Shown piece by piece: positions 1 through 59,522 of a stretch of 59,522 bases of DNA. The stretch comes from Deltaproteobacteria bacterium (GTDB taxonomy: Bacteria > Desulfobacterota > GWC2-55-46 > UBA9637): assembly GCA_030690165.1 (NCBI GenBank), contig JAUYHF010000061.1:1-59522 (forward strand). The letters are read 5' to 3'. The number at the start of each line of letters is the position of its first letter. Position 1 is the stretch's first letter. A program made the position numbers and the translations under genes. The notes beneath the pieces are model-generated. The model was given only the letters and a program-made list of their open reading frames with translations. It searched no databases and had not been told where the DNA came from.

Positions 1-63
1 AAGTCTTACTGCTTCTTCCTTAAACTGCTTATCGTATTTCCTGTTCACTTTCCTTTCTTGCAT
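1..63 (-). CDS. IS3-family transposase OrfA, N-terminal fragment (runs off window)
   Basis: The reverse strand from 63 down to 1 reads MQERKVNRKYDKQFKEEAVR and one further Leu. This is the usual opening of IS3/IS911-type OrfA proteins, whose N-terminal helix-turn-helix binds the IS ends. A strong Shine-Dalgarno (AAGGAGG) lies about 6 nt before the ATG at 63. Only 21 codons are present, so the family call rests on the characteristic N-terminus and on the IS-like end just upstream. The rest of OrfA and any OrfB lie outside the window. Confidence 0.75.
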   Translation of the reverse strand, partial: MQERKVNRKYDKQFKEEAVRL

Positions 64-137
64 TTCACACCTCCTTAGGTTATATGATTCTACTATAACC
101 TAACCCTTTGGTGTGTCCACTATTTCGGGGGAGGTGC
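1..137 (-). mobile_element. Left end of an IS3-type insertion sequence
   Basis: The segment upstream of the OrfA start carries a ribosome site and an AT-rich leader. It ends near 137 in a C-rich tract followed by ATAGTGGACA (reverse strand), which resembles IS3-family terminal inverted repeats. The exact end and any target duplication cannot be fixed because the other IS end is not in the window. The boundary at about 137 is an inference from the TGCACCTCCCCC end sequence. Confidence 0.55.
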
Positions 138-265
138 AATAGAATGAAACAGCCTAATAAATCATTTCGGCGGATGGCTATCAGCCATGTATAAGCAAGC
201 CGGCTACATCCGATTATAAGCCGATTCACCTGTTAGTAATGTCAATTATTTTCTTTGGTGTTGCT

Positions 266-1123
266 TTAACGATGTTTGAGAAAAGTTCCCCGCTCATATT
301 CTTCAAACGCAATATTCAACTCTTCCTGCGTATTCATCACAATCGGACCACGCCAGGCAACAGGTTCTCTCAGCGGTCTGCCGGATATAAGCAGAAATCG
401 TGCTCCTTCCTCCTCCGTAGAAATCTTCACTTCGTCGCCATCTTCAAAGATTATCAAACTCTCAGCCCCTATATGTCTCTCTTTCTTTAAATCAAAATAC
501 GCCTCACCTTCTATCACATAGGCAAATACGGTATACCCTGCCTGAACATGATGCGTAAATTCAGTTTCCGACGGAACCATCACATCGAGATACGCGGGGT
601 CAATAACGATATCTTGCACCGGCCCCCGGACATTATTGACAATACCGCAAATGAGCTTGATCTTCACGCCGGTATCCAATCGTATCTCCGGAATCTGCTC
701 CCTTTTAATGTCCTGATAGCGGGGTTCCATCATCTTATGTGAAGCGGGAAGATTGGCCCAGAGTTGAAATCCCCACATCAAACCGTCTTCACGTCCTTTC
801 GGCATCTCCTGATGGATAATGCCGCTCCCAGCGGTCATCCACTGCACATCACCAGAAGATATTACCCCTTTATTGCCGAGACTGTCGCCATGCTCGACCC
901 GGCCCTGTAATATATAGGTGATTGTCTCAATGCCGCGATGAGGATGCCATGGAAAACCCCTGAGGTAGTCAGCGGGCTGCGCTGAATGAAAATCATCAAG
1001 CAACAAAAAGGGATCAAGCTGCGGTATCTGATGGTAGCCAAACGCCCTCTTTAAGTGTACCCCTGCGCCTTCAATCGTCGGTGCGCTTTTAAGGATTTTT
1101 TTTATGCTCCTTGCAGAATGCAT
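266..1123 (-). CDS. Pirin family protein (bicupin)
   Basis: 285 residues, the usual length for bacterial pirins. The N-terminal cupin carries the metal ligand set: His60 and His62 in HPHRG, His104 and Glu106 in the GSGIIHQEMP segment. A C-terminal pirin_C cupin begins around residue 175. Pirins are cytosolic Fe-binding bicupins; some members act as quercetin dioxygenases or as redox-sensing regulators, and the substrate here cannot be told from sequence. It is the last gene on the minus strand before the IS end, 90 bp beyond the small membrane protein gene. It lies downstream of Fur-controlled genes and may be co-transcribed with them (inference). Confidence 0.9.
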   Translation of the reverse strand: MHSARSIKKILKSAPTIEGAGVHLKRAFGYHQIPQLDPFLLLDDFHSAQPADYLRGFPWHPHRGIETITYILQGRVEHGDSLGNKGVISSGDVQWMTAGSGIIHQEMPKGREDGLMWGFQLWANLPASHKMMEPRYQDIKREQIPEIRLDTGVKIKLICGIVNNVRGPVQDIVIDPAYLDVMVPSETEFTHHVQAGYTVFAYVIEGEAYFDLKKERHIGAESLIIFEDGDEVKISTEEEGARFLLISGRPLREPVAWRGPIVMNTQEELNIAFEEYERGTFLKHR

Positions 1124-1212
1124 CGTTACTCTCCATGTTCAGACTCTTGTCGCATTCCGTTTTTCAGCTAAATAATACTTAAAGCAATTAATAGCCGCCT
1201 CATAAAATTACA

Positions 1213-1722
1213 CTACCCTTTTTCAGTCGGTTCTCTTTTTTCAGGACCATTGTATATCCGCAGGACGGTGAATGAGAAGACTAACAGGATTAAAAAACTT
1301 GTTTGAAAGGCAATAAAACTCCATAACTTGAGATACGCAAAGGAGGGTGACACAAATCTTATCAGCCATCCAGCGCTCATATCCCCCAGTCCTGAGAGAA
1401 ATGAGACGATGATTAAAAACAACTTCAAGAACTGATGGATGTTAGAAAAAACGGTTAAGTGATTCACAAGGAGAAGGGCCATTGCAAAAACAAACAGATG
1501 CCAGTGTGTTGCCTCTAAAAGACCAATATATGAGACAGGGTTTTTGAACTCCTCTTCCGAGCCAAGGTAATAGTTCACAATACCGTCGTATGTAAAACCT
1601 ATCCTCTCTGAATAAAGAAGTAAATTAGTAACCCATAGAAGTAAAACATACACAAGGGTAAAAACAAGGATAATTTGCAATAATCTGCTGTTATTAAAAT
1701 CCCCTTTTGTAAGAAATTTCAT
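1213..1722 (-). CDS. Four-helix membrane protein, partner of FMN-binding protein
   Basis: 169 residues with about four hydrophobic helices (near residues 15-37, 73-90, 97-118 and 131-153) and a charged, Lys/Glu-rich C-terminus. Two histidines sit at the start of the second helix (THWHLF), a possible haem or metal site, but no named family is recognised. Its ATG overlaps the stop of the FMN-binding protein gene by 4 nt, so the two are translationally coupled and probably form a functional pair. A membrane redox role is inferred only from this coupling. Confidence 0.7.
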   Translation of the reverse strand: MKFLTKGDFNNSRLLQIILVFTLVYVLLLWVTNLLLYSERIGFTYDGIVNYYLGSEEEFKNPVSYIGLLEATHWHLFVFAMALLLVNHLTVFSNIHQFLKLFLIIVSFLSGLGDMSAGWLIRFVSPSFAYLKLWSFIAFQTSFLILLVFSFTVLRIYNGPEKREPTEKG

Positions 1723-2267
1723 TTCCCCTCCTTCTTGAGGATCTTTAATTCGAATATGGCAAGGATATTCCTTATCGCCCGCGTTATCCCTTCTGATGTT
1801 ATGCTTGCGCCTGAAATGGCGCTTATACCACTTCTTACCCTGAATCTGTCATCCAGGCGTCTGCCTTTGAACAAATCAAGCCATCTCTTTGGAGGAAGAT
1901 ACTCCTCAGGCTCGTAAAATGCAAGGATTTCTATATGCGCGATATCCCCCTTTGGGGTAATGACAAGCATGAAAACCTCTGGCTTTGTCCTCACTATGTG
2001 GCTTTCAAAGACAGTATAGCCTATAACACCATCCTTCCCCTTTGCCATATAATAGGTGAAAATCTTGGAGTTGACTTTAGCCTTTGAAAGCTCCTGAATC
2101 TTTTTTACATCATCATCGTTTAAAAAGACGGTAAGCCTTTCTGTCTCAATGGCTTCGGGAAATGCCTGCTTCAGGGCATCGTCCTTTGTAAGATAGACCT
2201 TGCCTGTTACAGGATTAGTCCATAGTAGAACAACAGCTAATAGCAGTATGGATATGTAAATCTTCAT
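1719..2267 (-). CDS. FMN-binding domain protein, exported
   Basis: 182 residues with a signal-like hydrophobic N-terminus (about residues 3-20) followed by one FMN_bind domain of the NqrC/RnfG type. The flavinylation region reads AISGASITSE (Ser152-Gly-Ala-Ser155-Ile-Thr157). The family usually has Asp-x-x-Ser-Gly-Ala-Thr, so here the leading Asp is Ser and the acceptor Thr is Ser. Covalent FMN attachment at Ser155 or Thr157 is possible but unproven. Placed between a porin and a four-helix membrane protein, it may pass electrons in the periplasm, for example to reduce a metal or porin-delivered substrate (inference). Confidence 0.85.
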   Translation of the reverse strand: MKIYISILLLAVVLLWTNPVTGKVYLTKDDALKQAFPEAIETERLTVFLNDDDVKKIQELSKAKVNSKIFTYYMAKGKDGVIGYTVFESHIVRTKPEVFMLVITPKGDIAHIEILAFYEPEEYLPPKRWLDLFKGRRLDDRFRVRSGISAISGASITSEGITRAIRNILAIFELKILKKEGK

Positions 2268-2275
2268 AAAATATT

Positions 2276-2302
2276 ACAGGCGGGTTGTAAAAACCCGCCT
2301 GT
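2276..2302. repeat. Palindrome between porin and FMN-binding genes
   Basis: Two perfectly complementary 11-nt arms (ACAGGCGGGTT and its complement) surround a GTAAA loop. It lies 12 bp after the porin stop and 8 bp before the FMN-binding protein start, read on the minus strand. No U-run follows on either strand, so it is more likely an mRNA-stabilising or attenuating hairpin, or a member of the short palindrome family seen elsewhere in the window, than a clean terminator. Confidence 0.7.
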
Positions 2303-2314
2303 TGTCCTGAGTAT

Positions 2315-3631
2315 CTAAAATATAAACCCTATCCCGATATTGAACTGGTCAATCTTATTTTCATCCTTTCCAGTGCCCTTACCGGACGGTAGATCAGATG
2401 AAGTATCTTTTTCCTGATAATCCGCCTTTACGATAACATTTGGATACGGCTTGAAGCCTAAACCGATGGTTGTCACCGTCCTGTCAAATGTCTTGTCGCT
2501 CGTCTGGCCTTCAAACACCTCTTTGTGGGTGTTATAATCTTCATACCGCACAAAGGGGGTTATGGCCATTTCCGAGTCGGATTTTATGAGCGGCATGATA
2601 TCATATGCGGCCTCCAAATACCAGCCTTCCACCTCTTTTCCCACCTTTGTTGCTTTGAGCGCGGCATTGCCGTCCATTTCGCCGCTTGTAAAGAGCCCTC
2701 TCAATTGAAGACCTGCCAGACGATACTGGGCATGCACCTCCCAGAGTGTTACATCCCCTTCCATTCCTGAGGTGCCGGACTTATTTTCCGCGTCTCCTGC
2801 ATCGCTGTCAAGCTCACCCGCATAGTATGTTCCGCCCAGGAGAAGCCCTGTGACAGGTTCATAGTTGATGCGAACAACGGTTGCAAAGGCATCGGCATTT
2901 ACCTTTGAGCCTTTCTGCCGTAACTCTCGGATAAAGTTTTTTCCCGCCGGCGTGCCTGTGAGTCCATTTACAAGCGCGGCATTGTATTTGAGCGGCCCTA
3001 TTTGACCATGCGCCATGAGTCCGATTTCCCGCCATGTAGTGGGAATGATATTGGCTTCAATATCCGGTCTCAACACACCATGAAATACCGTCGGCTCATG
3101 ATACTCATTGAGAAAACCGATTGGTATAAGGACAAGACCGGGTCTCAGATTGAACGCAGGATTCAGCAGAAAATCGAGGTAGGTAAATTCAACAAAGACT
3201 TCCGGGACAACTTCCGGATCTGTAGTCGTACCACCCGCTTCAAAACCGGCGTGCTCAAATTCAAGCTCTGTGTTCATGATGATCCAATCATTGAACTTAT
3301 AGCCCGTATAGAGGACAAACCGCGATACATCGGCTATATCCGTCTTTGTTGAGTCAGTATAATTGGAATACCGCACTTCACCGTAACCGCCGATGGAGAG
3401 CCCCTTTTCCATCGAGTAAATCTTCGATGCCGCGGGGCCGAGCCCCATGAAGCTTTCATACTTGGGCTCTGCGACTGCGCCGAGCTTTAATTTCTCCATC
3501 TCCTCGGTCAGCACCTCAATCTGTTTTTTTATCTCTTTAATATCCTCTTCACCGGCATAACCAGACAAAGAAAAACCAACAACAACCAATGTTGTTACAA
3601 CTCCTGTTAAGATTTTTCTAAACCCTCTCAT
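2315..3631 (-). CDS. Outer-membrane porin, phosphate-selective porin O/P-like
   Basis: 438 residues. A cleavable signal peptide (about 1-26, ending SGYA) precedes a short heptad-rich coiled coil (EDIKEIKKQIEVLTEEMEKL). The remainder is made of amphipathic beta strands and ends in Phe, the usual C-terminal signal for BAM-dependent beta barrels. The fold resembles OprO/OprP-type or DUF-type porins of Deltaproteobacteria; the solute is unknown. The gene is preceded by AAAGGAG and lies about 130 bp downstream of a promoter with an overlapping Fur-type box, so iron control is likely (inference). FMN-binding and membrane protein genes follow. Confidence 0.85.
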   Translation of the reverse strand: MRGFRKILTGVVTTLVVVGFSLSGYAGEEDIKEIKKQIEVLTEEMEKLKLGAVAEPKYESFMGLGPAASKIYSMEKGLSIGGYGEVRYSNYTDSTKTDIADVSRFVLYTGYKFNDWIIMNTELEFEHAGFEAGGTTTDPEVVPEVFVEFTYLDFLLNPAFNLRPGLVLIPIGFLNEYHEPTVFHGVLRPDIEANIIPTTWREIGLMAHGQIGPLKYNAALVNGLTGTPAGKNFIRELRQKGSKVNADAFATVVRINYEPVTGLLLGGTYYAGELDSDAGDAENKSGTSGMEGDVTLWEVHAQYRLAGLQLRGLFTSGEMDGNAALKATKVGKEVEGWYLEAAYDIMPLIKSDSEMAITPFVRYEDYNTHKEVFEGQTSDKTFDRTVTTIGLGFKPYPNVIVKADYQEKDTSSDLPSGKGTGKDENKIDQFNIGIGFIF

Positions 3632-3656
3632 AAGTTTATTCTCCTTTGATTTTGTT

Positions 3657-3761
3657 TTATAACTCCGAACCTTGTCCCTGCGAGCTTAAAGCAGGGATAC
3701 TAACTCCGAACCATTCCATGCAGCCTCCTACTACCGGAATATCTAATCTAAGCGCCGACAT
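3657..3761 (-). pseudogene. Decayed 5' end of a DUF2325 gene (34-codon remnant ORF)
   Basis: An ATG at 3761 with AGGAGG 8 nt upstream opens a 34-codon frame ending at 3657. Its middle, IPVVGGCMEW, matches at DNA level the start of the intact DUF2325 genes (ATTGCGGTGGTAGGAGG in the copy at 4708). The promoter and leader upstream are also nearly identical to that copy. After about ten codons the similarity stops at a hairpin flanked by a 12-bp direct repeat. It is best read as a third, truncated copy of the Fur-promoter/DUF2325 cassette. It could still be translated as a leader peptide for the porin mRNA. Confidence 0.55.
3660..3712. repeat. Hairpin flanked by 12-bp direct repeats
   Basis: TAACTCCGAACC occurs at 3660-3671 and again at 3701-3712. 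Between them is a 7-bp stem (TCCCTGC at 3675-3681, GCAGGGA at 3691-3697) with a 9-nt loop. The arrangement resembles a small inserted element with a target duplication, placed exactly where the DUF2325 remnant loses similarity to its paralogues. Confidence 0.6.
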
Positions 3762-3805
3762 CTCCATCACCTCCTTTTGATTGTGATTATTATTTTCATT
3801 TTATT

Positions 3806-3839
3806 GAGAATGATTATCATTTTTAGATTATGCTGTCAA
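3806..3839 (-). promoter_or_regulatory. Sigma70-type promoter with overlapping Fur box (porin side)
   Basis: On the minus strand TTGACA (3839-3834) is followed after 15 bp by GATAAT (3818-3813). A Fur-like 19-mer, GAGAATGATTATCATTTTT at 3806-3824 (plus orientation), covers the -10; I count 15 of 19 matches to the Escherichia coli consensus. Fur-Fe2+ bound here would block RNA polymerase. It drives the truncated DUF2325 leader and then the porin operon. Confidence 0.75.
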
Positions 3840-4005
3840 GTGTTTTTATTAAAGAGCATATGCGCCTTTCGACCCTTCTCCCTTTGCTGCAATCTCCTCC
3901 TGCCATGAACCAGAGACTCCGTTTACTTATGCTTATCTGCTCACCCCATTTGCTGTTTTTGTCATCCTCTTCTACTTTTGTCTTACTATCCTCTCTTTCA
4001 GCCAC
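3823..4005 (-). CDS. Hypothetical 60-residue charged protein
   Basis: GTG start at 4005 with a strong AGGAGG 6 nt upstream, and 60 codons rich in Lys, Arg, Asp and Glu. The centre (KWGEQISISKRSLWFMAGGD) has two Trp and two later Cys. No family is recognised. Its 3' end runs over the -35 and part of the Fur box of the next promoter. It lies downstream of the HMA-like gene and may be the last gene of the DUF2325 transcript beyond the hairpin at 4105-4132. Coding is supported mainly by the ribosome site and amino-acid composition. Confidence 0.4.
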   Translation of the reverse strand: MAEREDSKTKVEEDDKNSKWGEQISISKRSLWFMAGGDCSKGRRVERRICSLIKTLDSII

Positions 4006-4063
4006 ACAAAACCTCCTTTTTTGTTTTTATCCCTATATTACTGGACATATCCGAAGGGTTTTT

Positions 4064-4357
4064 CTAATTTGGTGAAGCATCGAAAGTTCGCTGTATTAAA
4101 AATAGGGGAAGGGGTGAAGAAGCCCCTTCCCCAGGAGGAAGGAAAAAAGAAGAAGACCCCGTCCTTCGCGGGTTTTTCCGTGGAGGCAGCCCAGCATCTC
4201 CACGGAAGCCGGTGTAATTGCTCCCAAAAGGCCAAACCCTAACCCCATCTATCCCTTCAATATGCCCCAGGTGCAAATTGTTCAGGGAATATCTGTCAGG
4301 AATGAATAGCCTTATCCTAAATCTGCCAGGCAACTGGTGGATGATTGCGTATCTCAT
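4064..4357 (-). CDS. HMA_2-like N-terminal domain fragment
   Basis: 97 codons. The first 45 residues resemble the N-terminal HMA_2 domain that precedes some metal P-type ATPases: a beta strand with HQLPGRFRIRL, then a helix and IEGIDGVRVWPFGSNY. From about residue 50 the frame runs into hairpin-forming DNA (4105-4132 and 4178-4205) and becomes low-complexity (PPRKNPRRTGSSSFFLPPGEG). The C-terminal half is therefore probably not native. It could be a truncated gene or a small protein whose true stop was lost. It follows the DUF2325 gene by about 54 nt, in the same transcript. Confidence 0.4.
   Translation of the reverse strand: MRYAIIHQLPGRFRIRLFIPDRYSLNNLHLGHIEGIDGVRVWPFGSNYTGFRGDAGLPPRKNPRRTGSSSFFLPPGEGASSPLPLFLIQRTFDASPN
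4105..4132 (-). terminator. Strong hairpin, Rho-independent terminator on minus strand
   Basis: A perfect 10-bp GC-rich stem (GGGGAAGGGG and complement) with an 8-nt loop. On the minus strand it is followed by TATTTTTAAT, a short U-tract. It sits inside the 3' half of the HMA-like reading frame, downstream of the DUF2325 gene at 4412-4708. It may equally be an inserted repeat. Confidence 0.5.
4178..4205. repeat. Perfect 8-bp inverted repeat
   Basis: CCGTGGAG at 4178-4185 and CTCCACGG at 4198-4205 enclose a 12-nt loop. With the neighbouring hairpin it makes the 3' part of the HMA-like frame strongly structured. Confidence 0.55.
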
Positions 4358-4411
4358 AAGTTTCTAAAACCTTAGTAACAATAAAGCACGCACACAGAAT
4401 ACCTTTTTCAT

Positions 4412-4708
4412 TTAATTGATACTTCTTTCGTTTGTAATCCCCTCAAAGCATCTCTTCAGGCTGGATACACTGCCGGTAGAATGGCACATAAGGACGGGGA
4501 TACCTTCTCTTTTTTTAGATAGGGCTTTTTCCCTGGCATTATGGGATACCCTGTAGGTGAATACGATAATGGCATCCATCCCGCCCAGCCTTTCTTCAAG
4601 CCTTGGGCAATCCCTTTCAAAGTGATGAAGACTAACACCATACCTCACAGCCACCCTCCGGTAATCCCCCCTAAGCTTATCCATACCTCCTACCACCGCA
4701 ATAGACAT
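4412..4708 (-). CDS. DUF2325 protein, copy 1
   Basis: 98 residues, a full-length single-domain DUF2325 protein. Landmarks are an N-terminal beta strand with VVGGMDKL, a central DAIIVFTYRVSHNA segment, and a C-terminal MCHSTGSVSSLKRC. The family has a small alpha/beta fold of unknown biochemical function. Here it is the first gene after a Fur-overlapped promoter, with a good ribosome site (AAAGGAGG), so iron-responsive expression is likely. Its paralogue at 4813-5124 has Cys where this copy has Thr after MCHS. A role in metal or redox sensing in iron uptake is inference from context. Confidence 0.85.
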   Translation of the reverse strand: MSIAVVGGMDKLRGDYRRVAVRYGVSLHHFERDCPRLEERLGGMDAIIVFTYRVSHNAREKALSKKREGIPVLMCHSTGSVSSLKRCFEGITNERSIN

Positions 4709-4748
4709 ACCAACCTCCTTTGAATTTAATTATTATTTTCATCTTATT

Positions 4749-4782
4749 GAGAATGATTATCGTTTTTAAATTATGTTGTCAA
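4749..4782 (-). promoter_or_regulatory. Sigma70-type promoter with overlapping Fur box (DUF2325 copy 1)
   Basis: TTGACA (4782-4777, minus) and GATAAT (4761-4756) are 15 bp apart. The Fur-like 19-mer at 4749-4767 covers the -10, with the same layout and nearly the same bases as the promoters at 3806-3839 and 9057-9090. It starts DUF2325 copy 1 separately from the upstream iron operon. Confidence 0.72.
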
Positions 4783-4812
4783 GTATTTTTATTCATATTT
4801 GTATTCATATTC

Positions 4813-5124
4813 CTATATAACTACATCACTACCTCTTTTAATAGTTTGAACTAACCCATCAAGGCATCTTTTTAAGCTTGATATGCCGCATGAGTGGCAC
4901 ATAAAAACAGGAATATTTGTCTCTTTCCCCTTAGAAAGTGCGATATTTCTGGCGCTATGGGATATTCTGTTTGTAAATATGATAATGGCATCGGCATCCC
5001 CAAGCCTCTCTTTCATGTTCTGGCATTCCCTCTCAAAATGCTTTAGCGTAATATCATATCTTGACGCAACCCTCTTATAATCATTCTTTGCCCTGTCCAT
5101 ACCTCCAATAAGTGTAACGCACAT
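4813..5124 (-). CDS. DUF2325 protein, copy 2
   Basis: 103 residues, clearly paralogous to copy 1 (LIGGMDRAKNDYKRVASRYD; DAIIIFTNRISHSARN; VFMCHSCGISSLKRCLDG). It keeps MCHSCG, giving two Cys and one His close together that could bind metal. It lies 47 nt downstream of the P19 gene on the same strand, with AGGAGG before its ATG, so it is probably in the FTR1-P19 transcript. The short leader in front contains a degenerate copy of the TGAAAATAATAAT motif seen after the Fur promoters. Confidence 0.85.
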   Translation of the reverse strand: MCVTLIGGMDRAKNDYKRVASRYDITLKHFERECQNMKERLGDADAIIIFTNRISHSARNIALSKGKETNIPVFMCHSCGISSLKRCLDGLVQTIKRGSDVVI

Positions 5125-5171
5125 AAAACCTCCTGAATATGATTATTGTTTTCAATATATTGCCAAATTTT

Positions 5172-5711
5172 TTAATACCCGCCCTTTTTACCGGCCCCAA
5201 AAAAGTTAAACTCCCATTCTATCTCGAAGGGCTTGAACCAGTCCCTGACACCGGTCTCTCTATCAGTGTGCCTGCCAAATTCGCCTTTCTTAAGCGGGTT
5301 TTCTACTTTATAGATAACTCTGTATTTTCCAGCGCCAAGCATCTTTACATTGTCGCCATAATGCGGGCCGTCATTCGCCGCCATAGGCATCATAGCCCCT
5401 TCTATCTTCTGGTGTGTATCCAATTTTATGATTGTATAGTGGATGGTAAGATTGGGTATCCATTCCCCTGCTGCAAAACCGTTGGGGTTATTCTCCGCTG
5501 CCTTGATATCGCACTCAAGATGGATATCCGATTCCCCTCTCGGCTTCATAATACCCTTCGGCTCCATTTCAATAGCCTGAAGATACACGGCGGCAATCTC
5601 CATGCCGTAGAGGGACTGGGGAAGTCCTATCGGCGTCTCAAGAGCAAATACCGGCGCATAGAATAACGCCGCCATAATTAGTGCAAGAAATATTGTTCTT
5701 AATGTTTTCAT
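5172..5711 (-). CDS. P19-type periplasmic iron transport protein (Tp34/FetP family)
   Basis: 179 residues with a signal peptide ending near PVFA (about residue 23). The mature domain has family landmarks: GMEIAAVYLQAIEMEP, ESDIHLECDIKA, and MPMAANDGPHYGDN. The Met, His and Glu residues in these motifs form the copper and iron sites of Campylobacter P19 and Escherichia coli FetP. The family binds periplasmic iron together with Cu2+ and works with an FTR1-type permease. FTR1 and a polyferredoxin lie just upstream in the same direction, so this is a complete P19-FTR1 uptake locus, probably Fur-repressed. Confidence 0.9.
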   Translation of the reverse strand: MKTLRTIFLALIMAALFYAPVFALETPIGLPQSLYGMEIAAVYLQAIEMEPKGIMKPRGESDIHLECDIKAAENNPNGFAAGEWIPNLTIHYTIIKLDTHQKIEGAMMPMAANDGPHYGDNVKMLGAGKYRVIYKVENPLKKGEFGRHTDRETGVRDWFKPFEIEWEFNFFGAGKKGGY

Positions 5712-5788
5712 TTCTAAAGCCTCCTTTTTGGGATTCTTTGACTCTCTGTGTTTTGGTGGACACAGCCCACACTACTCCTGCCTACTGC

Positions 5789-6247
5789 TTACTGCCTACT
5801 CATATCAAGCCCTACCCCCTTTCTATCCAGTTCTTTAGCTGTATTCCTTAATGCATCTATAAGATTAACTGTTTGCTTTTTCACATCTGATAGAGGCGCT
5901 TTATTAAACATCGCCTTTCGCAAATCCCCAAAGCCCTTTTCCAGTTCTGTTGCCTTTTTAAGGGAGATATGCCGCCTGACCGCAATCTCCATATTGGCCT
6001 TCTCTCCCTCAAATATGCCGAAATAGGCATCTGCCGCCTTCTCCATTGCATCATTGGCCTTACCTGTCTCATACAACTTCATGGCATCATGCAAGACGAT
6101 CTCAATCTCCATGGCTATACCTGCCCAGGCATCCTGGCCAGCATAGACCCGGCCTGATACCAAAAGGAAAAATAAGATAATACACAATACTACTGCCGGC
6201 TTTATTTTATGCCTTCTTTGAATATAATTTTTATTTTCAATAATCAT
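5789..6247 (-). CDS. Stand-alone paralogue of the FTR1 periplasmic N-domain
   Basis: About 152 residues from the ATG at 6247; an alternative ATG at 6277 overlaps the previous gene by 22 nt. A signal peptide (KPAVVLCIILFFLLVSGRVYAG) precedes a helical domain that aligns along its length with the N-terminal region of FTR1 in this operon: DAYFGIFEG against EAYFNAFEG, FGDLRKAM against FGDIRKAM, and a final helix ending in Lys/Glu repeats. Such EfeO/cFTR1-like helical domains have acidic residues proposed to bind iron. The start is uncertain because AAGAAGG lies just ahead of an ATA codon rather than an ATG. Confidence 0.75.
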   Translation of the reverse strand: MIIENKNYIQRRHKIKPAVVLCIILFFLLVSGRVYAGQDAWAGIAMEIEIVLHDAMKLYETGKANDAMEKAADAYFGIFEGEKANMEIAVRRHISLKKATELEKGFGDLRKAMFNKAPLSDVKKQTVNLIDALRNTAKELDRKGVGLDMSRQ

Positions 6248-6255
6248 TGAGTTTT

Positions 6256-7578
6256 TTAAAATAGCGCCATATTCCATGCCGCGGCTACCAACCCTATTCC
6301 AAGTATATTCGGTATCATTGCCTGGCTAAACAACCCATGAAGCCTTGCAGCCATATATAAACTCCATATACCGCCGCCTGTAAAAAGAGCCCACTGGATT
6401 GTATGTACTGTTTCTTTGTTTAAACCAAGACTGACCAATGACTGGAAAAGTATCAAGCCGAGACCCAATACAAGGGATATCAGAGCAACCGGCGTGTATA
6501 AATAACCCAATCTTGCTACCTTTGTCATAACATCCTCTTTTTCCCTCAGCATAAAGGCAGACAGCAACGTTAATAGGAACAGAACAACAGTAATAGATAT
6601 CATACTTAACAGCATAAAGCTTGTTATGGATGTAAAATCAAGCCAGTTAAATACCTCCCCTGCCTCTTGATAATTAACCATAATCCACCACGGGCCGCTT
6701 TTTCCTATAAAATCTCCTAAACTGTAATTTAATAAAAAACTGCCAATCGCCTGTTTATATTGTATGTAAATTGGGTTTACCTGCCAGTGGAAAGCGCCTA
6801 ATGCAAGGCCTGTTGCTAAAAATAGAAATAACACTTCCAAGATGTTCGGTTCCCTTGTTTTTATTTCTTCTATCTCAAGCCCGGGACGTCTTATATTCAG
6901 ATGCAGAGAGCTGGACGTCTCTGGATTTACACATCTGAAGCACTCAATACAGTTGGAGCTTGCAACCTTGTTTGTTGTATTTATAAAGGTGGGGCAGACA
7001 CAACCTTTTCCGTTCCCGCCATTTTTCTCAAAGCTTACAGCGCCAAGCCTTGAAAATATGCCGAGGAGCGGACCTATGGGACAGAGATACCGGCACCACG
7101 GCCTTCGCCCGCTCGCATAAACAAAGCCAACTATCGCAGCTAAAACCATTGTCCCTCCAAGAACTTCCATAGCAGCCGGAGGATAATCTCTGGCGCCTAT
7201 AAGCTGGGCAAGGGTTGTAATAAAAATGAAACTGACCACGGGCATACCTTCCCACCGCATCCACCTCGGGATAGGCCTATTCAGCCCCTTTCTGCCTGCG
7301 TATTCGCTCAATGCACCCTGCGGGCACAAAAGTCCGCACCAGAGTCTTCCAAACAAAATCACTGAAAGCAGTACCAACGGAAACCACAACCCCCATATCA
7401 AAAACCTTGATATAAGCGTGAAGTTGTTCCATATCGCATCATCCTCTGCCGGCAATGACAAAAAGGGCGGAATAAAGATTAGCGCCATAAAGACAACAAA
7501 CATCCCCATATGAATATATCCAAATCTTTCTCTGTTCCTTACAAAGAAATTTTCAATGAGTCCGGCAACATTATTCAT
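6256..7578 (-). CDS. NapH-like polytopic 4Fe-4S membrane protein of the P19/FTR1 locus
   Basis: 440 residues, many membrane helices. CGLLCPQG (about residue 87) and CRYLCPIGP (about 162) are the CxxxCP motifs of NapH/RdxA-type proteins. A ferredoxin-like Cys set follows (GCVCPTF, then CIECFRCVNPE). The second half has four to five more helices with no motif. Membrane ferredoxins beside P19/FTR1 are proposed to supply electrons for iron reduction or transport. Its start lies one base past the FTR1 stop, so the two are coupled. The C-terminal helical half is longer than in plain NapH proteins. Confidence 0.85.
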   Translation of the reverse strand: MNNVAGLIENFFVRNRERFGYIHMGMFVVFMALIFIPPFLSLPAEDDAIWNNFTLISRFLIWGLWFPLVLLSVILFGRLWCGLLCPQGALSEYAGRKGLNRPIPRWMRWEGMPVVSFIFITTLAQLIGARDYPPAAMEVLGGTMVLAAIVGFVYASGRRPWCRYLCPIGPLLGIFSRLGAVSFEKNGGNGKGCVCPTFINTTNKVASSNCIECFRCVNPETSSSLHLNIRRPGLEIEEIKTREPNILEVLFLFLATGLALGAFHWQVNPIYIQYKQAIGSFLLNYSLGDFIGKSGPWWIMVNYQEAGEVFNWLDFTSITSFMLLSMISITVVLFLLTLLSAFMLREKEDVMTKVARLGYLYTPVALISLVLGLGLILFQSLVSLGLNKETVHTIQWALFTGGGIWSLYMAARLHGLFSQAMIPNILGIGLVAAAWNMALF

Positions 7579-7579
7579 A

Positions 7580-9031
7580 TCAGCCCTTCTTTATATTTTT
7601 TTCCAATTCCAAAAACACATCTTCAAGCCCTTTTGCAAGTTTATCCATATGCCCTGCCACCTCATGCACCTTTTTATCTATCTCTACAAGGTGTTTTCTT
7701 ATCTCATCCGTCTCCCTGTCTGCAATTCCGCTGGATAACCCGTGGCATATCATGGCATGCCGGCTCACATCGTCTAATATTTCATGGATGCTGTTTATAT
7801 CAGACTCTATATGGGTTATGTCCTTTGCAACTGTTATCGTTTCTTTGTAAGGCCTCAAAACAAGGCTATAAATAACAGCTGCTATAAGCAATGCAACAAG
7901 ACCCCCCTGAAGTAATATCCCTTCCCATGTCGGGTATATGCCCAACAAACCTATTGTTGGAAATCCTTCAATGTATGTAGAAGAAATCCATTCAGCCTCC
8001 TGCAGTTCCAATATCCCCTTTCCTGCAAATGTAAAGGCAAGATAATAAAGGAATGCGGATGTTACAGCGAAAAAAGGGCCTATTGGAATCCTGACGCTTC
8101 CATATTTAATCAGGATAAATAGACCAATGAGACAGAGAGAGCCCGCGGCAAATCCAGCAATGATTGCGCTGCCATTACCGTCTGATGTGGAATACAATGC
8201 CTGATAAAAAAGTATTGTCTCAGCGCCCTCGCGATAAACAGATAGAAATGCGGCAAAGCCCAGCGCAAGGATATTGCCTTTGCTCAGAGAACTCTCCACC
8301 TTTGATTTTATGTAATGCTGCCACCTTGCGATCTCTATCTTTGTTATAAGCCAGTAGCTCACATAAAACAAAACCGCAGTGGCAAATAGCATTGTAACCC
8401 CTTCAATGGCCTCCCTGCCGGCGCCGCTGATGGTGATTACTGTCTGGAGAAGAACAGCGGTAACAAGACTTGCAATGATGGCCGCTACCGCGCCCTTATA
8501 TACTGTTCTAACCTTATCCTTCTGCCCTGCCTTTGTAAGGTAGGCTGTAAGCGCGCTTATTACAAGGATTGCCTCAAAACCCTCCCGTAAGATTATTATG
8601 AACGAATTAAAGAATGCGGCGTATGGCGACCCTTCCTTCCCCTCACCCTTTTCCAGGAGTTTTTTGGCGTCCTTTTCCAATGCCCTTGCAAGCAGGCCAA
8701 TTTTTTTCTTTATATCATCCGCAGGCGCATTTGCAGCCATAGCCTTTCTTATATCGCCGAACATGGATTCCAGAAGAGTCTTCCTGTCTGTGGAGATATA
8801 TAAGCCCACAGCAGTCTCCATACCGCTTCCTTCAAAGGCATTAAAATATGCCTCAGATATAGATGCCTTTGCATTATCTATCCTTCCCTCTGAGTACGCA
8901 TCCGCGCCTCTATTCAAAATACCCTCTATTTCATGACCAACATCTGTCCATCTCTTTTCACCTGCAAAGACAGATGCAGAAACAAAAAATATAAATACAA
9001 CAGCAATGCAAAATGTTCGCCTAAATGACAT
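7580..9031 (-). CDS. FTR1-family high-affinity iron permease with periplasmic N-domain
   Basis: 483 residues. Signal peptide to about residue 23, a helical periplasmic domain (about 25-130), then a seven-helix FTR1 permease with both signature motifs: REGFE at 149-153 and REGAE at 267-271. A soluble helical tail (about 400-483) with several His follows the last helix. Unlike EfeU, this permease class works with P19 and membrane ferredoxins. It is the first gene after the Fur-overlapped promoter at 9057-9090, with GGGAGAG as ribosome site. The N-domain is duplicated as a separate gene at 5789-6247. Confidence 0.93.
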   Translation of the reverse strand: MSFRRTFCIAVVFIFFVSASVFAGEKRWTDVGHEIEGILNRGADAYSEGRIDNAKASISEAYFNAFEGSGMETAVGLYISTDRKTLLESMFGDIRKAMAANAPADDIKKKIGLLARALEKDAKKLLEKGEGKEGSPYAAFFNSFIIILREGFEAILVISALTAYLTKAGQKDKVRTVYKGAVAAIIASLVTAVLLQTVITISGAGREAIEGVTMLFATAVLFYVSYWLITKIEIARWQHYIKSKVESSLSKGNILALGFAAFLSVYREGAETILFYQALYSTSDGNGSAIIAGFAAGSLCLIGLFILIKYGSVRIPIGPFFAVTSAFLYYLAFTFAGKGILELQEAEWISSTYIEGFPTIGLLGIYPTWEGILLQGGLVALLIAAVIYSLVLRPYKETITVAKDITHIESDINSIHEILDDVSRHAMICHGLSSGIADRETDEIRKHLVEIDKKVHEVAGHMDKLAKGLEDVFLELEKNIKKG

Positions 9032-9056
9032 TTTTACTCTCCCTATACATTATAAT

Positions 9057-9090
9057 GAAAATGAATATCATTTTTAAATTATATTGTCAA
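9057..9090 (-). promoter_or_regulatory. Sigma70-type promoter with overlapping Fur box (FTR1 operon)
   Basis: TTGACA (9090-9085, minus) and GATATT (9069-9064) with a 15-bp spacer. The Fur-like 19-mer at 9057-9075 has about 14 of 19 consensus matches. It shares its -35, spacer length and core with the promoters at 3806 and 4749. It initiates the ftr1-ferredoxin-N-domain-p19-DUF2325 transcript. Confidence 0.72.
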
Positions 9091-9152
9091 GTGTTTTCTA
9101 TTCTGCCGGCAAACAGTTTGACAGTAATTTCAAAAGCAGGTATCATCAGACC

Positions 9153-10103
9153 ATGATAGAGAAACCCATAACCATAGTATCCATAGGCGGCAATACACTT
9201 ATCAGGAAGGGAGAAAAAGGTGAGATTGAAGAGCAGTTTGAGCATACGGAAAGATGTATGACCTATGTTGCGCGGCTGGCTGCGCAAGGTTTTAGAATAG
9301 CCATAACCCATGGAAACGGCCCTATCGTTGGAAATATCGTTATAAGAAATGAGGCTGCAAAGGATATTATCCCGGCCATGCCCCTTTATATATGTAACGC
9401 CGATTCAGGGGGCGGCATAGGTTTTATGATTCAGCAGACTTTGTATAATCAGTTAAAACAGCTAAATATAAAAAGAAGTGTGGCTACTGTTATTACCCAG
9501 GTTGTGATTGATAAAAATGACACGGCATTTTCTCATCCAACAAAACCAATAGGGCCTTTTTACACAAAGGAAGAAGCAGTAAAAAACCAAAAGGAGAAAG
9601 GCTGGACAATTGTGGAAGACAGCAACAGGGGCTACAGAAGGGTTGTCCCCTCCCCTAAGCCGCTAAAGGTTGTTGAGGCGGATGTTATAAAAAAACTGGT
9701 ATTGGACGGCATTATTGTGATTGCTGCCGGCGGCGGAGGGCTACCTGTAGCGGAATCGCCGGATGGCAGTCTAAAAGCCATGGATGCTGTGATAGATAAG
9801 GATTTGGCAACTGCTGTATTGGCCAAAGAGATAAAGGCAGAAACATTTATAGACCTGACATCAATTGATAAGGTTTATATAAATTTTGGCAAACCCAACC
9901 AAACCGGATTAGACAAACTTACTCTTTCAGAGGTCAGAAAATACCTTGATGCCGGAGAATTTGCCCCCGGAAGCATGGGGCCTAAGATAGAAGCAGCCAT
10001 TGAATTTCTTGAGGCAGGTGGCAAAGAGGTTATAATAACAACGCCGGAACTTCTTGAATCGGCAATAGAAGGAAAGGCCGGTACGAGGATTACTCCATTG
10101 TAA
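9153..10103 (+). CDS. arcC: Carbamate kinase
   Basis: 316 residues from the ATG at 9153, matching the usual length; the longer upstream frame overlaps the divergent Fur promoter and lacks homology. Landmarks are VSIGGNTL near the start, ITHGNGPIVG, GIGFMIQQTL, IIVIAAGGGGLPV and AVIDKDLATAVLA, covering the phosphate- and nucleotide-binding segments of the amino acid kinase fold. The enzyme interconverts carbamoyl phosphate plus ADP with ATP, CO2 and ammonia. No arcA or arcB is nearby, so its role may be purine, agmatine or carbamoyl-phosphate related. It is the only plus-strand gene in the first 31 kb. Confidence 0.92.
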   Translation: MIEKPITIVSIGGNTLIRKGEKGEIEEQFEHTERCMTYVARLAAQGFRIAITHGNGPIVGNIVIRNEAAKDIIPAMPLYICNADSGGGIGFMIQQTLYNQLKQLNIKRSVATVITQVVIDKNDTAFSHPTKPIGPFYTKEEAVKNQKEKGWTIVEDSNRGYRRVVPSPKPLKVVEADVIKKLVLDGIIVIAAGGGGLPVAESPDGSLKAMDAVIDKDLATAVLAKEIKAETFIDLTSIDKVYINFGKPNQTGLDKLTLSEVRKYLDAGEFAPGSMGPKIEAAIEFLEAGGKEVIITTPELLESAIEGKAGTRITPL

Positions 10104-10185
10104 ATTGCAAATTGCAAAATGTAAATCGCAAAAAGTTTTTAGCTTTCACTTTGCCTTTTACAATCTGCAATCTTCAATTTGCAAT
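10104..10185. repeat. Inverted pair of heptamer arrays between arcC and phnP
   Basis: Left array: four 7-bp units (ATTGCAA, ATTGCAA, AATGTAA, ATCGCAA). Right array (10151-10185): about five units of the same type in inverted orientation. Together they can fold into a long imperfect hairpin between two convergent genes and might act as a two-way terminator. Confidence 0.7.
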
Positions 10186-10188
10186 GCG

Positions 10189-10947
10189 CTATAGCGCAAT
10201 CTCCATTCCATCATATGCCAGTTCAAATCCGGCAGGAAGCGCCTTATTTGTTTCATCATAATCCAGGTTATGGCTTAAGTGGGTAAGAATAACCCTTTTA
10301 GATTTTAGCTCTGCCCCGATCTGGACAGCCTCCTGAATACTGAAGTGAGTGGGATGCGGTTTATGGCGAAGGGCCCCTAATATCAATACATCAAGATTTT
10401 TAAGCTCTTCTTTAGACCCGTCCGGAATCTGGCTGCAGTCTGTTATATATGCAAGCCTCTCAATTCTAAATCCAAGCGCCTGCATTTTGCCGTGATAAAC
10501 ATTTATCGGCTGAACCAAAAGACCAAAAAGGTTAAACGGCGCTGAAATCAGAAAGGTCTCAAGCTCCGGCTTCCATCCGTCATTTTCCTCAACTGCAAAG
10601 ATGTAATTAAACATACTCCTTATGCGGTTGATTGTAAATTCACTGCCGTAACACGGAATCGGCCTCTTCTGTATCATATTAAAACTTCTAAGCTCGTCAA
10701 TGCCGTGGATATGGTCAGCATGGGGATGGGTATAAAGAACAGCGTCAATCCGCTCTATCTTATGGGTCAGGGACTGTTGCCTCAAATCAGTTGCCGTGTC
10801 TATCAGGATATTCCTGTTATTTGCAGTTATAAGAATGGATGAACGTGTCCGCTTATTTTTAGCGTCTTTTGATGCGCATACGTTGCATTTACAGCCAATT
10901 ACAGGAACCCCTGTGGATGTTCCGCAGCCTAATATGATTATCTTCAT
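10189..10947 (-). CDS. PhnP-like MBL-fold phosphodiesterase
   Basis: 252 residues. The metallo-beta-lactamase motif THPHADHIHGID holds the dinuclear metal ligands, with DTATDLRQQ, ITDCSQIPD and LTHLSHNLDY supplying the rest. The GCKCNVCAS segment near residue 20 is the extra structural zinc site typical of PhnP. PhnP hydrolyses 5-phosphoribosyl 1,2-cyclic phosphate, but no phn genes are present and the family also contains general cyclic-nucleotide phosphodiesterases. The gene starts immediately after the secA stop, so it is the last gene of the envelope operon. Confidence 0.85.
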   Translation of the reverse strand: MKIIILGCGTSTGVPVIGCKCNVCASKDAKNKRTRSSILITANNRNILIDTATDLRQQSLTHKIERIDAVLYTHPHADHIHGIDELRSFNMIQKRPIPCYGSEFTINRIRSMFNYIFAVEENDGWKPELETFLISAPFNLFGLLVQPINVYHGKMQALGFRIERLAYITDCSQIPDGSKEELKNLDVLILGALRHKPHPTHFSIQEAVQIGAELKSKRVILTHLSHNLDYDETNKALPAGFELAYDGMEIAL

Positions 10948-13662
10948 TCACTTCCCGCAGCACTTCTTATATTTTTTGCCGCTCCCACAGGGACATGGCT
11001 CGTTTCTGCCAACCTTCTGCTCAACATGAACAGGCTTTGGTTTTTCATCCCTGGCCACCGACCCCTGCCCCCTGACCCCTTCCGGGCTTTCCCCTCTGCT
11101 CAAAACAAACTGCTGAGGCCTCTTCACAGGTTCAAGGCTTGCGACATCTTCTTCCCTTGTAATCTGAACCTTAAACAGTCTCTCGCATACCTCCTGTTTC
11201 AGCCTGAATATCATGTCTGTAAAAAGGTCAAACCCCTCTTTTTTATATTCCTGTAAAGGGTTTTTCTGGCCGTAGCCGCGGAGTCCTATCCCTTCTTTCA
11301 AATGGTCCATGGCAAGGAGATGGTCTTTCCAGAGCGTATCCAATGTGTGGAGCATTACAACCTTTTCCAGATGCCTGAACGACTCCTCGCCTATAGATCC
11401 AATCTTCTTATCGTATGTCTTCTTTGCCTCATCTGCAACAAGGTCAATCAAGCCGTCCCGTGATTGCAAATTCTCAAATTCCTTATCGTCAAACTGCGCA
11501 TCAAACTGTTTATAAACCGCATCCTTTATTGCCTTTGTATCCCACTCTTCAGGATGTGTTTTTTCATCCACATAGGTAAATCCAATCTCCTCTGCCGCAT
11601 CCTCTATAAAACCTGCAACCATATCCTTCAGGCCTTCCTGACCAAGTATCTGCCGCCTGTATTTGTAAACAACCTCCCTCTGCTGGTTCATTACATCGTC
11701 GTATTCAAGGATGTGTTTCCTTATATCAAAGTTGTGCGCCTCAACCTTTTTCTGGGCATTCTCTATGGCCTTTGTGACAAGGCCGTGCTCAATCGGGACA
11801 TCCTCTTCCATGCCCAGCCTATCCATAATAGAAGAAATCCTGTCCGAGCCAAATATGCGCAAAAGGTCATCTTCAAGGGATAGATAAAATCTGGATGAAC
11901 CAGGGTCGCCTTGCCTTCCTGCGCGGCCCCTTAACTGGTTGTCTATCCTTCGCGACTCGTGCCGTTCTGTACCAATAATATGCAGGCCGCCAAGTTCAAT
12001 AACCTGCTTCTTCTCTTCCTCGCAAAGTTGTCTTGCGGCGGTAAACGCATATTTGTAGGCATCCGTAGCATCATCCTTTCCTGCCTTCTCCGCGGCCAGC
12101 GCCTCAGGATTCCCGCCAAGAATAATATCCGTCCCCCTTCCTGCCATATTGGTTGAAAGTGTCACAGCGCCAACCCTTCCTGCCTGGGCTATTATTTCCG
12201 CCTCTTTTTCATGCTGCTTTGCATTGAGCACATGATGCCTGACTCCCTGCTTTGAAAGTAAACTCGCCAGCCTTTCAGATTTTTCTATAGAAATAGTGCC
12301 GACCAGAACAGGCCTCCCCTTTTCATGCCACTCCTCCACCTCCCTTATGACCGCATTAAACTTTTCTTTTTCAGTCTTGTAAATCAAATCAGAGTAGTCA
12401 GTTCTCCTCATCAGCCTGTTGGGAGGCATAATCATTACTTCAAGCTTATAAATCGCATGAAACTCCGCTGCCTCTGTATCTGCCGTGCCTGTCATGCCTG
12501 CAAGCTTTTTATACATCCTGAAATAATTTTGGAATGTGATAGTGGCAAGGGTCTGGTTTTCATTTTCTATCTTCACCTTTTCCTTTGCCTCAATCGCCTG
12601 ATGGAGGCCGTCGCTCCAGCGTCTTCCCGGCATGAGCCTGCCTGTAAACTCATCCACTATGATGACCTGGTTATCCTTTGCTACATAGTCAACATCTCTG
12701 TGAAAAAGCACATGGGCCCTCAGACCCTGATTTACATGATGCAGGGTCTCAATATGCCTTGGGTCATATAAGTTTTCTACATTCAAAAGATGCTCAACCT
12801 TCTCAACACCATCCTCAGTTAATATTACCTGCCTTGCCTTTTCGTCAACTGTAAAATGCGCGTCCTTTTTCAAGTTAGGTATTATTCTGTCAATTGTATA
12901 ATATTTATCAGTGGACTCTTCTGCCTGGCCTGAGATGATAAGCGGCGTCCTCGCCTCATCTATCAAAATGCTGTCCACCTCGTCAACTATTGCGTAGTTA
13001 AGCTCCCTCTGGACATACTCTTCAAGGGAAAATTTCATATTGTCGCGCAGGTAATCAAAGCCGTACTCGTTGTTTGTGCCGTATGTAATATCAGCCTGAT
13101 ACGCCTCTCTGCGGCTCGCAGGTCTCAGATGATAAAGCCTCTCATCCTTCGGCACATAGGCAGGGTCATAGAGGAATGAAGCATCATGTTGTATGACGCC
13201 GACAGATAAACCGAGGCTGTGATACAGGGGGCCCATCCACTGCGTATCTCTCTTTGCAAGATAATCATTGACCGTAATAAGATGGCACCCTTTGCCCTCC
13301 AGCGCATTAAGATAAAGGGGCAGGGTTGCAACAAGGGTCTTGCCTTCCCCTGTCTTCATCTCAGAAATCTTTCCATTATGAAGCACAATCCCGCCCAATA
13401 ACTGGACATCAAAATGCCTCATGTTGAGCCTTCTCCTTGCCACTTCCCTTACAACTGCAAATGCCTCCGGCAGTATATCATCCAGCGCCTCGCCCGTCTT
13501 AAGCCTTTCCTTAAACTTCTGCGTAAATGCCGCAAGCTCAGCATCTGTAAGCCTTTTTATGTCAGGCTCAAGGCTGTTTATCCTTTCAACAATGGGCTGA
13601 ATCTTTTTTAGTTCCCGTTCGTTTCTGCTTCCAAATATCTTTTTTAATGCTATGCCTAACAT
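10948..13662 (-). CDS. secA: Preprotein translocase ATPase SecA
   Basis: 904 residues, full length. DEAD-motor landmarks are [14 protein letters not shown] (Walker A), [20 protein letters not shown], and [14 protein letters not shown]. The C-terminus ends in the zinc-binding SEC-C motif [13 protein letters not shown], which binds SecB or phospholipid. SecA drives SecYEG export. The variable linker before the zinc motif contains a stretch ([16 protein letters not shown]) encoded by a 7-bp repeat array at 11060-11080. It lies between waaA and the PhnP-like gene. Confidence 0.98.
11060..11080. repeat. Heptamer array inside secA
   Basis: Three 7-bp units (GACCCCT, GCCCCCT, GACCCCT) encode part of the flexible linker before the SecA zinc motif. 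The same unit occurs in nrdJ (40003-40037) and at the start of bamA (about 26670-26690). Confidence 0.6.
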
Positions 13663-13713
13663 GATGTAAATGTCTCCCTTTTACGATTGTGTTTTATAAC
13701 ATATCCTTAAACA

Positions 13714-15018
13714 TTATTCCACCATGAAACTTTCTAAAACCTTCAGACACTTTTCAGTCGCACCCCTATTCTCTTCCAGTGCGCTGTATGCTGCGCTGCC
13801 GGCCTTCTCTGCATAAGCCTTGTCAGCAAGCAGTTTCTTCAGCGCTTCGAAGAGGTCTTTAATATTATTTACCCTTATTCCCCCGCCTGCCGCTTCCAGC
13901 ATCTCCGCCATTTCAAGATAACTCTTAAGATAATGGCCATAAATTACAGGCTTCTTATAAACAGCAGGTTCAAGAAGATTATGGCCTCCAATATTTACAA
14001 GAGTTCCGCCTACGAATGCCACAGCGGCAATGCTATAAATATTGGAAAGCTCCCCGATAGTATCCAGAAGTATTACGTCATAGGAGGTAGGGGATGGGAG
14101 GCAGGAGGTGGGAGTTACAACAGTTCGTCTTATGACAGTAAGCCCCTTCTCTATGACAAGTTTCTCCACATCTTTAAACCTTTCCGGATGCCTTGGCGCA
14201 ATTATCAATCTTAAACTTGGAAACTCCTGTTTAAGCCTTTTAAAGATACCAAGTATAATTTCTTCCTCACCCGCATGGGTGCTTCCTGCGACAATGATTT
14301 TATCATCATTTTTTATATTGAACCCGCGGATAAACACATCCCTCTCAGCAGGAGACCATCCAATATGGCTTATATCAAATTTTATATTGCCGGCCACTGA
14401 GGTCTTCGCAGGCTCCACGCCCAGGGCTATTGCCCTGATATTATCCTGTTGTATCTGGCTTAAAAAATAAGATATGCTTCCGAATATCCTGTTGAAGAAA
14501 AACCCAAACAGCCTGTACCGCCCGAAGGAGCGGTCTGATATTGTTCCGTTTACAACCATTACAGGAACCCCATTTTTTTTAAAGAGCCTCAATATATTCG
14601 GCCATATCTCTTTTTCCACTACTACAAAAACTTTTGGTTTTATTCTTTTTACAACACTGCTAACAACCCAATGAAAGTCAAACGGAAAATACACAAGGCT
14701 GTCAATCCATTGAAAACCTTCTTTCAAAGCAACTGCATTGCCCGTTGATGTAACAGTAGAAAATACAATCTTTACATCCATGTGTTTTTCTTTAAAATGT
14801 TTCAGAAGCGGCAGAACCGCCTTTACCTCTCCAACAGAAACGGCATGAAACCAAACCACCCGGCTATCGGATAGTTTTCTGAGTTTTCCTTCGCCTATAA
14901 AACCAAATCTTTCTAATATACCTTTGCGATACTTGCCGGCAAATATCATCTTAAAAATAAAATACGGCAGAAGAAGAATCAGGGATATATGTAGGAGGAT
15001 GTCGTAGAGGAAAAACAT
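13714..15018 (-). CDS. waaA: 3-deoxy-D-manno-octulosonic acid (Kdo) transferase
   Basis: 434 residues, GT30/GT-B type. An N-terminal membrane anchor is followed by VWFHAVSVGEV (residues about 55-65), FSTVTSTGNAVA, VVVEKEIWPNI, IIAPRHPERF and GGTLVNIGGHNLLEP, all hallmarks of WaaA. It transfers Kdo from CMP-Kdo to lipid IVA at the inner membrane. It sits in the lpx-msbA operon as expected. An insert (TPTSCLPSPTSYD, about residues 310-322) is encoded by a 7-bp repeat array at 14082-14116 and falls in a surface loop before DTIGEL. Confidence 0.95.
   Translation of the reverse strand: MFFLYDILLHISLILLLPYFIFKMIFAGKYRKGILERFGFIGEGKLRKLSDSRVVWFHAVSVGEVKAVLPLLKHFKEKHMDVKIVFSTVTSTGNAVALKEGFQWIDSLVYFPFDFHWVVSSVVKRIKPKVFVVVEKEIWPNILRLFKKNGVPVMVVNGTISDRSFGRYRLFGFFFNRIFGSISYFLSQIQQDNIRAIALGVEPAKTSVAGNIKFDISHIGWSPAERDVFIRGFNIKNDDKIIVAGSTHAGEEEIILGIFKRLKQEFPSLRLIIAPRHPERFKDVEKLVIEKGLTVIRRTVVTPTSCLPSPTSYDVILLDTIGELSNIYSIAAVAFVGGTLVNIGGHNLLEPAVYKKPVIYGHYLKSYLEMAEMLEAAGGGIRVNNIKDLFEALKKLLADKAYAEKAGSAAYSALEENRGATEKCLKVLESFMVE
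14082..14116. repeat. Heptamer array inside waaA
   Basis: Five 7-bp units (AGGAGGT, AGGGGAT, GGGAGGC, AGGAGGT, GGGAGTT). Read on the minus strand they add about 12 residues rich in Pro, Ser and Thr to WaaA without breaking the frame. Confidence 0.6.
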
Positions 15019-15031
15019 AACAATTAGTGAA

Positions 15032-15109
15032 AAATGTAAAATGCAGATTGCAAATTGAAAAGTAGAAACATTTTTAATTTTGCATTTTGCAATTTACAAT
15101 TTACAATTG
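15032..15109. repeat. Inverted pair of heptamer arrays between acyltransferase and waaA
   Basis: Left array (15032-15062) and right array (15075-15109) consist of 7-bp units such as ATTGCAA and TTTACAA in opposite orientation around a short AT-rich centre. The right array also encodes the last residues and stop of the upstream acyltransferase frame. Confidence 0.65.
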
Positions 15110-15770
15110 AAATAACTGTCCGCCCTTTCTGTAATATTCAGCAGGCTTTCCTGCAAGGCCAATCTCTTTTGCTCCAATTCTTCTTCGGTTGATTCGTGGT
15201 TTACAATGATGGGGTCGCCGCAGATAAACACGCCTTTTGAAAATGGGCAAGGCATGATAAAGCCGTCCCAACTCTTAAATGTTTTTTTTTTGAGGCGCTG
15301 AAGGTCATAGGTATTATTGGCAGGCCTGTTGTCTTTGCCAGATGGATTATCCCCATCTGCGCATTAAATCCCGGTCCTTTTGGGCCGTCGGGCGTTATAG
15401 CTATATCTTTACCTTTTTTCCATTCTTTTAAAAGCCCTTTTACCCCGCCAAACCAGCCCCTTGTGGAAGAACCCCTGACAGAATCTATGCCAAACCTCAT
15501 TACAGTCCTTGCTATCAATTCGCCATCTCTGTGCTGACTCACCATTACGGCCACCCCATTGCCTTTGTACATAATGGGCATCATTAAAAGCCTTCCGTGC
15601 CAGAAAGCAAGAATGATATTCCTGCCCCTTTGCCAGTCACCCCATACCCGCTCAAAATTGACATACGAAATCCTCATTGTCTTAGCCAAAAACCTTATAA
15701 GCAAAGAGGCTAAAAACGGCGCCGCACTTATTGTAATTTTATTCAATATATTCTTCATAATAAAAACCAT
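15094..15770 (-). CDS. Lipid A/lysophospholipid-type acyltransferase (DUF374), frameshifted in an A10 tract
   Basis: The first frame runs from 15770 and matches DUF374/LPLAT proteins: ILAFWHGRLLMMPIMY, VSQHRDGELIARTVMRFG, VRGSSTRG, and TPDGPKGPG, followed by PIIPMTFSASKK. At about 15282-15291 a run of ten A (minus strand) precedes a shift; in that frame translation ends off-family at 15201. In the -1 frame the expected C-terminus appears (TFKSWDGFIMPCPFSKGVFI, then an EEELEQKRLALQESL helix) and stops at 15094. This may be transcriptional slippage or -1 frameshifting on poly-A, a recent mutation, or a sequence error. Its place between msbA and waaA fits lipid A acylation. Confidence 0.75.
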
Positions 15771-17575
15771 CAGCCATCAGCCTTCAACCTTACCACCTTT
15801 TCATCTCCGCCGTGAAACTGCATACGATAAATCCGGCAATATTCTCCGCCGAGTTTTAAAAGCTCTTCATGTCTCCCCATCTCTTTTATCCCGCCGTCAG
15901 CAAGAACAATAATTCTGTCCGCATTTCTCACAGTGGAAAGTCTGTGCGCGACAACAAAGGTGGTTCTTCCATGCACAAGATTATTTAATCCCTTCTGAAC
16001 TTCCATTTCAGATTCTGTATCAAGAGATGATGTTGCCTCATCAAGTATAAGTATAGGGGCATTTTTGAGTATCGCCCTTGCAATTGATAATCTTTGTCTC
16101 TCACCCCCTGACAATCTAACGCCGCCTTCGCCTATTATAGTATCATATCCCTGAGGCAGCTTTCTGATAAAGCTGTCTGCATTGGCAGCCTTTGCCGCAT
16201 TCACTATGTCATCATAATCACCTCTTTCAATATCGCCATAGGCAATATTTTTCTTTACAGTGTCATTAAACAGGATGACATGCTGGGAAACTATGGCAAT
16301 CTGCGCCCTGAGGGAATCCCGGGCAATATCCCTGATATCCGCGCCGTCAAAGAGAATAGCCCCTTCAGTGACATCATAAAATCTTGGAAGCAGGTTTACA
16401 AATGTCGTCTTGCCGACGCCGCTTGTCCCGACTATTGCTATAACCTCTCCGTTTTTGACCTTGAGATTTACATCTTTAAGAACCCATTTGTCGCCGTATC
16501 TGAACGAGGCATTTCTAAGCTCAAGTCCCTCTGATATGCCATCAATCCTTTTTGCATTTTCTTTATCCTTTGTCTCCTGAGGAATATCTAAAAGTTCAAA
16601 CACCCTCGATGCAGCGGCAAGGCCGCTCTGGATATTCATATTAACGCCGTTAAGCGCTTTGATTGGCTGGTACAACATTAGAACTGCCGCAAAAAAAGAT
16701 ATAAAATCTTCCGGTCTCAATGTGCCATCCTGAATCCTGTATGCCGCATACCATATTGTAACAGCGAAACCAATTGCCCCGAACATCTCCATCATTGGCG
16801 GTGTAACAGCCCTTACCTTTATGGACTTCATCCTGAGTTTTGAAAATCGCTCGTTCTCCCTGCCGAACCTGAGCTCTTCATATTTCTCCATGCAAAAAGC
16901 CTTTACAATCTTTATGCCGGCTATAGCCTCATGGAGGAGTGCTGTCATAGCGCCCATGCTTGCCTGACCCTGCGTGGAAACCTTGCGCATTTTTTTAGAG
17001 AACCTGATCATAGGATATATAGCAAGCGGAAAGGCAATAAAGGCAGCGGCCGCAAGTTTCCAGTCCCTGCTTATAACCAGAGCAGCCAATACTATAATCG
17101 TAAGGCTTTCCCGAAGCAGTGTTGCCGCTGAATCTGCCGCTGTATTCTGCAGCATGCCCACATCGTTTGTAACCCTTGACATCAATGCGCCTGTTGAGTT
17201 TTTGGTAAAATAAGAAAGAGGAAGGTTCAGGATATGTTTATAAAGGAGAGCTCTTATATCAGTAACTATGCCCTGCCCGACATATCCCATAAAATAAGAC
17301 TGGCCGAAGAATGAAATGCCTTTAATAACGGCAACGATAATAATAACAATAGGCACGACCACAAGCATCTCGGACCTGCTGAATGTAAAGATGTCCATAG
17401 GTATGAGCCTTATGGTGTCATCGGCGCTGTTTGTGAACAGAAATTTCATAACAGGCCCTATCAGATAGGCAAATGCGCCATTGGAAAGAGCAAGCGCCAG
17501 CATAAAGAATATTGCCAGGGTCAGATGCCCCCAGTAATGAAAAAGAAATTTTAATAGACGAAGATAGAGCTTCAT
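15770..17575 (-). CDS. msbA: Lipid A export ABC transporter MsbA
   Basis: 601 residues. An N-terminal six-helix exporter domain (about 1-330) is fused to a nucleotide-binding domain with Walker A GTSGVGKTTF, Q-loop IVSQHVILFND, signature LSGGERQRLS, Walker B ILILDEATSSLD and the H-loop VVAHRLSTV. MsbA homodimers flip core-lipid A across the inner membrane. It overlaps the lpxB stop by 4 nt and the acyltransferase start by 1 nt. The gene end lies in a short heptamer repeat (CATCAGC twice, about 15768-15781). Confidence 0.95.
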   Translation of the reverse strand: MKLYLRLLKFLFHYWGHLTLAIFFMLALALSNGAFAYLIGPVMKFLFTNSADDTIRLIPMDIFTFSRSEMLVVVPIVIIIVAVIKGISFFGQSYFMGYVGQGIVTDIRALLYKHILNLPLSYFTKNSTGALMSRVTNDVGMLQNTAADSAATLLRESLTIIVLAALVISRDWKLAAAAFIAFPLAIYPMIRFSKKMRKVSTQGQASMGAMTALLHEAIAGIKIVKAFCMEKYEELRFGRENERFSKLRMKSIKVRAVTPPMMEMFGAIGFAVTIWYAAYRIQDGTLRPEDFISFFAAVLMLYQPIKALNGVNMNIQSGLAAASRVFELLDIPQETKDKENAKRIDGISEGLELRNASFRYGDKWVLKDVNLKVKNGEVIAIVGTSGVGKTTFVNLLPRFYDVTEGAILFDGADIRDIARDSLRAQIAIVSQHVILFNDTVKKNIAYGDIERGDYDDIVNAAKAANADSFIRKLPQGYDTIIGEGGVRLSGGERQRLSIARAILKNAPILILDEATSSLDTESEMEVQKGLNNLVHGRTTFVVAHRLSTVRNADRIIVLADGGIKEMGRHEELLKLGGEYCRIYRMQFHGGDEKVVRLKADG

Positions 17576-18789
17576 AGCTTCTGGCTCCTGACTTCCCTGC
17601 CTACTGCCTGCAGGGGCAAGCCTGACTCCTGACTTTTTAAAAAAGAATATATCTCTTCTGCCGCCTTCTTTGACGCATCGCCGCTTCCGAGTTTTTTCCC
17701 CATCTCTTTAAGTTCAGAAATAACACTATTTCTTGTATCCCTGTTGCCTAAAAATTTTAAAATATCTTTTGCTATCAGTTCCGGTCTGGCATTTTCCTGA
17801 ATAAGCTCAGGCACTATCCATTTTCCAGCCACAATATTCGGAAGGCCGATATAATCAACCCTTACAAACATCCTGCCAATAATGGAAGTTAAAATGGAAA
17901 CCTTATAGATAATAACCATCGGAACTTCCATCAAAGCAGTCTCAAGGGTTGCTGTGCCAGATGCAACAATTGCGGCATCAGATGCCCTTAACACCTCATA
18001 AAGACGGCCGCGGACAATAGCAATCTCAAACCTGTCTCTGCAGGTAGTAAGCAGGGATTGCGAGTTCTTTATAATCTCCTCAATAAAAGTTTGTTCTATC
18101 GTATCTGCCAGAGGCAGTATAAATTGAATATCCTTTATTTCCCTTTTTATAATAGCGGCGGCCTCAAGCATTACAGGAAGAAGCCTTTCAACCTCATGCC
18201 TCCTACTTCCGGGAAGAAGCGCAACAACACGACCATGCCCCATGCTGAGGCTTGATAATGCATCTTCCTTAGACAAGCGGCACGACACTATCCCTGCCAA
18301 CGGATGGCCTACATATTCCACATCCATGCCTGCCTTCTTATAAATATCCTCTTCAAATGGAAAGACAACAAGCATCTTATCTACAAGCCTTGCTATCTTT
18401 TTAACCCGTCTCCTTCTCCATGCCCACACCTGAGGGCCTATGTAATATATTACAGGGATCCCTCTCTTATCAGCCTCTTTTGCAACATGCAGATTAAAAT
18501 CAGGAAAATCTATAAGGACAACAATGTCAGGTCTGTTTTCATCAAGGGCCTTTTTGAGTTTATTAAATGCGGCATAGAGTCTGCCAAGTTTCAGTATAAC
18601 CTCTGAAATCCCAACTACCGCCAGATTCTTTGAGTCTTCAATTGCGCTGAACCCCACCCCCTTCATCTTCTCCCCGCCCACACCGTAAAACCTCAGCGCT
18701 GGATCTATCTCCTTTAAAGCCTTTATAAGATTTGAACCATGCAAGTCTCCTGATGCCTCACCCGCAACTATGAGGATGCTGCCACTCAT
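17572..18789 (-). CDS. lpxB: Lipid-A-disaccharide synthase
   Basis: About 405 residues from the ATG at 18789. The start begins MSGSILIVAGEASGDLHGSN, the conserved LpxB N-terminus. IPVIYYIGPQVWAWRRRRVKKIA, PFEEDIYKKAGMDVEYVGHPL, LPGSRRHEVERLLP and ASGTATLETAL are family landmarks. It condenses UDP-2,3-diacylglucosamine with lipid X. A longer frame from a TTG at 18849 would add 20 residues made only of heptamer repeat and overlap the previous gene, so it was not chosen. The last 20 residues (ESGLPLQAVGREVRSQKL region) also come from repeat DNA at about 17578-17640. Confidence 0.95.
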   Translation of the reverse strand: MSGSILIVAGEASGDLHGSNLIKALKEIDPALRFYGVGGEKMKGVGFSAIEDSKNLAVVGISEVILKLGRLYAAFNKLKKALDENRPDIVVLIDFPDFNLHVAKEADKRGIPVIYYIGPQVWAWRRRRVKKIARLVDKMLVVFPFEEDIYKKAGMDVEYVGHPLAGIVSCRLSKEDALSSLSMGHGRVVALLPGSRRHEVERLLPVMLEAAAIIKREIKDIQFILPLADTIEQTFIEEIIKNSQSLLTTCRDRFEIAIVRGRLYEVLRASDAAIVASGTATLETALMEVPMVIIYKVSILTSIIGRMFVRVDYIGLPNIVAGKWIVPELIQENARPELIAKDILKFLGNRDTRNSVISELKEMGKKLGSGDASKKAAEEIYSFLKSQESGLPLQAVGREVRSQKL

Positions 18790-18860
18790 AGGATTTGGGA
18801 TTTGGGATTTGAGATTCGGGATTTTGGATTTCAAATCCGCAATCCGCAATCCGCAATTTT
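18790..18860. repeat. Inverted pair of heptamer arrays between the Gfo/Idh gene and lpxB
   Basis: Units of GGGATTT type (18791-18830) face units of CCGCAAT type (18836-18857); the reverse complement of the second array gives GCGGATT. The element overlaps the last codons of the Gfo/Idh gene (NKIADCGLRI) and fills the whole gap up to the lpxB ATG, leaving lpxB without a visible Shine-Dalgarno. Confidence 0.7.
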
Positions 18861-19784
18861 ATTTTGTATCATCTGTGCAACCTCAAGAGCCCTTCTTCCA
18901 TCCTCCCCTGATACTAACGGAGGTTTTCTTGCAGCCACACAATGCAAAAACGCCTTTATCTCTTCCAACAATGTGTCATTTTTCTCTATCTTTATATCTT
19001 CTTCTATAATCCGGGGCATTTCCCCTTTTTCCCCCGAAAACTTTCTGAATACCGCCATGCTCTGATGCGCATAATCAATTGATATACAGGCATCATGCTG
19101 GAATAGCCTTATCTTCCTCTCCCTCTCCTTTGACACCCTGCTTGCCGTAACATTTGCAACACATCCATTTTTGAACCTTATCCTTGCATTTGCCATATCA
19201 ACCTTATCAGTTATAACAGGCACACCGACAGCATCCACTGCCTCAATATCTGATTTAACAAAATTCAGGATGATATCTATATCATGTATCATCATATCAA
19301 GGATTACATCAACATCAGTGGACCTGTTTGAAAACGGTGAAAGCCTGTGACAGTCTATAAACAGAGGATTGTTAACTATACCTTCAGCGGCTGTCACCGC
19401 CGCATTAAATCTCTCAAGATGCCCGACCTGCAGAAGAGCCTTTCTCTTTCCGGCCTCTTTTATAAGTTCATCCGCCTCTTCAACAGTATTTGTTATGGGT
19501 TTTTCTAAAAGGCAATCTATGCCTTGCGAAAGAAAGTCCTTTGCAATCCTGTAATGAAGGACTGTAGGAACAACAATACTTACTGCATCCACCTTATCTT
19601 TCGAAAGAATATCATGGTAAGAATAAAATGCGTTTGTCTTTAAATTTGACGCAACCTCCTCTACCCTTTTTTTATCTGCGTCAACAACCCCCACAAGTTC
19701 CACATCAGGAAGGCCTGCATATTTTTCTGCGTGAAATTTACCAAGGTGTCCAACACCTATTACGGCAACCCTAATCCGTTTCAT
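18831..19784 (-). CDS. Gfo/Idh/MocA-family dehydrogenase, candidate GnnA-like lipid A enzyme
   Basis: 317 residues. N-terminal Rossmann fold with VAVIGVGHLGKFHAEKYA, then DAVSIVVPTVLHYRIA and CLLEKPITNTVEEADEL, including the EKP motif of the family. The C-terminal domain has MMIHDIDIIL with a catalytic-type His. It lies between lpxA (14-nt overlap) and lpxB. In species that make 2,3-diamino lipid A, GnnA (Gfo/Idh type) oxidises UDP-GlcNAc at C3 before transamination by GnnB. No GnnB-type aminotransferase is in this window, so that role is inference. Confidence 0.88.
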   Translation of the reverse strand: MKRIRVAVIGVGHLGKFHAEKYAGLPDVELVGVVDADKKRVEEVASNLKTNAFYSYHDILSKDKVDAVSIVVPTVLHYRIAKDFLSQGIDCLLEKPITNTVEEADELIKEAGKRKALLQVGHLERFNAAVTAAEGIVNNPLFIDCHRLSPFSNRSTDVDVILDMMIHDIDIILNFVKSDIEAVDAVGVPVITDKVDMANARIRFKNGCVANVTASRVSKERERKIRLFQHDACISIDYAHQSMAVFRKFSGEKGEMPRIIEEDIKIEKNDTLLEEIKAFLHCVAARKPPLVSGEDGRRALEVAQMIQNKIADCGLRI

Positions 19785-20607
19785 CTCCCTCTGCCCTTCT
19801 CCCTGTTTCTCTTGTGATACCGCGCTTAGAGCCTTTAATGAATTCTACGAGCTTTGCCGCGTGTATTGAATGTTTCATTTCTTCCTCTAATTTGCCGACA
19901 GCATCCGTTAGTGTAAGGCCGCTTCTAAAAAGGATATTGTATGCCTTTTTCAGGGCGTCAATTTCTTCCCTTGAAAAACCGTGTCTTCTGAGCCCCACCT
20001 TGTTAAGACCGTACAGCTTCGCCCTGTTTCCAACAGCCATAACATACGGAGGCACATCGTGCGTAATTGCCGAAGCGCCGCCTATGATTGCGTAGGCGCC
20101 CACATTGGCAAATTGATGAATGGCAACAAGCCCCCCGATTATAGCATGGTCTTCTATCCTCACATGGCCTGCCAGAGTAGCCGCATTTGCCATAATAACA
20201 TTGTTTCCTATCTTGCAGTCATGGGCAATATGAACATAGGCCATCAGAAAATTTTTATCGCCTATAACTGTCTGACCTCCGCCCTTAACAGTCCCTCTGT
20301 GAATTGTGACAAATTCCCTTATCACATTATTATTGCCGATTATTACCTCAGTCTTTTCATCTTTATATGTAAGGTCCTGAGGCGGCGCGCCTATAGAGGC
20401 GAATTGATGTATACTGCATCCAGTTCCTATCCTTGTCCAGCCATCTGCCACAACATGGGAACCTATAACCGTCCCTCTTCCTATCTTCACATCCCTGCCT
20501 ATAACTGAATAAGGCCCTATCTCAACGCCCTCATCAATCTCCGCGCCGTTATGGATTATAGCAGTAGGATGGATTAAATCTTTATCATTTTTAGCCTTTA
20601 CAATCAT
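19771..20607 (-). CDS. lpxA: UDP-N-acetylglucosamine O-acyltransferase
   Basis: 278 residues, left-handed beta-helix built from hexapeptide repeats followed by a C-terminal helical domain. The catalytic His lies in LMAYVHIAHDC; HQFASIGAPPQDLTY and GLNKVGLRRHGFS are LpxA hallmarks. It attaches the first 3-hydroxyacyl chain in lipid A synthesis. The last residues (ITRETGRRAEGDETD) are translated from a CTCTGCC-type heptamer run and overlap the next gene by 14 nt. Confidence 0.96.
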   Translation of the reverse strand: MIVKAKNDKDLIHPTAIIHNGAEIDEGVEIGPYSVIGRDVKIGRGTVIGSHVVADGWTRIGTGCSIHQFASIGAPPQDLTYKDEKTEVIIGNNNVIREFVTIHRGTVKGGGQTVIGDKNFLMAYVHIAHDCKIGNNVIMANAATLAGHVRIEDHAIIGGLVAIHQFANVGAYAIIGGASAITHDVPPYVMAVGNRAKLYGLNKVGLRRHGFSREEIDALKKAYNILFRSGLTLTDAVGKLEEEMKHSIHAAKLVEFIKGSKRGITRETGRRAEGDETD

Positions 20608-20634
20608 TCTCTACTCCATTTTTAGATTTATCGC

Positions 20635-20715
20635 GGGTTCAAGTTTGTAACTTGAACCCAAATAATTCGTATGAGGCAAATACGAACTTTATGGAGCAGG
20701 TTACAAACCTGCTCC
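20635..20715. repeat. Three consecutive palindromes with 7-nt loops
   Basis: First: 9-nt arms GGGTTCAAG and complement, loop TTTGTAA (20635-20659). Second: 7-nt arms TTCGTAT and complement, loop GAGGCAA (20666-20686). Third: 8-nt arms GGAGCAGG and complement, loop TTACAAA (20693-20715). Loops one and three are reverse complements while the arms differ. They fill the gap between fabZ and lpxA. Confidence 0.8.
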
Positions 20716-20732
20716 CGCAAAGCGTCAACTAA

Positions 20733-21161
20733 TTACTTATCCACTATCGTTGCCATAAGCTCAGCCTCAGCAACAAGGTTGTCGTCAACATACGCCTCGC
20801 CTTTAAATGCCCATATGGCGCCGCGTTGTTTTGTAATCTCCAGCACAAGCTCAAGTTTATCACCCGGCAGCACAGGCTTGCGGAATTTTGCCTTGTCTAT
20901 GCCCATAAAATACACGGCCTTATTTGCCACATTAGCGGACTTGAACGCGAGTATGCCGCCCACCTGCGCCATTGCCTCTATTATCAAAACACCAGGCATA
21001 ATCGGATGACCCGGGAAATGTCCCTGAAAAAACGGCTCGTTGATTGTGACATTCTTTATGCCCTTTGCGCGCTTCCCTGCCTCAAACTCTACAACCTTAT
21101 CCACTAAAAGAAACGGATACCGGTGGGGAAGGGTATTTAGAATCTCCTTGATGTCAATCAT
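20733..21161 (-). CDS. fabZ: 3-hydroxyacyl-ACP dehydratase FabZ
   Basis: 142 residues, hotdog fold. [39 protein letters not shown] (catalytic His and Glu) and [14 protein letters not shown] identify FabZ. It dehydrates 3-hydroxyacyl-ACP in fatty acid synthesis and balances the 3-hydroxyacyl-ACP pool used by LpxA and LpxD, hence its usual position between lpxD and lpxA. A clear AAGGAGG precedes the start. Both flanks carry palindromic repeats. Confidence 0.97.
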
Positions 21162-21190
21162 AAAACCTCCTTATTTTTCCCCTTCATGCC

Positions 21191-21247
21191 GGTTCAAATT
21201 TGTAATCTGAACCAAATAATGTATGGTTCAAGCTGTAAACTTGAACC
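21191..21247. repeat. Two palindromes upstream of fabZ
   Basis: 21191-21213 has arms GGTTCAAA and TCTGAACC (one mismatch) around TTTGTAA. 21225-21247 has arms GGTTCAAG and CTTGAACC around CTGTAAA. Both are 23 nt with 7-nt loops and share arms with the palindrome at 20635. Confidence 0.78.
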
Positions 21248-21261
21248 AACGAAGAAAATAA

Positions 21262-22143
21262 CTACTTGAGGGGAAATGCCAAACGAAATCCGTTGTCGCT
21301 GATCCGATCCGCAGGCTCAAGCCTGGACCGCTTAGCTGTCCTCAGATTCAGTGGGATGTTAAACCACGAACCGCCGCGCAGAACCCGGTAGGCGCTGCCA
21401 TTCGCCCCCTTGGGGTTGTCTTTCGGGCTATTTTTATAATAGTTCTCGTCATACCAGTCCTGCACCCATTCCCAGACATTGCCGCTCATATCGTATATGC
21501 CAAGTCCATTTGGCTGTTTTTGTCCCACCGGGTGTATTTTTCCGCCTGCATTTGAACTATACCATGCAATGCTGTCTATATCATTCCCACCGGCGTATTT
21601 CTCATTTTTGCCGCCGCTTCTTGCCGCATATTCCCATTGCGCCTCTGTGGGAAGCCTGTAATTTTTGCCTGTCTTTTGGTTGAGTTTATTTATAAATTCC
21701 TCAATATCATTCCAGCTTATGTTTGCAACAGGACAGTCGTCGCAGTCTCTAAAATATAATGGGTCATCTCCCATAACATCCTGCCACTGTTTCTGTGTTG
21801 CTTCATATTTCCCTATGTAAAAATCATTCACACATACCTCATGGACAGGTTTTTCATTGCTATCTCCATCAGCGAATGTACTCCCCATCTGAGCCCTATG
21901 GGTATCTGAAAAAAAGAGAGCGCCATCTCCATCGCCGAATGTGTCTCCCATCTGAAAACAACCCCCTTTGACAAAGACGAACTCCATGCCGGTTACCGGC
22001 TCTTTGAATGTCTTCTCCTTGGGGATCAACTGCTTATCGTCAAGCCGTGGCTTTTTTTCTTCTCCCGAAACAAAAAAGGATAAGCTAAAAAAAACAAACG
22101 CAAAAATGGCAATTACACTGATGTTAAATGTTCGTTTAGGCAT
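21262..22143 (-). CDS. SUMF1/FGE-fold protein, exported, lacking the catalytic Cys pair
   Basis: 293 residues with a signal peptide (to about residue 27) and one FGE-sulfatase domain: FVFVKGGCFQMG, VNDFYIGKYEATQKQW, NYRLPTEAQWEYAARSGG, GIYDMSGNVWEWVQDWY, and RVLRGGSWFN. True formylglycine-generating enzymes have two Cys after RGGS; here the segment is FNIPLNLRTAKRSR, so it is not a canonical FGE. Residues about 66-97 contain a near-duplicate of QMG-TF-DGD spaced 21 residues apart, a small in-frame tandem duplication. Finding it between lpxD and fabZ is unusual; function is unknown. Confidence 0.88.
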   Translation of the reverse strand: MPKRTFNISVIAIFAFVFFSLSFFVSGEEKKPRLDDKQLIPKEKTFKEPVTGMEFVFVKGGCFQMGDTFGDGDGALFFSDTHRAQMGSTFADGDSNEKPVHEVCVNDFYIGKYEATQKQWQDVMGDDPLYFRDCDDCPVANISWNDIEEFINKLNQKTGKNYRLPTEAQWEYAARSGGKNEKYAGGNDIDSIAWYSSNAGGKIHPVGQKQPNGLGIYDMSGNVWEWVQDWYDENYYKNSPKDNPKGANGSAYRVLRGGSWFNIPLNLRTAKRSRLEPADRISDNGFRLAFPLK

Positions 22144-22185
22144 CTAAAACCTCCATCTCGGAATTCAGAAAGCAGGTGCAAACCC

Positions 22186-23250
22186 CTAACCCTGCTCCCT
22201 CTCCTCTTCTTCCAACTCCTCTACCCTCTTCTCCAATTCAAGTATCTTCTTCCTCATTTCAGGGAGCTTTGCAAATATGTTCTGCGCTTTCAGCCATTCC
22301 CTGTGGGGTATGGCGGGTGTGCCTGAGAAAACGCCTTTCTCCGTAATATCCTGCGCAACACCTGATTGTGAACCGATGATCACATCATCTGTTATCTCTA
22401 TATGGCCTACAACGCCGACCTGACCGGCCAGGGTCACCCTGTTGCCAAGCTTTGTGCTTCCTGCAATACCCGCCTGCGCGACAATGGCAGAGTCTTCTCC
22501 GATTGTAACATTATGGGCTATCTGCACTAAATTATCTATCTTCGTTCCTCTGGCAACGACCGTTTCTCCTAATGTTGCCCTGTCAATTGTCACACATGCG
22601 CCAATCTCCACATCATCCTCAATCCTTACAATGCCCACCTGCGGTATCTTATGATATTTAGAGCCGTCCTTTGCAAAACCAAAACCATCGCTTCCCACAA
22701 CAGAGTTGCAGTGAATTATAACCCGTTTGCCTATGCGGCATCCTTCTCTTATGGACACATTTGAATGCAATACTGTGTCATCGCCTATACTTGCGCCCAT
22801 GCCAATATAAACCCCGGGATACAGCACCGCCCTATCGCCTATATTAGCATCGTCATCTATATATACATGCGGATATATTGAGACAGACAAACCTATTTCA
22901 GCGGTATGATGAATATGCGCATTAGGATGAATGCCGTGATAAGGCAAAGGCAGCGGATTGAAAAAAGCCAACGTTTTTGCAAAGGCCAGATACGGGTTTT
23001 TAACATAAAGGATATTTTTCCCTTTGGGGACAGATTTTAAATCTGTCCCCAAAGCAACAATAATTGCAGAGGCCTTTGTGCCTGAAATGCCGGCAATATA
23101 TTTAGGGCTGGCAATAAATGTTATATCACCTTCTGCTGCCCTGTCTATACTTGCCACACCGCTTATAATAGTATTTTCATCTCCGGCAATATCGCCTCCA
23201 ACAAGTCCGGCCAGCTCTCTGAGGGTCTTTTTTATCTCAGTATTTGTCAC
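22186..23250 (-). CDS. lpxD: UDP-3-O-acylglucosamine N-acyltransferase
   Basis: 354 residues. An N-terminal uridine-binding domain (about 1-110), a long hexapeptide-repeat beta-helix with the catalytic His in [13 protein letters not shown], and a C-terminal coiled coil ([20 protein letters not shown]). It adds the second 3-hydroxyacyl chain. Within the N-domain a short insert, GTDLKSVPK, is encoded by the palindrome at 23023-23053. The related insert GTDLKSVP occurs in bamA. The gene overlaps skp by 4 nt. Confidence 0.96.
23023..23053. repeat. Perfect 12-bp palindrome inside lpxD
   Basis: Arms TTTGGGGACAGA and its complement around TTTTAAA. Read in the lpxD frame it encodes GTDLKSVPK, which interrupts the usual family sequence between the strand ASAIIV and KNPYLAFAK. 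Confidence 0.85.
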
Positions 23251-23792
23251 TTTTTTCCCTTGTTTTCCTTTTTAGCCTTCTTATATTCAACATCGTAGGC
23301 TTTTATGAGATCATTGGTCAGGTCTGCTTCAGGCGGGCCATATATCAAGCCCTGCAGCTCAAATAAAAAGGTATAGCCCTTCTCCTTTGCTAACGGTTTG
23401 GCAATCTCTATCAGGTCTTTTACGATTACGGTCTTTTTTTCCTGTTCCCTTCTTTTAAGGTCGTCATTTGATTGTAAATAAAATCTCTGAAACTCCTGCA
23501 TCCTGGACTGTAATTCCTTTTGTTTCTGTTCCTGCATATCCGCGCTCCATACAGTCTTCTTTTTTTCTATTTCCTCATTGAGTTTTTTAAGATCTTCCTG
23601 TTTTACATCTATCTGCTCCTGCCTCTTCTTGGTCTCTGCCTCAAGTTCCAGAACTGCCTCTTTCCCCGCCAAACACTCGTTCAATGCCTTCTGAAGATTA
23701 ACATAACCAAGTTTCAATTCTGCTGCCACTGCCGCGCCTGAAAATATGACGGCAACTATAATTACCATAATGCCAATCTGTAGTTTTTTCAT
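23247..23792 (-). CDS. skp: OmpH/Skp-family periplasmic chaperone
   Basis: 181 residues. Signal peptide ending GAAVAA near residue 23, then [13 protein letters not shown], the typical Skp mature N-terminus, followed by long charged coiled-coil helices (about 45-130). Skp trimers hold unfolded outer-membrane proteins on the way to BamA. The position directly between bamA and lpxD is the classic arrangement. Confidence 0.92.
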
Positions 23793-23813
23793 GTTATCTC
23801 TCCTTTTTTATAG

Positions 23814-23886
23814 AGCCAAAGATTCAAAGAGTCAGAGTGTCAGAGTAAAAACTTTATCGCTATGACTCTTTGACTCTTTGACACTG
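23814..23886. repeat. Inverted pair of heptamer arrays between bamA and skp
   Basis: Left units of AAGAGTC/AGAGTGT type face right units GACTCTT, TGACTCT and TTGACAC across a short centre (about 23845-23860), giving a long imperfect hairpin in the 98-bp intergenic gap. Confidence 0.65.
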
Positions 23887-23890
23887 TTTT

Positions 23891-26707
23891 TTAAAACACC
23901 GTCCCTATTGTAAATTCCCACTGGGTGGCCTTTTCCCCTTCTCTCCTGTTCAGGTTACGGCCCCATTCAAGCCTTAACGGCCCAACCGGAGAGAACCATC
24001 TTACTCCCAGACCAGCAGATACCCTCAAATCACCAAGGTCTATGTTGCCGTTATAGGCATTTCCTGCGTCAAAGAAGATGAGACCCTTCACTCTTTGTTC
24101 TGCCACCAAAGGGAAGAGATATTCCAAATTTGCAAAAACCTCTTTATTGCCGCCTATAATATCATTTGTTGCAGGATCCAGCGGGCCTACGCTCCTTGTT
24201 CTGAAGCCCCTTATGGTATTTATTCCGCCAAGATAGAATCTTTCATATACAGGAATCTCTTTGCCGCCAAATCCCTGAATATATCCTATTACACCATGCG
24301 TGACGAATGTGGTATCCCAAAACAGCGGAAAATATTTTGCGCCTTCGGCAATATATTTTACAAAATTATTATCACCTCCGAGGGGGCCGCCTGCAAATTC
24401 AAGAGAAAGAGATGTTACAGAACCTTCATTCGGGAAAAATGCGTCATCCCTGGTATCCCTTTTAATGGCGCCGCTCAGGCTGCTTGTAGTACTCTTACCT
24501 TCTTGATCCTTTATCAACTGCGCAGCAGAAGACGACACATCTTTTACTGTCACCTCTTCTAATTTATAGGTCAGATATCCCCTGACATCCCTTTCATAAA
24601 CCGGAAAACCAAGCCTTGCATCAAAACCATAACTGCCTCTTGTAAAATCAGGATACTCCCTGCTGACATTAAATAAATCAACCCCTGCTGAAATGGGTTT
24701 GTCAAAAAGCCACGGCTCGGTAAAGCCAAGCTGGTATCTCGAGCTTTTAGAGCTTATAGTCCCTGAAAGGTCAAGTTTAAGCCCGGTGCCAAAAAAGTTG
24801 CTCTGCGATATGGATGCAGTGCCTATAATATTATCAACCGAGCTATAACCAATGCCTGCTGAAATGGAGCCGGTTGGCCTCTCTTTTACATCCACATTCA
24901 GAACCATTTTGTTTTCAGCGCTTCCCGGCTGCGGCGCAATATTCACCCTCTCAAAATATCCCAATCTGTTCAGGTTGTTTCTGCTCCTCTTCATATCAGT
25001 GGCTGAAAAGAGCATTCCCTCTGAAAGCTCAACCTCTCTCCTTATAACCTTATCCCTGGTATTAACATTGCCGGAAATGTTTATCCTTTCTACATATACC
25101 AACTCTCCTTTCTGAATATCAAATGTAATATCAGCCCTTTTTTCCTTTTCATCTGTATTGGTCACAGGATTGATAATAACATTCGCATAACCCGCGTCGC
25201 CGTAAATATCACTCAACCTGGAAATATCCCCGGTTAATATATTTCTGCTGAATACCTCACCGGTGGTTGTCTTAACCTTTTCCATCAATAGAGCCCTGGT
25301 GGTAAGTATATCCCCTTTTATATCTATTTTCCCAACCTTATATTGTTCTCCTTCAGAAAGGGCTATGGTAATAAAAAACCATTTTTTATCACTGCTTAAA
25401 GACACAAGATGGTCTGTTATGCCGGCATGGATGTAGCCGTTATCATAATAATGCGCCATTATCTTACTTAGGTCGTTCTGAAAAACAGCCTCGTCAAATA
25501 TCCCTGATTTCGTCAGAAAAGAAAAAAATCCGACCTCCTTTGTGTCCATGACATCCTTTATCTCACCCTCATCATATGCCTTGCTGCCTATAATAGTAAT
25601 CCTCTTTACCTTTACCTTATCTCCTTCCTCTATATTAAACTTAACCTCTGCGGCTGCGTCATCCTTCCTCTCTACTACAGATTCAACATTTGCAAGAAAA
25701 AACCCTTCAGTCGCGTAAAGGGCCTTAATCTTTTCTGCATTTTCATTGAGGAGCGTCCTGTTAAGGATAGTGTTCTCCTTTACTGTTATAGCGCCTTTTA
25801 TCTTCTCGTCTTTAATCTCTTTATTTCCGCTTATCACAACCTTTTTTATTACCGGCCTTTCCTTTACAATAAAGGTCAGTTCCATACCTCTGCCTGTATC
25901 TCTGATATCTGCCATTACATCTTCAAAAAAGCCCATGTCATAGACGGCCTTTATATCGTCCCTTAAATCATCACGAGAAAACACCTCTCCTGTCTTGCTT
26001 TTTATCTTTGTATTTACAGCCGCTTCATCAACCCGTTTATTGCCGGTAATTATCACATTGCTGATTATCCCGTACTTTACAGCGCCTTTAGCCTCCGTAT
26101 ATCCGGGGACAGATTTCAAATCTGTCCCCTTTGCCGTAATCATTTTTTCCACAAGTTTCCCGGCAAAAGACTTTAGAGATTCAAGTATTGCCTTTTCATT
26201 TTCTTCCTTCACGTATAAGGAGGTAATTAGCCTATTCTCTATTATATCCAATAGCCTTATATCAAGACTTATAGCTTTATCAATCTTTGTTATACTGCCA
26301 AGGATTGCATAAGCCGCGCCTTCATCTTTTCCAATCTTTGAGGCGCTCGCCTCGTCAAACGAATATATCTTTTCCTCAAGCACAAGTATTTTGAGCCTTT
26401 CTATGCCGGCAATTTTGAATTTACCGTCTTCCTCAATGCCAGACGCCAATGCATTAAGAACCTCTCTTCTGAAACCGGAAAGGTCTCCTTTGCCGTATAC
26501 TGTAAACGGCATGATGATTACCCTATCAGTAACCTTTGGAGGTAAAATATTAGTCTCCTGTGCTGCAGCCATTGTAGATGCAGTAAGCAGTAAAAATACC
26601 GTCACCAGACACCAGACACCAGACACCAGACTTGTGACTTGTGACTTGTAACTTGCAACTTGTAACTCCTGACCCCTGACCCTTGACCCCTTTTTTTTAG
26701 ACCGCAC
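23891..26707 (-). CDS. bamA: Outer-membrane assembly factor BamA with N-terminal TolB/CsgG-like domain
   Basis: 938 residues against about 760-810 for most BamA. The order is a signal peptide (hydrophobic core about 29-45), an extra alpha/beta domain (about 55-200; [27 protein letters not shown]) like TolB-N/CsgG-type domains, five POTRA domains (about 210-560) and the 16-strand barrel with [16 protein letters not shown] and a C-terminal Phe. The positively charged n-region of the signal peptide ([20 protein letters not shown]) is made of heptamer repeats. GTDLKSVP, from the palindrome at 26105-26129, sits in the linker before POTRA1. The start is a GTG overlapping lolD by 11 nt. Confidence 0.95.
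26105..26129. repeat. Perfect 9-bp palindrome inside bamA
   Basis: Arms GGGGACAGA and TCTGTCCCC around TTTCAAA. It encodes GTDLKSVP in the linker between the N-terminal extra domain and POTRA1. It shares arms and reading frame with the lpxD insert at 23023-23053. Confidence 0.85.
26604..26690. repeat. Long heptamer array at the 5' end of bamA
   Basis: At least twelve consecutive 7-bp units that drift in sequence: CCAGACA repeated, then TTGTGAC twice, TTGTAAC, TTGCAAC, TTGTAAC, TCCTGAC, CCCTGAC, CCTTGAC. The 7-bp register is kept throughout. It encodes most of residues 6-34 of BamA. Confidence 0.75.
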
Positions 26708-27410
26708 TAAGCCCCACCTCTGACTGTGCGGTATTTTCGTATATCTTCCCGTCCAGCATCCTGATATTTCTCTTCATCTTGCCGACTAATCTCTCATTAT
26801 GCGTTACAATAACCATGGTTATGCCCTTTTCATTATTTAATTTTAAAAGCAGATTAAAAACCTCGTCTCCTGTATGCGTATCCAGATTCCCTGTCGGCTC
26901 ATCTGCGAGAAGCACATCCGGCGATTGAATAAGCGCCCTTGCTATCGCAACCCTCTGCTGCTCACCGCCGGATAACTCGCCGGGCTTGTGACCCCACCTC
27001 TCCTTCAAACCAACATCAGAAAGAAGGCCCTCTGCCATCTTCCTGGCTGAATTCCTGTCGCCGCCCCCGATGAGAACAGGCATCATTACATTTTCAAGGG
27101 CGGTAAATTCCGGAAGAAGGTGATGAAACTGAAAAACAAAACCTATATTTTTATTTCTAAAAATGGCAAGCCTCTTGTCTGTCTGGCCAAAAATTTTTTC
27201 GCCTTTATAAAATACATCACCATTTGTTGGCCTGTCTAATGCGCCCATTATATGCAAAAGCGTGCTCTTCCCGACCCCTGATGCCCCAACCACAGCAGTC
27301 ATCTCGCCCTTTGAAACAGAGAGGTCAATGCCTTTAAGAACCTCTACTGTCTTTGTCTTATTGCCGTAAGATTTATACAGTCCAACTACCTTTATTAGTT
27401 CCATAATCAC
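26697..27410 (-). CDS. lolD: Lipoprotein-releasing system ATPase LolD
   Basis: About 235 residues. Walker [12 protein letters not shown]-loop [17 protein letters not shown], signature [15 protein letters not shown], Walker [13 protein letters not shown] and a conserved H-loop (VTHNERL) define a LolD/MacB-type ATPase. It powers release of outer-membrane lipoproteins to LolA with LolC/E. A GTG at 27410 overlaps the upstream stop; an ATG two codons later (27404) is equally possible. It is separated from lolC/E only by the cNMP-domain gene. Confidence 0.93.
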
Positions 27411-28693
27411 TATATCAGCGCCGCAGACTGAAGCCCTTTTGCCTTTATAACATCCGCAACCCTTGCCTTTATAACATCTTCCAGCGCCTTCCTTATATCA
27501 GGATATTTTGCCAGGATATCTTTTATCATAGGCCGGGAAAACAGAACAAGCTCTACATTTGTAAGAGCCGTACAATTGGCAACCCGCGGTTTTGATGTAG
27601 CCAAAGCTATCTCGCCGAAGAAGTCCCCTTCCTCAAGCACTGCCATCACTATCTTTCCCTTCTGAGGATCGTCAACCCATACCTTGACCTTCCCTTCTTT
27701 TATCAGATACATTGTATCCCCTATCTCTCCCTGATTAACTACATTTGCGTCCTGTTCAAATTTTTCAGAGGAGAGCCTTGCAAGTATCGCCTTTCTGTCA
27801 GCAGCGGTTAAAGGTTCAAATATAGGAGAAATGGCCATGAGCCTGTCGACAACCCTCTCCTTATAGAAATTGAAAAGCACCTGCGCAACCCTCTTATGCC
27901 TTGCAATAATATCATCTATGTCGCTTTTAACAATCTCAAGGATGCTCGCCGGCGTTGTTGCCCTTACTGACGCCTCTCTTCTTGCATTTGAAAAGAAACC
28001 AAACTCGCCAAAAAAATCACCCTCCTTCAACGTGGCCAGCACAACGTTATTGCCTTTCTTATCCCTGGCAATTATATCCAATTCCCCGCTTACAACTATA
28101 TAGATAGAATCTCCTCTGTCGCCCTCCTGAAAGACAAACACCCCTGGAGAGATTATTTGATGTTTGACCTTGCCGATTACCGCAAGCAGTTCGTCTCTTG
28201 TCAGGTCTGAAAAAAGCGGGGTTCTGGGAAACTTGACAGGCTGTTCTTCTGCAGCCTTCGCAGGACTCTCTGCAGAAGACGGCTGGCTGGCAGCAGGCCT
28301 GTCCCCTGATGCAACATCGGGGGGCTTTGATGTCTCGGCCTTTTTTTCTCCCTCACCTACAATCCCTTTCGTTGTATACAACTCTGCTATCTTTTTCTGC
28401 ACACCCGTCTGAGACGGGTCTATATCCATTATAATCTTGCATACACCTATCGCCTTGGTAACAAACCCCTGTGTGATAAATACATTTATGGCCAGTTTAT
28501 AGGCATCTACTGCCTCGCTGTTTTTACCCAACTTTCTGTAAATATCCCCAAGCCGCAGGGCAATCTTAGGATCTTTGCCGGAATATGACCTTATGGTCTC
28601 GTATGTCTCAACGGCTTCCTTTAATTTGCCTTTGGAAAAATAACCTTCTGCCTTATCTTTAACAGCAGACACTGATCTCTCGTCTACAGCCAT
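27410..28693 (-). CDS. TPR plus tandem cyclic-nucleotide-binding-domain protein
   Basis: 427 residues. N-terminal TPR-like helices (about 1-120), a Pro/Ala/Ser-rich linker (about 121-160), then two Crp-type cNMP-binding domains (about 165-280 and 285-410). Each has the phosphate-binding cassette: [21 protein letters not shown] and [21 protein letters not shown], with the Arg that contacts the nucleotide phosphate retained. There is no DNA-binding HTH or kinase domain, so it is probably a sensor or adaptor. It lies inside the lol genes, one base from lolD and 12 nt from lolC/E, so it is co-expressed with them. Confidence 0.88.
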
Positions 28694-28705
28694 AACTTCC
28701 TCCCT

Positions 28706-29980
28706 TCATTCATACCGCAGCGCCTCAACCGGGTCCAGTCTGGAGGCCCGCCATGAGGGATAGATTGTTGCCAAAAAGCTTATAACAATTGCCGCCGATG
28801 CTATTATCAGCACAACATAAGGGTCCACCTTTGAAGGAAGTTTATCTATATAATACACATCAGGACGGAGAACCTTAAAACCAAAAAGCCTTTCCACAAT
28901 CCCAACAATCTTTTCCAGATTAAGGGCTGCGGCAACCCCTATCGCCACGCCGCCCGCAGTGCCGCTAATCCCTATTATCAGCCCTTCTACCATAAATATC
29001 CGCATTATCCCGTTTGCAGTAGCGCCCATGGATTTAAGTATCGCTATATCCTTCCCCTTTTCCATAACCACCATGATAAGGGTAGATATAATATTAAGTG
29101 CGGCGACTATGACAATCAATATAAGTATTATAAACATCGCCACTTTTTCCAGCTTTAGCGCTGAAAACAGATTCTTGTTCATGTCCATCCATGTCCTTAC
29201 GTAATAAAACCCTCCAATGGCCCTCTGTATATCTTTGCCTATCTTCTCTGCCTGATAGATATCTTTTATCTTAACCTCCACCCCTGTAACCATATCCCCC
29301 ATCCTGAAGAATCTATTGGCGCTCTCAAGAGAAACGAATGCCATAGATGAATCATACTCATACATGCCAAATTCAAAGATTCCGGATACCTTAAACCTTG
29401 CAATCCTTGGAACAGGGCCAGCCGCTGTCATTGCGCCGGACGGAGATATTACATTCACCTCGTCACCAACTGCAATACCCATGTTTCTGGAGAGTTCCCT
29501 GCCTACGACTATCCCTGGCAGGGGCGAGCCATGGGAATATTTATCCTGCAAAGAATTCCTGAGCCCCTCCATGCCCCCCTGTCTTATCTTTCCGGGCAGG
29601 GCTATTACCTCGCCGACACTGTCAACATCCAGCCCCCTCACTACAGCGCCAACAACCCCGTTTTCTGTTGAAAGCATTGCCTGATTATATATAAACGGTG
29701 TTGCGCCGACAACACCTTCAACCTTTTTTGCCTTTTCCACCACCTCTTTATAGTCCTTCATGCCCCTGCCCAGTTCCATCACCACCAGATGCGCATTCAC
29801 CCCAAGTATCTTGTCCCTCAAATCCTCTTCAAATCCTGTCATCACAGACAGAACAACAATAAGGGCAGTTACCCCAACCATAACGCCCAATATCGATATA
29901 AACGTTACGATTGAGACAAACGTCTGTTTGCGTTTTGCCTTGAGATATCTAAGGCCTATAAAAAGTTCGTAACCTGCCAT
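28706..29980 (-). CDS. lolC: Lipoprotein-releasing system permease LolC/LolE
   Basis: 424 residues. One N-terminal helix (FVSIVTFISILGVMVGVTALIVVLSVMTGFE), a large periplasmic domain (about 50-270), then three C-terminal helices with the FtsX domain and the terminal SWRASRLDPVEALRYE. Only one permease gene is present, so it probably forms a homodimer, as in single-permease (LolF-type) systems. It is adjacent to lysS with a 1-nt overlap. Confidence 0.93.
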   Translation of the reverse strand: MAGYELFIGLRYLKAKRKQTFVSIVTFISILGVMVGVTALIVVLSVMTGFEEDLRDKILGVNAHLVVMELGRGMKDYKEVVEKAKKVEGVVGATPFIYNQAMLSTENGVVGAVVRGLDVDSVGEVIALPGKIRQGGMEGLRNSLQDKYSHGSPLPGIVVGRELSRNMGIAVGDEVNVISPSGAMTAAGPVPRIARFKVSGIFEFGMYEYDSSMAFVSLESANRFFRMGDMVTGVEVKIKDIYQAEKIGKDIQRAIGGFYYVRTWMDMNKNLFSALKLEKVAMFIILILIVIVAALNIISTLIMVVMEKGKDIAILKSMGATANGIMRIFMVEGLIIGISGTAGGVAIGVAAALNLEKIVGIVERLFGFKVLRPDVYYIDKLPSKVDPYVVLIIASAAIVISFLATIYPSWRASRLDPVEALRYE

Positions 29981-31470
29981 TATTCCATCTGCCTCTCAGG
30001 CCTTAACTGTGGAAATAATATCACATCTCTTATGGACGCAGAATTTGTAAAGAGCATTACAAGCCTGTCAATGCCAATGCCCTCGCCTGCTGTAGGGGGC
30101 ATGCCGTATTCAAGCGCCTTCACAAAATCCTCATCCATCAGATGCGCCTCTGTGTCGCCTGCATCCTTTTCCTTAGCCTGCTGGATAAACCTTTCCCTCT
30201 GGTCTATCGGGTCATTAAGCTCTGAAAAGGCATTGGCAATCTCCCTGCCGCAGACCAAAAGTTCAAACCTGTCAACAATTGCAGGGTCTTTGTCATTCTT
30301 TCTGGAAAGCGGCGAGACATCCAGAGGGTAATGCGTGACAAATGTCGGCTGGATGAATTTAGGCTCAGCAACCTCTTCAAATATCTCTAAGAGAATCTTA
30401 CCGTGGCTGAATGCCTCCGGCATATCAAGGCGAAGCTTTTTTGCAAATTCAAAGGCCTTTTTTTTGTCAGTAAATATCCCTTCATCCGCATTGCTGTATT
30501 TAAGTATCGCATCCTTTACAGTAATCCTCTGCCACGGCGGAGTTAAGTCAATGGTCTGACCCTGATATTCTATCTTGAACGTCCCAAGGAGCTCCTTTGC
30601 AATGGAACTGAGCATCTCCTCTGTCAGGTTCATCAAATCTTCGAAGGTTGCGTATGCCTGATAAAACTCAAGCATTGTAAATTCAGGGTTGTGCTGCGTT
30701 GATATGCCCTCGTTTCTGAAATTCCTGTTTATCTCATAAACCCTTTCAAATCCGCCTATGACAAGCCTCTTAAGATAAAGCTCAGGGGCAATCCTCAAAA
30801 ATAAATCTATATCAAGGGCATTGTGATGGGTCTTAAAAGGCCGGGCAGCTGCGCCGCCGGGGATTGACTGCATCATAGGCGTTTCTACCTCTATAAAATC
30901 CCTTTTACCAAGAAAATCTCTTATGAGCTGGATTATCTTTGTCCTTTTTACAAATACATCCTTAACCTCCGGGTTTGTTATCAGGTCGAGATAGCGCTGA
31001 CGGTAGCGGATCTCCACATCCGTAAGGCCGTGCCACTTTTCAGGCAAAGGCAAAAGCGATTTTGCCAAAAGTCTTATATATTTTGCCTCTATGGTGAGTT
31101 CATTAGTTTTGGTGCGAAAGACACTTCCTTCAACGGCCACAATATCTCCAATATCAAAATTTCTAAAGATTTTATAGGCATCCTCGCCAATCAAATCCTT
31201 TCTAATATATACCTGAATTCTGCCCGTCCTGTCCTGAATATGCAGAAAAGAGGCTTTGCCAAAATCCCTGAATGCCATTATCCTGCCTGCAAGTCTAACT
31301 GTCTCATTCCTGGCTTCAAGGGCTTCTTTGTCCAAACTACCGCAGCGGTCTATTATCTCTTTTGTGGTATCTTTTACCGCAAAATCATTAGGGTACGGGT
31401 TTATCCCCATCCGCTTAAGCTCTTCTAATTTATTTTTCCTCTGCTCTGTCTCTCCAATCCTTTCTGCCAT
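29980..31470 (-). CDS. lysS: Lysyl-tRNA synthetase, class II
   Basis: 496 residues. OB-fold anticodon domain (about 60-150), then class II motifs: RTKIIQLIRDFLGKRDFIEVETP (motif 1), RVYEINRNFRNEGISTQHNPEFT (motif 2) and GEGIGIDRLVMLF (motif 3). It charges tRNA-Lys. It is the first gene after the minus-strand promoter at 31509-31536 and leads the envelope operon. Confidence 0.98.
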   Translation of the reverse strand: MAERIGETEQRKNKLEELKRMGINPYPNDFAVKDTTKEIIDRCGSLDKEALEARNETVRLAGRIMAFRDFGKASFLHIQDRTGRIQVYIRKDLIGEDAYKIFRNFDIGDIVAVEGSVFRTKTNELTIEAKYIRLLAKSLLPLPEKWHGLTDVEIRYRQRYLDLITNPEVKDVFVKRTKIIQLIRDFLGKRDFIEVETPMMQSIPGGAAARPFKTHHNALDIDLFLRIAPELYLKRLVIGGFERVYEINRNFRNEGISTQHNPEFTMLEFYQAYATFEDLMNLTEEMLSSIAKELLGTFKIEYQGQTIDLTPPWQRITVKDAILKYSNADEGIFTDKKKAFEFAKKLRLDMPEAFSHGKILLEIFEEVAEPKFIQPTFVTHYPLDVSPLSRKNDKDPAIVDRFELLVCGREIANAFSELNDPIDQRERFIQQAKEKDAGDTEAHLMDEDFVKALEYGMPPTAGEGIGIDRLVMLFTNSASIRDVILFPQLRPERQME

Positions 31471-31508
31471 TTAAATAATCCTTTTCCTATAAAATTTTAA
31501 AATGTTAC

Positions 31509-31536
31509 ATTATCTTAATTTGGTATTGGTAGTCAA
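31509..31536 (-). promoter_or_regulatory. Sigma70-type promoter for lysS and the envelope operon
   Basis: On the minus strand TTGACT (31536-31531) is followed after 16 bp by GATAAT (31514-31509). It ends about 40 bp upstream of the lysS ATG. It is divergent from the plus-strand promoter at 31558-31586. Confidence 0.55.
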
Positions 31537-31557
31537 GGGAAAGAACTGTAAAATGCC

Positions 31558-31586
31558 TTGTCAGCGCAAATTTCATCTGCTATACT
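31558..31586 (+). promoter_or_regulatory. Sigma70-type promoter for the aldehyde dehydrogenase cluster
   Basis: TTGTCA (31558-31563) and TATACT (31581-31586) with a 17-bp spacer. The leader of about 50 nt contains a small TCAGG/CCTGA hairpin and then AGGGAGG before the ATG at 31640. Confidence 0.6.
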
Positions 31587-31639
31587 CTAACACAAAAATA
31601 TCAGGCTGAAACCTGAGGGATAAAGAAAGGGAGGACTAT

Positions 31640-33127
31640 ATGGCTGAAAAGGTTAAGAACTTTATTGACGGCAAATGGACAGATGGAGCGGATGGAAAAA
31701 TCTTTAAGAGCATCAATCCTGCTGATATTGGAGACATTGTAGGCATTGTCCCGCGTTCAGGGCAAAAGGATGTGAATATGGCTGTTTCGGCAGCGCGCAA
31801 GGCCTACGATAAATGGCGTCTTACCCCGGCGCCCAAAAGGGGCGAAATAATCCTGCGGGCTGCAGAAATGCTTGTCAAAAGAAAACAGGAATTTGGCGAA
31901 ATTGTTACGCGCGAGATGGGCAAGGTATTGCCGGAGGGTCTTGGCGATGTGCAGGAGGCAATAGACATGGCCTACTATATGGGCAGCGAAGGGAGAAGGC
32001 TTTCCGGCGAGACCGTGCCGTCTGAATTGCCTGATAAAGACTGTAAATCAATCCGTGTTCCAATAGGTGTTTTCGCCCTGATTACACCATGGAACTTCCC
32101 TACAGCCATACCTGCGTGGAAGATATTTTCAGCCCTTGTCACTGGCAATACAGTCGTATTCAAGCCGTCAAGCTACACACCTGTCTGCGCCGCAAAATTA
32201 GTAGAGGTTATTGCTGAGGCAGGTATCCCTGACGGCGTATTAAATCTTGTTCACGGAACCGGCGAAGAAATAGGAGAATGTGTTGCAACACATCCTGAAA
32301 TAGATGGTGTTTCATTCACAGGATCAACGGCTGTCGGAGAAAGGTTAGCAAGGGTGTGCAGCTCCATGGACAAGAAAATATCATGCGAGATGGGCGGTAA
32401 AAACGCCATAATAGTCATGGGAGACGCAAAATTAGAGCTTGCTGTTGAGGGCGCAATCTGGGGAGGTTTTGGCACAACAGGCCAGAGGTGCACAGCGGCA
32501 AGCCGCATTATAGTACATGAGGCTGTTTACAATAAGTTTCTCAATATGCTGATAAAGGCTGCTTCAAAACTAAGGCTTGGCAGCGGCCTTCTGAAGACAA
32601 CTGATATTGGACCAGTAATAAACCAGCCCCAGATGGAAAAGGTTCTGGATTATATTAAGATCGGACAAAAAGAAGGCGCAAGGCTTGTTGCCGGAGGAAA
32701 GCCATATAAAAAAGGCCTATGCGCCAAAGGCTATTTTATAGAGCCGACCATATTTGCCAATGTCCATCCAAAGATGCGCATCGCGCAGGAAGAGATATTT
32801 GGACCGGTTGTATGTATAATTAAGGCAAAGGGATTGGCAGACGCCGTAAATATTGTAAATAATGTAAAATACGGCCTTTCATCTGCCATATACACACAGG
32901 ATGTAAACAACTCTGCCATAGCGGAAAGGGATTTGGATACAGGAATTGTTTATATAAACGCATCCACTATCGGCGCTGAGATTCAACTCCCGTTCGGCGG
33001 CACAAAAAAGAGCGGACTCGGACACAGGGAGGCAGGCGGAAGGGGCGGCGCTCTTGACATGTTCACTAAATGGAAGGTAATCTACAGGGACTACAGCGGT
33101 AGGCTGCAAAAGGCGCAGATAGACTAA
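31640..33127 (+). CDS. NAD(P)-dependent aldehyde dehydrogenase
   Basis: 495 residues, full-length ALDH superfamily. TPWNFPTAIPAWK (cofactor-site Asn), FTGSTAVGERLA (Rossmann), EMGGKNAIIVMGDA (general-base Glu), GTTGQRCTAASR (catalytic Cys) and QEEIFGPVV are all present. It oxidises an aldehyde to an acid. The opening (FIDGKWTDGADGKIFKSINPAD) and overall look are closest to semialdehyde dehydrogenases acting on amino-acid-derived substrates. The class III aminotransferase three genes downstream would generate such a semialdehyde, so the pair may degrade an omega-amino acid such as lysine or GABA (inference). Confidence 0.92.
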   Translation: MAEKVKNFIDGKWTDGADGKIFKSINPADIGDIVGIVPRSGQKDVNMAVSAARKAYDKWRLTPAPKRGEIILRAAEMLVKRKQEFGEIVTREMGKVLPEGLGDVQEAIDMAYYMGSEGRRLSGETVPSELPDKDCKSIRVPIGVFALITPWNFPTAIPAWKIFSALVTGNTVVFKPSSYTPVCAAKLVEVIAEAGIPDGVLNLVHGTGEEIGECVATHPEIDGVSFTGSTAVGERLARVCSSMDKKISCEMGGKNAIIVMGDAKLELAVEGAIWGGFGTTGQRCTAASRIIVHEAVYNKFLNMLIKAASKLRLGSGLLKTTDIGPVINQPQMEKVLDYIKIGQKEGARLVAGGKPYKKGLCAKGYFIEPTIFANVHPKMRIAQEEIFGPVVCIIKAKGLADAVNIVNNVKYGLSSAIYTQDVNNSAIAERDLDTGIVYINASTIGAEIQLPFGGTKKSGLGHREAGGRGGALDMFTKWKVIYRDYSGRLQKAQID

Positions 33128-33147
33128 TAAACGAGGGAGGAGCGAGT

Positions 33148-33651
33148 ATGGATATTATACACTTTTCGGCAAAAGAAATTCTTGAAATGGCACTCAGAAT
33201 AGAGGAAAATGGGGTAGATTTTTATACTCAGGCTGGCAATGCCTCAAAGTCTAAAAAGCTTAAAGAACTCTTTATATTTCTTGCAGAAGAAGAGAAGAAA
33301 CACATTATATTCTTTGGAGAGATGGACAGATCTGTTAAGGATGATACTCAGCCAGACACCCTTGACCCTTACCTTGACGAGGCGTCGCTCTATCTTAAGG
33401 CTTTGGCCAACTCAAGAGTATTCACTAACAAAAATGAGGGGAAACGTTTGGCCGGCAAAGTTCGTAATGAGCAAGAGGTGCTGCAAACCGCCATCAATAT
33501 GGAAAAAGACTCAATCCTCTTTTATTATGAATTACACAGCGCAATCACTAACAAAGATAAAGCTATACTGGGAAGCATTATTGAAGAGGAAAAAAATCAT
33601 CTTAGGAAATTGGTAGCGCTTCAGAAAAATCTCCAGCGCAAATCAAACTAA
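33148..33651 (+). CDS. Ferritin-like (rubrerythrin-type) diiron protein
   Basis: 167 residues, a four-helix ferritin-like domain without a rubredoxin tail. Putative iron ligands follow the rubrerythrin pattern: Glu in MALRIEENGVDFY, EEEKKH, Glu in INMEKDSILFYYE and EEEKNH. Such proteins act as peroxidases or reactive-oxygen or iron handlers. It begins 20 nt after the dehydrogenase stop with GGGAGGAG as ribosome site, so it is co-transcribed. Confidence 0.85.
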   Translation: MDIIHFSAKEILEMALRIEENGVDFYTQAGNASKSKKLKELFIFLAEEEKKHIIFFGEMDRSVKDDTQPDTLDPYLDEASLYLKALANSRVFTNKNEGKRLAGKVRNEQEVLQTAINMEKDSILFYYELHSAITNKDKAILGSIIEEEKNHLRKLVALQKNLQRKSN

Positions 33652-33683
33652 AATAATAAGAATAAATTTCAGGAGGGTTCTCC

Positions 33684-33932
33684 ATGGTAGAATATGTAAA
33701 AACCTATTCATGCCCAACATGCGGCGGACAGGCCAGCGGAAGGGGACATCTATGCCACCCGCTTAAAGAAGGTATTCCATTTATCTGCGAGTTTTGCAGT
33801 AAAAAGGTCAATGATGCCAGACACGTCTGTGCCAAGATGATAGACAGTATTGAGTATGTATGTAAAAAATGCGGTCGTCTGGCTGCCTATAACTCTCTCC
33901 TTTGTCAACCTGAATTAATAGACAAAGATTAA
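33684..33932 (+). CDS. Small Cys-rich zinc-ribbon-type protein
   Basis: 82 residues with Cys pairs CPTCGG, CEFCSKK and CKKCGR, and lone Cys at CHPL, VCAKM and LCQP. This is consistent with two or three treble-clef or zinc-ribbon knuckles or a small iron site. No named family is recognised. AGGAGGG precedes the ATG. It sits directly between the ferritin-like gene and the aminotransferase. Confidence 0.75.
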   Translation: MVEYVKTYSCPTCGGQASGRGHLCHPLKEGIPFICEFCSKKVNDARHVCAKMIDSIEYVCKKCGRLAAYNSLLCQPELIDKD

Positions 33933-33966
33933 TATTTTTAAGATTAGGTCTGCGCCAGGAGGTTTT

Positions 33967-35292
33967 ATGAAAGGAAATATAATTAAAAAAGCCGGCCAAT
34001 TGCTCACCCCTGCCCTTGTCTTTCACACTGACATAATTGTTAAAAAGGCAAGTGGGCTTTATGTGGAATCAACCAATGGCAAGAGATATATGGATTTTTC
34101 CTCCGGCCTTGCAACAACCAATATCGGGCACTGCCCGCCAAAAGTGGTTGAGGCTGCAAAAAAACAATTAGATGAGATTATACACTCCGGCTGCATCTTC
34201 CGGTATAACTCTGAGATTGAATTTGCAGAAAAACTCAAGAATATAACACCCGGCAGCCTGAACATGTTTTTCTTTTCCAACAGCGGCGCTGAGGCAGTTG
34301 AAGGGGCTATAAAGCTTGCAAGGTTTGTAACAAAAAGACAGGGGATAATTGCATATACAGGCGCATTCCACGGCAGAACAATGGGCGCAGTCTCTTTAAC
34401 CACATCCACTGCAAAATACAGAAGAAACTATCACCCCCTACTGCCATCCATTTTCAGAACGCCATATCCATATTGCTACAGATGCTCTCTTGGCCAAAAT
34501 CCTGATACCTGCGGGATGGACTGTTTCGAATATCTAAAAAAGATGTTGAGGCATGAAATCAACCCTGACGAAGTAGCGGCGGTTATCATTGAACCGGTGC
34601 TTGGCGAAGGCGGATATGCCGTGCCTCCTGCTGATTATCTGAAAGAACTGAGAAAACTTTGCACACAGCATGGAATTCTGCTTATTGCAGATGAGGTTCA
34701 GACAGGCTTTGGAAGGACAGGAAAGTGGTTTGCCTGCGAACATTTTGGAATCATCCCTGATATTATGACTATTGCAAAAGGGATTGCATCCGGTTTTCCG
34801 CTCAGCGCTATTGTGTCAACAAAGAAGATTATGTCAAAGTGGCCGCCGGGCGCCCATGGAACTACATTTGGCGGAAACCCTGTATCGTGCGCCGCAGGCT
34901 CAGCCACCATAGAAACAATCATCTCCGGCAGACTTTTAGAAAACGCCGCCTTGGTTGGGAATCATGCCTTGAAAAAACTTAAAGACATGCAGAAAAAATA
35001 TCCTGTAATGGGTGATGTAAGAGGCTTGGGACTGATGATAGGAATAGAGTTTATAAAACATGTCCCGTCAGGCAGTAAGACGGGAAAAGATAAAAGCCCT
35101 GATAGTGAATTTCTAAAAAAGGTCTTGAATAAATGTTATAAAAAAGGGCTCATACTCATAGAATGCGGTATTGATAAAAACATAATCCGCTTTATGCCTC
35201 CTTTAATTACAACCATAAAAGAAATGGAAACAGCACTGGAGATTTTTGAGGAGGCTGTGGCACAGAGCCTCAAGTCAATGCTGACTGGTTGA
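33967..35292 (+). CDS. Class III PLP-dependent aminotransferase (4-aminobutyrate/omega-amino acid type)
   Basis: 441 residues. YMDFSSGLATTNIGHCPPKVV, FFFSNSGAEAVEGAIKLAR, AYTGAFHGRTMGAVSLT, LLIADEVQTGFGRTG, TIAKGIASGFPLSAI (PLP-binding Lys), and GTTFGGNPVSCAA are family motifs. A Cys-rich segment (PYCYRCSLGQNPDTCGMDC) is typical of one GABA-aminotransferase-like subgroup. It transfers the terminal amino group of an omega-amino acid to 2-oxoglutarate. The product semialdehyde would suit the dehydrogenase at 31640. Confidence 0.92.
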   Translation: MKGNIIKKAGQLLTPALVFHTDIIVKKASGLYVESTNGKRYMDFSSGLATTNIGHCPPKVVEAAKKQLDEIIHSGCIFRYNSEIEFAEKLKNITPGSLNMFFFSNSGAEAVEGAIKLARFVTKRQGIIAYTGAFHGRTMGAVSLTTSTAKYRRNYHPLLPSIFRTPYPYCYRCSLGQNPDTCGMDCFEYLKKMLRHEINPDEVAAVIIEPVLGEGGYAVPPADYLKELRKLCTQHGILLIADEVQTGFGRTGKWFACEHFGIIPDIMTIAKGIASGFPLSAIVSTKKIMSKWPPGAHGTTFGGNPVSCAAGSATIETIISGRLLENAALVGNHALKKLKDMQKKYPVMGDVRGLGLMIGIEFIKHVPSGSKTGKDKSPDSEFLKKVLNKCYKKGLILIECGIDKNIIRFMPPLITTIKEMETALEIFEEAVAQSLKSMLTG

Positions 35293-35359
35293 ATCTGGTT
35301 GGTTGATTAACATTGTTCCGTATTGTATAAAACAACAAAACTCTTATGGAGGTTAAAAT

Positions 35360-35683
35360 ATGACAGAAAAGATTTGTTGTCCTTATTGTGAGGGTTTGTT
35401 GACGGAAAAACATTATTGTATTTCTTGTCAGAAAGATTTTAACGTTGAAGTGAAGCGCAGCAAGGAAGACTCGCTGCCTGAGTATCAACTTGCTCAACAA
35501 GACTATATTGATAATACCTGTTTTCATTTGCTTAAAGAGTTTGTGCCCGCCGCCAATTGGGATATTCGTCAAATCAGCGCTATCAGAGATGCTCTTGTTG
35601 ATGTCCTTATCAAATTCCATAACAAAAAAGAATATGATCTCTATCCTTGGCTTCTGGAACCAGAAAATATAGTTTCAACATGA
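35360..35683 (+). CDS. Hypothetical protein with N-terminal zinc ribbon
   Basis: 107 residues. CCPYCEG and CISCQK form a four-Cys knuckle in the first 25 residues; the rest is helical and acidic with no recognised motif. TGGAGG lies 9 nt before the ATG. It is the last plus-strand gene of the cluster, next to the minus-strand restriction-modification island. Confidence 0.7.
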   Translation: MTEKICCPYCEGLLTEKHYCISCQKDFNVEVKRSKEDSLPEYQLAQQDYIDNTCFHLLKEFVPAANWDIRQISAIRDALVDVLIKFHNKKEYDLYPWLLEPENIVST

Positions 35684-35761
35684 CTATAGTGAAAAAATAA
35701 ATCTGCCTCATTTTCTCCCATCCGCAGTCAGAACGCCTACGGAGCCATGCCCAAAACCTTC

Positions 35762-36511
35762 TCATATTTTCGGTTGTGCCATTGCTGAGTTGAAATGGAC
35801 CAATTTGTCCCAGTCAATTGAACCATCGTCTTTACAGTAGTCATTCGCAAATTCTCTGGTAAATTTGTTTATCATCTGGGAATACGATTTCATAAAGTTT
35901 TCGTTCTTTTCTTTGGCCTTGTGTCCAAGCGGTTCAATTATCTCCAAGTATAAATTGGAATTGCCTGAAACAAACTCCCAAAATTGTTGACCACAGTATT
36001 TGTAATAATTTGCTTTTTTGTATGGATGTCTATCTCGTCCGTAACAGCAGCCATTGACTGCTTCTACTTGAATCTTGGAGTTGCTTGTCCTTAATGTTTT
36101 TCGTGCAGAATTAAAATTGGCTATCATGTCTCTGATTTGACGGCTGTTGCCCCAGTTTGGGCCGGATTTGATATTAACAATATATCTGATCTTATTTTTA
36201 TCGAACTCAAGATCAATGCCTGGAATTCCTGACTTCCAACCACCTAAGACCTTCTTATTGATAAATATCGCAAGACCTTCTAACCAATCGCCAAAGATGG
36301 TTTCTTCGTTAGAAGAAATATGCGCGTCAACAAGCCCCTTTACAATCTGTTCCGCAGTCAACACATACTTCGCTCTAAACAGGTACGGGTTTTTTCTTTT
36401 GAGGACTTGCGAAAGTTTGAGAGTATCTATGCTTGCAATACGTTGCTGATGAAAAGCCCCAATGTTTTCTTCAACGTATCTGGTTACATCTCGCAGGTTT
36501 ACTTTTTTCAT
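35762..36511 (-). CDS. Type II restriction endonuclease, PmeII family
   Basis: 249 residues. The N-terminal half (LKRKNPYLFRAKYVLTAEQI; FGDWLEGLAIFIN) and the catalytic region resemble the PmeII/EcoO109I-type endonucleases. Likely PD-(D/E)xK residues are Asp100 in GIPGIDLEF and Lys115 in VNIKSGPNWGNS. The middle acidic residue of D-E-x-K is Asn113 here, so a neighbouring Glu must substitute if the enzyme is active. Its start lies inside the methyltransferase gene (41-nt overlap), so expression is coupled and the methylase is made first. The recognition site cannot be read from sequence. Confidence 0.8.
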   Translation of the reverse strand: MKKVNLRDVTRYVEENIGAFHQQRIASIDTLKLSQVLKRKNPYLFRAKYVLTAEQIVKGLVDAHISSNEETIFGDWLEGLAIFINKKVLGGWKSGIPGIDLEFDKNKIRYIVNIKSGPNWGNSRQIRDMIANFNSARKTLRTSNSKIQVEAVNGCCYGRDRHPYKKANYYKYCGQQFWEFVSGNSNLYLEIIEPLGHKAKEKNENFMKSYSQMINKFTREFANDYCKDDGSIDWDKLVHFNSAMAQPKI

Positions 36512-37349
36512 ATTTTACCTTTGGCTCGCATAGATAATGTGTGAGCGGTTCAATCTCACTTTTTACCATCTCATAATATTCAGGAAGTATCTCAATCCCT
36601 ATTGAATTCCTTAACATCCTTTTTGCAACAAAAATAGTTGTTCCTGAACCCATGAATGGGTCTAAAACAATATCTTTTTCTTTAGTGAAAAGCTTTATAA
36701 ACCATTCCGGCAATTCATCAGGAAATACTGCGCTGTGATTCTTGTTATTACATTCTGTAGCCAAATGCAAAACATTTGTAGGATAAACCATCTTCCGATT
36801 AAGCCAATTTGAAACATTTTTTCCGAAACCACTCCCATTTTTAGCATTATCTCTTATTTTGTCTATTTCACTCAGGTTTCTTAATCTGCCTTTTGCCCAA
36901 TCGCCGACAGGTACCATAACTTCTTCCTGATACATATTAAATTTCGTAGTTTTATTAAATTGCAAGAGTCTTTCCCATGCGTCACGAAAACGATTCGGCC
37001 ATTTGCCGGGATAACAATTTTTTTTATGCCATATAAATTCTTCTGTCCAAAGCCAGCCTTGCTTGCGCATGGCTAAAATCAATTCCATAACATAAGTGTG
37101 TCGTTCGCCGTTAGCAGCCTTTTCTTTGATATTCAAAACAAAGGTGCCCGTTGGTTTTAATACCCTTAAAAGCTGTTCAGAAATCGGCGAAAACCATTCA
37201 ACGTATTTGTCGGGATGAATGCCTCCGTAGGTGTTTTTACGACTGTCCGCATAAGGCGGTGATGTAAAAATCAGGTCAATAGAATTATCGCCTAACTTTT
37301 CCAGTTCGTCTTTACAGTCGCCTAAAAGTATGTTTGTGGATATTTTCAT
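36471..37349 (-). CDS. Beta-class DNA methyltransferase (probable N4-cytosine), partner of the PmeII-type endonuclease
   Basis: 292 residues. Motif IV TSPPYAD (about residues 29-35) comes before motif I DPFMGSGTT (about 230-238), the beta-class order. SPPY favours N4-cytosine modification, although adenine N6 cannot be excluded. The region between (about 60-220) holds the target-recognition segment. It protects host DNA from the endonuclease encoded downstream. The gene is AT-richer in feel than its neighbours and is absent from the conserved operons around it, consistent with horizontal gain. Confidence 0.9.
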   Translation of the reverse strand: MKISTNILLGDCKDELEKLGDNSIDLIFTSPPYADSRKNTYGGIHPDKYVEWFSPISEQLLRVLKPTGTFVLNIKEKAANGERHTYVMELILAMRKQGWLWTEEFIWHKKNCYPGKWPNRFRDAWERLLQFNKTTKFNMYQEEVMVPVGDWAKGRLRNLSEIDKIRDNAKNGSGFGKNVSNWLNRKMVYPTNVLHLATECNNKNHSAVFPDELPEWFIKLFTKEKDIVLDPFMGSGTTIFVAKRMLRNSIGIEILPEYYEMVKSEIEPLTHYLCEPKVKYEKSKPARCNQIR

Positions 37350-37400
37350 ATTTATCTTCGGTTATGACAGTGAAGGAAATAAATTTGCCCCCTTTCTCCA

Positions 37401-38453
37401 CTACTCCTCAAAATATAAAATATTAGATTCGAATAGAATATCGAGCAATTCAAACAACTTCATCTCGGATAAATTCTCGCCCAAATATTTTACCTGCATT
37501 CGCACACTTCCTGACTTAAACTTGTGTGTACGGTTCTCATAGATGATGTGCATAGGACGCTCTAAAGTGAATTCAAGGTTATCATAAATCAGTGAACCAT
37601 TGCTGGCAAGCCTGATACCCGTTTGATAAATTCTGGCTGTCAATTTATGTAGTGCTTCACAATAGTTTATAGATGGAATAAATATGATGGAAAATAACAA
37701 CGGTTCTACCGCACCATTATTAAGTTCTTTTATCAAATCGTTTAAAATTGGGAATGTTATACCAGTAAGATTTGGATCCAATTTAATAGCCAGATTTTTA
37801 TCGTCTTGCACGAATGACAGCCCATATGTGTAAGTACTATATTTGGTAGACTGACATTCTATTCCCTTTTCAATTAGCTTCTTATGTATTTCCTGCAATG
37901 TGGACTCTATGTTAGTAGGGCCTGAAATCTTAAATTGAATCTCATGAATTACTGTCGCATATTTTTGCAAGGTACTATTAGCAAGTGTCGTATCAGCAGT
38001 AAATATTTCGTTATATTCTGACTCTGTAAATGATTCTTCATGTTTGTGGGAAAATGCTTCGTTAATTAAGGCTATAATATTATTTAGACCCCTTGCATCT
38101 TTGATATTAAATCCTTGAAGCAAACTTAATGGAGGAGGTATTTGTTCTAAATCAACACCCAAAACACCAACTGGCACTACTCTCACTTCTTTACAATAAG
38201 AAAAACCTGCTTCAAAATATATCCAATGCGAATTTAACGAATGGGGAGATATAAAGACAATCATTAATTTGGAATTGTTTAGCGCCTCTTCAATTTTGTG
38301 AACCCAATTACGTCCAAGAGGAATACTCTGACCGTCGATAGACATGAACACCTCAATAGCATTGCCTGTCTTTAAAAGGATGAACTCTCGCAACTTTTTA
38401 AGGAGTTTTTCGTCATAAGATGAGTGGCTGAAAAAGATTGTTTCTTTACCCAT
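37401..38453 (-). CDS. TIR-domain protein with novel C-terminal half
   Basis: 350 residues. Residues about 1-130 are a TIR domain: TIFFSHSSYDEKLLKKL, EVFMSIDGQSIPLGRNW, LMIVFISPHSLNS and WIYFE, with Trp77 and catalytic-type Glu81 forming the WxxxE motif of NAD-cleaving TIRs. Residues about 160-350 form an alpha/beta region (QFKISGPTNIESTLQEIHKK; LEFTLERPMHIIYENRTHKF) that I do not recognise. There is no signal peptide or helix. It lies 51 nt upstream of a restriction-modification pair in the same direction. An NAD-depleting antiphage effector with its own sensor half is the likely role (inference). Confidence 0.85.
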   Translation of the reverse strand: MGKETIFFSHSSYDEKLLKKLREFILLKTGNAIEVFMSIDGQSIPLGRNWVHKIEEALNNSKLMIVFISPHSLNSHWIYFEAGFSYCKEVRVVPVGVLGVDLEQIPPPLSLLQGFNIKDARGLNNIIALINEAFSHKHEESFTESEYNEIFTADTTLANSTLQKYATVIHEIQFKISGPTNIESTLQEIHKKLIEKGIECQSTKYSTYTYGLSFVQDDKNLAIKLDPNLTGITFPILNDLIKELNNGAVEPLLFSIIFIPSINYCEALHKLTARIYQTGIRLASNGSLIYDNLEFTLERPMHIIYENRTHKFKSGSVRMQVKYLGENLSEMKLFELLDILFESNILYFEE

Positions 38454-38559
38454 TATAACTCCGTCAATCTAACCAAATATTTTGCTATGCATGCTTGAGA
38501 TGGCTGTTTTTTAGCACCAGAGTTTTCTCATCCCTTATGCTCCATTTACTTATTAAGCC

Positions 38560-41016
38560 TTACCCGCAATCCGAATACCCGCAATTGCACTTGGCGCACC
38601 CTTCCTCATACTGCATCTGCGCGCCACAGTCAGGACAGGCGCCCCTCTGCAACACATCGGCGGCGCCTAAAAATCCGGAATGCGGTTTGCCGTCGCTGTA
38701 AACCATCTGCTCGTCGTGTATCTTAAGCCTCGTGTCGCCAATCTGCCTCTTATAATTTACATACCAATCCATAGCCCTGGCAACTGCGTCAGCGCATGAT
38801 AGGATTTTTTCCTTGCCGTATCCCACAGGCACATGACAGCTTATGCCGCGCATCTGTTTGATAACCTCTTCCACCTGTATCCCGCTTCTCAGGGCAAGCG
38901 ATGCCATCCTGCCTATTGCCTCGCACTGTGATGCAGCGCAGCCGCCTGCCTTGCCGATCTGCGTGAATATCTCAAACGGCCGCCCCTCCTCATCTTCATT
39001 TATGGTTATATAGAGATTTCCGCAGCCTGTCTTCATCTTTCTTGTTGCGCCAAAGGTAATGTCTCCTCTGGGTTTTGGGGTTAAAACTGTTGTTTGATGT
39101 TTCAATTCCTGTGTCTGTAATTTAGCGTCTTTTTTCTCCCCTTTATTCAAAACCTGCACATCCCTTGAACCATCCCTGTAAACGGTAACACCCTTGCAGT
39201 TGAGTTTATAGGCTAATCTGTAAACATCGGCAACATCCTCAGCCGTTGCCTCGTTCGGGAAGTTGACAGTCTTTGAAACCGCATTGTCCGTATACTTCTG
39301 AAATGCGGCCTGCATCTTTATATGCCATTCAGGGGATATATCGTGGGAGGTTACAAACAGCCTCTTTATGTCATCCGGCACATCGTTCACATCATGCAGC
39401 CCGCCTGTCTTGGCAACCTGTTTCATAAGCTCCGGGGTGTAGAAACCGCGCTCTTTGGCAATCTCCTCAAATAATGGATTTGCCTCTACGAGTTCAGCGC
39501 CGTCAAGCACATTTCTGGTATATGCCAGCGCAAATATAGGCTCTATTCCTGAGGAGCATCCTGCTATCATAGATATTGTTCCGGTCGGGGCAATGGTAGT
39601 TACAGTGGCATTCCTTATCTTACTGCCTCCATCGTATATAGAACCCTTAAAGTTGGGGAATTCACCCCTTTTCTCTGCGAGTTTAATGGACGCATCCTTC
39701 CCCTTTTCCTGTATAAAACCCATAACCTCAAGTGCTATGTCTATTGCCTCTTCTGAATTATATGGAATGCCAAGCCTTACCAGCATATCTGCAAAGCCCA
39801 TTACACCAAGGCCTATCTTGCGGTTGCCCTTTGTCATATTTTCAATCTGGGGAATCGGATAACGGTTCATATCTATTACATTATCAAGAAAATGAACCGC
39901 TTCCTTTATAACATATTCAAGTTTACCCCAATCAATTTCAAAGACAGGGGTCGGGGATCGGGGATCGGTGATCGGATCGTAAAAGGGTTCAGTGTGAGAT
40001 TTTCCTGACCCCTGACCCCTGACCCCTGCCCCCTGTCTTTTTACCATCTTTACAAGATTTATTGAGCCAAGGTTGCAGGACTCATAAGGCAGAAGCGGCT
40101 GCTCTCCGCATGGATTTGTTGATTCTATTGCGCCTATGTGCGGGGTTGGATTATCCCTGTTTATCCTGTCAATAAAGATTATGCCGGGGTCGCCGTTTTT
40201 CCATGCCATATTTACTATCTTTTCAAAGACCTCTTTTGCATTAAGACTTCCCGCGGCCTTTCCTGTCCTCGGATTCTTCAATTCATATTCTCTGCCTGCC
40301 TCTGCAGCCTCCATAAATTCCTCTGTAATAGCTACGGAGATATTAAAATTATTAAGTTTGTTATTATCCTCTTTGCAGGTTATAAAGTTCATGACATCAG
40401 GATGGTCTATCCGCAGTATCCCCATATTTGCCCCGCGCCGTGTGCCTCCCTGTTTTATTGCCTCTGTGGCAGAGTCAAATACTGTCATAAACGATATGGG
40501 GCCGGATGATATGCCGGAGGTTGAGCCAACTATATCTCCTGACGGCCTGAGCCTTGAAAACGAAAAACCAGTGCCTCCCCCGCTCTTATGGATTAAAGCA
40601 GTATGCTTTACAGCCTCAAATATGCTCTCCATTGAATCGTCCACCGGAAGCACAAAACATGCGGAGAGTTGCTGCAACTCCCTGCCGGCATTCATGAGGG
40701 TCGGGGAATTTGGCATAAACTGGAGCGAAGCCATCATCTCATAAAAAACCTCTGCTGTTTTTTCAATATCTGCCTTTGGGTCATATATCTTATCAGCCTG
40801 ACTGATATTTTCTGCCACCCGCCAGAGCATAGTTTCAGGGGTTTCAATGGGATTGCCATTCAGATCTTTTTTAAGATACCGTTTTCCCAGCACCTTGATG
40901 GCATTATGCGCAAGCTGCGGAACTATCTTCTTTTGCTTTTGTGTCCCGCTGGATAGTTTCTTCTTTGGAACCGAAGGCTGGAAACCCTCTCCAAAAATGT
41001 CTTGTTCTGCGTCCAT
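38560..41016 (-). CDS. nrdJ: Adenosylcobalamin-dependent ribonucleoside-diphosphate reductase (class II)
   Basis: About 818 residues from the ATG at 41016, which has AGGAG 8 nt upstream; a TTG 30 nt earlier was rejected. Active-site landmarks: LSACFVLPVDDS, STNPCGEQPLLPYESCNLGSIN (radical Cys region), and ATVTTIAPTGTISMIAGCSSGIEP. A C-terminal redox and zinc region ends CPDCGAQMQYEEGCAKCNCG. It makes dNDPs with or without oxygen. Residues about 335-365 (AGVRGQGSGKSHTEPFYD region) are an insert encoded by the inverted heptamer element at 39943-40037. The gene is under the NrdR-box promoter at 41143-41196. Confidence 0.96.
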   Translation of the reverse strand: MDAEQDIFGEGFQPSVPKKKLSSGTQKQKKIVPQLAHNAIKVLGKRYLKKDLNGNPIETPETMLWRVAENISQADKIYDPKADIEKTAEVFYEMMASLQFMPNSPTLMNAGRELQQLSACFVLPVDDSMESIFEAVKHTALIHKSGGGTGFSFSRLRPSGDIVGSTSGISSGPISFMTVFDSATEAIKQGGTRRGANMGILRIDHPDVMNFITCKEDNNKLNNFNISVAITEEFMEAAEAGREYELKNPRTGKAAGSLNAKEVFEKIVNMAWKNGDPGIIFIDRINRDNPTPHIGAIESTNPCGEQPLLPYESCNLGSINLVKMVKRQGAGVRGQGSGKSHTEPFYDPITDPRSPTPVFEIDWGKLEYVIKEAVHFLDNVIDMNRYPIPQIENMTKGNRKIGLGVMGFADMLVRLGIPYNSEEAIDIALEVMGFIQEKGKDASIKLAEKRGEFPNFKGSIYDGGSKIRNATVTTIAPTGTISMIAGCSSGIEPIFALAYTRNVLDGAELVEANPLFEEIAKERGFYTPELMKQVAKTGGLHDVNDVPDDIKRLFVTSHDISPEWHIKMQAAFQKYTDNAVSKTVNFPNEATAEDVADVYRLAYKLNCKGVTVYRDGSRDVQVLNKGEKKDAKLQTQELKHQTTVLTPKPRGDITFGATRKMKTGCGNLYITINEDEEGRPFEIFTQIGKAGGCAASQCEAIGRMASLALRSGIQVEEVIKQMRGISCHVPVGYGKEKILSCADAVARAMDWYVNYKRQIGDTRLKIHDEQMVYSDGKPHSGFLGAADVLQRGACPDCGAQMQYEEGCAKCNCGYSDCG
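39943..40037. repeat. Inverted pair of heptamer arrays inside nrdJ
   Basis: Left array (39943-39979) starts GACAGGGG and continues in TCGGGGA-type units. Right array (40003-40037) is TCCTGAC, CCCTGAC twice, and ends CCCCTGTC. The outer ends are perfectly complementary. The whole element is translated in frame, adding about 30 residues to NrdJ. Confidence 0.75.
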
Positions 41017-41056
41017 AACATCTCCTTTTTTTAAGTGAGTGAGCAAGCTGTTAGTT

Positions 41057-41079
41057 GTAAGCAGCCAAAAACTGCTTAC
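41057..41079. repeat. 8-bp palindrome in the nrdJ leader
   Basis: Arms GTAAGCAG and CTGCTTAC surround a 7-nt loop. It lies in the 5' untranslated region of nrdJ, about 40 nt upstream of the start codon, and may affect nrdJ mRNA or simply belong to the window's 7-nt-loop palindrome family. Confidence 0.65.
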
Positions 41080-41142
41080 TATTTTTAGTATAAACGTATG
41101 TCATTGAATATATAAACATAAGCGCTTGTTTTTAAAAGGCAA

Positions 41143-41196
41143 ACGGCATATATTGTGTATTGGCGTCTACTATACCACAATATATTGTGTTGTCAA
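41143..41196 (-). promoter_or_regulatory. nrdJ promoter with two NrdR boxes
   Basis: Minus strand: TTGACA (41196-41191), 16-bp spacer, TATAGT (41174-41169). The spacer (41175-41190) is a 15-of-16 match to the NrdR box ACACAATATATTGTGT. A second box, 13 of 16, lies at 41143-41158, 32 bp away (three helical turns) and just past the expected start site. Paired boxes in phase are the NrdR hallmark. Binding of NrdR-ATP/dATP would occlude the promoter. Confidence 0.82.
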
Positions 41197-41240
41197 GAGG
41201 AAAATATGAAAGCAAAAATATGGAAGGAATGCGCAAATCC

Positions 41241-41268
41241 TTGACCATTTCCATTCTTCTGCTATACT
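41241..41268 (+). promoter_or_regulatory. Sigma70-type promoter for the enoyl-CoA hydratase gene
   Basis: TTGACC (41241-41246) and TATACT (41263-41268) with a 16-bp spacer, 21 bp before the ATG at 41290, leaving a short leader with AAAGGAAG. Confidence 0.55.
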
Positions 41269-41289
41269 TGTTGTCAAAGGAAGCTGCAT

Positions 41290-42039
41290 ATGAATAAATT
41301 GATGGATATACTTATAGAAAACAACCTTGCCCTAATCACTCTTAATAACCCGCCTGTAAATGCGCTATCTCTCAAGTTGATAGCCGGACTAAAGGAAGTT
41401 TTTTGGGATTTAAATAAAAAAGAAAATATCAAAATTATAATTATAACCGGCGCAGGCAGAACATTCTGCGCTGGCGCGGATATAAAGGAACTATCAGCGA
41501 TAAAGACAAAGAAGGAGGGAGAGGCATTTGCAAAAAACGGACAGGAGTTGATGGATATTATTGAATCCTCAACCATTCCTGTAATTGCCGCTATAAATGG
41601 CGCATGTATCGGCGGAGGCAATGAGCTTGCCATGGCCTGCCATATAAGGATTGCTTCAGAGGATGCATGGTTTTCACAGCCTGAAATAAATCTTGGGATA
41701 ATACCCGGTTTCGGTGGAAGCCGCAGGCTTACAAAAATAATAGGCAGAGGCAAGGCCATAGAACTCCTAATCACAGGAAACAAGATTTCGGCTAAAGATG
41801 CTTTGGCTATCGGCCTTTTAAATAAGATTGTCCCAAGAGACAAACTAATGGATGAAGCAAAAGAGCTTGCCGGCAGAATAGCAAATAAAAGCAGGCTTGC
41901 CGTAAGCTTATGCCTCAAGGCTATATATGGAGTGGAAGGAGAGGATAAACTCTTTGGCAAGGTTTGTGAAACAGAAGATAAGGATGAGGGCATACGCGCC
42001 TTTTTGGAAAAGAGACAGGCGGTATTTAAGGATAAGTAA
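41290..42039 (+). CDS. Enoyl-CoA hydratase/isomerase family protein
   Basis: 249 residues, crotonase fold. NNPPVNALSLKL, GAGRTFCAGADIKEL (oxyanion hole), NGACIGGGNELAMACHIRIAS with the first catalytic Glu in GGNE, and QPEINLGIIPGFGG with the second Glu. Both acids support hydratase activity on a short-chain enoyl-CoA. It stands alone between nrdJ and ftsH with its own promoter. No other beta-oxidation genes are close, so the pathway is uncertain. Confidence 0.9.
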   Translation: MNKLMDILIENNLALITLNNPPVNALSLKLIAGLKEVFWDLNKKENIKIIIITGAGRTFCAGADIKELSAIKTKKEGEAFAKNGQELMDIIESSTIPVIAAINGACIGGGNELAMACHIRIASEDAWFSQPEINLGIIPGFGGSRRLTKIIGRGKAIELLITGNKISAKDALAIGLLNKIVPRDKLMDEAKELAGRIANKSRLAVSLCLKAIYGVEGEDKLFGKVCETEDKDEGIRAFLEKRQAVFKDK

Positions 42040-42256
42040 TTGCGATGTCAGCCAAAAAGGCATCAATTAAGCCATTACTCAGTTAAAATTCTATAAGATA
42101 AATTTCTGTTGTAATGTTTTTTGATTTATGACAATATACTTTTTTGCTAAAAGAAAAAACGCAGTTATTACATGCTGCCTTAAAAAGGATTGAGCTTACG
42201 CATAAATTTCTATCTGATTTTCATGCTGATTTAAGACAAGGGGGATAATATCAAGG

Positions 42257-44098
42257 ATGAAGCAGTCTATTTATAAAAACATGGCAATGTGGCTCATTAT
42301 AATAGCCACAATGGTGCTTCTCTGGAATATGTTCAGCCATACTCCGCAATCTCAGGAAAAGATTATATTCAGTGATTTTATACAGTCAGTGGAAAAGGGC
42401 AATATTGCAGAGGTTACCATACAGGGAAATGACATATATGGAAAATTTAAAGACGGCAAGGAATTTAAGACCTTTGCGCCTGATGATCCCGAACTTGTAA
42501 AAACACTTAGAACAATGGGTGTAAAGATATCGGCCAAACCGGCGGATCAATCCCAGTGGTGGGCAGTGCTTATTTCATGGTTTCCCATGCTTCTTCTCAT
42601 AGGCGTTTGGGTATTTTTCATGAGACAGATGCAGATGGGCGGCGGCAAGGCAATGGCATTCGGCAAGAGCAAGGCAAGGCTTTTGAACGAGAGCCAGCAG
42701 AAGGTGACATTTAAGGATGTGGCTGGCATTGAGGAGGCTAAGGAAGAATTGGAAGAAATTATTGAGTTTTTAAAGGACCCGAAAAAGTTTACAAAACTCG
42801 GCGGCCGCATACCAAAAGGCGTGCTTCTCATGGGTTCGCCTGGAACAGGAAAAACCTTGCTTGCAAAGGCAATAGCCGGAGAGGCCGGTGTTCCGTTTTT
42901 CAGCATATCCGGCTCTGATTTTGTAGAAATGTTTGTTGGTGTTGGGGCATCCAGGGTCAGGGACCTCTTTCTTCAGGGAAAGAAGAATGCGCCGTGCATA
43001 ATCTTTATAGATGAGATAGACGCTGTCGGAAGGCACAGGGGCGCAGGTCTTGGCGGCGGTCATGACGAAAGGGAGCAGACTTTGAATCAGCTTCTTGTGG
43101 AGATGGATGGCTTTGAATCAAATGAGGGCGTAATCCTGATTGCTGCAACAAACCGTCCGGATGTTTTGGATCCTGCATTGATGCGGCCAGGAAGGTTTGA
43201 CAGGACAGTTATTGTCCCTAAACCCGACTTGAAGGGCAGGAGCGATATACTCACTGTCCACGCCAAAAAGGCGCCTCTGGCGGAGGATGTGAATTTTGAG
43301 GTGGTTGCAAGAGGAACCCCCGGTATGTCTGGGGCAGACCTTGCAAACTTAGTTAATGAAGCAGCCCTGCTGGCGGCAAGACGCGGCAAGAGCAAGGTTG
43401 ATATGACCGATTTTGATGAGGCAAAAGACAAGGTATTGATGGGTAAGGAGCGGAAGAGCATGATAATAAGCGAAGAGGAGAAAAAGAATACGGCATATCA
43501 TGAGGCAGGTCATACGCTTGTTGGGAAGCTTATCCCCGGTTCCGATCCTGTTCACAAAGTAACCATTATTCCGCGGGGCTACGCCCTTGGCCTTACCCAG
43601 TATCTGCCTCTGGATGAAAAACATACATGGCCGAGAGAGTATATCATGGGAGGGATTGCCATAATGATGGGAGGACGGGTAGCGGAAGAACTGGTTCTGC
43701 ATCACATGACAACCGGCGCCGGTAATGACATTGAAAGGGCGACAGAGATGGCAAGAAAGATGGTGTGCGAGTGGGGTATGAGCGAAAAGATGGGGCCGTT
43801 AACATTTGGCAAAAAAGAAGAGATGGTATTTCTTGGAAAAGAGATAGCCTCACATAAGAACTACAGTGAGCAGACAGCCGAAGAAATAGACTCGGAGATA
43901 AAGGTAATTGTAATGGAAGGCTACAACAGGGCCAAAAAAATCCTTGTCGAAAATATTGACACCCTGCACAGACTTGCCAGCGCCCTTCTTGAAAAAGAGG
44001 TGCTGGACGGCGATGAAATAGACAGGATAATACGCGGCGAAAACAGCGGCAGGACCGAACCTTCAAAGGAAACCTCAGCAACCGCTGCATCCCACTAA
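42257..44098 (+). CDS. ftsH: ATP-dependent zinc metalloprotease FtsH
   Basis: 613 residues. Two N-terminal helices (about 8-27 and 102-124) flank a periplasmic domain. The AAA module has [31 protein letters not shown] and the SRH region [18 protein letters not shown], followed by the zinc protease motif HEAGH (about residue 416). It degrades misfolded membrane proteins and, in many species, LpxC, which links it to the lipid A operon upstream. The 217-bp gap before it shows no clear repeat or gene. GGGGG lies 11 nt before the ATG. Confidence 0.97.
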
Positions 44099-44130
44099 TC
44101 TGATAGCCTTTTTAAACCTGCGAGGTTTTT

Positions 44131-45360
44131 GTGAATTTGCCAAGGCATTTAAACATTACCTCTAAAGAAGAAATCGTGTCCGAGATGTCCCGCATTGGGG
44201 TTGACCGTGTGGGCATCAGGCTTATGGCCCCGAAACTGCTCCATCTGAATCTCAAGATAAAAGGTTTGACCGCCCCGCAGGCAAATATCCTTAAACAAGA
44301 AATGCTCTCAGTTGGCGGAGATGCAGCGGTATCGGTGGGCGTTATTAACTGTAGTGTTAAAACTACAGATGCCATTATATCCGGAACGGAAAAACAGATA
44401 TACAGTGTAATTAAAAAGTTAAATATGCAGCCATTTGGTTTGAAACAAATCGGCAGCGCCATAAAAAAGGCTATTGACAATATATATATAAGAGAATGGA
44501 TATTTGAAGTAAAAGAGAAAAAGTGGATTATAGGAAGGCGGACGTTGATAATGGGCGTCTTGAATGTAACGGCCGATTCCTTTTACGATGGCGGCCAATA
44601 TCTAAAAAAAAGAGAGGCTGTAAAAAAGGCGCTGCAAATGGCAGAGGATGGCGCTGATATTATAGATGTGGGCGGTGAATCATCAAGGCCCGGCTCTAAA
44701 CCGGTTTCTCTGGAAGAAGAGCTTAAAAGGATTATACCCGTAATAAAAGAAGCGGCTAAAAAAACCGATGCCGCCATATCAGTGGATACAACCAAGGCAG
44801 AGGTTGCAAGACAGGCTATTGACGCAGGGGCGCAAATAGTGAATGATATCAGCGCCATGAGATTTGATCCAGCAATGGCAGAGGTATGCGCAAAAACCAA
44901 AGTTGGTGTTATACTTATGCATACGAGAGGAACACCGGTAACAATGCAGGTGGATGTCAAATATGATGACCTTATATCGGAAATATTTAACCATCTGGAA
45001 GAGAGGGTATCCTTTGCCGTTAAAGCCGGCATTAAAAAAGAAAGGATTGCCGTTGACCCTGGCATAGGTTTTGGCAAGGGCGCTGAAGATAATTTGAAGA
45101 TTATAAAAAGGCTCTCTGAATTTAAGTCCATTGGAAGACCGGTAGTTCTTGGAACATCGCGAAAATCCTTTATAGGCAAGATTCTTGGATTAGATGTAAA
45201 GAATAGGTTGGAAGGAACCATTGCCACCATTGCAGCCGGCATATTAAACGGAGCAAGTATTATTAGGGTTCATGATGTTAAGGAAACGCGAATGGCAGCA
45301 GATATGGCGGATGCGATAAAAAATGAAATTGTAAATTGTAAAATGCAAAATGCAAAATGA
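44131..45360 (+). CDS. folP: Dihydropteroate synthase with N-terminal extension
   Basis: 409 residues from a GTG. Residues about 1-130 are an extra domain seen in deltaproteobacterial FolP proteins. The TIM barrel starts at LIMGVLNVTADSFYDGG and has GADIIDVGGESSRPG, ISVDTTKAEVA, VNDISAMRFDPAM, VDPGIGFGKGAEDN and LGTSRKSFIG. It joins 6-hydroxymethyl-dihydropterin pyrophosphate to p-aminobenzoate. The last residues (NEIVNCKMQNAK) are translated heptamer repeat. It is the second gene of the ftsH-folP-cdaA-cdaR-glmM series. Confidence 0.93.
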   Translation: MNLPRHLNITSKEEIVSEMSRIGVDRVGIRLMAPKLLHLNLKIKGLTAPQANILKQEMLSVGGDAAVSVGVINCSVKTTDAIISGTEKQIYSVIKKLNMQPFGLKQIGSAIKKAIDNIYIREWIFEVKEKKWIIGRRTLIMGVLNVTADSFYDGGQYLKKREAVKKALQMAEDGADIIDVGGESSRPGSKPVSLEEELKRIIPVIKEAAKKTDAAISVDTTKAEVARQAIDAGAQIVNDISAMRFDPAMAEVCAKTKVGVILMHTRGTPVTMQVDVKYDDLISEIFNHLEERVSFAVKAGIKKERIAVDPGIGFGKGAEDNLKIIKRLSEFKSIGRPVVLGTSRKSFIGKILGLDVKNRLEGTIATIAAGILNGASIIRVHDVKETRMAADMADAIKNEIVNCKMQNAK

Positions 45361-45408
45361 AGATTTTAATATTTTTAAATTTGAAATTTGCAATTTGCAT
45401 TTTTCAAT
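45327..45408. repeat. Inverted pair of heptamer arrays between folP and cdaA
   Basis: Left array (ATTGTAA twice, AATGCAA twice) overlaps the last 11 folP codons. The right array (45380-45408, units such as TTTGCAA and TTTGCAT) is inverted. Between lies a short AT-rich centre. A TTG-initiated frame through it would extend CdaA but looks like repeat translation. Confidence 0.7.
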
Positions 45409-45423
45409 GGAGCGAAGCGACTT

Positions 45424-46182
45424 ATGCCGCAGGCTATTTTTGATATTCGCTGGATAGATGTAGTTGATATCCTTATCGTTGCCTTTGTAATTTACAGGCT
45501 CATGCTCCTTGTAAAAGGGACAAGGGCGGAGAGAATGCTCTGGGGACTGGCTGTAATAGTCCTTGTCTATTTCGTATCCCAGAGGATGGAGTTATTTACA
45601 CTTCACTGGATATTGAGCAATTTCCTCAGTTCAATAATAATAATAGTAATAGTGGTCTTTCAGAGGGATATAAGACGGGGATTGGTGCAGGTCGGTAAAA
45701 CATCGTTATTTGGCAGAGGCGCAGGCTCAAAGGAAGAGATTTTCGAGGAACTGACCAAAGCGGCCTTTCAGATGTCAGGGGAAAAAATCGGCGCTTTGAT
45801 AGTTCTGGAAAAAGATGTGGGATTGGGAGATTATCTTGATATCGGAGTAGAAGTAGATGCAAAGGTGAGTTCAGAAATGCTCCTTTCCATCTTTAATCCC
45901 TCGTCACCGGTTCATGACGGGGCGGCAATAATCAAAAAAGGCAGGATAAGCAGGGCCGGGTGTTTTCTTCCACTGACAAGAAACCAGGAGATAAGCAAAT
46001 CATTGGGCACACGGCACAGGGCGGCTATTGGGCTTACAGAGGAGACTGATGCTGTTGTATTAGTTGTATCAGAGGAGAGCGGAGAGGTTTCTCTGGTTGT
46101 TGACGGAGAGATAGATAGAAATATGGACGCGGCAATATTACTGAAAAAGCTCAAAGATATATTCCGCAGCGCCCGCCTGTAG
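45424..46182 (+). CDS. cdaA: Diadenylate cyclase CdaA (DacA)
   Basis: 252 residues from the ATG at 45424. Three membrane helices (about 15-90) precede a DAC domain with SSPVHDGAAII (DGA motif) and LGTRHRAAIGLTEETDA (RHR motif), which bind two ATP and make c-di-AMP. CdaA pairs with CdaR and GlmM, encoded by the next two genes, in the conserved order that couples c-di-AMP synthesis to cell-wall precursor supply. The longer TTG start at 45388 was rejected because it only adds repeat-encoded residues. Confidence 0.94.
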   Translation: MPQAIFDIRWIDVVDILIVAFVIYRLMLLVKGTRAERMLWGLAVIVLVYFVSQRMELFTLHWILSNFLSSIIIIVIVVFQRDIRRGLVQVGKTSLFGRGAGSKEEIFEELTKAAFQMSGEKIGALIVLEKDVGLGDYLDIGVEVDAKVSSEMLLSIFNPSSPVHDGAAIIKKGRISRAGCFLPLTRNQEISKSLGTRHRAAIGLTEETDAVVLVVSEESGEVSLVVDGEIDRNMDAAILLKKLKDIFRSARL

Positions 46183-46214
46183 GATGAAGCCTAAGACAAA
46201 AAAGGGATATTTTT

Positions 46215-46886
46215 ATGAGAGAGATCTTTTTGAAAGAGTTTTTCTTTAAAAATAAGATGTTAAAAATAATGGCCCTTGCATTTGCAATTGCCATGTGGTT
46301 TCTGGTAGAAGGCGAGAAAAGGACGGAGGTGGTTTTTTTGATTCCCCTTGAGTTCGGGAACCTCTCTAAAGATATGGTGATAATCGGCGAGCCTATAAGA
46401 GAGATAGAGGTAAGGATTCTTGCTTCAAAAAAGGTTATGTCAAAACTTTCTCCGGCGCAGCTATCTGCATCTATTGATCTTTCTACGGCTAAACAAGGTG
46501 TTAATAATATCAGAGTTGTCCAAAGGGATATAAAGACCCCAAAAGGCGCAGAGATTATAAAGGTGAATCCATCATCAATACCGATCCATCTGGAAACCGT
46601 TGCAAACAAACTTGTCCCGGTAAGGGTAAGGCTGTCTGGAAGCCCAGCAGGCGGTTTTAATGTAAAAGATATTTCTATTGAGCCTGATTCGGTTGTGTTA
46701 TTCGGGACACAGTCGGAGTTAAAAGATATAAATGAAATATATACTGAGCAAATGGATATAACCGGAATAAAGGCAGACAAAACCACTATGCTGCATATCC
46801 AGCTTGCTGATACAGAATTAAAAAAGGCGGAACCTGATGTTGTAAAGGTAAAGGTGTCGGTAGTAAGAATGTGGAAAAGGAAATGA
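46215..46886 (+). CDS. cdaR: YbbR-domain protein CdaR, regulator of CdaA
   Basis: 223 residues: one N-terminal helix (about 16-33, [16 protein letters not shown]) and two YbbR-type beta domains outside the membrane, each ending in a VxI/V-type strand such as [19 protein letters not shown]. In Firmicutes CdaR modulates CdaA from the external side. Only two YbbR repeats are present, fewer than the four of Bacillus. It overlaps the glmM upstream region by a few bases. Confidence 0.88.
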
Positions 46887-46888
46887 CT

Positions 46889-48238
46889 ATGAGAAAACTG
46901 TTTGGAACCGATGGTGTCAGAGGCGTTGCCAATATCTATCCAATGACCGCTGAAATTGCCATGCAGATTGGAAGGGCAATTGCGTATGTATTCAAGAAAG
47001 AGCCGCGAAGACATAAGATTGTAATCGGCAAAGATACAAGACTTTCCGGCTATATGCTTGAAAATGCAATGGTTGCAGGCATATGCTCCATGGGCGTTGA
47101 CGTCATGCTTGTCGGCCCGCTTCCTACGCCAGGCATCGCCTTTATCACCTCCAGCATGAGGGCGGACGCAGGTGTTGTGATTTCAGCGTCCCACAACCCG
47201 TATCAGGACAACGGCATAAAGTTTTTTTCAAGGGATGGTTTTAAACTGCCCGATAAACTTGAGAGAGATATAGAGGATTTCATATTTAAAAACAATGAAC
47301 CGTCTCACAGGCCGACTGCAAGCGATATTGGAAAGGCCTACAGAATTGACGATGCAATAGGCAGATATGTTGTGTTCGCAAAAAATACATTTCCAAAGGA
47401 ATTAACGTTGGACGGTTTGAAGATAGCGGTTGACTGCGCGCATGGCGCTGCATACAAAGTTGCGCCGGAGGTGTTTTACGAACTCGGCGCAGATGTGTTT
47501 CCAATCGGCGTCAAACCAAACGGTGAAAACATAAATGACAGATGCGGCTCTCTCTATCCAGAGGCTGTCGCAAAATTGGTTAAAGAAAAAAAAGCGGATA
47601 TCGGGATTGCGCTGGATGGCGACGGAGACAGGATGATTTTGGTTGATGAGAAAGGAAAGGTTTTGACCGGCGACCATGTTATGGCAATATTGGCAACAAG
47701 GATGTTGAAGCGGAACACCCTGAAAAAGAAAACTTTGGTTACAACCATTATGAGCAATATGGGTCTTGAAGAGGCCGTAAAAAAGGCAGGCGGCAGGATA
47801 ATCAGAACAAAGGTTGGGGACAGGTATGTAACTGAGGAGATGTTGAAAGGCGGGTATAACCTTGGCGGCGAACAGTCAGGCCATATAATATTTATGGATC
47901 ATACTACAACCGGAGACGGAATCATCTCTGCCCTGCAGATTCTGGCCATAATGGTAAAGGAGAATAAAAAGCTTTCAGAACTTGCCGCTGTTATGCGGAC
48001 ATATCCGCAGATTTTGATAAATGTAAAGGTAAAAGAGAAAAAAGAGCTTACAAAAAACCCTCAAATTGCCAAAAGGATAAAAGAGATAGAAAACAAATTG
48101 GACGGGAATGGAAGATTATCTGTCAGATATTCCGGCACAGAACTGCTTGCAAGGGTTATGGTAGAAGGAAGGCATGAAGGAGAGATAAAAAAGATGGCAA
48201 GGTATATTGCCAATGCGATAGAAAAGGAGCTTGGCTGA
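46889..48238 (+). CDS. glmM: Phosphoglucosamine mutase
   Basis: 449 residues from the ATG at 46889, which has AAAGG about 8 nt upstream and begins [12 protein letters not shown]. Active-site phosphoserine in [16 protein letters not shown], Mg-binding DGDGDRM, sugar-binding GEQSGHI and phosphate-binding [15 protein letters not shown]. It converts glucosamine-6-phosphate to glucosamine-1-phosphate for peptidoglycan and lipopolysaccharide, and is a known physical partner and inhibitor of CdaA in other bacteria. Confidence 0.97.
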
Positions 48239-48954
48239 TGGCAAGGTTATCTGTAAATATAGACCATGTGGCAACAATAAGACAGGCAAGATGCGCCAAA
48301 GAGCCTGACCCAGTGACAGCAGCAAGTTTGGCGGAACTTGGCGGCGCAGACGGTATAACCATTCATCTCCGTGAGGACAGAAGGCATATTCAGGACAGGG
48401 ACGCAATCATCCTGAGGAAGACGGTTAAGACCAAACTTAATCTGGAAATGGCTGGAACGCAGGAGATGATGAAGATTGCCCTTGAGCTGAAACCGGATAT
48501 GGTTACGCTTGTGCCGGAAAAGCGGCAGGAGCTGACAACAGAAGGCGGTCTGGATGTAAAAACCCAGAAAGATCACCTCAAAAAGTTTATCGCTGCCCTT
48601 AAAGAAGCCGGAATCAGGGTAAATCTTTTTATTGACCCTGAGCCGGAACAGGTAAAGGCCAGTCACAGAATAGACACAAATGGCATAGAAATACATACAG
48701 GGAAGTATTGTAATACGCAGGATGGGGTATTGAAAAAAGATAAAGAACTGGAACGGATATATAATACAGCCCTTCTTGCGTCAAAACTCGGCATGGCTGT
48801 TCATGCAGGCCACGGCCTTGATTATTACAACATAAAGAGGGTTGCAGAGATAAAAGAGATTGAAGAATTTGCCATTGGCTTCAGCATAATAGCAAAAAGC
48901 GTATTTGTTGGCATAGAGAGAGCAGTTAGGGAGATAAAGGAGCTTGTAAAATAG
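48238..48954 (+). CDS. pdxJ: Pyridoxine 5'-phosphate synthase
   Basis: 238 residues, TIM barrel. LSVNIDHVATIRQARCAKEPDP is the conserved PdxJ start; DGITIHLREDRRHIQDRD, TLVPEKRQELTTEGGLDV, and VHAGHGLDYYNIKRVAEI follow. It condenses 1-deoxyxylulose 5-phosphate with 3-amino-2-oxopropyl phosphate to give PNP. Its ATG shares a base with the glmM stop, a translational coupling common in this gene order. Confidence 0.96.
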   Translation: MARLSVNIDHVATIRQARCAKEPDPVTAASLAELGGADGITIHLREDRRHIQDRDAIILRKTVKTKLNLEMAGTQEMMKIALELKPDMVTLVPEKRQELTTEGGLDVKTQKDHLKKFIAALKEAGIRVNLFIDPEPEQVKASHRIDTNGIEIHTGKYCNTQDGVLKKDKELERIYNTALLASKLGMAVHAGHGLDYYNIKRVAEIKEIEEFAIGFSIIAKSVFVGIERAVREIKELVK

Positions 48955-48955
48955 T

Positions 48956-49321
48956 ATGATTTACAATATCGGCATAGACATTGTGCATATCCCTAAGTTC
49001 AAAAAGGCGGTTGAAAGATGGGGAGATAAACTTAAAAAAAGAATATTTACTAAAGGCGAGTTAGCATACTGCAAAAACAGAAGATTTTCTGAGCAGCACC
49101 TTGCAGTGCGCTTTGCAGCCAAAGAGGCCTTTATAAAGGCCCTCGGGCGCGGAGTTGGATCTAATAAAGAGATAGAGGTAACAAACAACAGTGATGGCAG
49201 GCCTTACATATTATTGAACTCAAAATCCCCAATTCAGAACTCGGAACTCCGAACTCATTTATCCCTTTCCCATGACGGTGATTACTGTATTGCACAGGTG
49301 ATATTAGAGACAAACGAGTAA
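48956..49321 (+). CDS. acpS: Holo-[acyl-carrier-protein] synthase
   Basis: 121 residues. GIDIVHIPKFKKAVERWG and AVRFAAKEAFIKALGRG contain the Mg2+ and CoA-binding Asp and Glu; LSLSHDGDYCIAQVI closes the fold. It transfers 4'-phosphopantetheine from CoA to ACP. The segment NSKSPIQNSELRTH (about residues 88-101) is encoded by six exact-length heptamers at 49216-49257 and sits in a variable loop. Two bases separate it from pdxJ. Confidence 0.95.
   Translation: MIYNIGIDIVHIPKFKKAVERWGDKLKKRIFTKGELAYCKNRRFSEQHLAVRFAAKEAFIKALGRGVGSNKEIEVTNNSDGRPYILLNSKSPIQNSELRTHLSLSHDGDYCIAQVILETNE
49216..49257. repeat. Heptamer array inside acpS
   Basis: Six 7-bp units in register: GAACTCA, AAATCCC, CAATTCA, GAACTCG, GAACTCC, GAACTCA. 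Forty-two bases, hence exactly 14 codons, so it can be inserted without changing the frame. Confidence 0.72.
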
Positions 49322-49327
49322 TAAATT

Positions 49328-50431
49328 ATGAGATGGACAACATTGACAATCTTTGCTTTATTATCAATTATGATAGCGAACGGCTGTTCAAAGATTGGAA
49401 AAGAGGATAAGACTGAGGGGGCTTCTATGAAAAGTGAGGCTAATAATCTTGAAAAGGCAACCTTTGCCGGAGGATGTTTCTGGTGCATGGAACCTCCATT
49501 TGAAAAACTTGACGGAGTTGTTGATGTCATATCCGGCTACACAGGCGGAGATAAGGAAAGCCCCACCTATGAGGAAGTATCTTCTGGCTCCACCGGCCAT
49601 CTTGAAGCAATTCAGATAATTTACGACCCGGCTAAAATAACCTATCAGGAACTCCTTGATGTATTCTGGAGGCAAATTGACCCCACAGATGCAGGGGGTT
49701 CTTTTGTTGACCGGGGGTCTTCGTATAAGTCAGCCATCTTCTACCATAACGACGAGCAGAGACGTCTTGCTGAAGCCTCTAAGGAGAAATTGGCGAAATC
49801 AGGACTCTTTGATAAACCGATAGCAACAGAGATAGTCAAATTAAAAACCTTCTATAAAGCCGAAGAGTATCATCAGGATTATTATAAGAAAAACCAGTTA
49901 AGGTACAAATACTACAGGTCAAGATCAGGCCGCGATCAGTTTATCAAAAAGGTATGGGGAAAGAAAAAAGATGAATACCAAAAACCTGCTGACGAAGAGC
50001 TTAAAAAAATATTAACCCCATTGCAGTATGAGGTAACGCAAAAAAGCGGCACTGAAAAACCGTTTCAAAATGAATACTGGGACAACAAGAGAGCAGGTAT
50101 ATATGTTGATATTGTCTCAGGAGAACCGCTTTTTACCTCTAATGATAAATATGATTCAGGCACAGGATGGCCGAGCTTTACAAAACCCCTTGAGACTGAG
50201 AACATCGCAGAGAAAGAAGACAGCGGTTTTTTTACAGTGCGCACCGAGGTAAGAAGCAGACTCGCCGACTCTCATCTGGGGCATATATTTGATGATGGCC
50301 CGAAGCCCACGGGTTTAAGATATTGCATTAATTCCGCCGCCCTGAGATTCATCCCAAAAGAGGATTTGGAAAAAGAAGGATATGGAGAGTATAGAAAGCT
50401 TTTTATACATAACAACATAAATCCGAATTAA
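49328..50431 (+). CDS. msrAB: Fused methionine sulfoxide reductase MsrA-MsrB, lipoprotein
   Basis: 367 residues. A lipobox-like N-terminus ([15 protein letters not shown], Cys20) implies membrane anchoring outside the cytoplasm. The MsrA domain (about 38-190) has catalytic Cys in [19 protein letters not shown]. The MsrB domain (about 220-355) has [11 protein letters not shown] and the catalytic Cys in [12 protein letters not shown]. The MsrB zinc Cys pairs are absent, as in many fused forms. It repairs oxidised methionine in envelope proteins. Confidence 0.93.
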
Positions 50432-50458
50432 CCCGCAATTACCCCATCCCCCCCGATG

Positions 50459-52402
50459 CTACCTTACCTCCATATCCTCTGCCCATTCAATCACCTCGCT
50501 TGTTATAATCTCCCGCTTGCCTATGAGATAGCCGTACCATTTATAAACAGAGTCCGCAACAGTAACTACTGATAGAGCGGCCATAGCGGCAACAAGCCCT
50601 GCATCAAGTTTAAAGGCAAATATATCGCCGGGTAATGCGGCATTTGAGGCCTTGTCAAGAAATATCCATGAGAGTTCCCATGAGGCTGTTAAAGTAGTAA
50701 TAAACATGAAAAGCATTGGCAAAAAAGTTACCCAGACATATTTAAGTCTTCCCATTTTTATAATTATTGTTGTCCCCACGCAAAAGGCAAGGGCTGCCAG
50801 CAATTGATTTGCCACGCCGAACATGGGCCAGATGGTGGATATATTTCCTGAGTGTATTAAATAGCCCCATGCGCCCACCACAAGAAAACTGCTCATGATT
50901 GTCCCGGGCATCCAGTTTGTCCTTGCAAGAGGCTTATAGACATATCCCCCGATTTCCTGCAAAATAAATCTTGCAACCCTTGTGCCCGTGTCAACTGTTG
51001 TCAATATAAATAGCGCCTCAAACATGAGGGCAAAATTATACCAGTATGGCATGAGGGTTTTCATTCCAGGCAGGCTTGAGAATATATACGCCATTCCCAC
51101 AGCAAGTGAGACTGCTCCGCCCGGTCTTCCTGCAACATCAACGCCCACAGCTTGAGATAGTTCCTGAATCTTACTTACCGGGAAACCAAGCTGGGCAAGC
51201 TGCTCAAATGACAGTTTTGTGTTTATTGCAAAGTAGTCGCCGGGTATGAGTATGGTTGCTGCTATTATGGCAATGACTGCAACAAAGCCTTCAGTAAGCA
51301 TTGCGCCAAAGCCTATCATCCTTATCTCGCTTTCGCTCTGTATCATCTTCGGCGTTGTGCCTGATGATATGAGGGAATGAAATCCCGATACTGCGCCGCA
51401 GGCAATGGTTATGAACATGAACGGAAAAACGCTCCCCGGGATTATCGGTCCGCCGCCGTCAATGAATTTTGTTACAGCCGGCATCTGGACATCAGGAGCA
51501 ATAAATATTACACCCAAGGCAAGGATTATTACAGTGCCTATCTTCATGTATGTTGAGAGGTAGTCACGGGGACAGAGGAGCAGCCACACAGGCAGGACAG
51601 ATGCCACAAATCCGTATATTGCCATGAGAATTACCAGTGTGTTTCTGTTAAGATTGAAATATGGCTCAAGGCCTGAGCCGGGGATGATGTATCTTCCAAG
51701 TATTACAGCAAGCAGAAGCAATACAACGCCGATTATACTTACCTCCGCAACCTTGCCGTGTCTTATTTTATAGAGGTATATGCCCATAAAGAGGGCAATC
51801 GGTATTGTGGCGGTGATTGTAAATGTCCCCCATGCGCTGTGGGTGAGTGCATTCACAACAGTAAGACCAAGCCCTGCCAAGGCAACGATTATAATGAACA
51901 AAATGGCAAGGGCTGCGGTAATGCCGGCAACTGGGCCGATTTCGTCTTTTGCGATTTGGGCAAGGGAGCGGCCGTTTCTTCTTACAGATGCTGTGAGAAT
52001 TACAGTATCATGGACAGCGCCGCCCAGCACTGCACCGATGAGTATCCAGAGGAATCCGGGGAGATACCCGAATTGAGCGGCAAGCACAGGCCCGATTAAA
52101 GGCCCTGCGCCTGCTATGGCAGCAAAGTGATGGCCAAATAGGACCCATTTGTGTGTAGGATGATAATCCCTTCCATCAGCAAGCCTTTTTGCAGGGGTCA
52201 GCCTTTTTTCATCAATGTTTAATACCTTTGCTGTTATGAATGCGCCATAGAGACGATAAGAAATTATAAAAAAGCAGGCTGCAGCTACAACAAACCACAA
52301 GGCATTGACATGCTCGGACGGGTTTATTATCTGTGTCACAACGCCAATGGCAAATGTGCCGATAATGGCCAATATTAATATTGTGATGGTGGATGATTTC
52401 AT
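50459..52402 (-). CDS. cstA: Carbon starvation protein A, peptide/pyruvate-type transporter
   Basis: 647 residues from the ATG at 52402, which has GGAGG 5-6 nt upstream; an earlier in-frame start lies before this ribosome site. About 16-18 membrane helices. YHPTHKWVLFGHHFAAIAGAGPLIGP, LGGAVHDTVILTASVRRNG, and GFHSLISSGTTPKMI are CstA hallmarks. Members import peptides or pyruvate during carbon limitation. It is convergent with msrAB, only 27 bp apart, and divergent from the PpiD-like gene. Confidence 0.93.
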   Translation of the reverse strand: MKSSTITILILAIIGTFAIGVVTQIINPSEHVNALWFVVAAACFFIISYRLYGAFITAKVLNIDEKRLTPAKRLADGRDYHPTHKWVLFGHHFAAIAGAGPLIGPVLAAQFGYLPGFLWILIGAVLGGAVHDTVILTASVRRNGRSLAQIAKDEIGPVAGITAALAILFIIIVALAGLGLTVVNALTHSAWGTFTITATIPIALFMGIYLYKIRHGKVAEVSIIGVVLLLLAVILGRYIIPGSGLEPYFNLNRNTLVILMAIYGFVASVLPVWLLLCPRDYLSTYMKIGTVIILALGVIFIAPDVQMPAVTKFIDGGGPIIPGSVFPFMFITIACGAVSGFHSLISSGTTPKMIQSESEIRMIGFGAMLTEGFVAVIAIIAATILIPGDYFAINTKLSFEQLAQLGFPVSKIQELSQAVGVDVAGRPGGAVSLAVGMAYIFSSLPGMKTLMPYWYNFALMFEALFILTTVDTGTRVARFILQEIGGYVYKPLARTNWMPGTIMSSFLVVGAWGYLIHSGNISTIWPMFGVANQLLAALAFCVGTTIIIKMGRLKYVWVTFLPMLFMFITTLTASWELSWIFLDKASNAALPGDIFAFKLDAGLVAAMAALSVVTVADSVYKWYGYLIGKREIITSEVIEWAEDMEVR

Positions 52403-52543
52403 AAAAACCTCCTGCTGTGTTTTATTATAAGGCAGGTAATTGCGTAAGGTCAAGACAGGTTTTTATTTTCTTACTTAAAAAGATTGAATTTTAACTGTAA
52501 GTTGGTTAATATCATCTTCTAAAATTTTATTGGAGGTTTTTTT

Positions 52544-54454
52544 ATGCTTAAGGTTTTAAGAAAAAAGAAGAGGTCATGGATGATCTTTTTAATACTCGGG
52601 GCCATTATTATGGTCTTTGTGCTGTGGGGTGTCGGAAATTTCAAGTTGGATAAGGCCACTGTCGCAGCCAGTGTAAACGGCAAACCCATAACTGCCACTG
52701 CATACGTCAGGGCATATCAACAGCAGATAAATTATTACAGGAACATCTTAAAAGACCAGTTTAATGATGAGTTTCTGGAAAGAATGAATCTTAAACAGAA
52801 TACCATCCAGATACTTATAAACACAGAGCTTCAGCTTCAGGAGGCAAAAAAACAGGGCATTACCGTTTCAACCGATGATATTCAAAAGAAAATCGCATCT
52901 GTTCAGGTGTTTCAAAAGGGCGACGTGTTTGACAAGGGGCAATATCTTCAGGTGCTAAAGGCAAACCACCTATTACCAGGAGATTATGAAAAAGGGGTCA
53001 AAGACAGCCTTATCATTGACAAGGTTCAGAAAAAGATAACCGACGCAATAAATATTGCCGACAAGGAAATAGAGGACACATTTGCCGGCGAAAACAAAAA
53101 AATCAATCTTCAATATATTGCAGTAGGCGGAGCAAGGTTTGAAAAGGATGCAGTTGCTGCAGATGGGGAAGCGCAGGCCTATTTTGAAAAAAACAAGGCG
53201 TCATTTAAGCTGCCGACAATGATTAAGGCGGCTTATATTTCAATTCCATTTAAAGACCTTTTGCAAAAGGCAAAGATCTCAGAGGCAGAGATAAAGGAAT
53301 ACTATGAAAAAAACATAAATGAATTTCAGACGCAAAAACAGGTTTCTGCAAGCCATATACTTGTAAAACCGGCATCAGGCGCATCAGACATGAAAAAGGC
53401 AAAGGAAGAGGCGCGGAAAAAGGCAGAGGATATACTTTCATCATTGGCTAAAAAAGGCGAAGACTTTGCATTGCTTGCTAAAAAATATTCAGATGACAAG
53501 GCATCCGGCAGCAAAGGCGGCTCTCTTGGCTATTTCAAACAAGGAGAGATGATAAAACATTTTGAAGATGCGGCCTTTTCCCTTAAAAAAGGCGGAATAA
53601 GCGGCATTGTAGAAACGGAAAGAGGCTATCACATCATAAAAATTGATGACGTAAAAGAGGCGAGGCTTATGCCTTTTAAAGAGGCAAAGGGTATAATAAT
53701 AAAAAAACTAACAGAGACAGGCGCAAAAAAACTGGCTTTAGACACGGCGGCTGAAATACAGAAGGCTGTCATATCTGAAAAAAGGGAGATGAAGGACGAA
53801 GCAGCGAAGAAAAAACTTAAACTGGTAGAAACCGGGCCTTTCTCAGAAAGGGATATGAAGATAGAGCTTGTCAGAAATGCTGAACTCAAAAAAGCAGCCT
53901 TTTCTCTAAAGGCCGGCGAGATAAGCAACGCTGTTGAAACCGAGAGTAGCGTTTATATCATAAAGATTTTAGACAAAAAAGAAGAACACATACCAGGATA
54001 CGAAGAGGCGGCGGCTTCTGTTAAAAACGCTCTTATAAAGGGGAAGGCAATGGAAAAGGCAAAAGAGACTGCTGATGCTATTTTAAAAAGACTAAAACAG
54101 GGCGAGGACTTTCAGAAACTTGCCTCAAAAGATGGTTATACTACAGGAGAAAGCGGCTTTTTTACAAAGGTTGAAGGTTATATTGCTAATATCGGTTTAT
54201 CTGTAGGGGATAAGCCTGATATGTTTTCCCTTACCAAAGAAAAACCTTATTATTCTCAGACCATCCCGCATGGAAACAAGTTTTATATATTCGGGCTTAA
54301 AGATATAAAAGAGGCTGACAAGGCTGAATTTGAGGCAAAAAAGGCTCAAATCAAGGATCGCCTCCTTAAAGAAAAACAGCAGGACTCCCTGAACAAGTGG
54401 CTGAATGACCTTAAGTCAAAGGCAAAGATTGAGATAAATAAAGATGCGCTGTAA
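52544..54454 (+). CDS. PpiD/SurA-like membrane-anchored peptidyl-prolyl isomerase
   Basis: 636 residues. One N-terminal anchor (about 12-32, SWMIFLILGAIIMVFVLWGV), a SurA_N-type chaperone domain (about 38-170), a parvulin domain (about 262-370; QVSASHILVK, GGSLGYFKQGEMIKHFEDAAF, TERGYHIIKIDD), and a second, degenerate parvulin-like region near 430-490 and a PpiD-like tail. It would fold exported proteins at the periplasmic face of the inner membrane. A good GGAGG leader precedes the start. Confidence 0.9.
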   Translation: MLKVLRKKKRSWMIFLILGAIIMVFVLWGVGNFKLDKATVAASVNGKPITATAYVRAYQQQINYYRNILKDQFNDEFLERMNLKQNTIQILINTELQLQEAKKQGITVSTDDIQKKIASVQVFQKGDVFDKGQYLQVLKANHLLPGDYEKGVKDSLIIDKVQKKITDAINIADKEIEDTFAGENKKINLQYIAVGGARFEKDAVAADGEAQAYFEKNKASFKLPTMIKAAYISIPFKDLLQKAKISEAEIKEYYEKNINEFQTQKQVSASHILVKPASGASDMKKAKEEARKKAEDILSSLAKKGEDFALLAKKYSDDKASGSKGGSLGYFKQGEMIKHFEDAAFSLKKGGISGIVETERGYHIIKIDDVKEARLMPFKEAKGIIIKKLTETGAKKLALDTAAEIQKAVISEKREMKDEAAKKKLKLVETGPFSERDMKIELVRNAELKKAAFSLKAGEISNAVETESSVYIIKILDKKEEHIPGYEEAAASVKNALIKGKAMEKAKETADAILKRLKQGEDFQKLASKDGYTTGESGFFTKVEGYIANIGLSVGDKPDMFSLTKEKPYYSQTIPHGNKFYIFGLKDIKEADKAEFEAKKAQIKDRLLKEKQQDSLNKWLNDLKSKAKIEINKDAL

Positions 54455-54495
54455 CCGCCCGCGGCTCGGCAAAACCTGAAATAAAGGATCTGAAC

Positions 54496-56214
54496 ATGCG
54501 ATTTTCTCAAATATTTCTCCCCACCCTTAAAGAGGCCCCTTCTGATGCAGAGGTTGTAAGCCACAGGCTTATGACAAGGGCTGGTATGATACGAAAGGTG
54601 GCGGCAGGCATTTATAATTATCTTCCATTGGGTCTCAGGGTAATACGAAAAGTGGAGAATATCGTTCGTGAAGAGATGGACAAGGCAGGCGCTCAGGAAG
54701 TTTCCATGCCCATGGTTATACCTTCTGAACTCTGGCAGGAAAGCGGCAGATGGGATGTGTATGGCAAAGAATTGTTGCGCTTAAAAGACAGACATCAGAG
54801 AGAGTTTTGCCTCGGCCCGACACATGAAGAGGTCATAACAGATATGCTTCGCAGAGAAGTCCGCTCCTACAAAGAACTCCCGATAACCCTTTACCAGATT
54901 CAGACTAAATTCAGAGATGAGATAAGACCGAGATTCGGGCTTATGCGCGGCAGAGAATTTATAATGAAAGATGCATACTCCTTTCACGCAACAGAAGAGG
55001 ATGCTGAAAGGGAATATCAGAATATGTATGACGCTTACTGCCGGATATTTGAAAGATGCGGGCTTAATTTCAGGGCTGTGGAGGCAGAGACAGGCGCAAT
55101 AGGCGGAAGGTTTTCGCATGAGTTTATGGTTCTGGCAGATACAGGAGAGGATGCGATTGCAAGCTGCAATAAATGCAAATATGCGGCAAATGTGGAAAGG
55201 GCGGAGACAAAAAGCCGCAAGTCACAAGTCACAAGTCACAAGTCAGAAAAGGAAGAACCTCTTGAAAAAGTATCAACGCCCGGTATGAAAACCGTTGAGG
55301 AAGTGAGCGGGTTCTTAAAAACAACACCGCAAAAACTGATTAAAACAATGATATACGATTCAGATAAGGGGGTTGTGGCTGTGCTTGTGCGGGGAGATTA
55401 TGAACTTAATGAGGCAAAACTTAAGAGACTGCTGGAAGTAGAACGGCTGGTCCTTGCAGATGAAGATACTGTGAGAAAGGCAACCAGCGCACCATCAGGT
55501 TTTGCAGGGCCTGTCGGATTAACCGTCAGAATAGTTGCGGATTACAGCATCCAATCGGTTGCAAACTCTATTGTCGGCGCCAATGAAGCTGATACCCATT
55601 TTATCAATGTTAATTTAAACAGGGATTTTAGGGCGGATGTTTTTGGAGATTTAAGGATGGTTATTGCGGGGGATTTATGCCCCAGATGCGATGGCGTATT
55701 GGAAATATTCAGAGGGATTGAAGTAGGACATGTTTTTAAACTCGGCACAAAATACAGCGAGGCAATGAATGCAACATTTTTGAATGAAAAAGGAGAGGCG
55801 AAACCTATGATTATGGGCTGCTACGGCATAGGTATCGGCAGAACTGCCGCGGCTGGCATAGAGCAAAATCATGATGATAAGGGAATTATCTGGCCCATGC
55901 CCCTTGCGCCATTTCATCTCCATCTTGTCCCTGTTAATGTAAATGATAAAACAACAATGGACGTTGCAGAAACAATTTATAAGAATCTGACAGATACAGG
56001 GCTTGAGGTTTTGATGGATGACAGGGATGAAAGGGCAGGCGTCAAATTCAATGACGCTGATTTGATAGGGATACCGATAAGGATTACTATCGGAAGCAAG
56101 GCCTTGAAAGAAAACTCGGTTGAGTTGAAGATGAGAAGGTCGCCTGACGCAAGCCTTATCAAAATGGACGAGGTCAGAGGGAAGGTTCTGGAAATTGTAA
56201 AACAAGGGAAATAA
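54496..56214 (+). CDS. proS: Prolyl-tRNA synthetase, bacterial type with editing domain
   Basis: 572 residues. Class II core with SHRLMTRAGMIRKVAAGIYNYLPLG, LGPTHEEVITDMLR, FRDEIRPRFGLMRGREFIMKDAYSF, and GCYGIGIGRTAAAGIEQNHD. A YbaK-like editing insertion (about 255-385) and C-terminal anticodon domain follow. At the entrance to the insertion there is a stretch KSRKSQVTSHKSEKEEP encoded by the heptamer array 55218-55245. The enzyme charges tRNA-Pro and clears Ala-tRNA-Pro. Confidence 0.96.
   Translation: MRFSQIFLPTLKEAPSDAEVVSHRLMTRAGMIRKVAAGIYNYLPLGLRVIRKVENIVREEMDKAGAQEVSMPMVIPSELWQESGRWDVYGKELLRLKDRHQREFCLGPTHEEVITDMLRREVRSYKELPITLYQIQTKFRDEIRPRFGLMRGREFIMKDAYSFHATEEDAEREYQNMYDAYCRIFERCGLNFRAVEAETGAIGGRFSHEFMVLADTGEDAIASCNKCKYAANVERAETKSRKSQVTSHKSEKEEPLEKVSTPGMKTVEEVSGFLKTTPQKLIKTMIYDSDKGVVAVLVRGDYELNEAKLKRLLEVERLVLADEDTVRKATSAPSGFAGPVGLTVRIVADYSIQSVANSIVGANEADTHFINVNLNRDFRADVFGDLRMVIAGDLCPRCDGVLEIFRGIEVGHVFKLGTKYSEAMNATFLNEKGEAKPMIMGCYGIGIGRTAAAGIEQNHDDKGIIWPMPLAPFHLHLVPVNVNDKTTMDVAETIYKNLTDTGLEVLMDDRDERAGVKFNDADLIGIPIRITIGSKALKENSVELKMRRSPDASLIKMDEVRGKVLEIVKQGK
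55218..55245. repeat. Heptamer array inside proS
   Basis: CAAGTCA repeated four times perfectly, the cleanest tandem array in the window. Its 28 bases are translated into KSQVTSHKS in a loop before the editing domain. Confidence 0.78.
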
Positions 56215-56499
56215 ATGGAATACATCGCCACCTTTGGCTCAACCCACAAGGCGTTAAAGGCAGAGAAGGTATTAAAGGAAAAAGACATACCGTTCAAACT
56301 GATACCCACGCCAAAAAAACTTGCTGCGTTCTGCGATCTCGCCGTATCATTTGAAGACAAAGACAGAACAGCGGTTGAAACTGCCTTTAGAGACAGCAGT
56401 ATAAAGACGACGGCAATATACGGAAAGAAAGGAGATGAGTATGTTAAAGTGCAGTTTTTGCGGCAAGGAAAGCGAAACAGTAATAAGGATAGCTCTTGA
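56215..56499 (+). CDS. DUF3343 family protein, putative Se/S carrier-like
   Basis: 94 residues matching the DUF3343 pattern: YIATFGSTHKALKAEKVLKEKDI, then PFKLIPTPKKLAAFCDLAVSFE with one conserved Cys, and a short C-terminal strand. Members are annotated as putative selenium or sulfur carriers on the strength of that Cys; no activity is proven here. It starts at the base after the proS stop and overlaps the next small gene by 59 nt. Confidence 0.82.
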   Translation: MEYIATFGSTHKALKAEKVLKEKDIPFKLIPTPKKLAAFCDLAVSFEDKDRTAVETAFRDSSIKTTAIYGKKGDEYVKVQFLRQGKRNSNKDSS

Positions 56500-56602
56500 C
56501 AGGGATTATGACAGACTAACAGTAAAACACGATGTCAAATATGCGTGCCCCGCGTGTTCAAAAAAGAAAGAGGAAGAAAAGAAAAAACAGATAAAAAAAT
56601 GA
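56441..56602 (+). CDS. 53-residue two-CxxC zinc-ribbon protein
   Basis: ATG at 56441 with AAGGAG 7 nt upstream. The product opens [10 protein letters not shown], has [11 protein letters not shown] near residue 36, and ends in a Lys/Glu tail. The two CxxC knuckles form a likely single zinc site. It overlaps the 3' end of the DUF3343 gene in another frame and ends just before the gltX leader. The strong ribosome site and paired CxxC support a real gene. Function is unknown. Confidence 0.65.
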
Positions 56603-56661
56603 GGCTTACACTTATTACCCCGGGACAGGGGAAGGCTACAAAATATATAAGGGAGGTATCT

Positions 56662-58071
56662 TTGGAAATCAGGACACGATTTGCGCCAAGCCCGACAGGC
56701 TATCTTCACATAGGCGGGGCAAGGACAGCCCTTTTTAACTGGCTCTTTGCGAGACAACATAAGGGAAAAATTATCTTAAGGATTGAAGATACGGATGCGG
56801 CAAGGTCAACGGAGGAGTCTGTTCAGGCAATCATTGACGGGATGCAGTGGCTGGGCCTTAACTGGGATGAAGGCCCTTATTTCCAGAGCAAGCAGTTTGA
56901 TCTTTACAGAGATCATGCATATAAACTTATTGAAATGGACAAGGCATATAAATGCTTTTGCACACCTGAAGAGCTGGAGCAAAGACGAAAGGATGCCCTT
57001 GCTCAGGGAAGGCCTCCTAAATATGACGGCAGGTGCAGAAATAATACCCCCTCCCCCACTTTAACAAAGGGGGGATTTACAATAAGATTCAAGATTCCCT
57101 CAGGAACAACATTGGTCAAAGATATTGTTAAAGGAAATATTGCATTTGACAATAACGAGATAGAGGATTTAATCATCCTTAGAAGCGATGGAACGCCCAC
57201 CTATAATCTCTGCGTGGTTGTTGATGATGCAACTATGAAGATAACGCATGTTATAAGGGGTGACGACCACCTGAACAATACGCCAAAGCAGATGCTTTTA
57301 TCTGAGGCATTTAAATACCCAATCCCGGCATTTGCCCATCTCCCTATGATACTCGGCTCTGATAAGACAAGGCTTAGCAAGCGTCACGGCGCCACATCTG
57401 TCATGGCATACAAAGAAATGGGTTACCTGCCGCATGCCCTGGTAAATTATCTTGCACGGCTTGGATGGTCTTATAGGGACCAGGAGATATTTACAATTGA
57501 AGAGCTTACGGGAAAATTCTCCCTCGAAAATGTGGGCAAATCATCAGGTATATTCAATCCTGAAAAACTTTTGTGGCTGAATCACCATTATATAAAAGAG
57601 TCAAGAACGGATGAACTGGCAAAACTGCTATGTCCGTTCCTGGAGACAAGGGGATATAAGGTTCAGGCAGATAAAAGGCTTGCAAATATTATAAAAACCG
57701 TTCAGGAAAGAAGCAATACCTTTGTAGAGATGGCCGATGCCGCTGAATTTTATTTTAAGGAAGATATTGTGTATGAAGAAAAGGCTGCCCAAAAATTTTT
57801 AACTCAAGATATGACTCCGATGTTTGAAACCCTTATATCAGGGCTTGAGAGCATCCATGATTTCACCCATGAGACTATTGAGACTGTATTCAGTAATATA
57901 ATCAATGCAAGAGGCATAAAACTCGGCAAAATCGCCCAGCCTGCAAGGGTTGCACTAACAGGCGGAACAGTAAGCCCTGGCATATTTGAGGTGATAGAAA
58001 ACCTTGGCAAAGAAATAAGTTTGGCAAGGCTGAAAAAGGCAATTGTATTTATAGAACAAAAAACTAAATAA
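56662..58071 (+). CDS. gltX: Glutamyl-tRNA synthetase
   Basis: 469 residues from a TTG at 56662, placed 5 nt after GGGAGG; it gives [19 protein letters not shown], the canonical start. Upstream in-frame ATGs would add up to 39 residues that overlap the zinc-ribbon gene. HIGG and SKRHGA are the class I HIGH and KMSKS motifs. Family length is about 470. At residues about 130-140 the family's usual short variable segment is replaced by [13 protein letters not shown], encoded by the C/G palindrome at 57053-57073. It charges tRNA-Glu. Confidence 0.96.
57047..57074. repeat. C-run/G-run palindrome inside gltX
   Basis: CCCCCTCCCCC is followed by ACTTTAACAAA and then GGGGGG. The arms CCCCC and GGGGG bracket an AT-rich centre that is itself near-palindromic. 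It encodes [10 protein letters not shown] in GltX. Confidence 0.65.
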
Positions 58072-58073
58072 AC

Positions 58074-58181
58074 TTACTCTCTATCATTATATATATTTAA
58101 ACCAATATCTCTATCATCGGCTACTACCTCCGGTCCTGTGCCATCACCGGGGATTACGGCAATCTTGTAGTTCTTTTGCAT
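58074..58181 (-). pseudogene. Remnant of an isopropylmalate/isocitrate dehydrogenase gene
   Basis: A 35-codon minus-strand frame begins MQKNYKIAVIPGDGTGPEVV, which is the conserved N-terminus of the LeuB/isocitrate dehydrogenase family. After Asp22 the sequence turns AT-rich and stops at 58074, where a full gene would continue for over 300 codons. The break abuts the 3' end of gltX (stop at 58071). It lies 3 bp after the NHL protein stop in the same direction. A deletion or rearrangement joined gltX to a truncated dehydrogenase start. Confidence 0.7.
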
Positions 58182-58184
58182 ATC

Positions 58185-59303
58185 CTATATCTTCTTAATT
58201 AAGATCTTTCTTATCATATGGTTGAATGTATCGGCTATATAGATATTATCAGCTTGATCTATTGCTATGCCAAAAGGATAATTGAGGCTGGCCTCATTAG
58301 CCGGTGTCTCGTCAGGAGAAAAACCGGCCTTTCCGTTTCCTGCCACAGTAACGATTTCACCTGTTTTCCTGTAGATCTTTCTGACCATATGGTTGTCAGA
58401 GTCTGTTGTGTATATATCCCCCTTTGAGTCTAATGCAATTGAATAGGGTCGGGAGAGGCTTTTTTCTGACGATTTTTTATCTCCAACCCGAAATGAGGCA
58501 TCATCCCCTGCTACTGTGTTTATAATTCCTGTATCTTTATCTATTATCCTGATGCGATTATTAAATGTATCAGCTATAAATATATTCCCCTCATTGTCCA
58601 CTGCTACACCGCCTGGGCATGTAAGGTCAGCATATATCGCAGGGCCGTTGTCTCCGCTGAATGAGCCATTTCCGCTTCCAGCCACAGTTGTTATCACCCC
58701 GGTTGCCACATCTACCTTCCTGATTTTATGGTTCATAAAATCGGCAATAAATATATCCCCACTCCTGTCTATTGCTATGCCTGATGGCTCAGACAGGCTT
58801 GCTTCGGTTGCCTGTCCTTCATCACCGCCAAAGCCATCCTGGCCATTGCCTGCTATGGTTGTGATGATACCTGAGATTATCTCTACCTTTCTTATTCTAT
58901 GATTAAATGTATCTGTAATGTAGACATTTCCCGTCTGGTCCACGGCAATGGCAGATGGATACCTTAACATGGAAGATCTTGCAGGGCCGTTGTCACCGAT
59001 AGAATCGGAGGGAAGTCCTTCTTTGCGTGGTAATTTCCCAAGCTGCCTTTGATACATCATTTCTTCAACATCACCACCGCTCTCGCTATTGGGAAGGAAG
59101 TGCCCTGCGATAGTGTTTATGCATCCATTTGTATCTACGCGCATTATCAGGCAGTTTTCTGTGTCGGCGATATATATGTTTCCCTTTCTGTCTAATGCTA
59201 CACCCTTTGGCTCATTAAGCATTGCTGATATTGCATCTCCCCCATCGCCGCCAAATCCGGCTTCTCCAGTCCCTGCTATTGTATAAATCGATCCTATTTT
59301 CAT
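58185..59303 (-). CDS. NHL-repeat six-bladed beta-propeller protein
   Basis: 372 residues from the ATG at 59303 (GGAG 6 nt upstream). Six NHL repeats of the form G-IAI-D--GNIYIADT-NH-IRK alternate with TIAGNG-GF-GD loops, enough for one closed propeller. No signal peptide or other domain is visible, so its location is uncertain. NHL propellers bind protein, RNA or other ligands. It is isolated between a dehydrogenase remnant and an insertion sequence. Confidence 0.85.
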   Translation of the reverse strand: MKIGSIYTIAGTGEAGFGGDGGDAISAMLNEPKGVALDRKGNIYIADTENCLIMRVDTNGCINTIAGHFLPNSESGGDVEEMMYQRQLGKLPRKEGLPSDSIGDNGPARSSMLRYPSAIAVDQTGNVYITDTFNHRIRKVEIISGIITTIAGNGQDGFGGDEGQATEASLSEPSGIAIDRSGDIFIADFMNHKIRKVDVATGVITTVAGSGNGSFSGDNGPAIYADLTCPGGVAVDNEGNIFIADTFNNRIRIIDKDTGIINTVAGDDASFRVGDKKSSEKSLSRPYSIALDSKGDIYTTDSDNHMVRKIYRKTGEIVTVAGNGKAGFSPDETPANEASLNYPFGIAIDQADNIYIADTFNHMIRKILIKKI

Positions 59304-59418
59304 AGTCTCCTGTCCTTTAACGATCAAAAATGTATGTCATATTATAAGATATTGAGATATTAAGTCAATCATCATCACAATAGGGTAATGTATTATTTCT
59401 TGTGTCAGAAGCAAGAAA

Positions 59419-59466
59419 GGGGTATCTCCATGGTAAGCCAATACCAAAACAAAAGGAGGATACCCC
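59419..59466 (+). promoter_or_regulatory. Hairpin covering the transposase ribosome-binding site
   Basis: GGGGTATCTCC (59419-59429) can pair with GGAGGATACCCC (59455-59466), one bulge, burying the GGAGG directly before the ATG at 59467. Such hairpins in insertion sequences keep translation off when transcription enters from outside the element. Confidence 0.65.
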
Positions 59467-59522
59467 ATGACTCAAAGAGCCACAATAGAGAATTATGCAC
59501 AGGCAGTAAGGATAGTCAAGGA
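59467..59522 (+). CDS. Transposase N-terminal fragment (runs off window)
   Basis: The frame begins MTQRATIENYAQAVRIVK after GGAGG at 59455-59459 and continues past the window end. Its start resembles integrase-core transposases of the ISNCY/ISDol1 group; the call is tentative with 18 codons visible. It is unrelated to the IS3-type OrfA at the other end of the window. Confidence 0.55.
   Translation, partial: MTQRATIENYAQAVRIVK

Follow-up and report, generated by a model that had tools for sequence, protein, structure and literature searches.

Three sigma70-type promoters, designated S1, S2 and S3, appear to place an iron-uptake cluster of two modules under Fur repression, with secondary Fur-type boxes inside the operon; S3 would be inherited, and S1 and S2 would descend from one duplication. 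We give this explanation as a whole, including the division of the locus into an FTR1-Fer4_5-N-domain-P19-DUF2325 module and a porin-FMN_bind-169 aa module, a probability of roughly 0.7 on the strength of sequence comparisons. The window analysed (59,522 nucleotides) is an entire contig (G000:C61) from a genome of 2.2 Mb comprising 70 contigs.

The minus strand carries, in order, genes for FTR1, Fer4_5, the N-domain protein, P19, two DUF2325 proteins, a porin-like protein, FMN_bind and a 169-aa membrane protein (Table 1). The FTR1 permease and P19 lie in one cluster on the same strand, two genes apart, which is the arrangement of a P19/FTR1 cluster. The closest named match of P19 (78%), taken as a lead only, belongs to a Nitrospirae MAG. 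The N-domain gene had no Pfam match at 0.001 (only a match below cut-off at 0.038), the 169-aa protein had no Pfam match, and our literature search yielded no paper addressing DUF2325 function by title. Two other open frames were noted. We rejected the 34-codon frame after S1 as a gene: it has no Pfam match and contains both copies of a 12-bp repeat; these two TAACTCCGAACC copies (window 3660-3712) flank a possible hairpin and may represent a small inserted repeat. A 97-aa frame (4064-4357), also without a Pfam match, is perhaps a gene remnant, and we take its first part to resemble the start of a heavy-metal P-type ATPase.

Table 1. Features of the iron-uptake locus (window coordinates) and of Com-like genes in other loci.
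Feature	Position	Strand	Basis or remark
169-aa membrane protein of porin module	1213-1722	-	adjoins FMN_bind in 6 of 8 relatives examined
FMN_bind protein	1719-2267	-	PF04205, 4e-6
Beta-barrel outer-membrane protein (porin-like)	2315-3631	-	PF21620 and PF13505, both below cut-off
Short open frame (34 codons) following S1, unlikely to be a gene	3657-3761	-	start resembles that of the G003 N-domain gene
75-nt direct repeat, copy holding S1	3776-3850		89% identical to 4719-4793
Second Fur-type box of S1	3778-3798	-	18/21; 27 bp from first box
S1, promoter head before porin operon	3805-3839	-	Fur-type box 3805-3825, 19/21
Possible intrinsic terminator between DUF2325 and porin units	4105-4132	-	consensus scan, whose total of terminator-like sites was not above shuffles
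DUF2325 copy 1	4412-4708	-	PF10087, 3.8e-20
75-nt direct repeat, copy holding S2	4719-4793		89% identical to 3776-3850
Second Fur-type box of S2	4721-4741	-	17/21; 27 bp from first box; adjoins Shine-Dalgarno
S2, promoter head before DUF2325 copy 1	4748-4782	-	Fur-type box 4748-4768, 18/21
DUF2325 copy 2	4813-5124	-	PF10087, 5.8e-26
Internal Fur-type box before DUF2325 copy 2	5134-5154	-	18/21; TTGGCA upstream (5166-5161)
P19/Tpd-type periplasmic iron protein	5172-5711	-	PF10634, 8.5e-63
N-domain gene, paralogue of FTR1 N-terminus	5789-6277	-	tblastn overlap with FTR1 N-terminus
Internal Fur-type box at start of N-domain gene	6219-6239	-	17/21
Fer4_5 (NapH-like) membrane ferredoxin	6256-7578	-	PF12801, 2.3e-13
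FTR1/EfeU-type iron permease with N-terminal domain	7580-9031	-	PF03239, 9.7e-31; TIGR00145, 4.9e-36 but below its cut-off
S3, promoter head of FTR1 operon	9056-9090	-	TTGACA 9090-9085, 15 bp, GATATT inside Fur-type box 9056-9076, 19/21
Com-like genes in other loci	L034 3649-3834; L071 1344-1697; L231; L233; L037 near 5200		PF10122 above cut-off in L071, below in L034; rest by eye

The first-pass annotation had reported three near-identical promoters here, and we found all three on the minus strand within 1 bp of the positions given; a 35-bp pattern drawn from them fits each without mismatch and matched none of 100 dinucleotide shuffles. The described architecture, with TTGACA, a 15-bp spacer and a -10 lying inside a Fur-type box, was likewise borne out, the -10 reading GATAAT in S1 and S2 and GATATT in S3, and TTGACA ending 8 nt ahead of a 21-bp box in each case. 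Since the 21-bp Fur pattern used is a literature consensus, independent of S1-S3, and this outside yardstick matches, the sites look like Fur boxes. The reading of S1-S3 as sigma70-type promoters with a predicted Fur box over the -10 is well supported by sequence, with the qualification that the -10 hexamers are putative consensus matches at a short spacer, and that AATCAT at 18 bp offers S1 and S2 an alternative -10.

Sites scoring at least 17/21 occur in the window only at 3778, 3805, 4721, 4748, 5134, 6219, 9050 and 9056 (two of these overlapping), against about 0.15 expected per strand. Allowing at most 3 mismatches, there are 7 sites genome-wide (1 in the reversed control), and 5 of them fall in this locus; the others precede feoB, between fur and feoB, and a gene for a Com-like zinc-ribbon protein. 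The other strong site (C55:87675) has a different layout, with TTGACA, 16 bp and TATTAT upstream of the box. The Fur pattern was also matched in 59 of 62 genomes of the class. A Fur box preceded by TTGACA at a distance of exactly 8 nt occurred at 31 sites in 21 of the 62 genomes, with unrelated spacers and none in the control; this set was selected for TTGACA, and when 29 boxes were chosen without regard to it (30 less one lost at a contig edge), 4 had TTGACA at a distance of 8 nt, 7 had it within 7-9 nt, and in 6 cases the distances were scattered. On these counts the arrangement is a common, widespread promoter layout in the class, though not the sole one.

The leader segment TGAAAATAATAAT, which the first-pass annotation had placed after S1 and S2 with weaker copies ahead of the N-domain gene and of DUF2325 copy 2, was found at all of these places; its pattern occurs at exactly these 4 places in the window (0.33 expected), and S3 lacks it. 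We correct the earlier description in one respect: the segment forms the left-hand portion of a 21-bp Fur-like palindrome (17-18/21), that is, by its sequence, a second, weaker or degenerate Fur-type box. The leader boxes score below the promoter boxes, and position 8 is A instead of G in every one read in G000, G003 and a G008 remnant, and likewise in G017, which may mean decay or weaker Fur binding. Those before DUF2325 copy 2 and the N-domain gene lie at gene starts inside the operon, in the position of internal operators, co-transcription across them being judged from gene spacing. As for the N-domain gene itself, the ATG used by G003 has been lost (ATA at the matching place) and the nearest in-frame ATGs are at 6277 or 6244; therefore the box at 6219-6239 now falls inside the coding frame.

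Comparison with relatives revealed boxes at matching junctions. Among 7 loci having the N-domain gene, a box precedes it in 5 (G000, G003, G012, G027 and G037) and none was seen in G019 or L083; just after P19, a box is present in 4 of 8 loci (G000, G003, G019 and G027) and none was seen in G008, G012, G037 or L083. The better ones among them (19-20/21) precede the N-domain gene in G012 and G037 and follow P19 in G019 and G027; the G027 N-domain box scores 17/21. Other families carry internal Fur-type boxes at these junctions as well, which makes the leader box old. Among 80 named loci a 17/21 site immediately behind P19 turned up in L141 alone, which is weak evidence of absence, as those loci differ in base composition, gene order and Fur consensus. 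The internal boxes of the locus lack TTGACA. In 12 internal boxes read, positions -16 to -11 most often hold T (7-10 of 12); a T-tract as class-wide substitute for the -35 was rejected, a T6 run from -17 or -16 occurring in only 3 of 29 boxes chosen regardless of position, and it is kept as a lead. In G008 (L033 4943-4963) we observed an N-domain-type leader box and Shine-Dalgarno with no N-domain gene behind, perhaps a leader left after gene loss.

S1 and S2 align over 75 nt without gaps at 89% identity, or at 81 of 94 positions with gaps, and have in common the upstream bases, the spacer, the 6-bp gap between the boxes, the second box and the Shine-Dalgarno. Such identity beyond the motif positions was found for the S1-S2 pair only. 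These alignments indicate that S1 and S2 are true duplicates, and recent copying is well supported for this pair alone; its direction and age we infer. S3 matches the promoter of FTR1 in G003 (43/48) and in G008 (65/85, including flank), so that by alignment it is the inherited FTR1 promoter. S1, in turn, looks composite: its head resembles the G003 FTR1 promoter (54/62) and its leader the leader and start of the G003 N-domain gene (44/48), a better match than that to the window's own N-domain leader (27/35), which is at the shuffle limit. A possible relic of a DUF2325 gene after S1 was discarded, as 16 of 18 bases match DUF2325 copy 1 with a score of 26 against a maximum of 27 in 300 shuffles.

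Gene order places these promoters in context. The carbamate kinase gene is 77-83% identical in G003, G004, G006 and G007. In G006 one Fur-type promoter is all that lies between it and a small Com-like gene followed by the porin module; the stretches read beside it in G003, G004 and G007 hold no Fur-type box of at least 17/21. In G004 a single further gene lies between it and pirin (91% to that of the window), so that no iron genes intervene, and in G003 the FTR1 operon sits elsewhere in the genome, next to a gene that is presumably cysS. Because of this gene order, S3 and S1 are, on the evidence of these four genomes, at the edges of two iron modules that some relatives have beside carbamate kinase and others lack, and that recombination between promoter repeats may perhaps have moved. 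The G000 and G006 flanks, without the promoter, align modestly (5 of 500 shuffles were as good). In 8 relatives examined, Fur-type boxes lie upstream of the porin operons of G006, G017, G018, G019, G020 and G030; that of G022 has only a 16/21 site, and that of G012 is too near a contig end to tell.

The first-pass annotation had proposed that a promoter-leader cassette was duplicated and spread along the locus. That proposal holds for S1 and S2, joined by their 75-nt repeat, and fails for S3, which is inherited and without a leader box, and for the leader, which is older and sits at gene junctions. In its full form, with one cassette giving rise to S1, S2 and S3 and decayed copies elsewhere, it draws some support from the 18 bases outside the -35 and the box: S1 and S2 match the G003 FTR1 promoter there at 15/18 and 14/18, as high as S3 does (14/18), while the same bases compared with S1-S3 give 3-13 for 11 other promoters of the class, 10-12 for the G008 FTR1 promoter and 11-13 for the G006 porin promoter. 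We nevertheless consider it unlikely, since the counterparts of S3 in G003 and G008 and the like promoter before the G006 porin indicate that the layout predates the window, the layout is widespread in the class and the internal boxes are older, at fixed junctions in other families. A whole-cassette origin or local copying of S3 was rejected on two grounds: the FTR1 genes of G003 and G008 have similar promoters ahead of them, and S3 is without a leader box. Because the layout is common to distant relatives, only part of the promoter likeness would come from recent local copying. The opposite view, that the likeness is purely convergent and stems only from a -35 and a Fur box fixed by function, agrees with the unrelated spacers behind this layout in many genomes, but the 81/94 identity of S1 and S2, extending to non-motif positions, already refutes it for that pair, and as a general account we find it still harder to credit.

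The leader segment could instead act in RNA, as an A+U-rich translation enhancer or small-RNA target. It does immediately precede the Shine-Dalgarno, and at position 8 it deviates from the Fur consensus in G000, G003 and G008; strong Fur-type palindromes occupy the same place in G012, G019, G027 and G037, however, no Rfam match was found to E 1 over 3500-9300, and folds of 4 leaders were within those of shuffles. A role in RNA in place of a DNA operator therefore seems doubtful. Members of the Fur family such as Zur, PerR and Mur have similar boxes, and one of these might use the sites; against this, a single FUR-family gene (on G000:C13, E 2.3e-37) was found in a genome rated 100% complete, and one of the seven best sites precedes feoB, making another regulator very improbable. 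Our preferred reading, Fur-repressed S1-S3 with one local duplication, has points against it as well: the 15-bp spacer is short, C55:87675 is laid out differently, the leader boxes are weaker and carry A at position 8, G019 has no internal box at its N-domain gene and L083 none at either junction, and among the 29 boxes chosen without regard to TTGACA only 4 have it at exactly 8 nt and 7 at 7-9 nt.

Under this reading, the only recognisable Fur-family repressor would control both modules. With iron plentiful, Fur-Fe2+ on S1-S3 would cover the -10 and block RNA polymerase, and the internal boxes would probably repress individual genes further, whether as internal operators, as roadblocks or as weak internal promoters. 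Fur binding, iron response, the choice of -10 and the role of the internal boxes are all predictions from the sequence. In S1 and S2 the leader box follows the promoter box 27 bp further downstream; ahead of the N-domain gene and of DUF2325 copy 2 it stands by itself inside the operon. A promoter head may have become joined to an internal-box leader, and one duplication of about 75 bp would then have produced S1 and S2.

The usual picture of Fur is of an on-off switch acting where an operon begins, and classical Fur-repressed sigma70 promoters carry a 19-21-bp Fur box over the -10. S1-S3 resemble these in having a box over the -10 and a TTGACA -35 upstream of iron-uptake genes, and differ in the fixed 8-nt distance from TTGACA to the box (15 bp to GATAAT) and in having five of the seven best sites of the genome gathered within 5.3 kb. 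We offer, as a speculation more apt to fail than to hold, that the class possesses a type of FTR1-P19 operon with a chain of internal Fur operators at several gene starts and a T-tract replacing the -35, in which Fur meters expression gene by gene and not only at the head, and in which recombination between boxes makes new promoter-leader joints such as S1 and S2. With five of the seven best sites in one locus, some at recurring internal junctions, the cluster would be a natural test case for such metering, and it suggests how Fur boxes can serve as joints for recombining promoters and leaders. Our literature search on internal or tandem Fur boxes yielded no paper on this locus type.

Two known systems come close. 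The C. jejuni P19 operon (1649-1656) is likewise of the P19/FTR1 (FetMP) type with a Fur box upstream, and the sections of the source dealing with it describe one Fur box with one putative primary start site upstream, and no outer-membrane receptor in the cluster (PMC6083913). Here, by comparison with those sections, boxes recur at internal gene starts, N-domain and DUF2325 genes are added and a Fur-type porin operon adjoins; two DUF2325 genes and then the porin module stand where C. jejuni has downstream ABC permeases, an ATPase and thioredoxins (PMC6083913). The porin module under S1 could supply the outer-membrane step absent from that cluster. In Sphingobium SYK-6, a Fur box lies upstream of each gene of the tonB2-fiuA operon, and Fur bound upstream of fiuA is proposed, in the relevant part of the report, to interrupt transcription from the tonB2 promoter (PMC7376174). 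The genes described in that part are TonB genes (PMC7376174), and the internal boxes found here differ in having no TTGACA and in returning at matching junctions from family to family.

Porin genes adjoin the FTR1-P19 operon both here (2315-3631) and in G003, where an OprB-family porin (L032 4344-5705) directly follows P19, making such genes candidates for the missing outer-membrane step. We also observed, in several loci, a small gene for a Com-like zinc-ribbon protein behind a Fur-type box, in many cases immediately ahead of the porin module.
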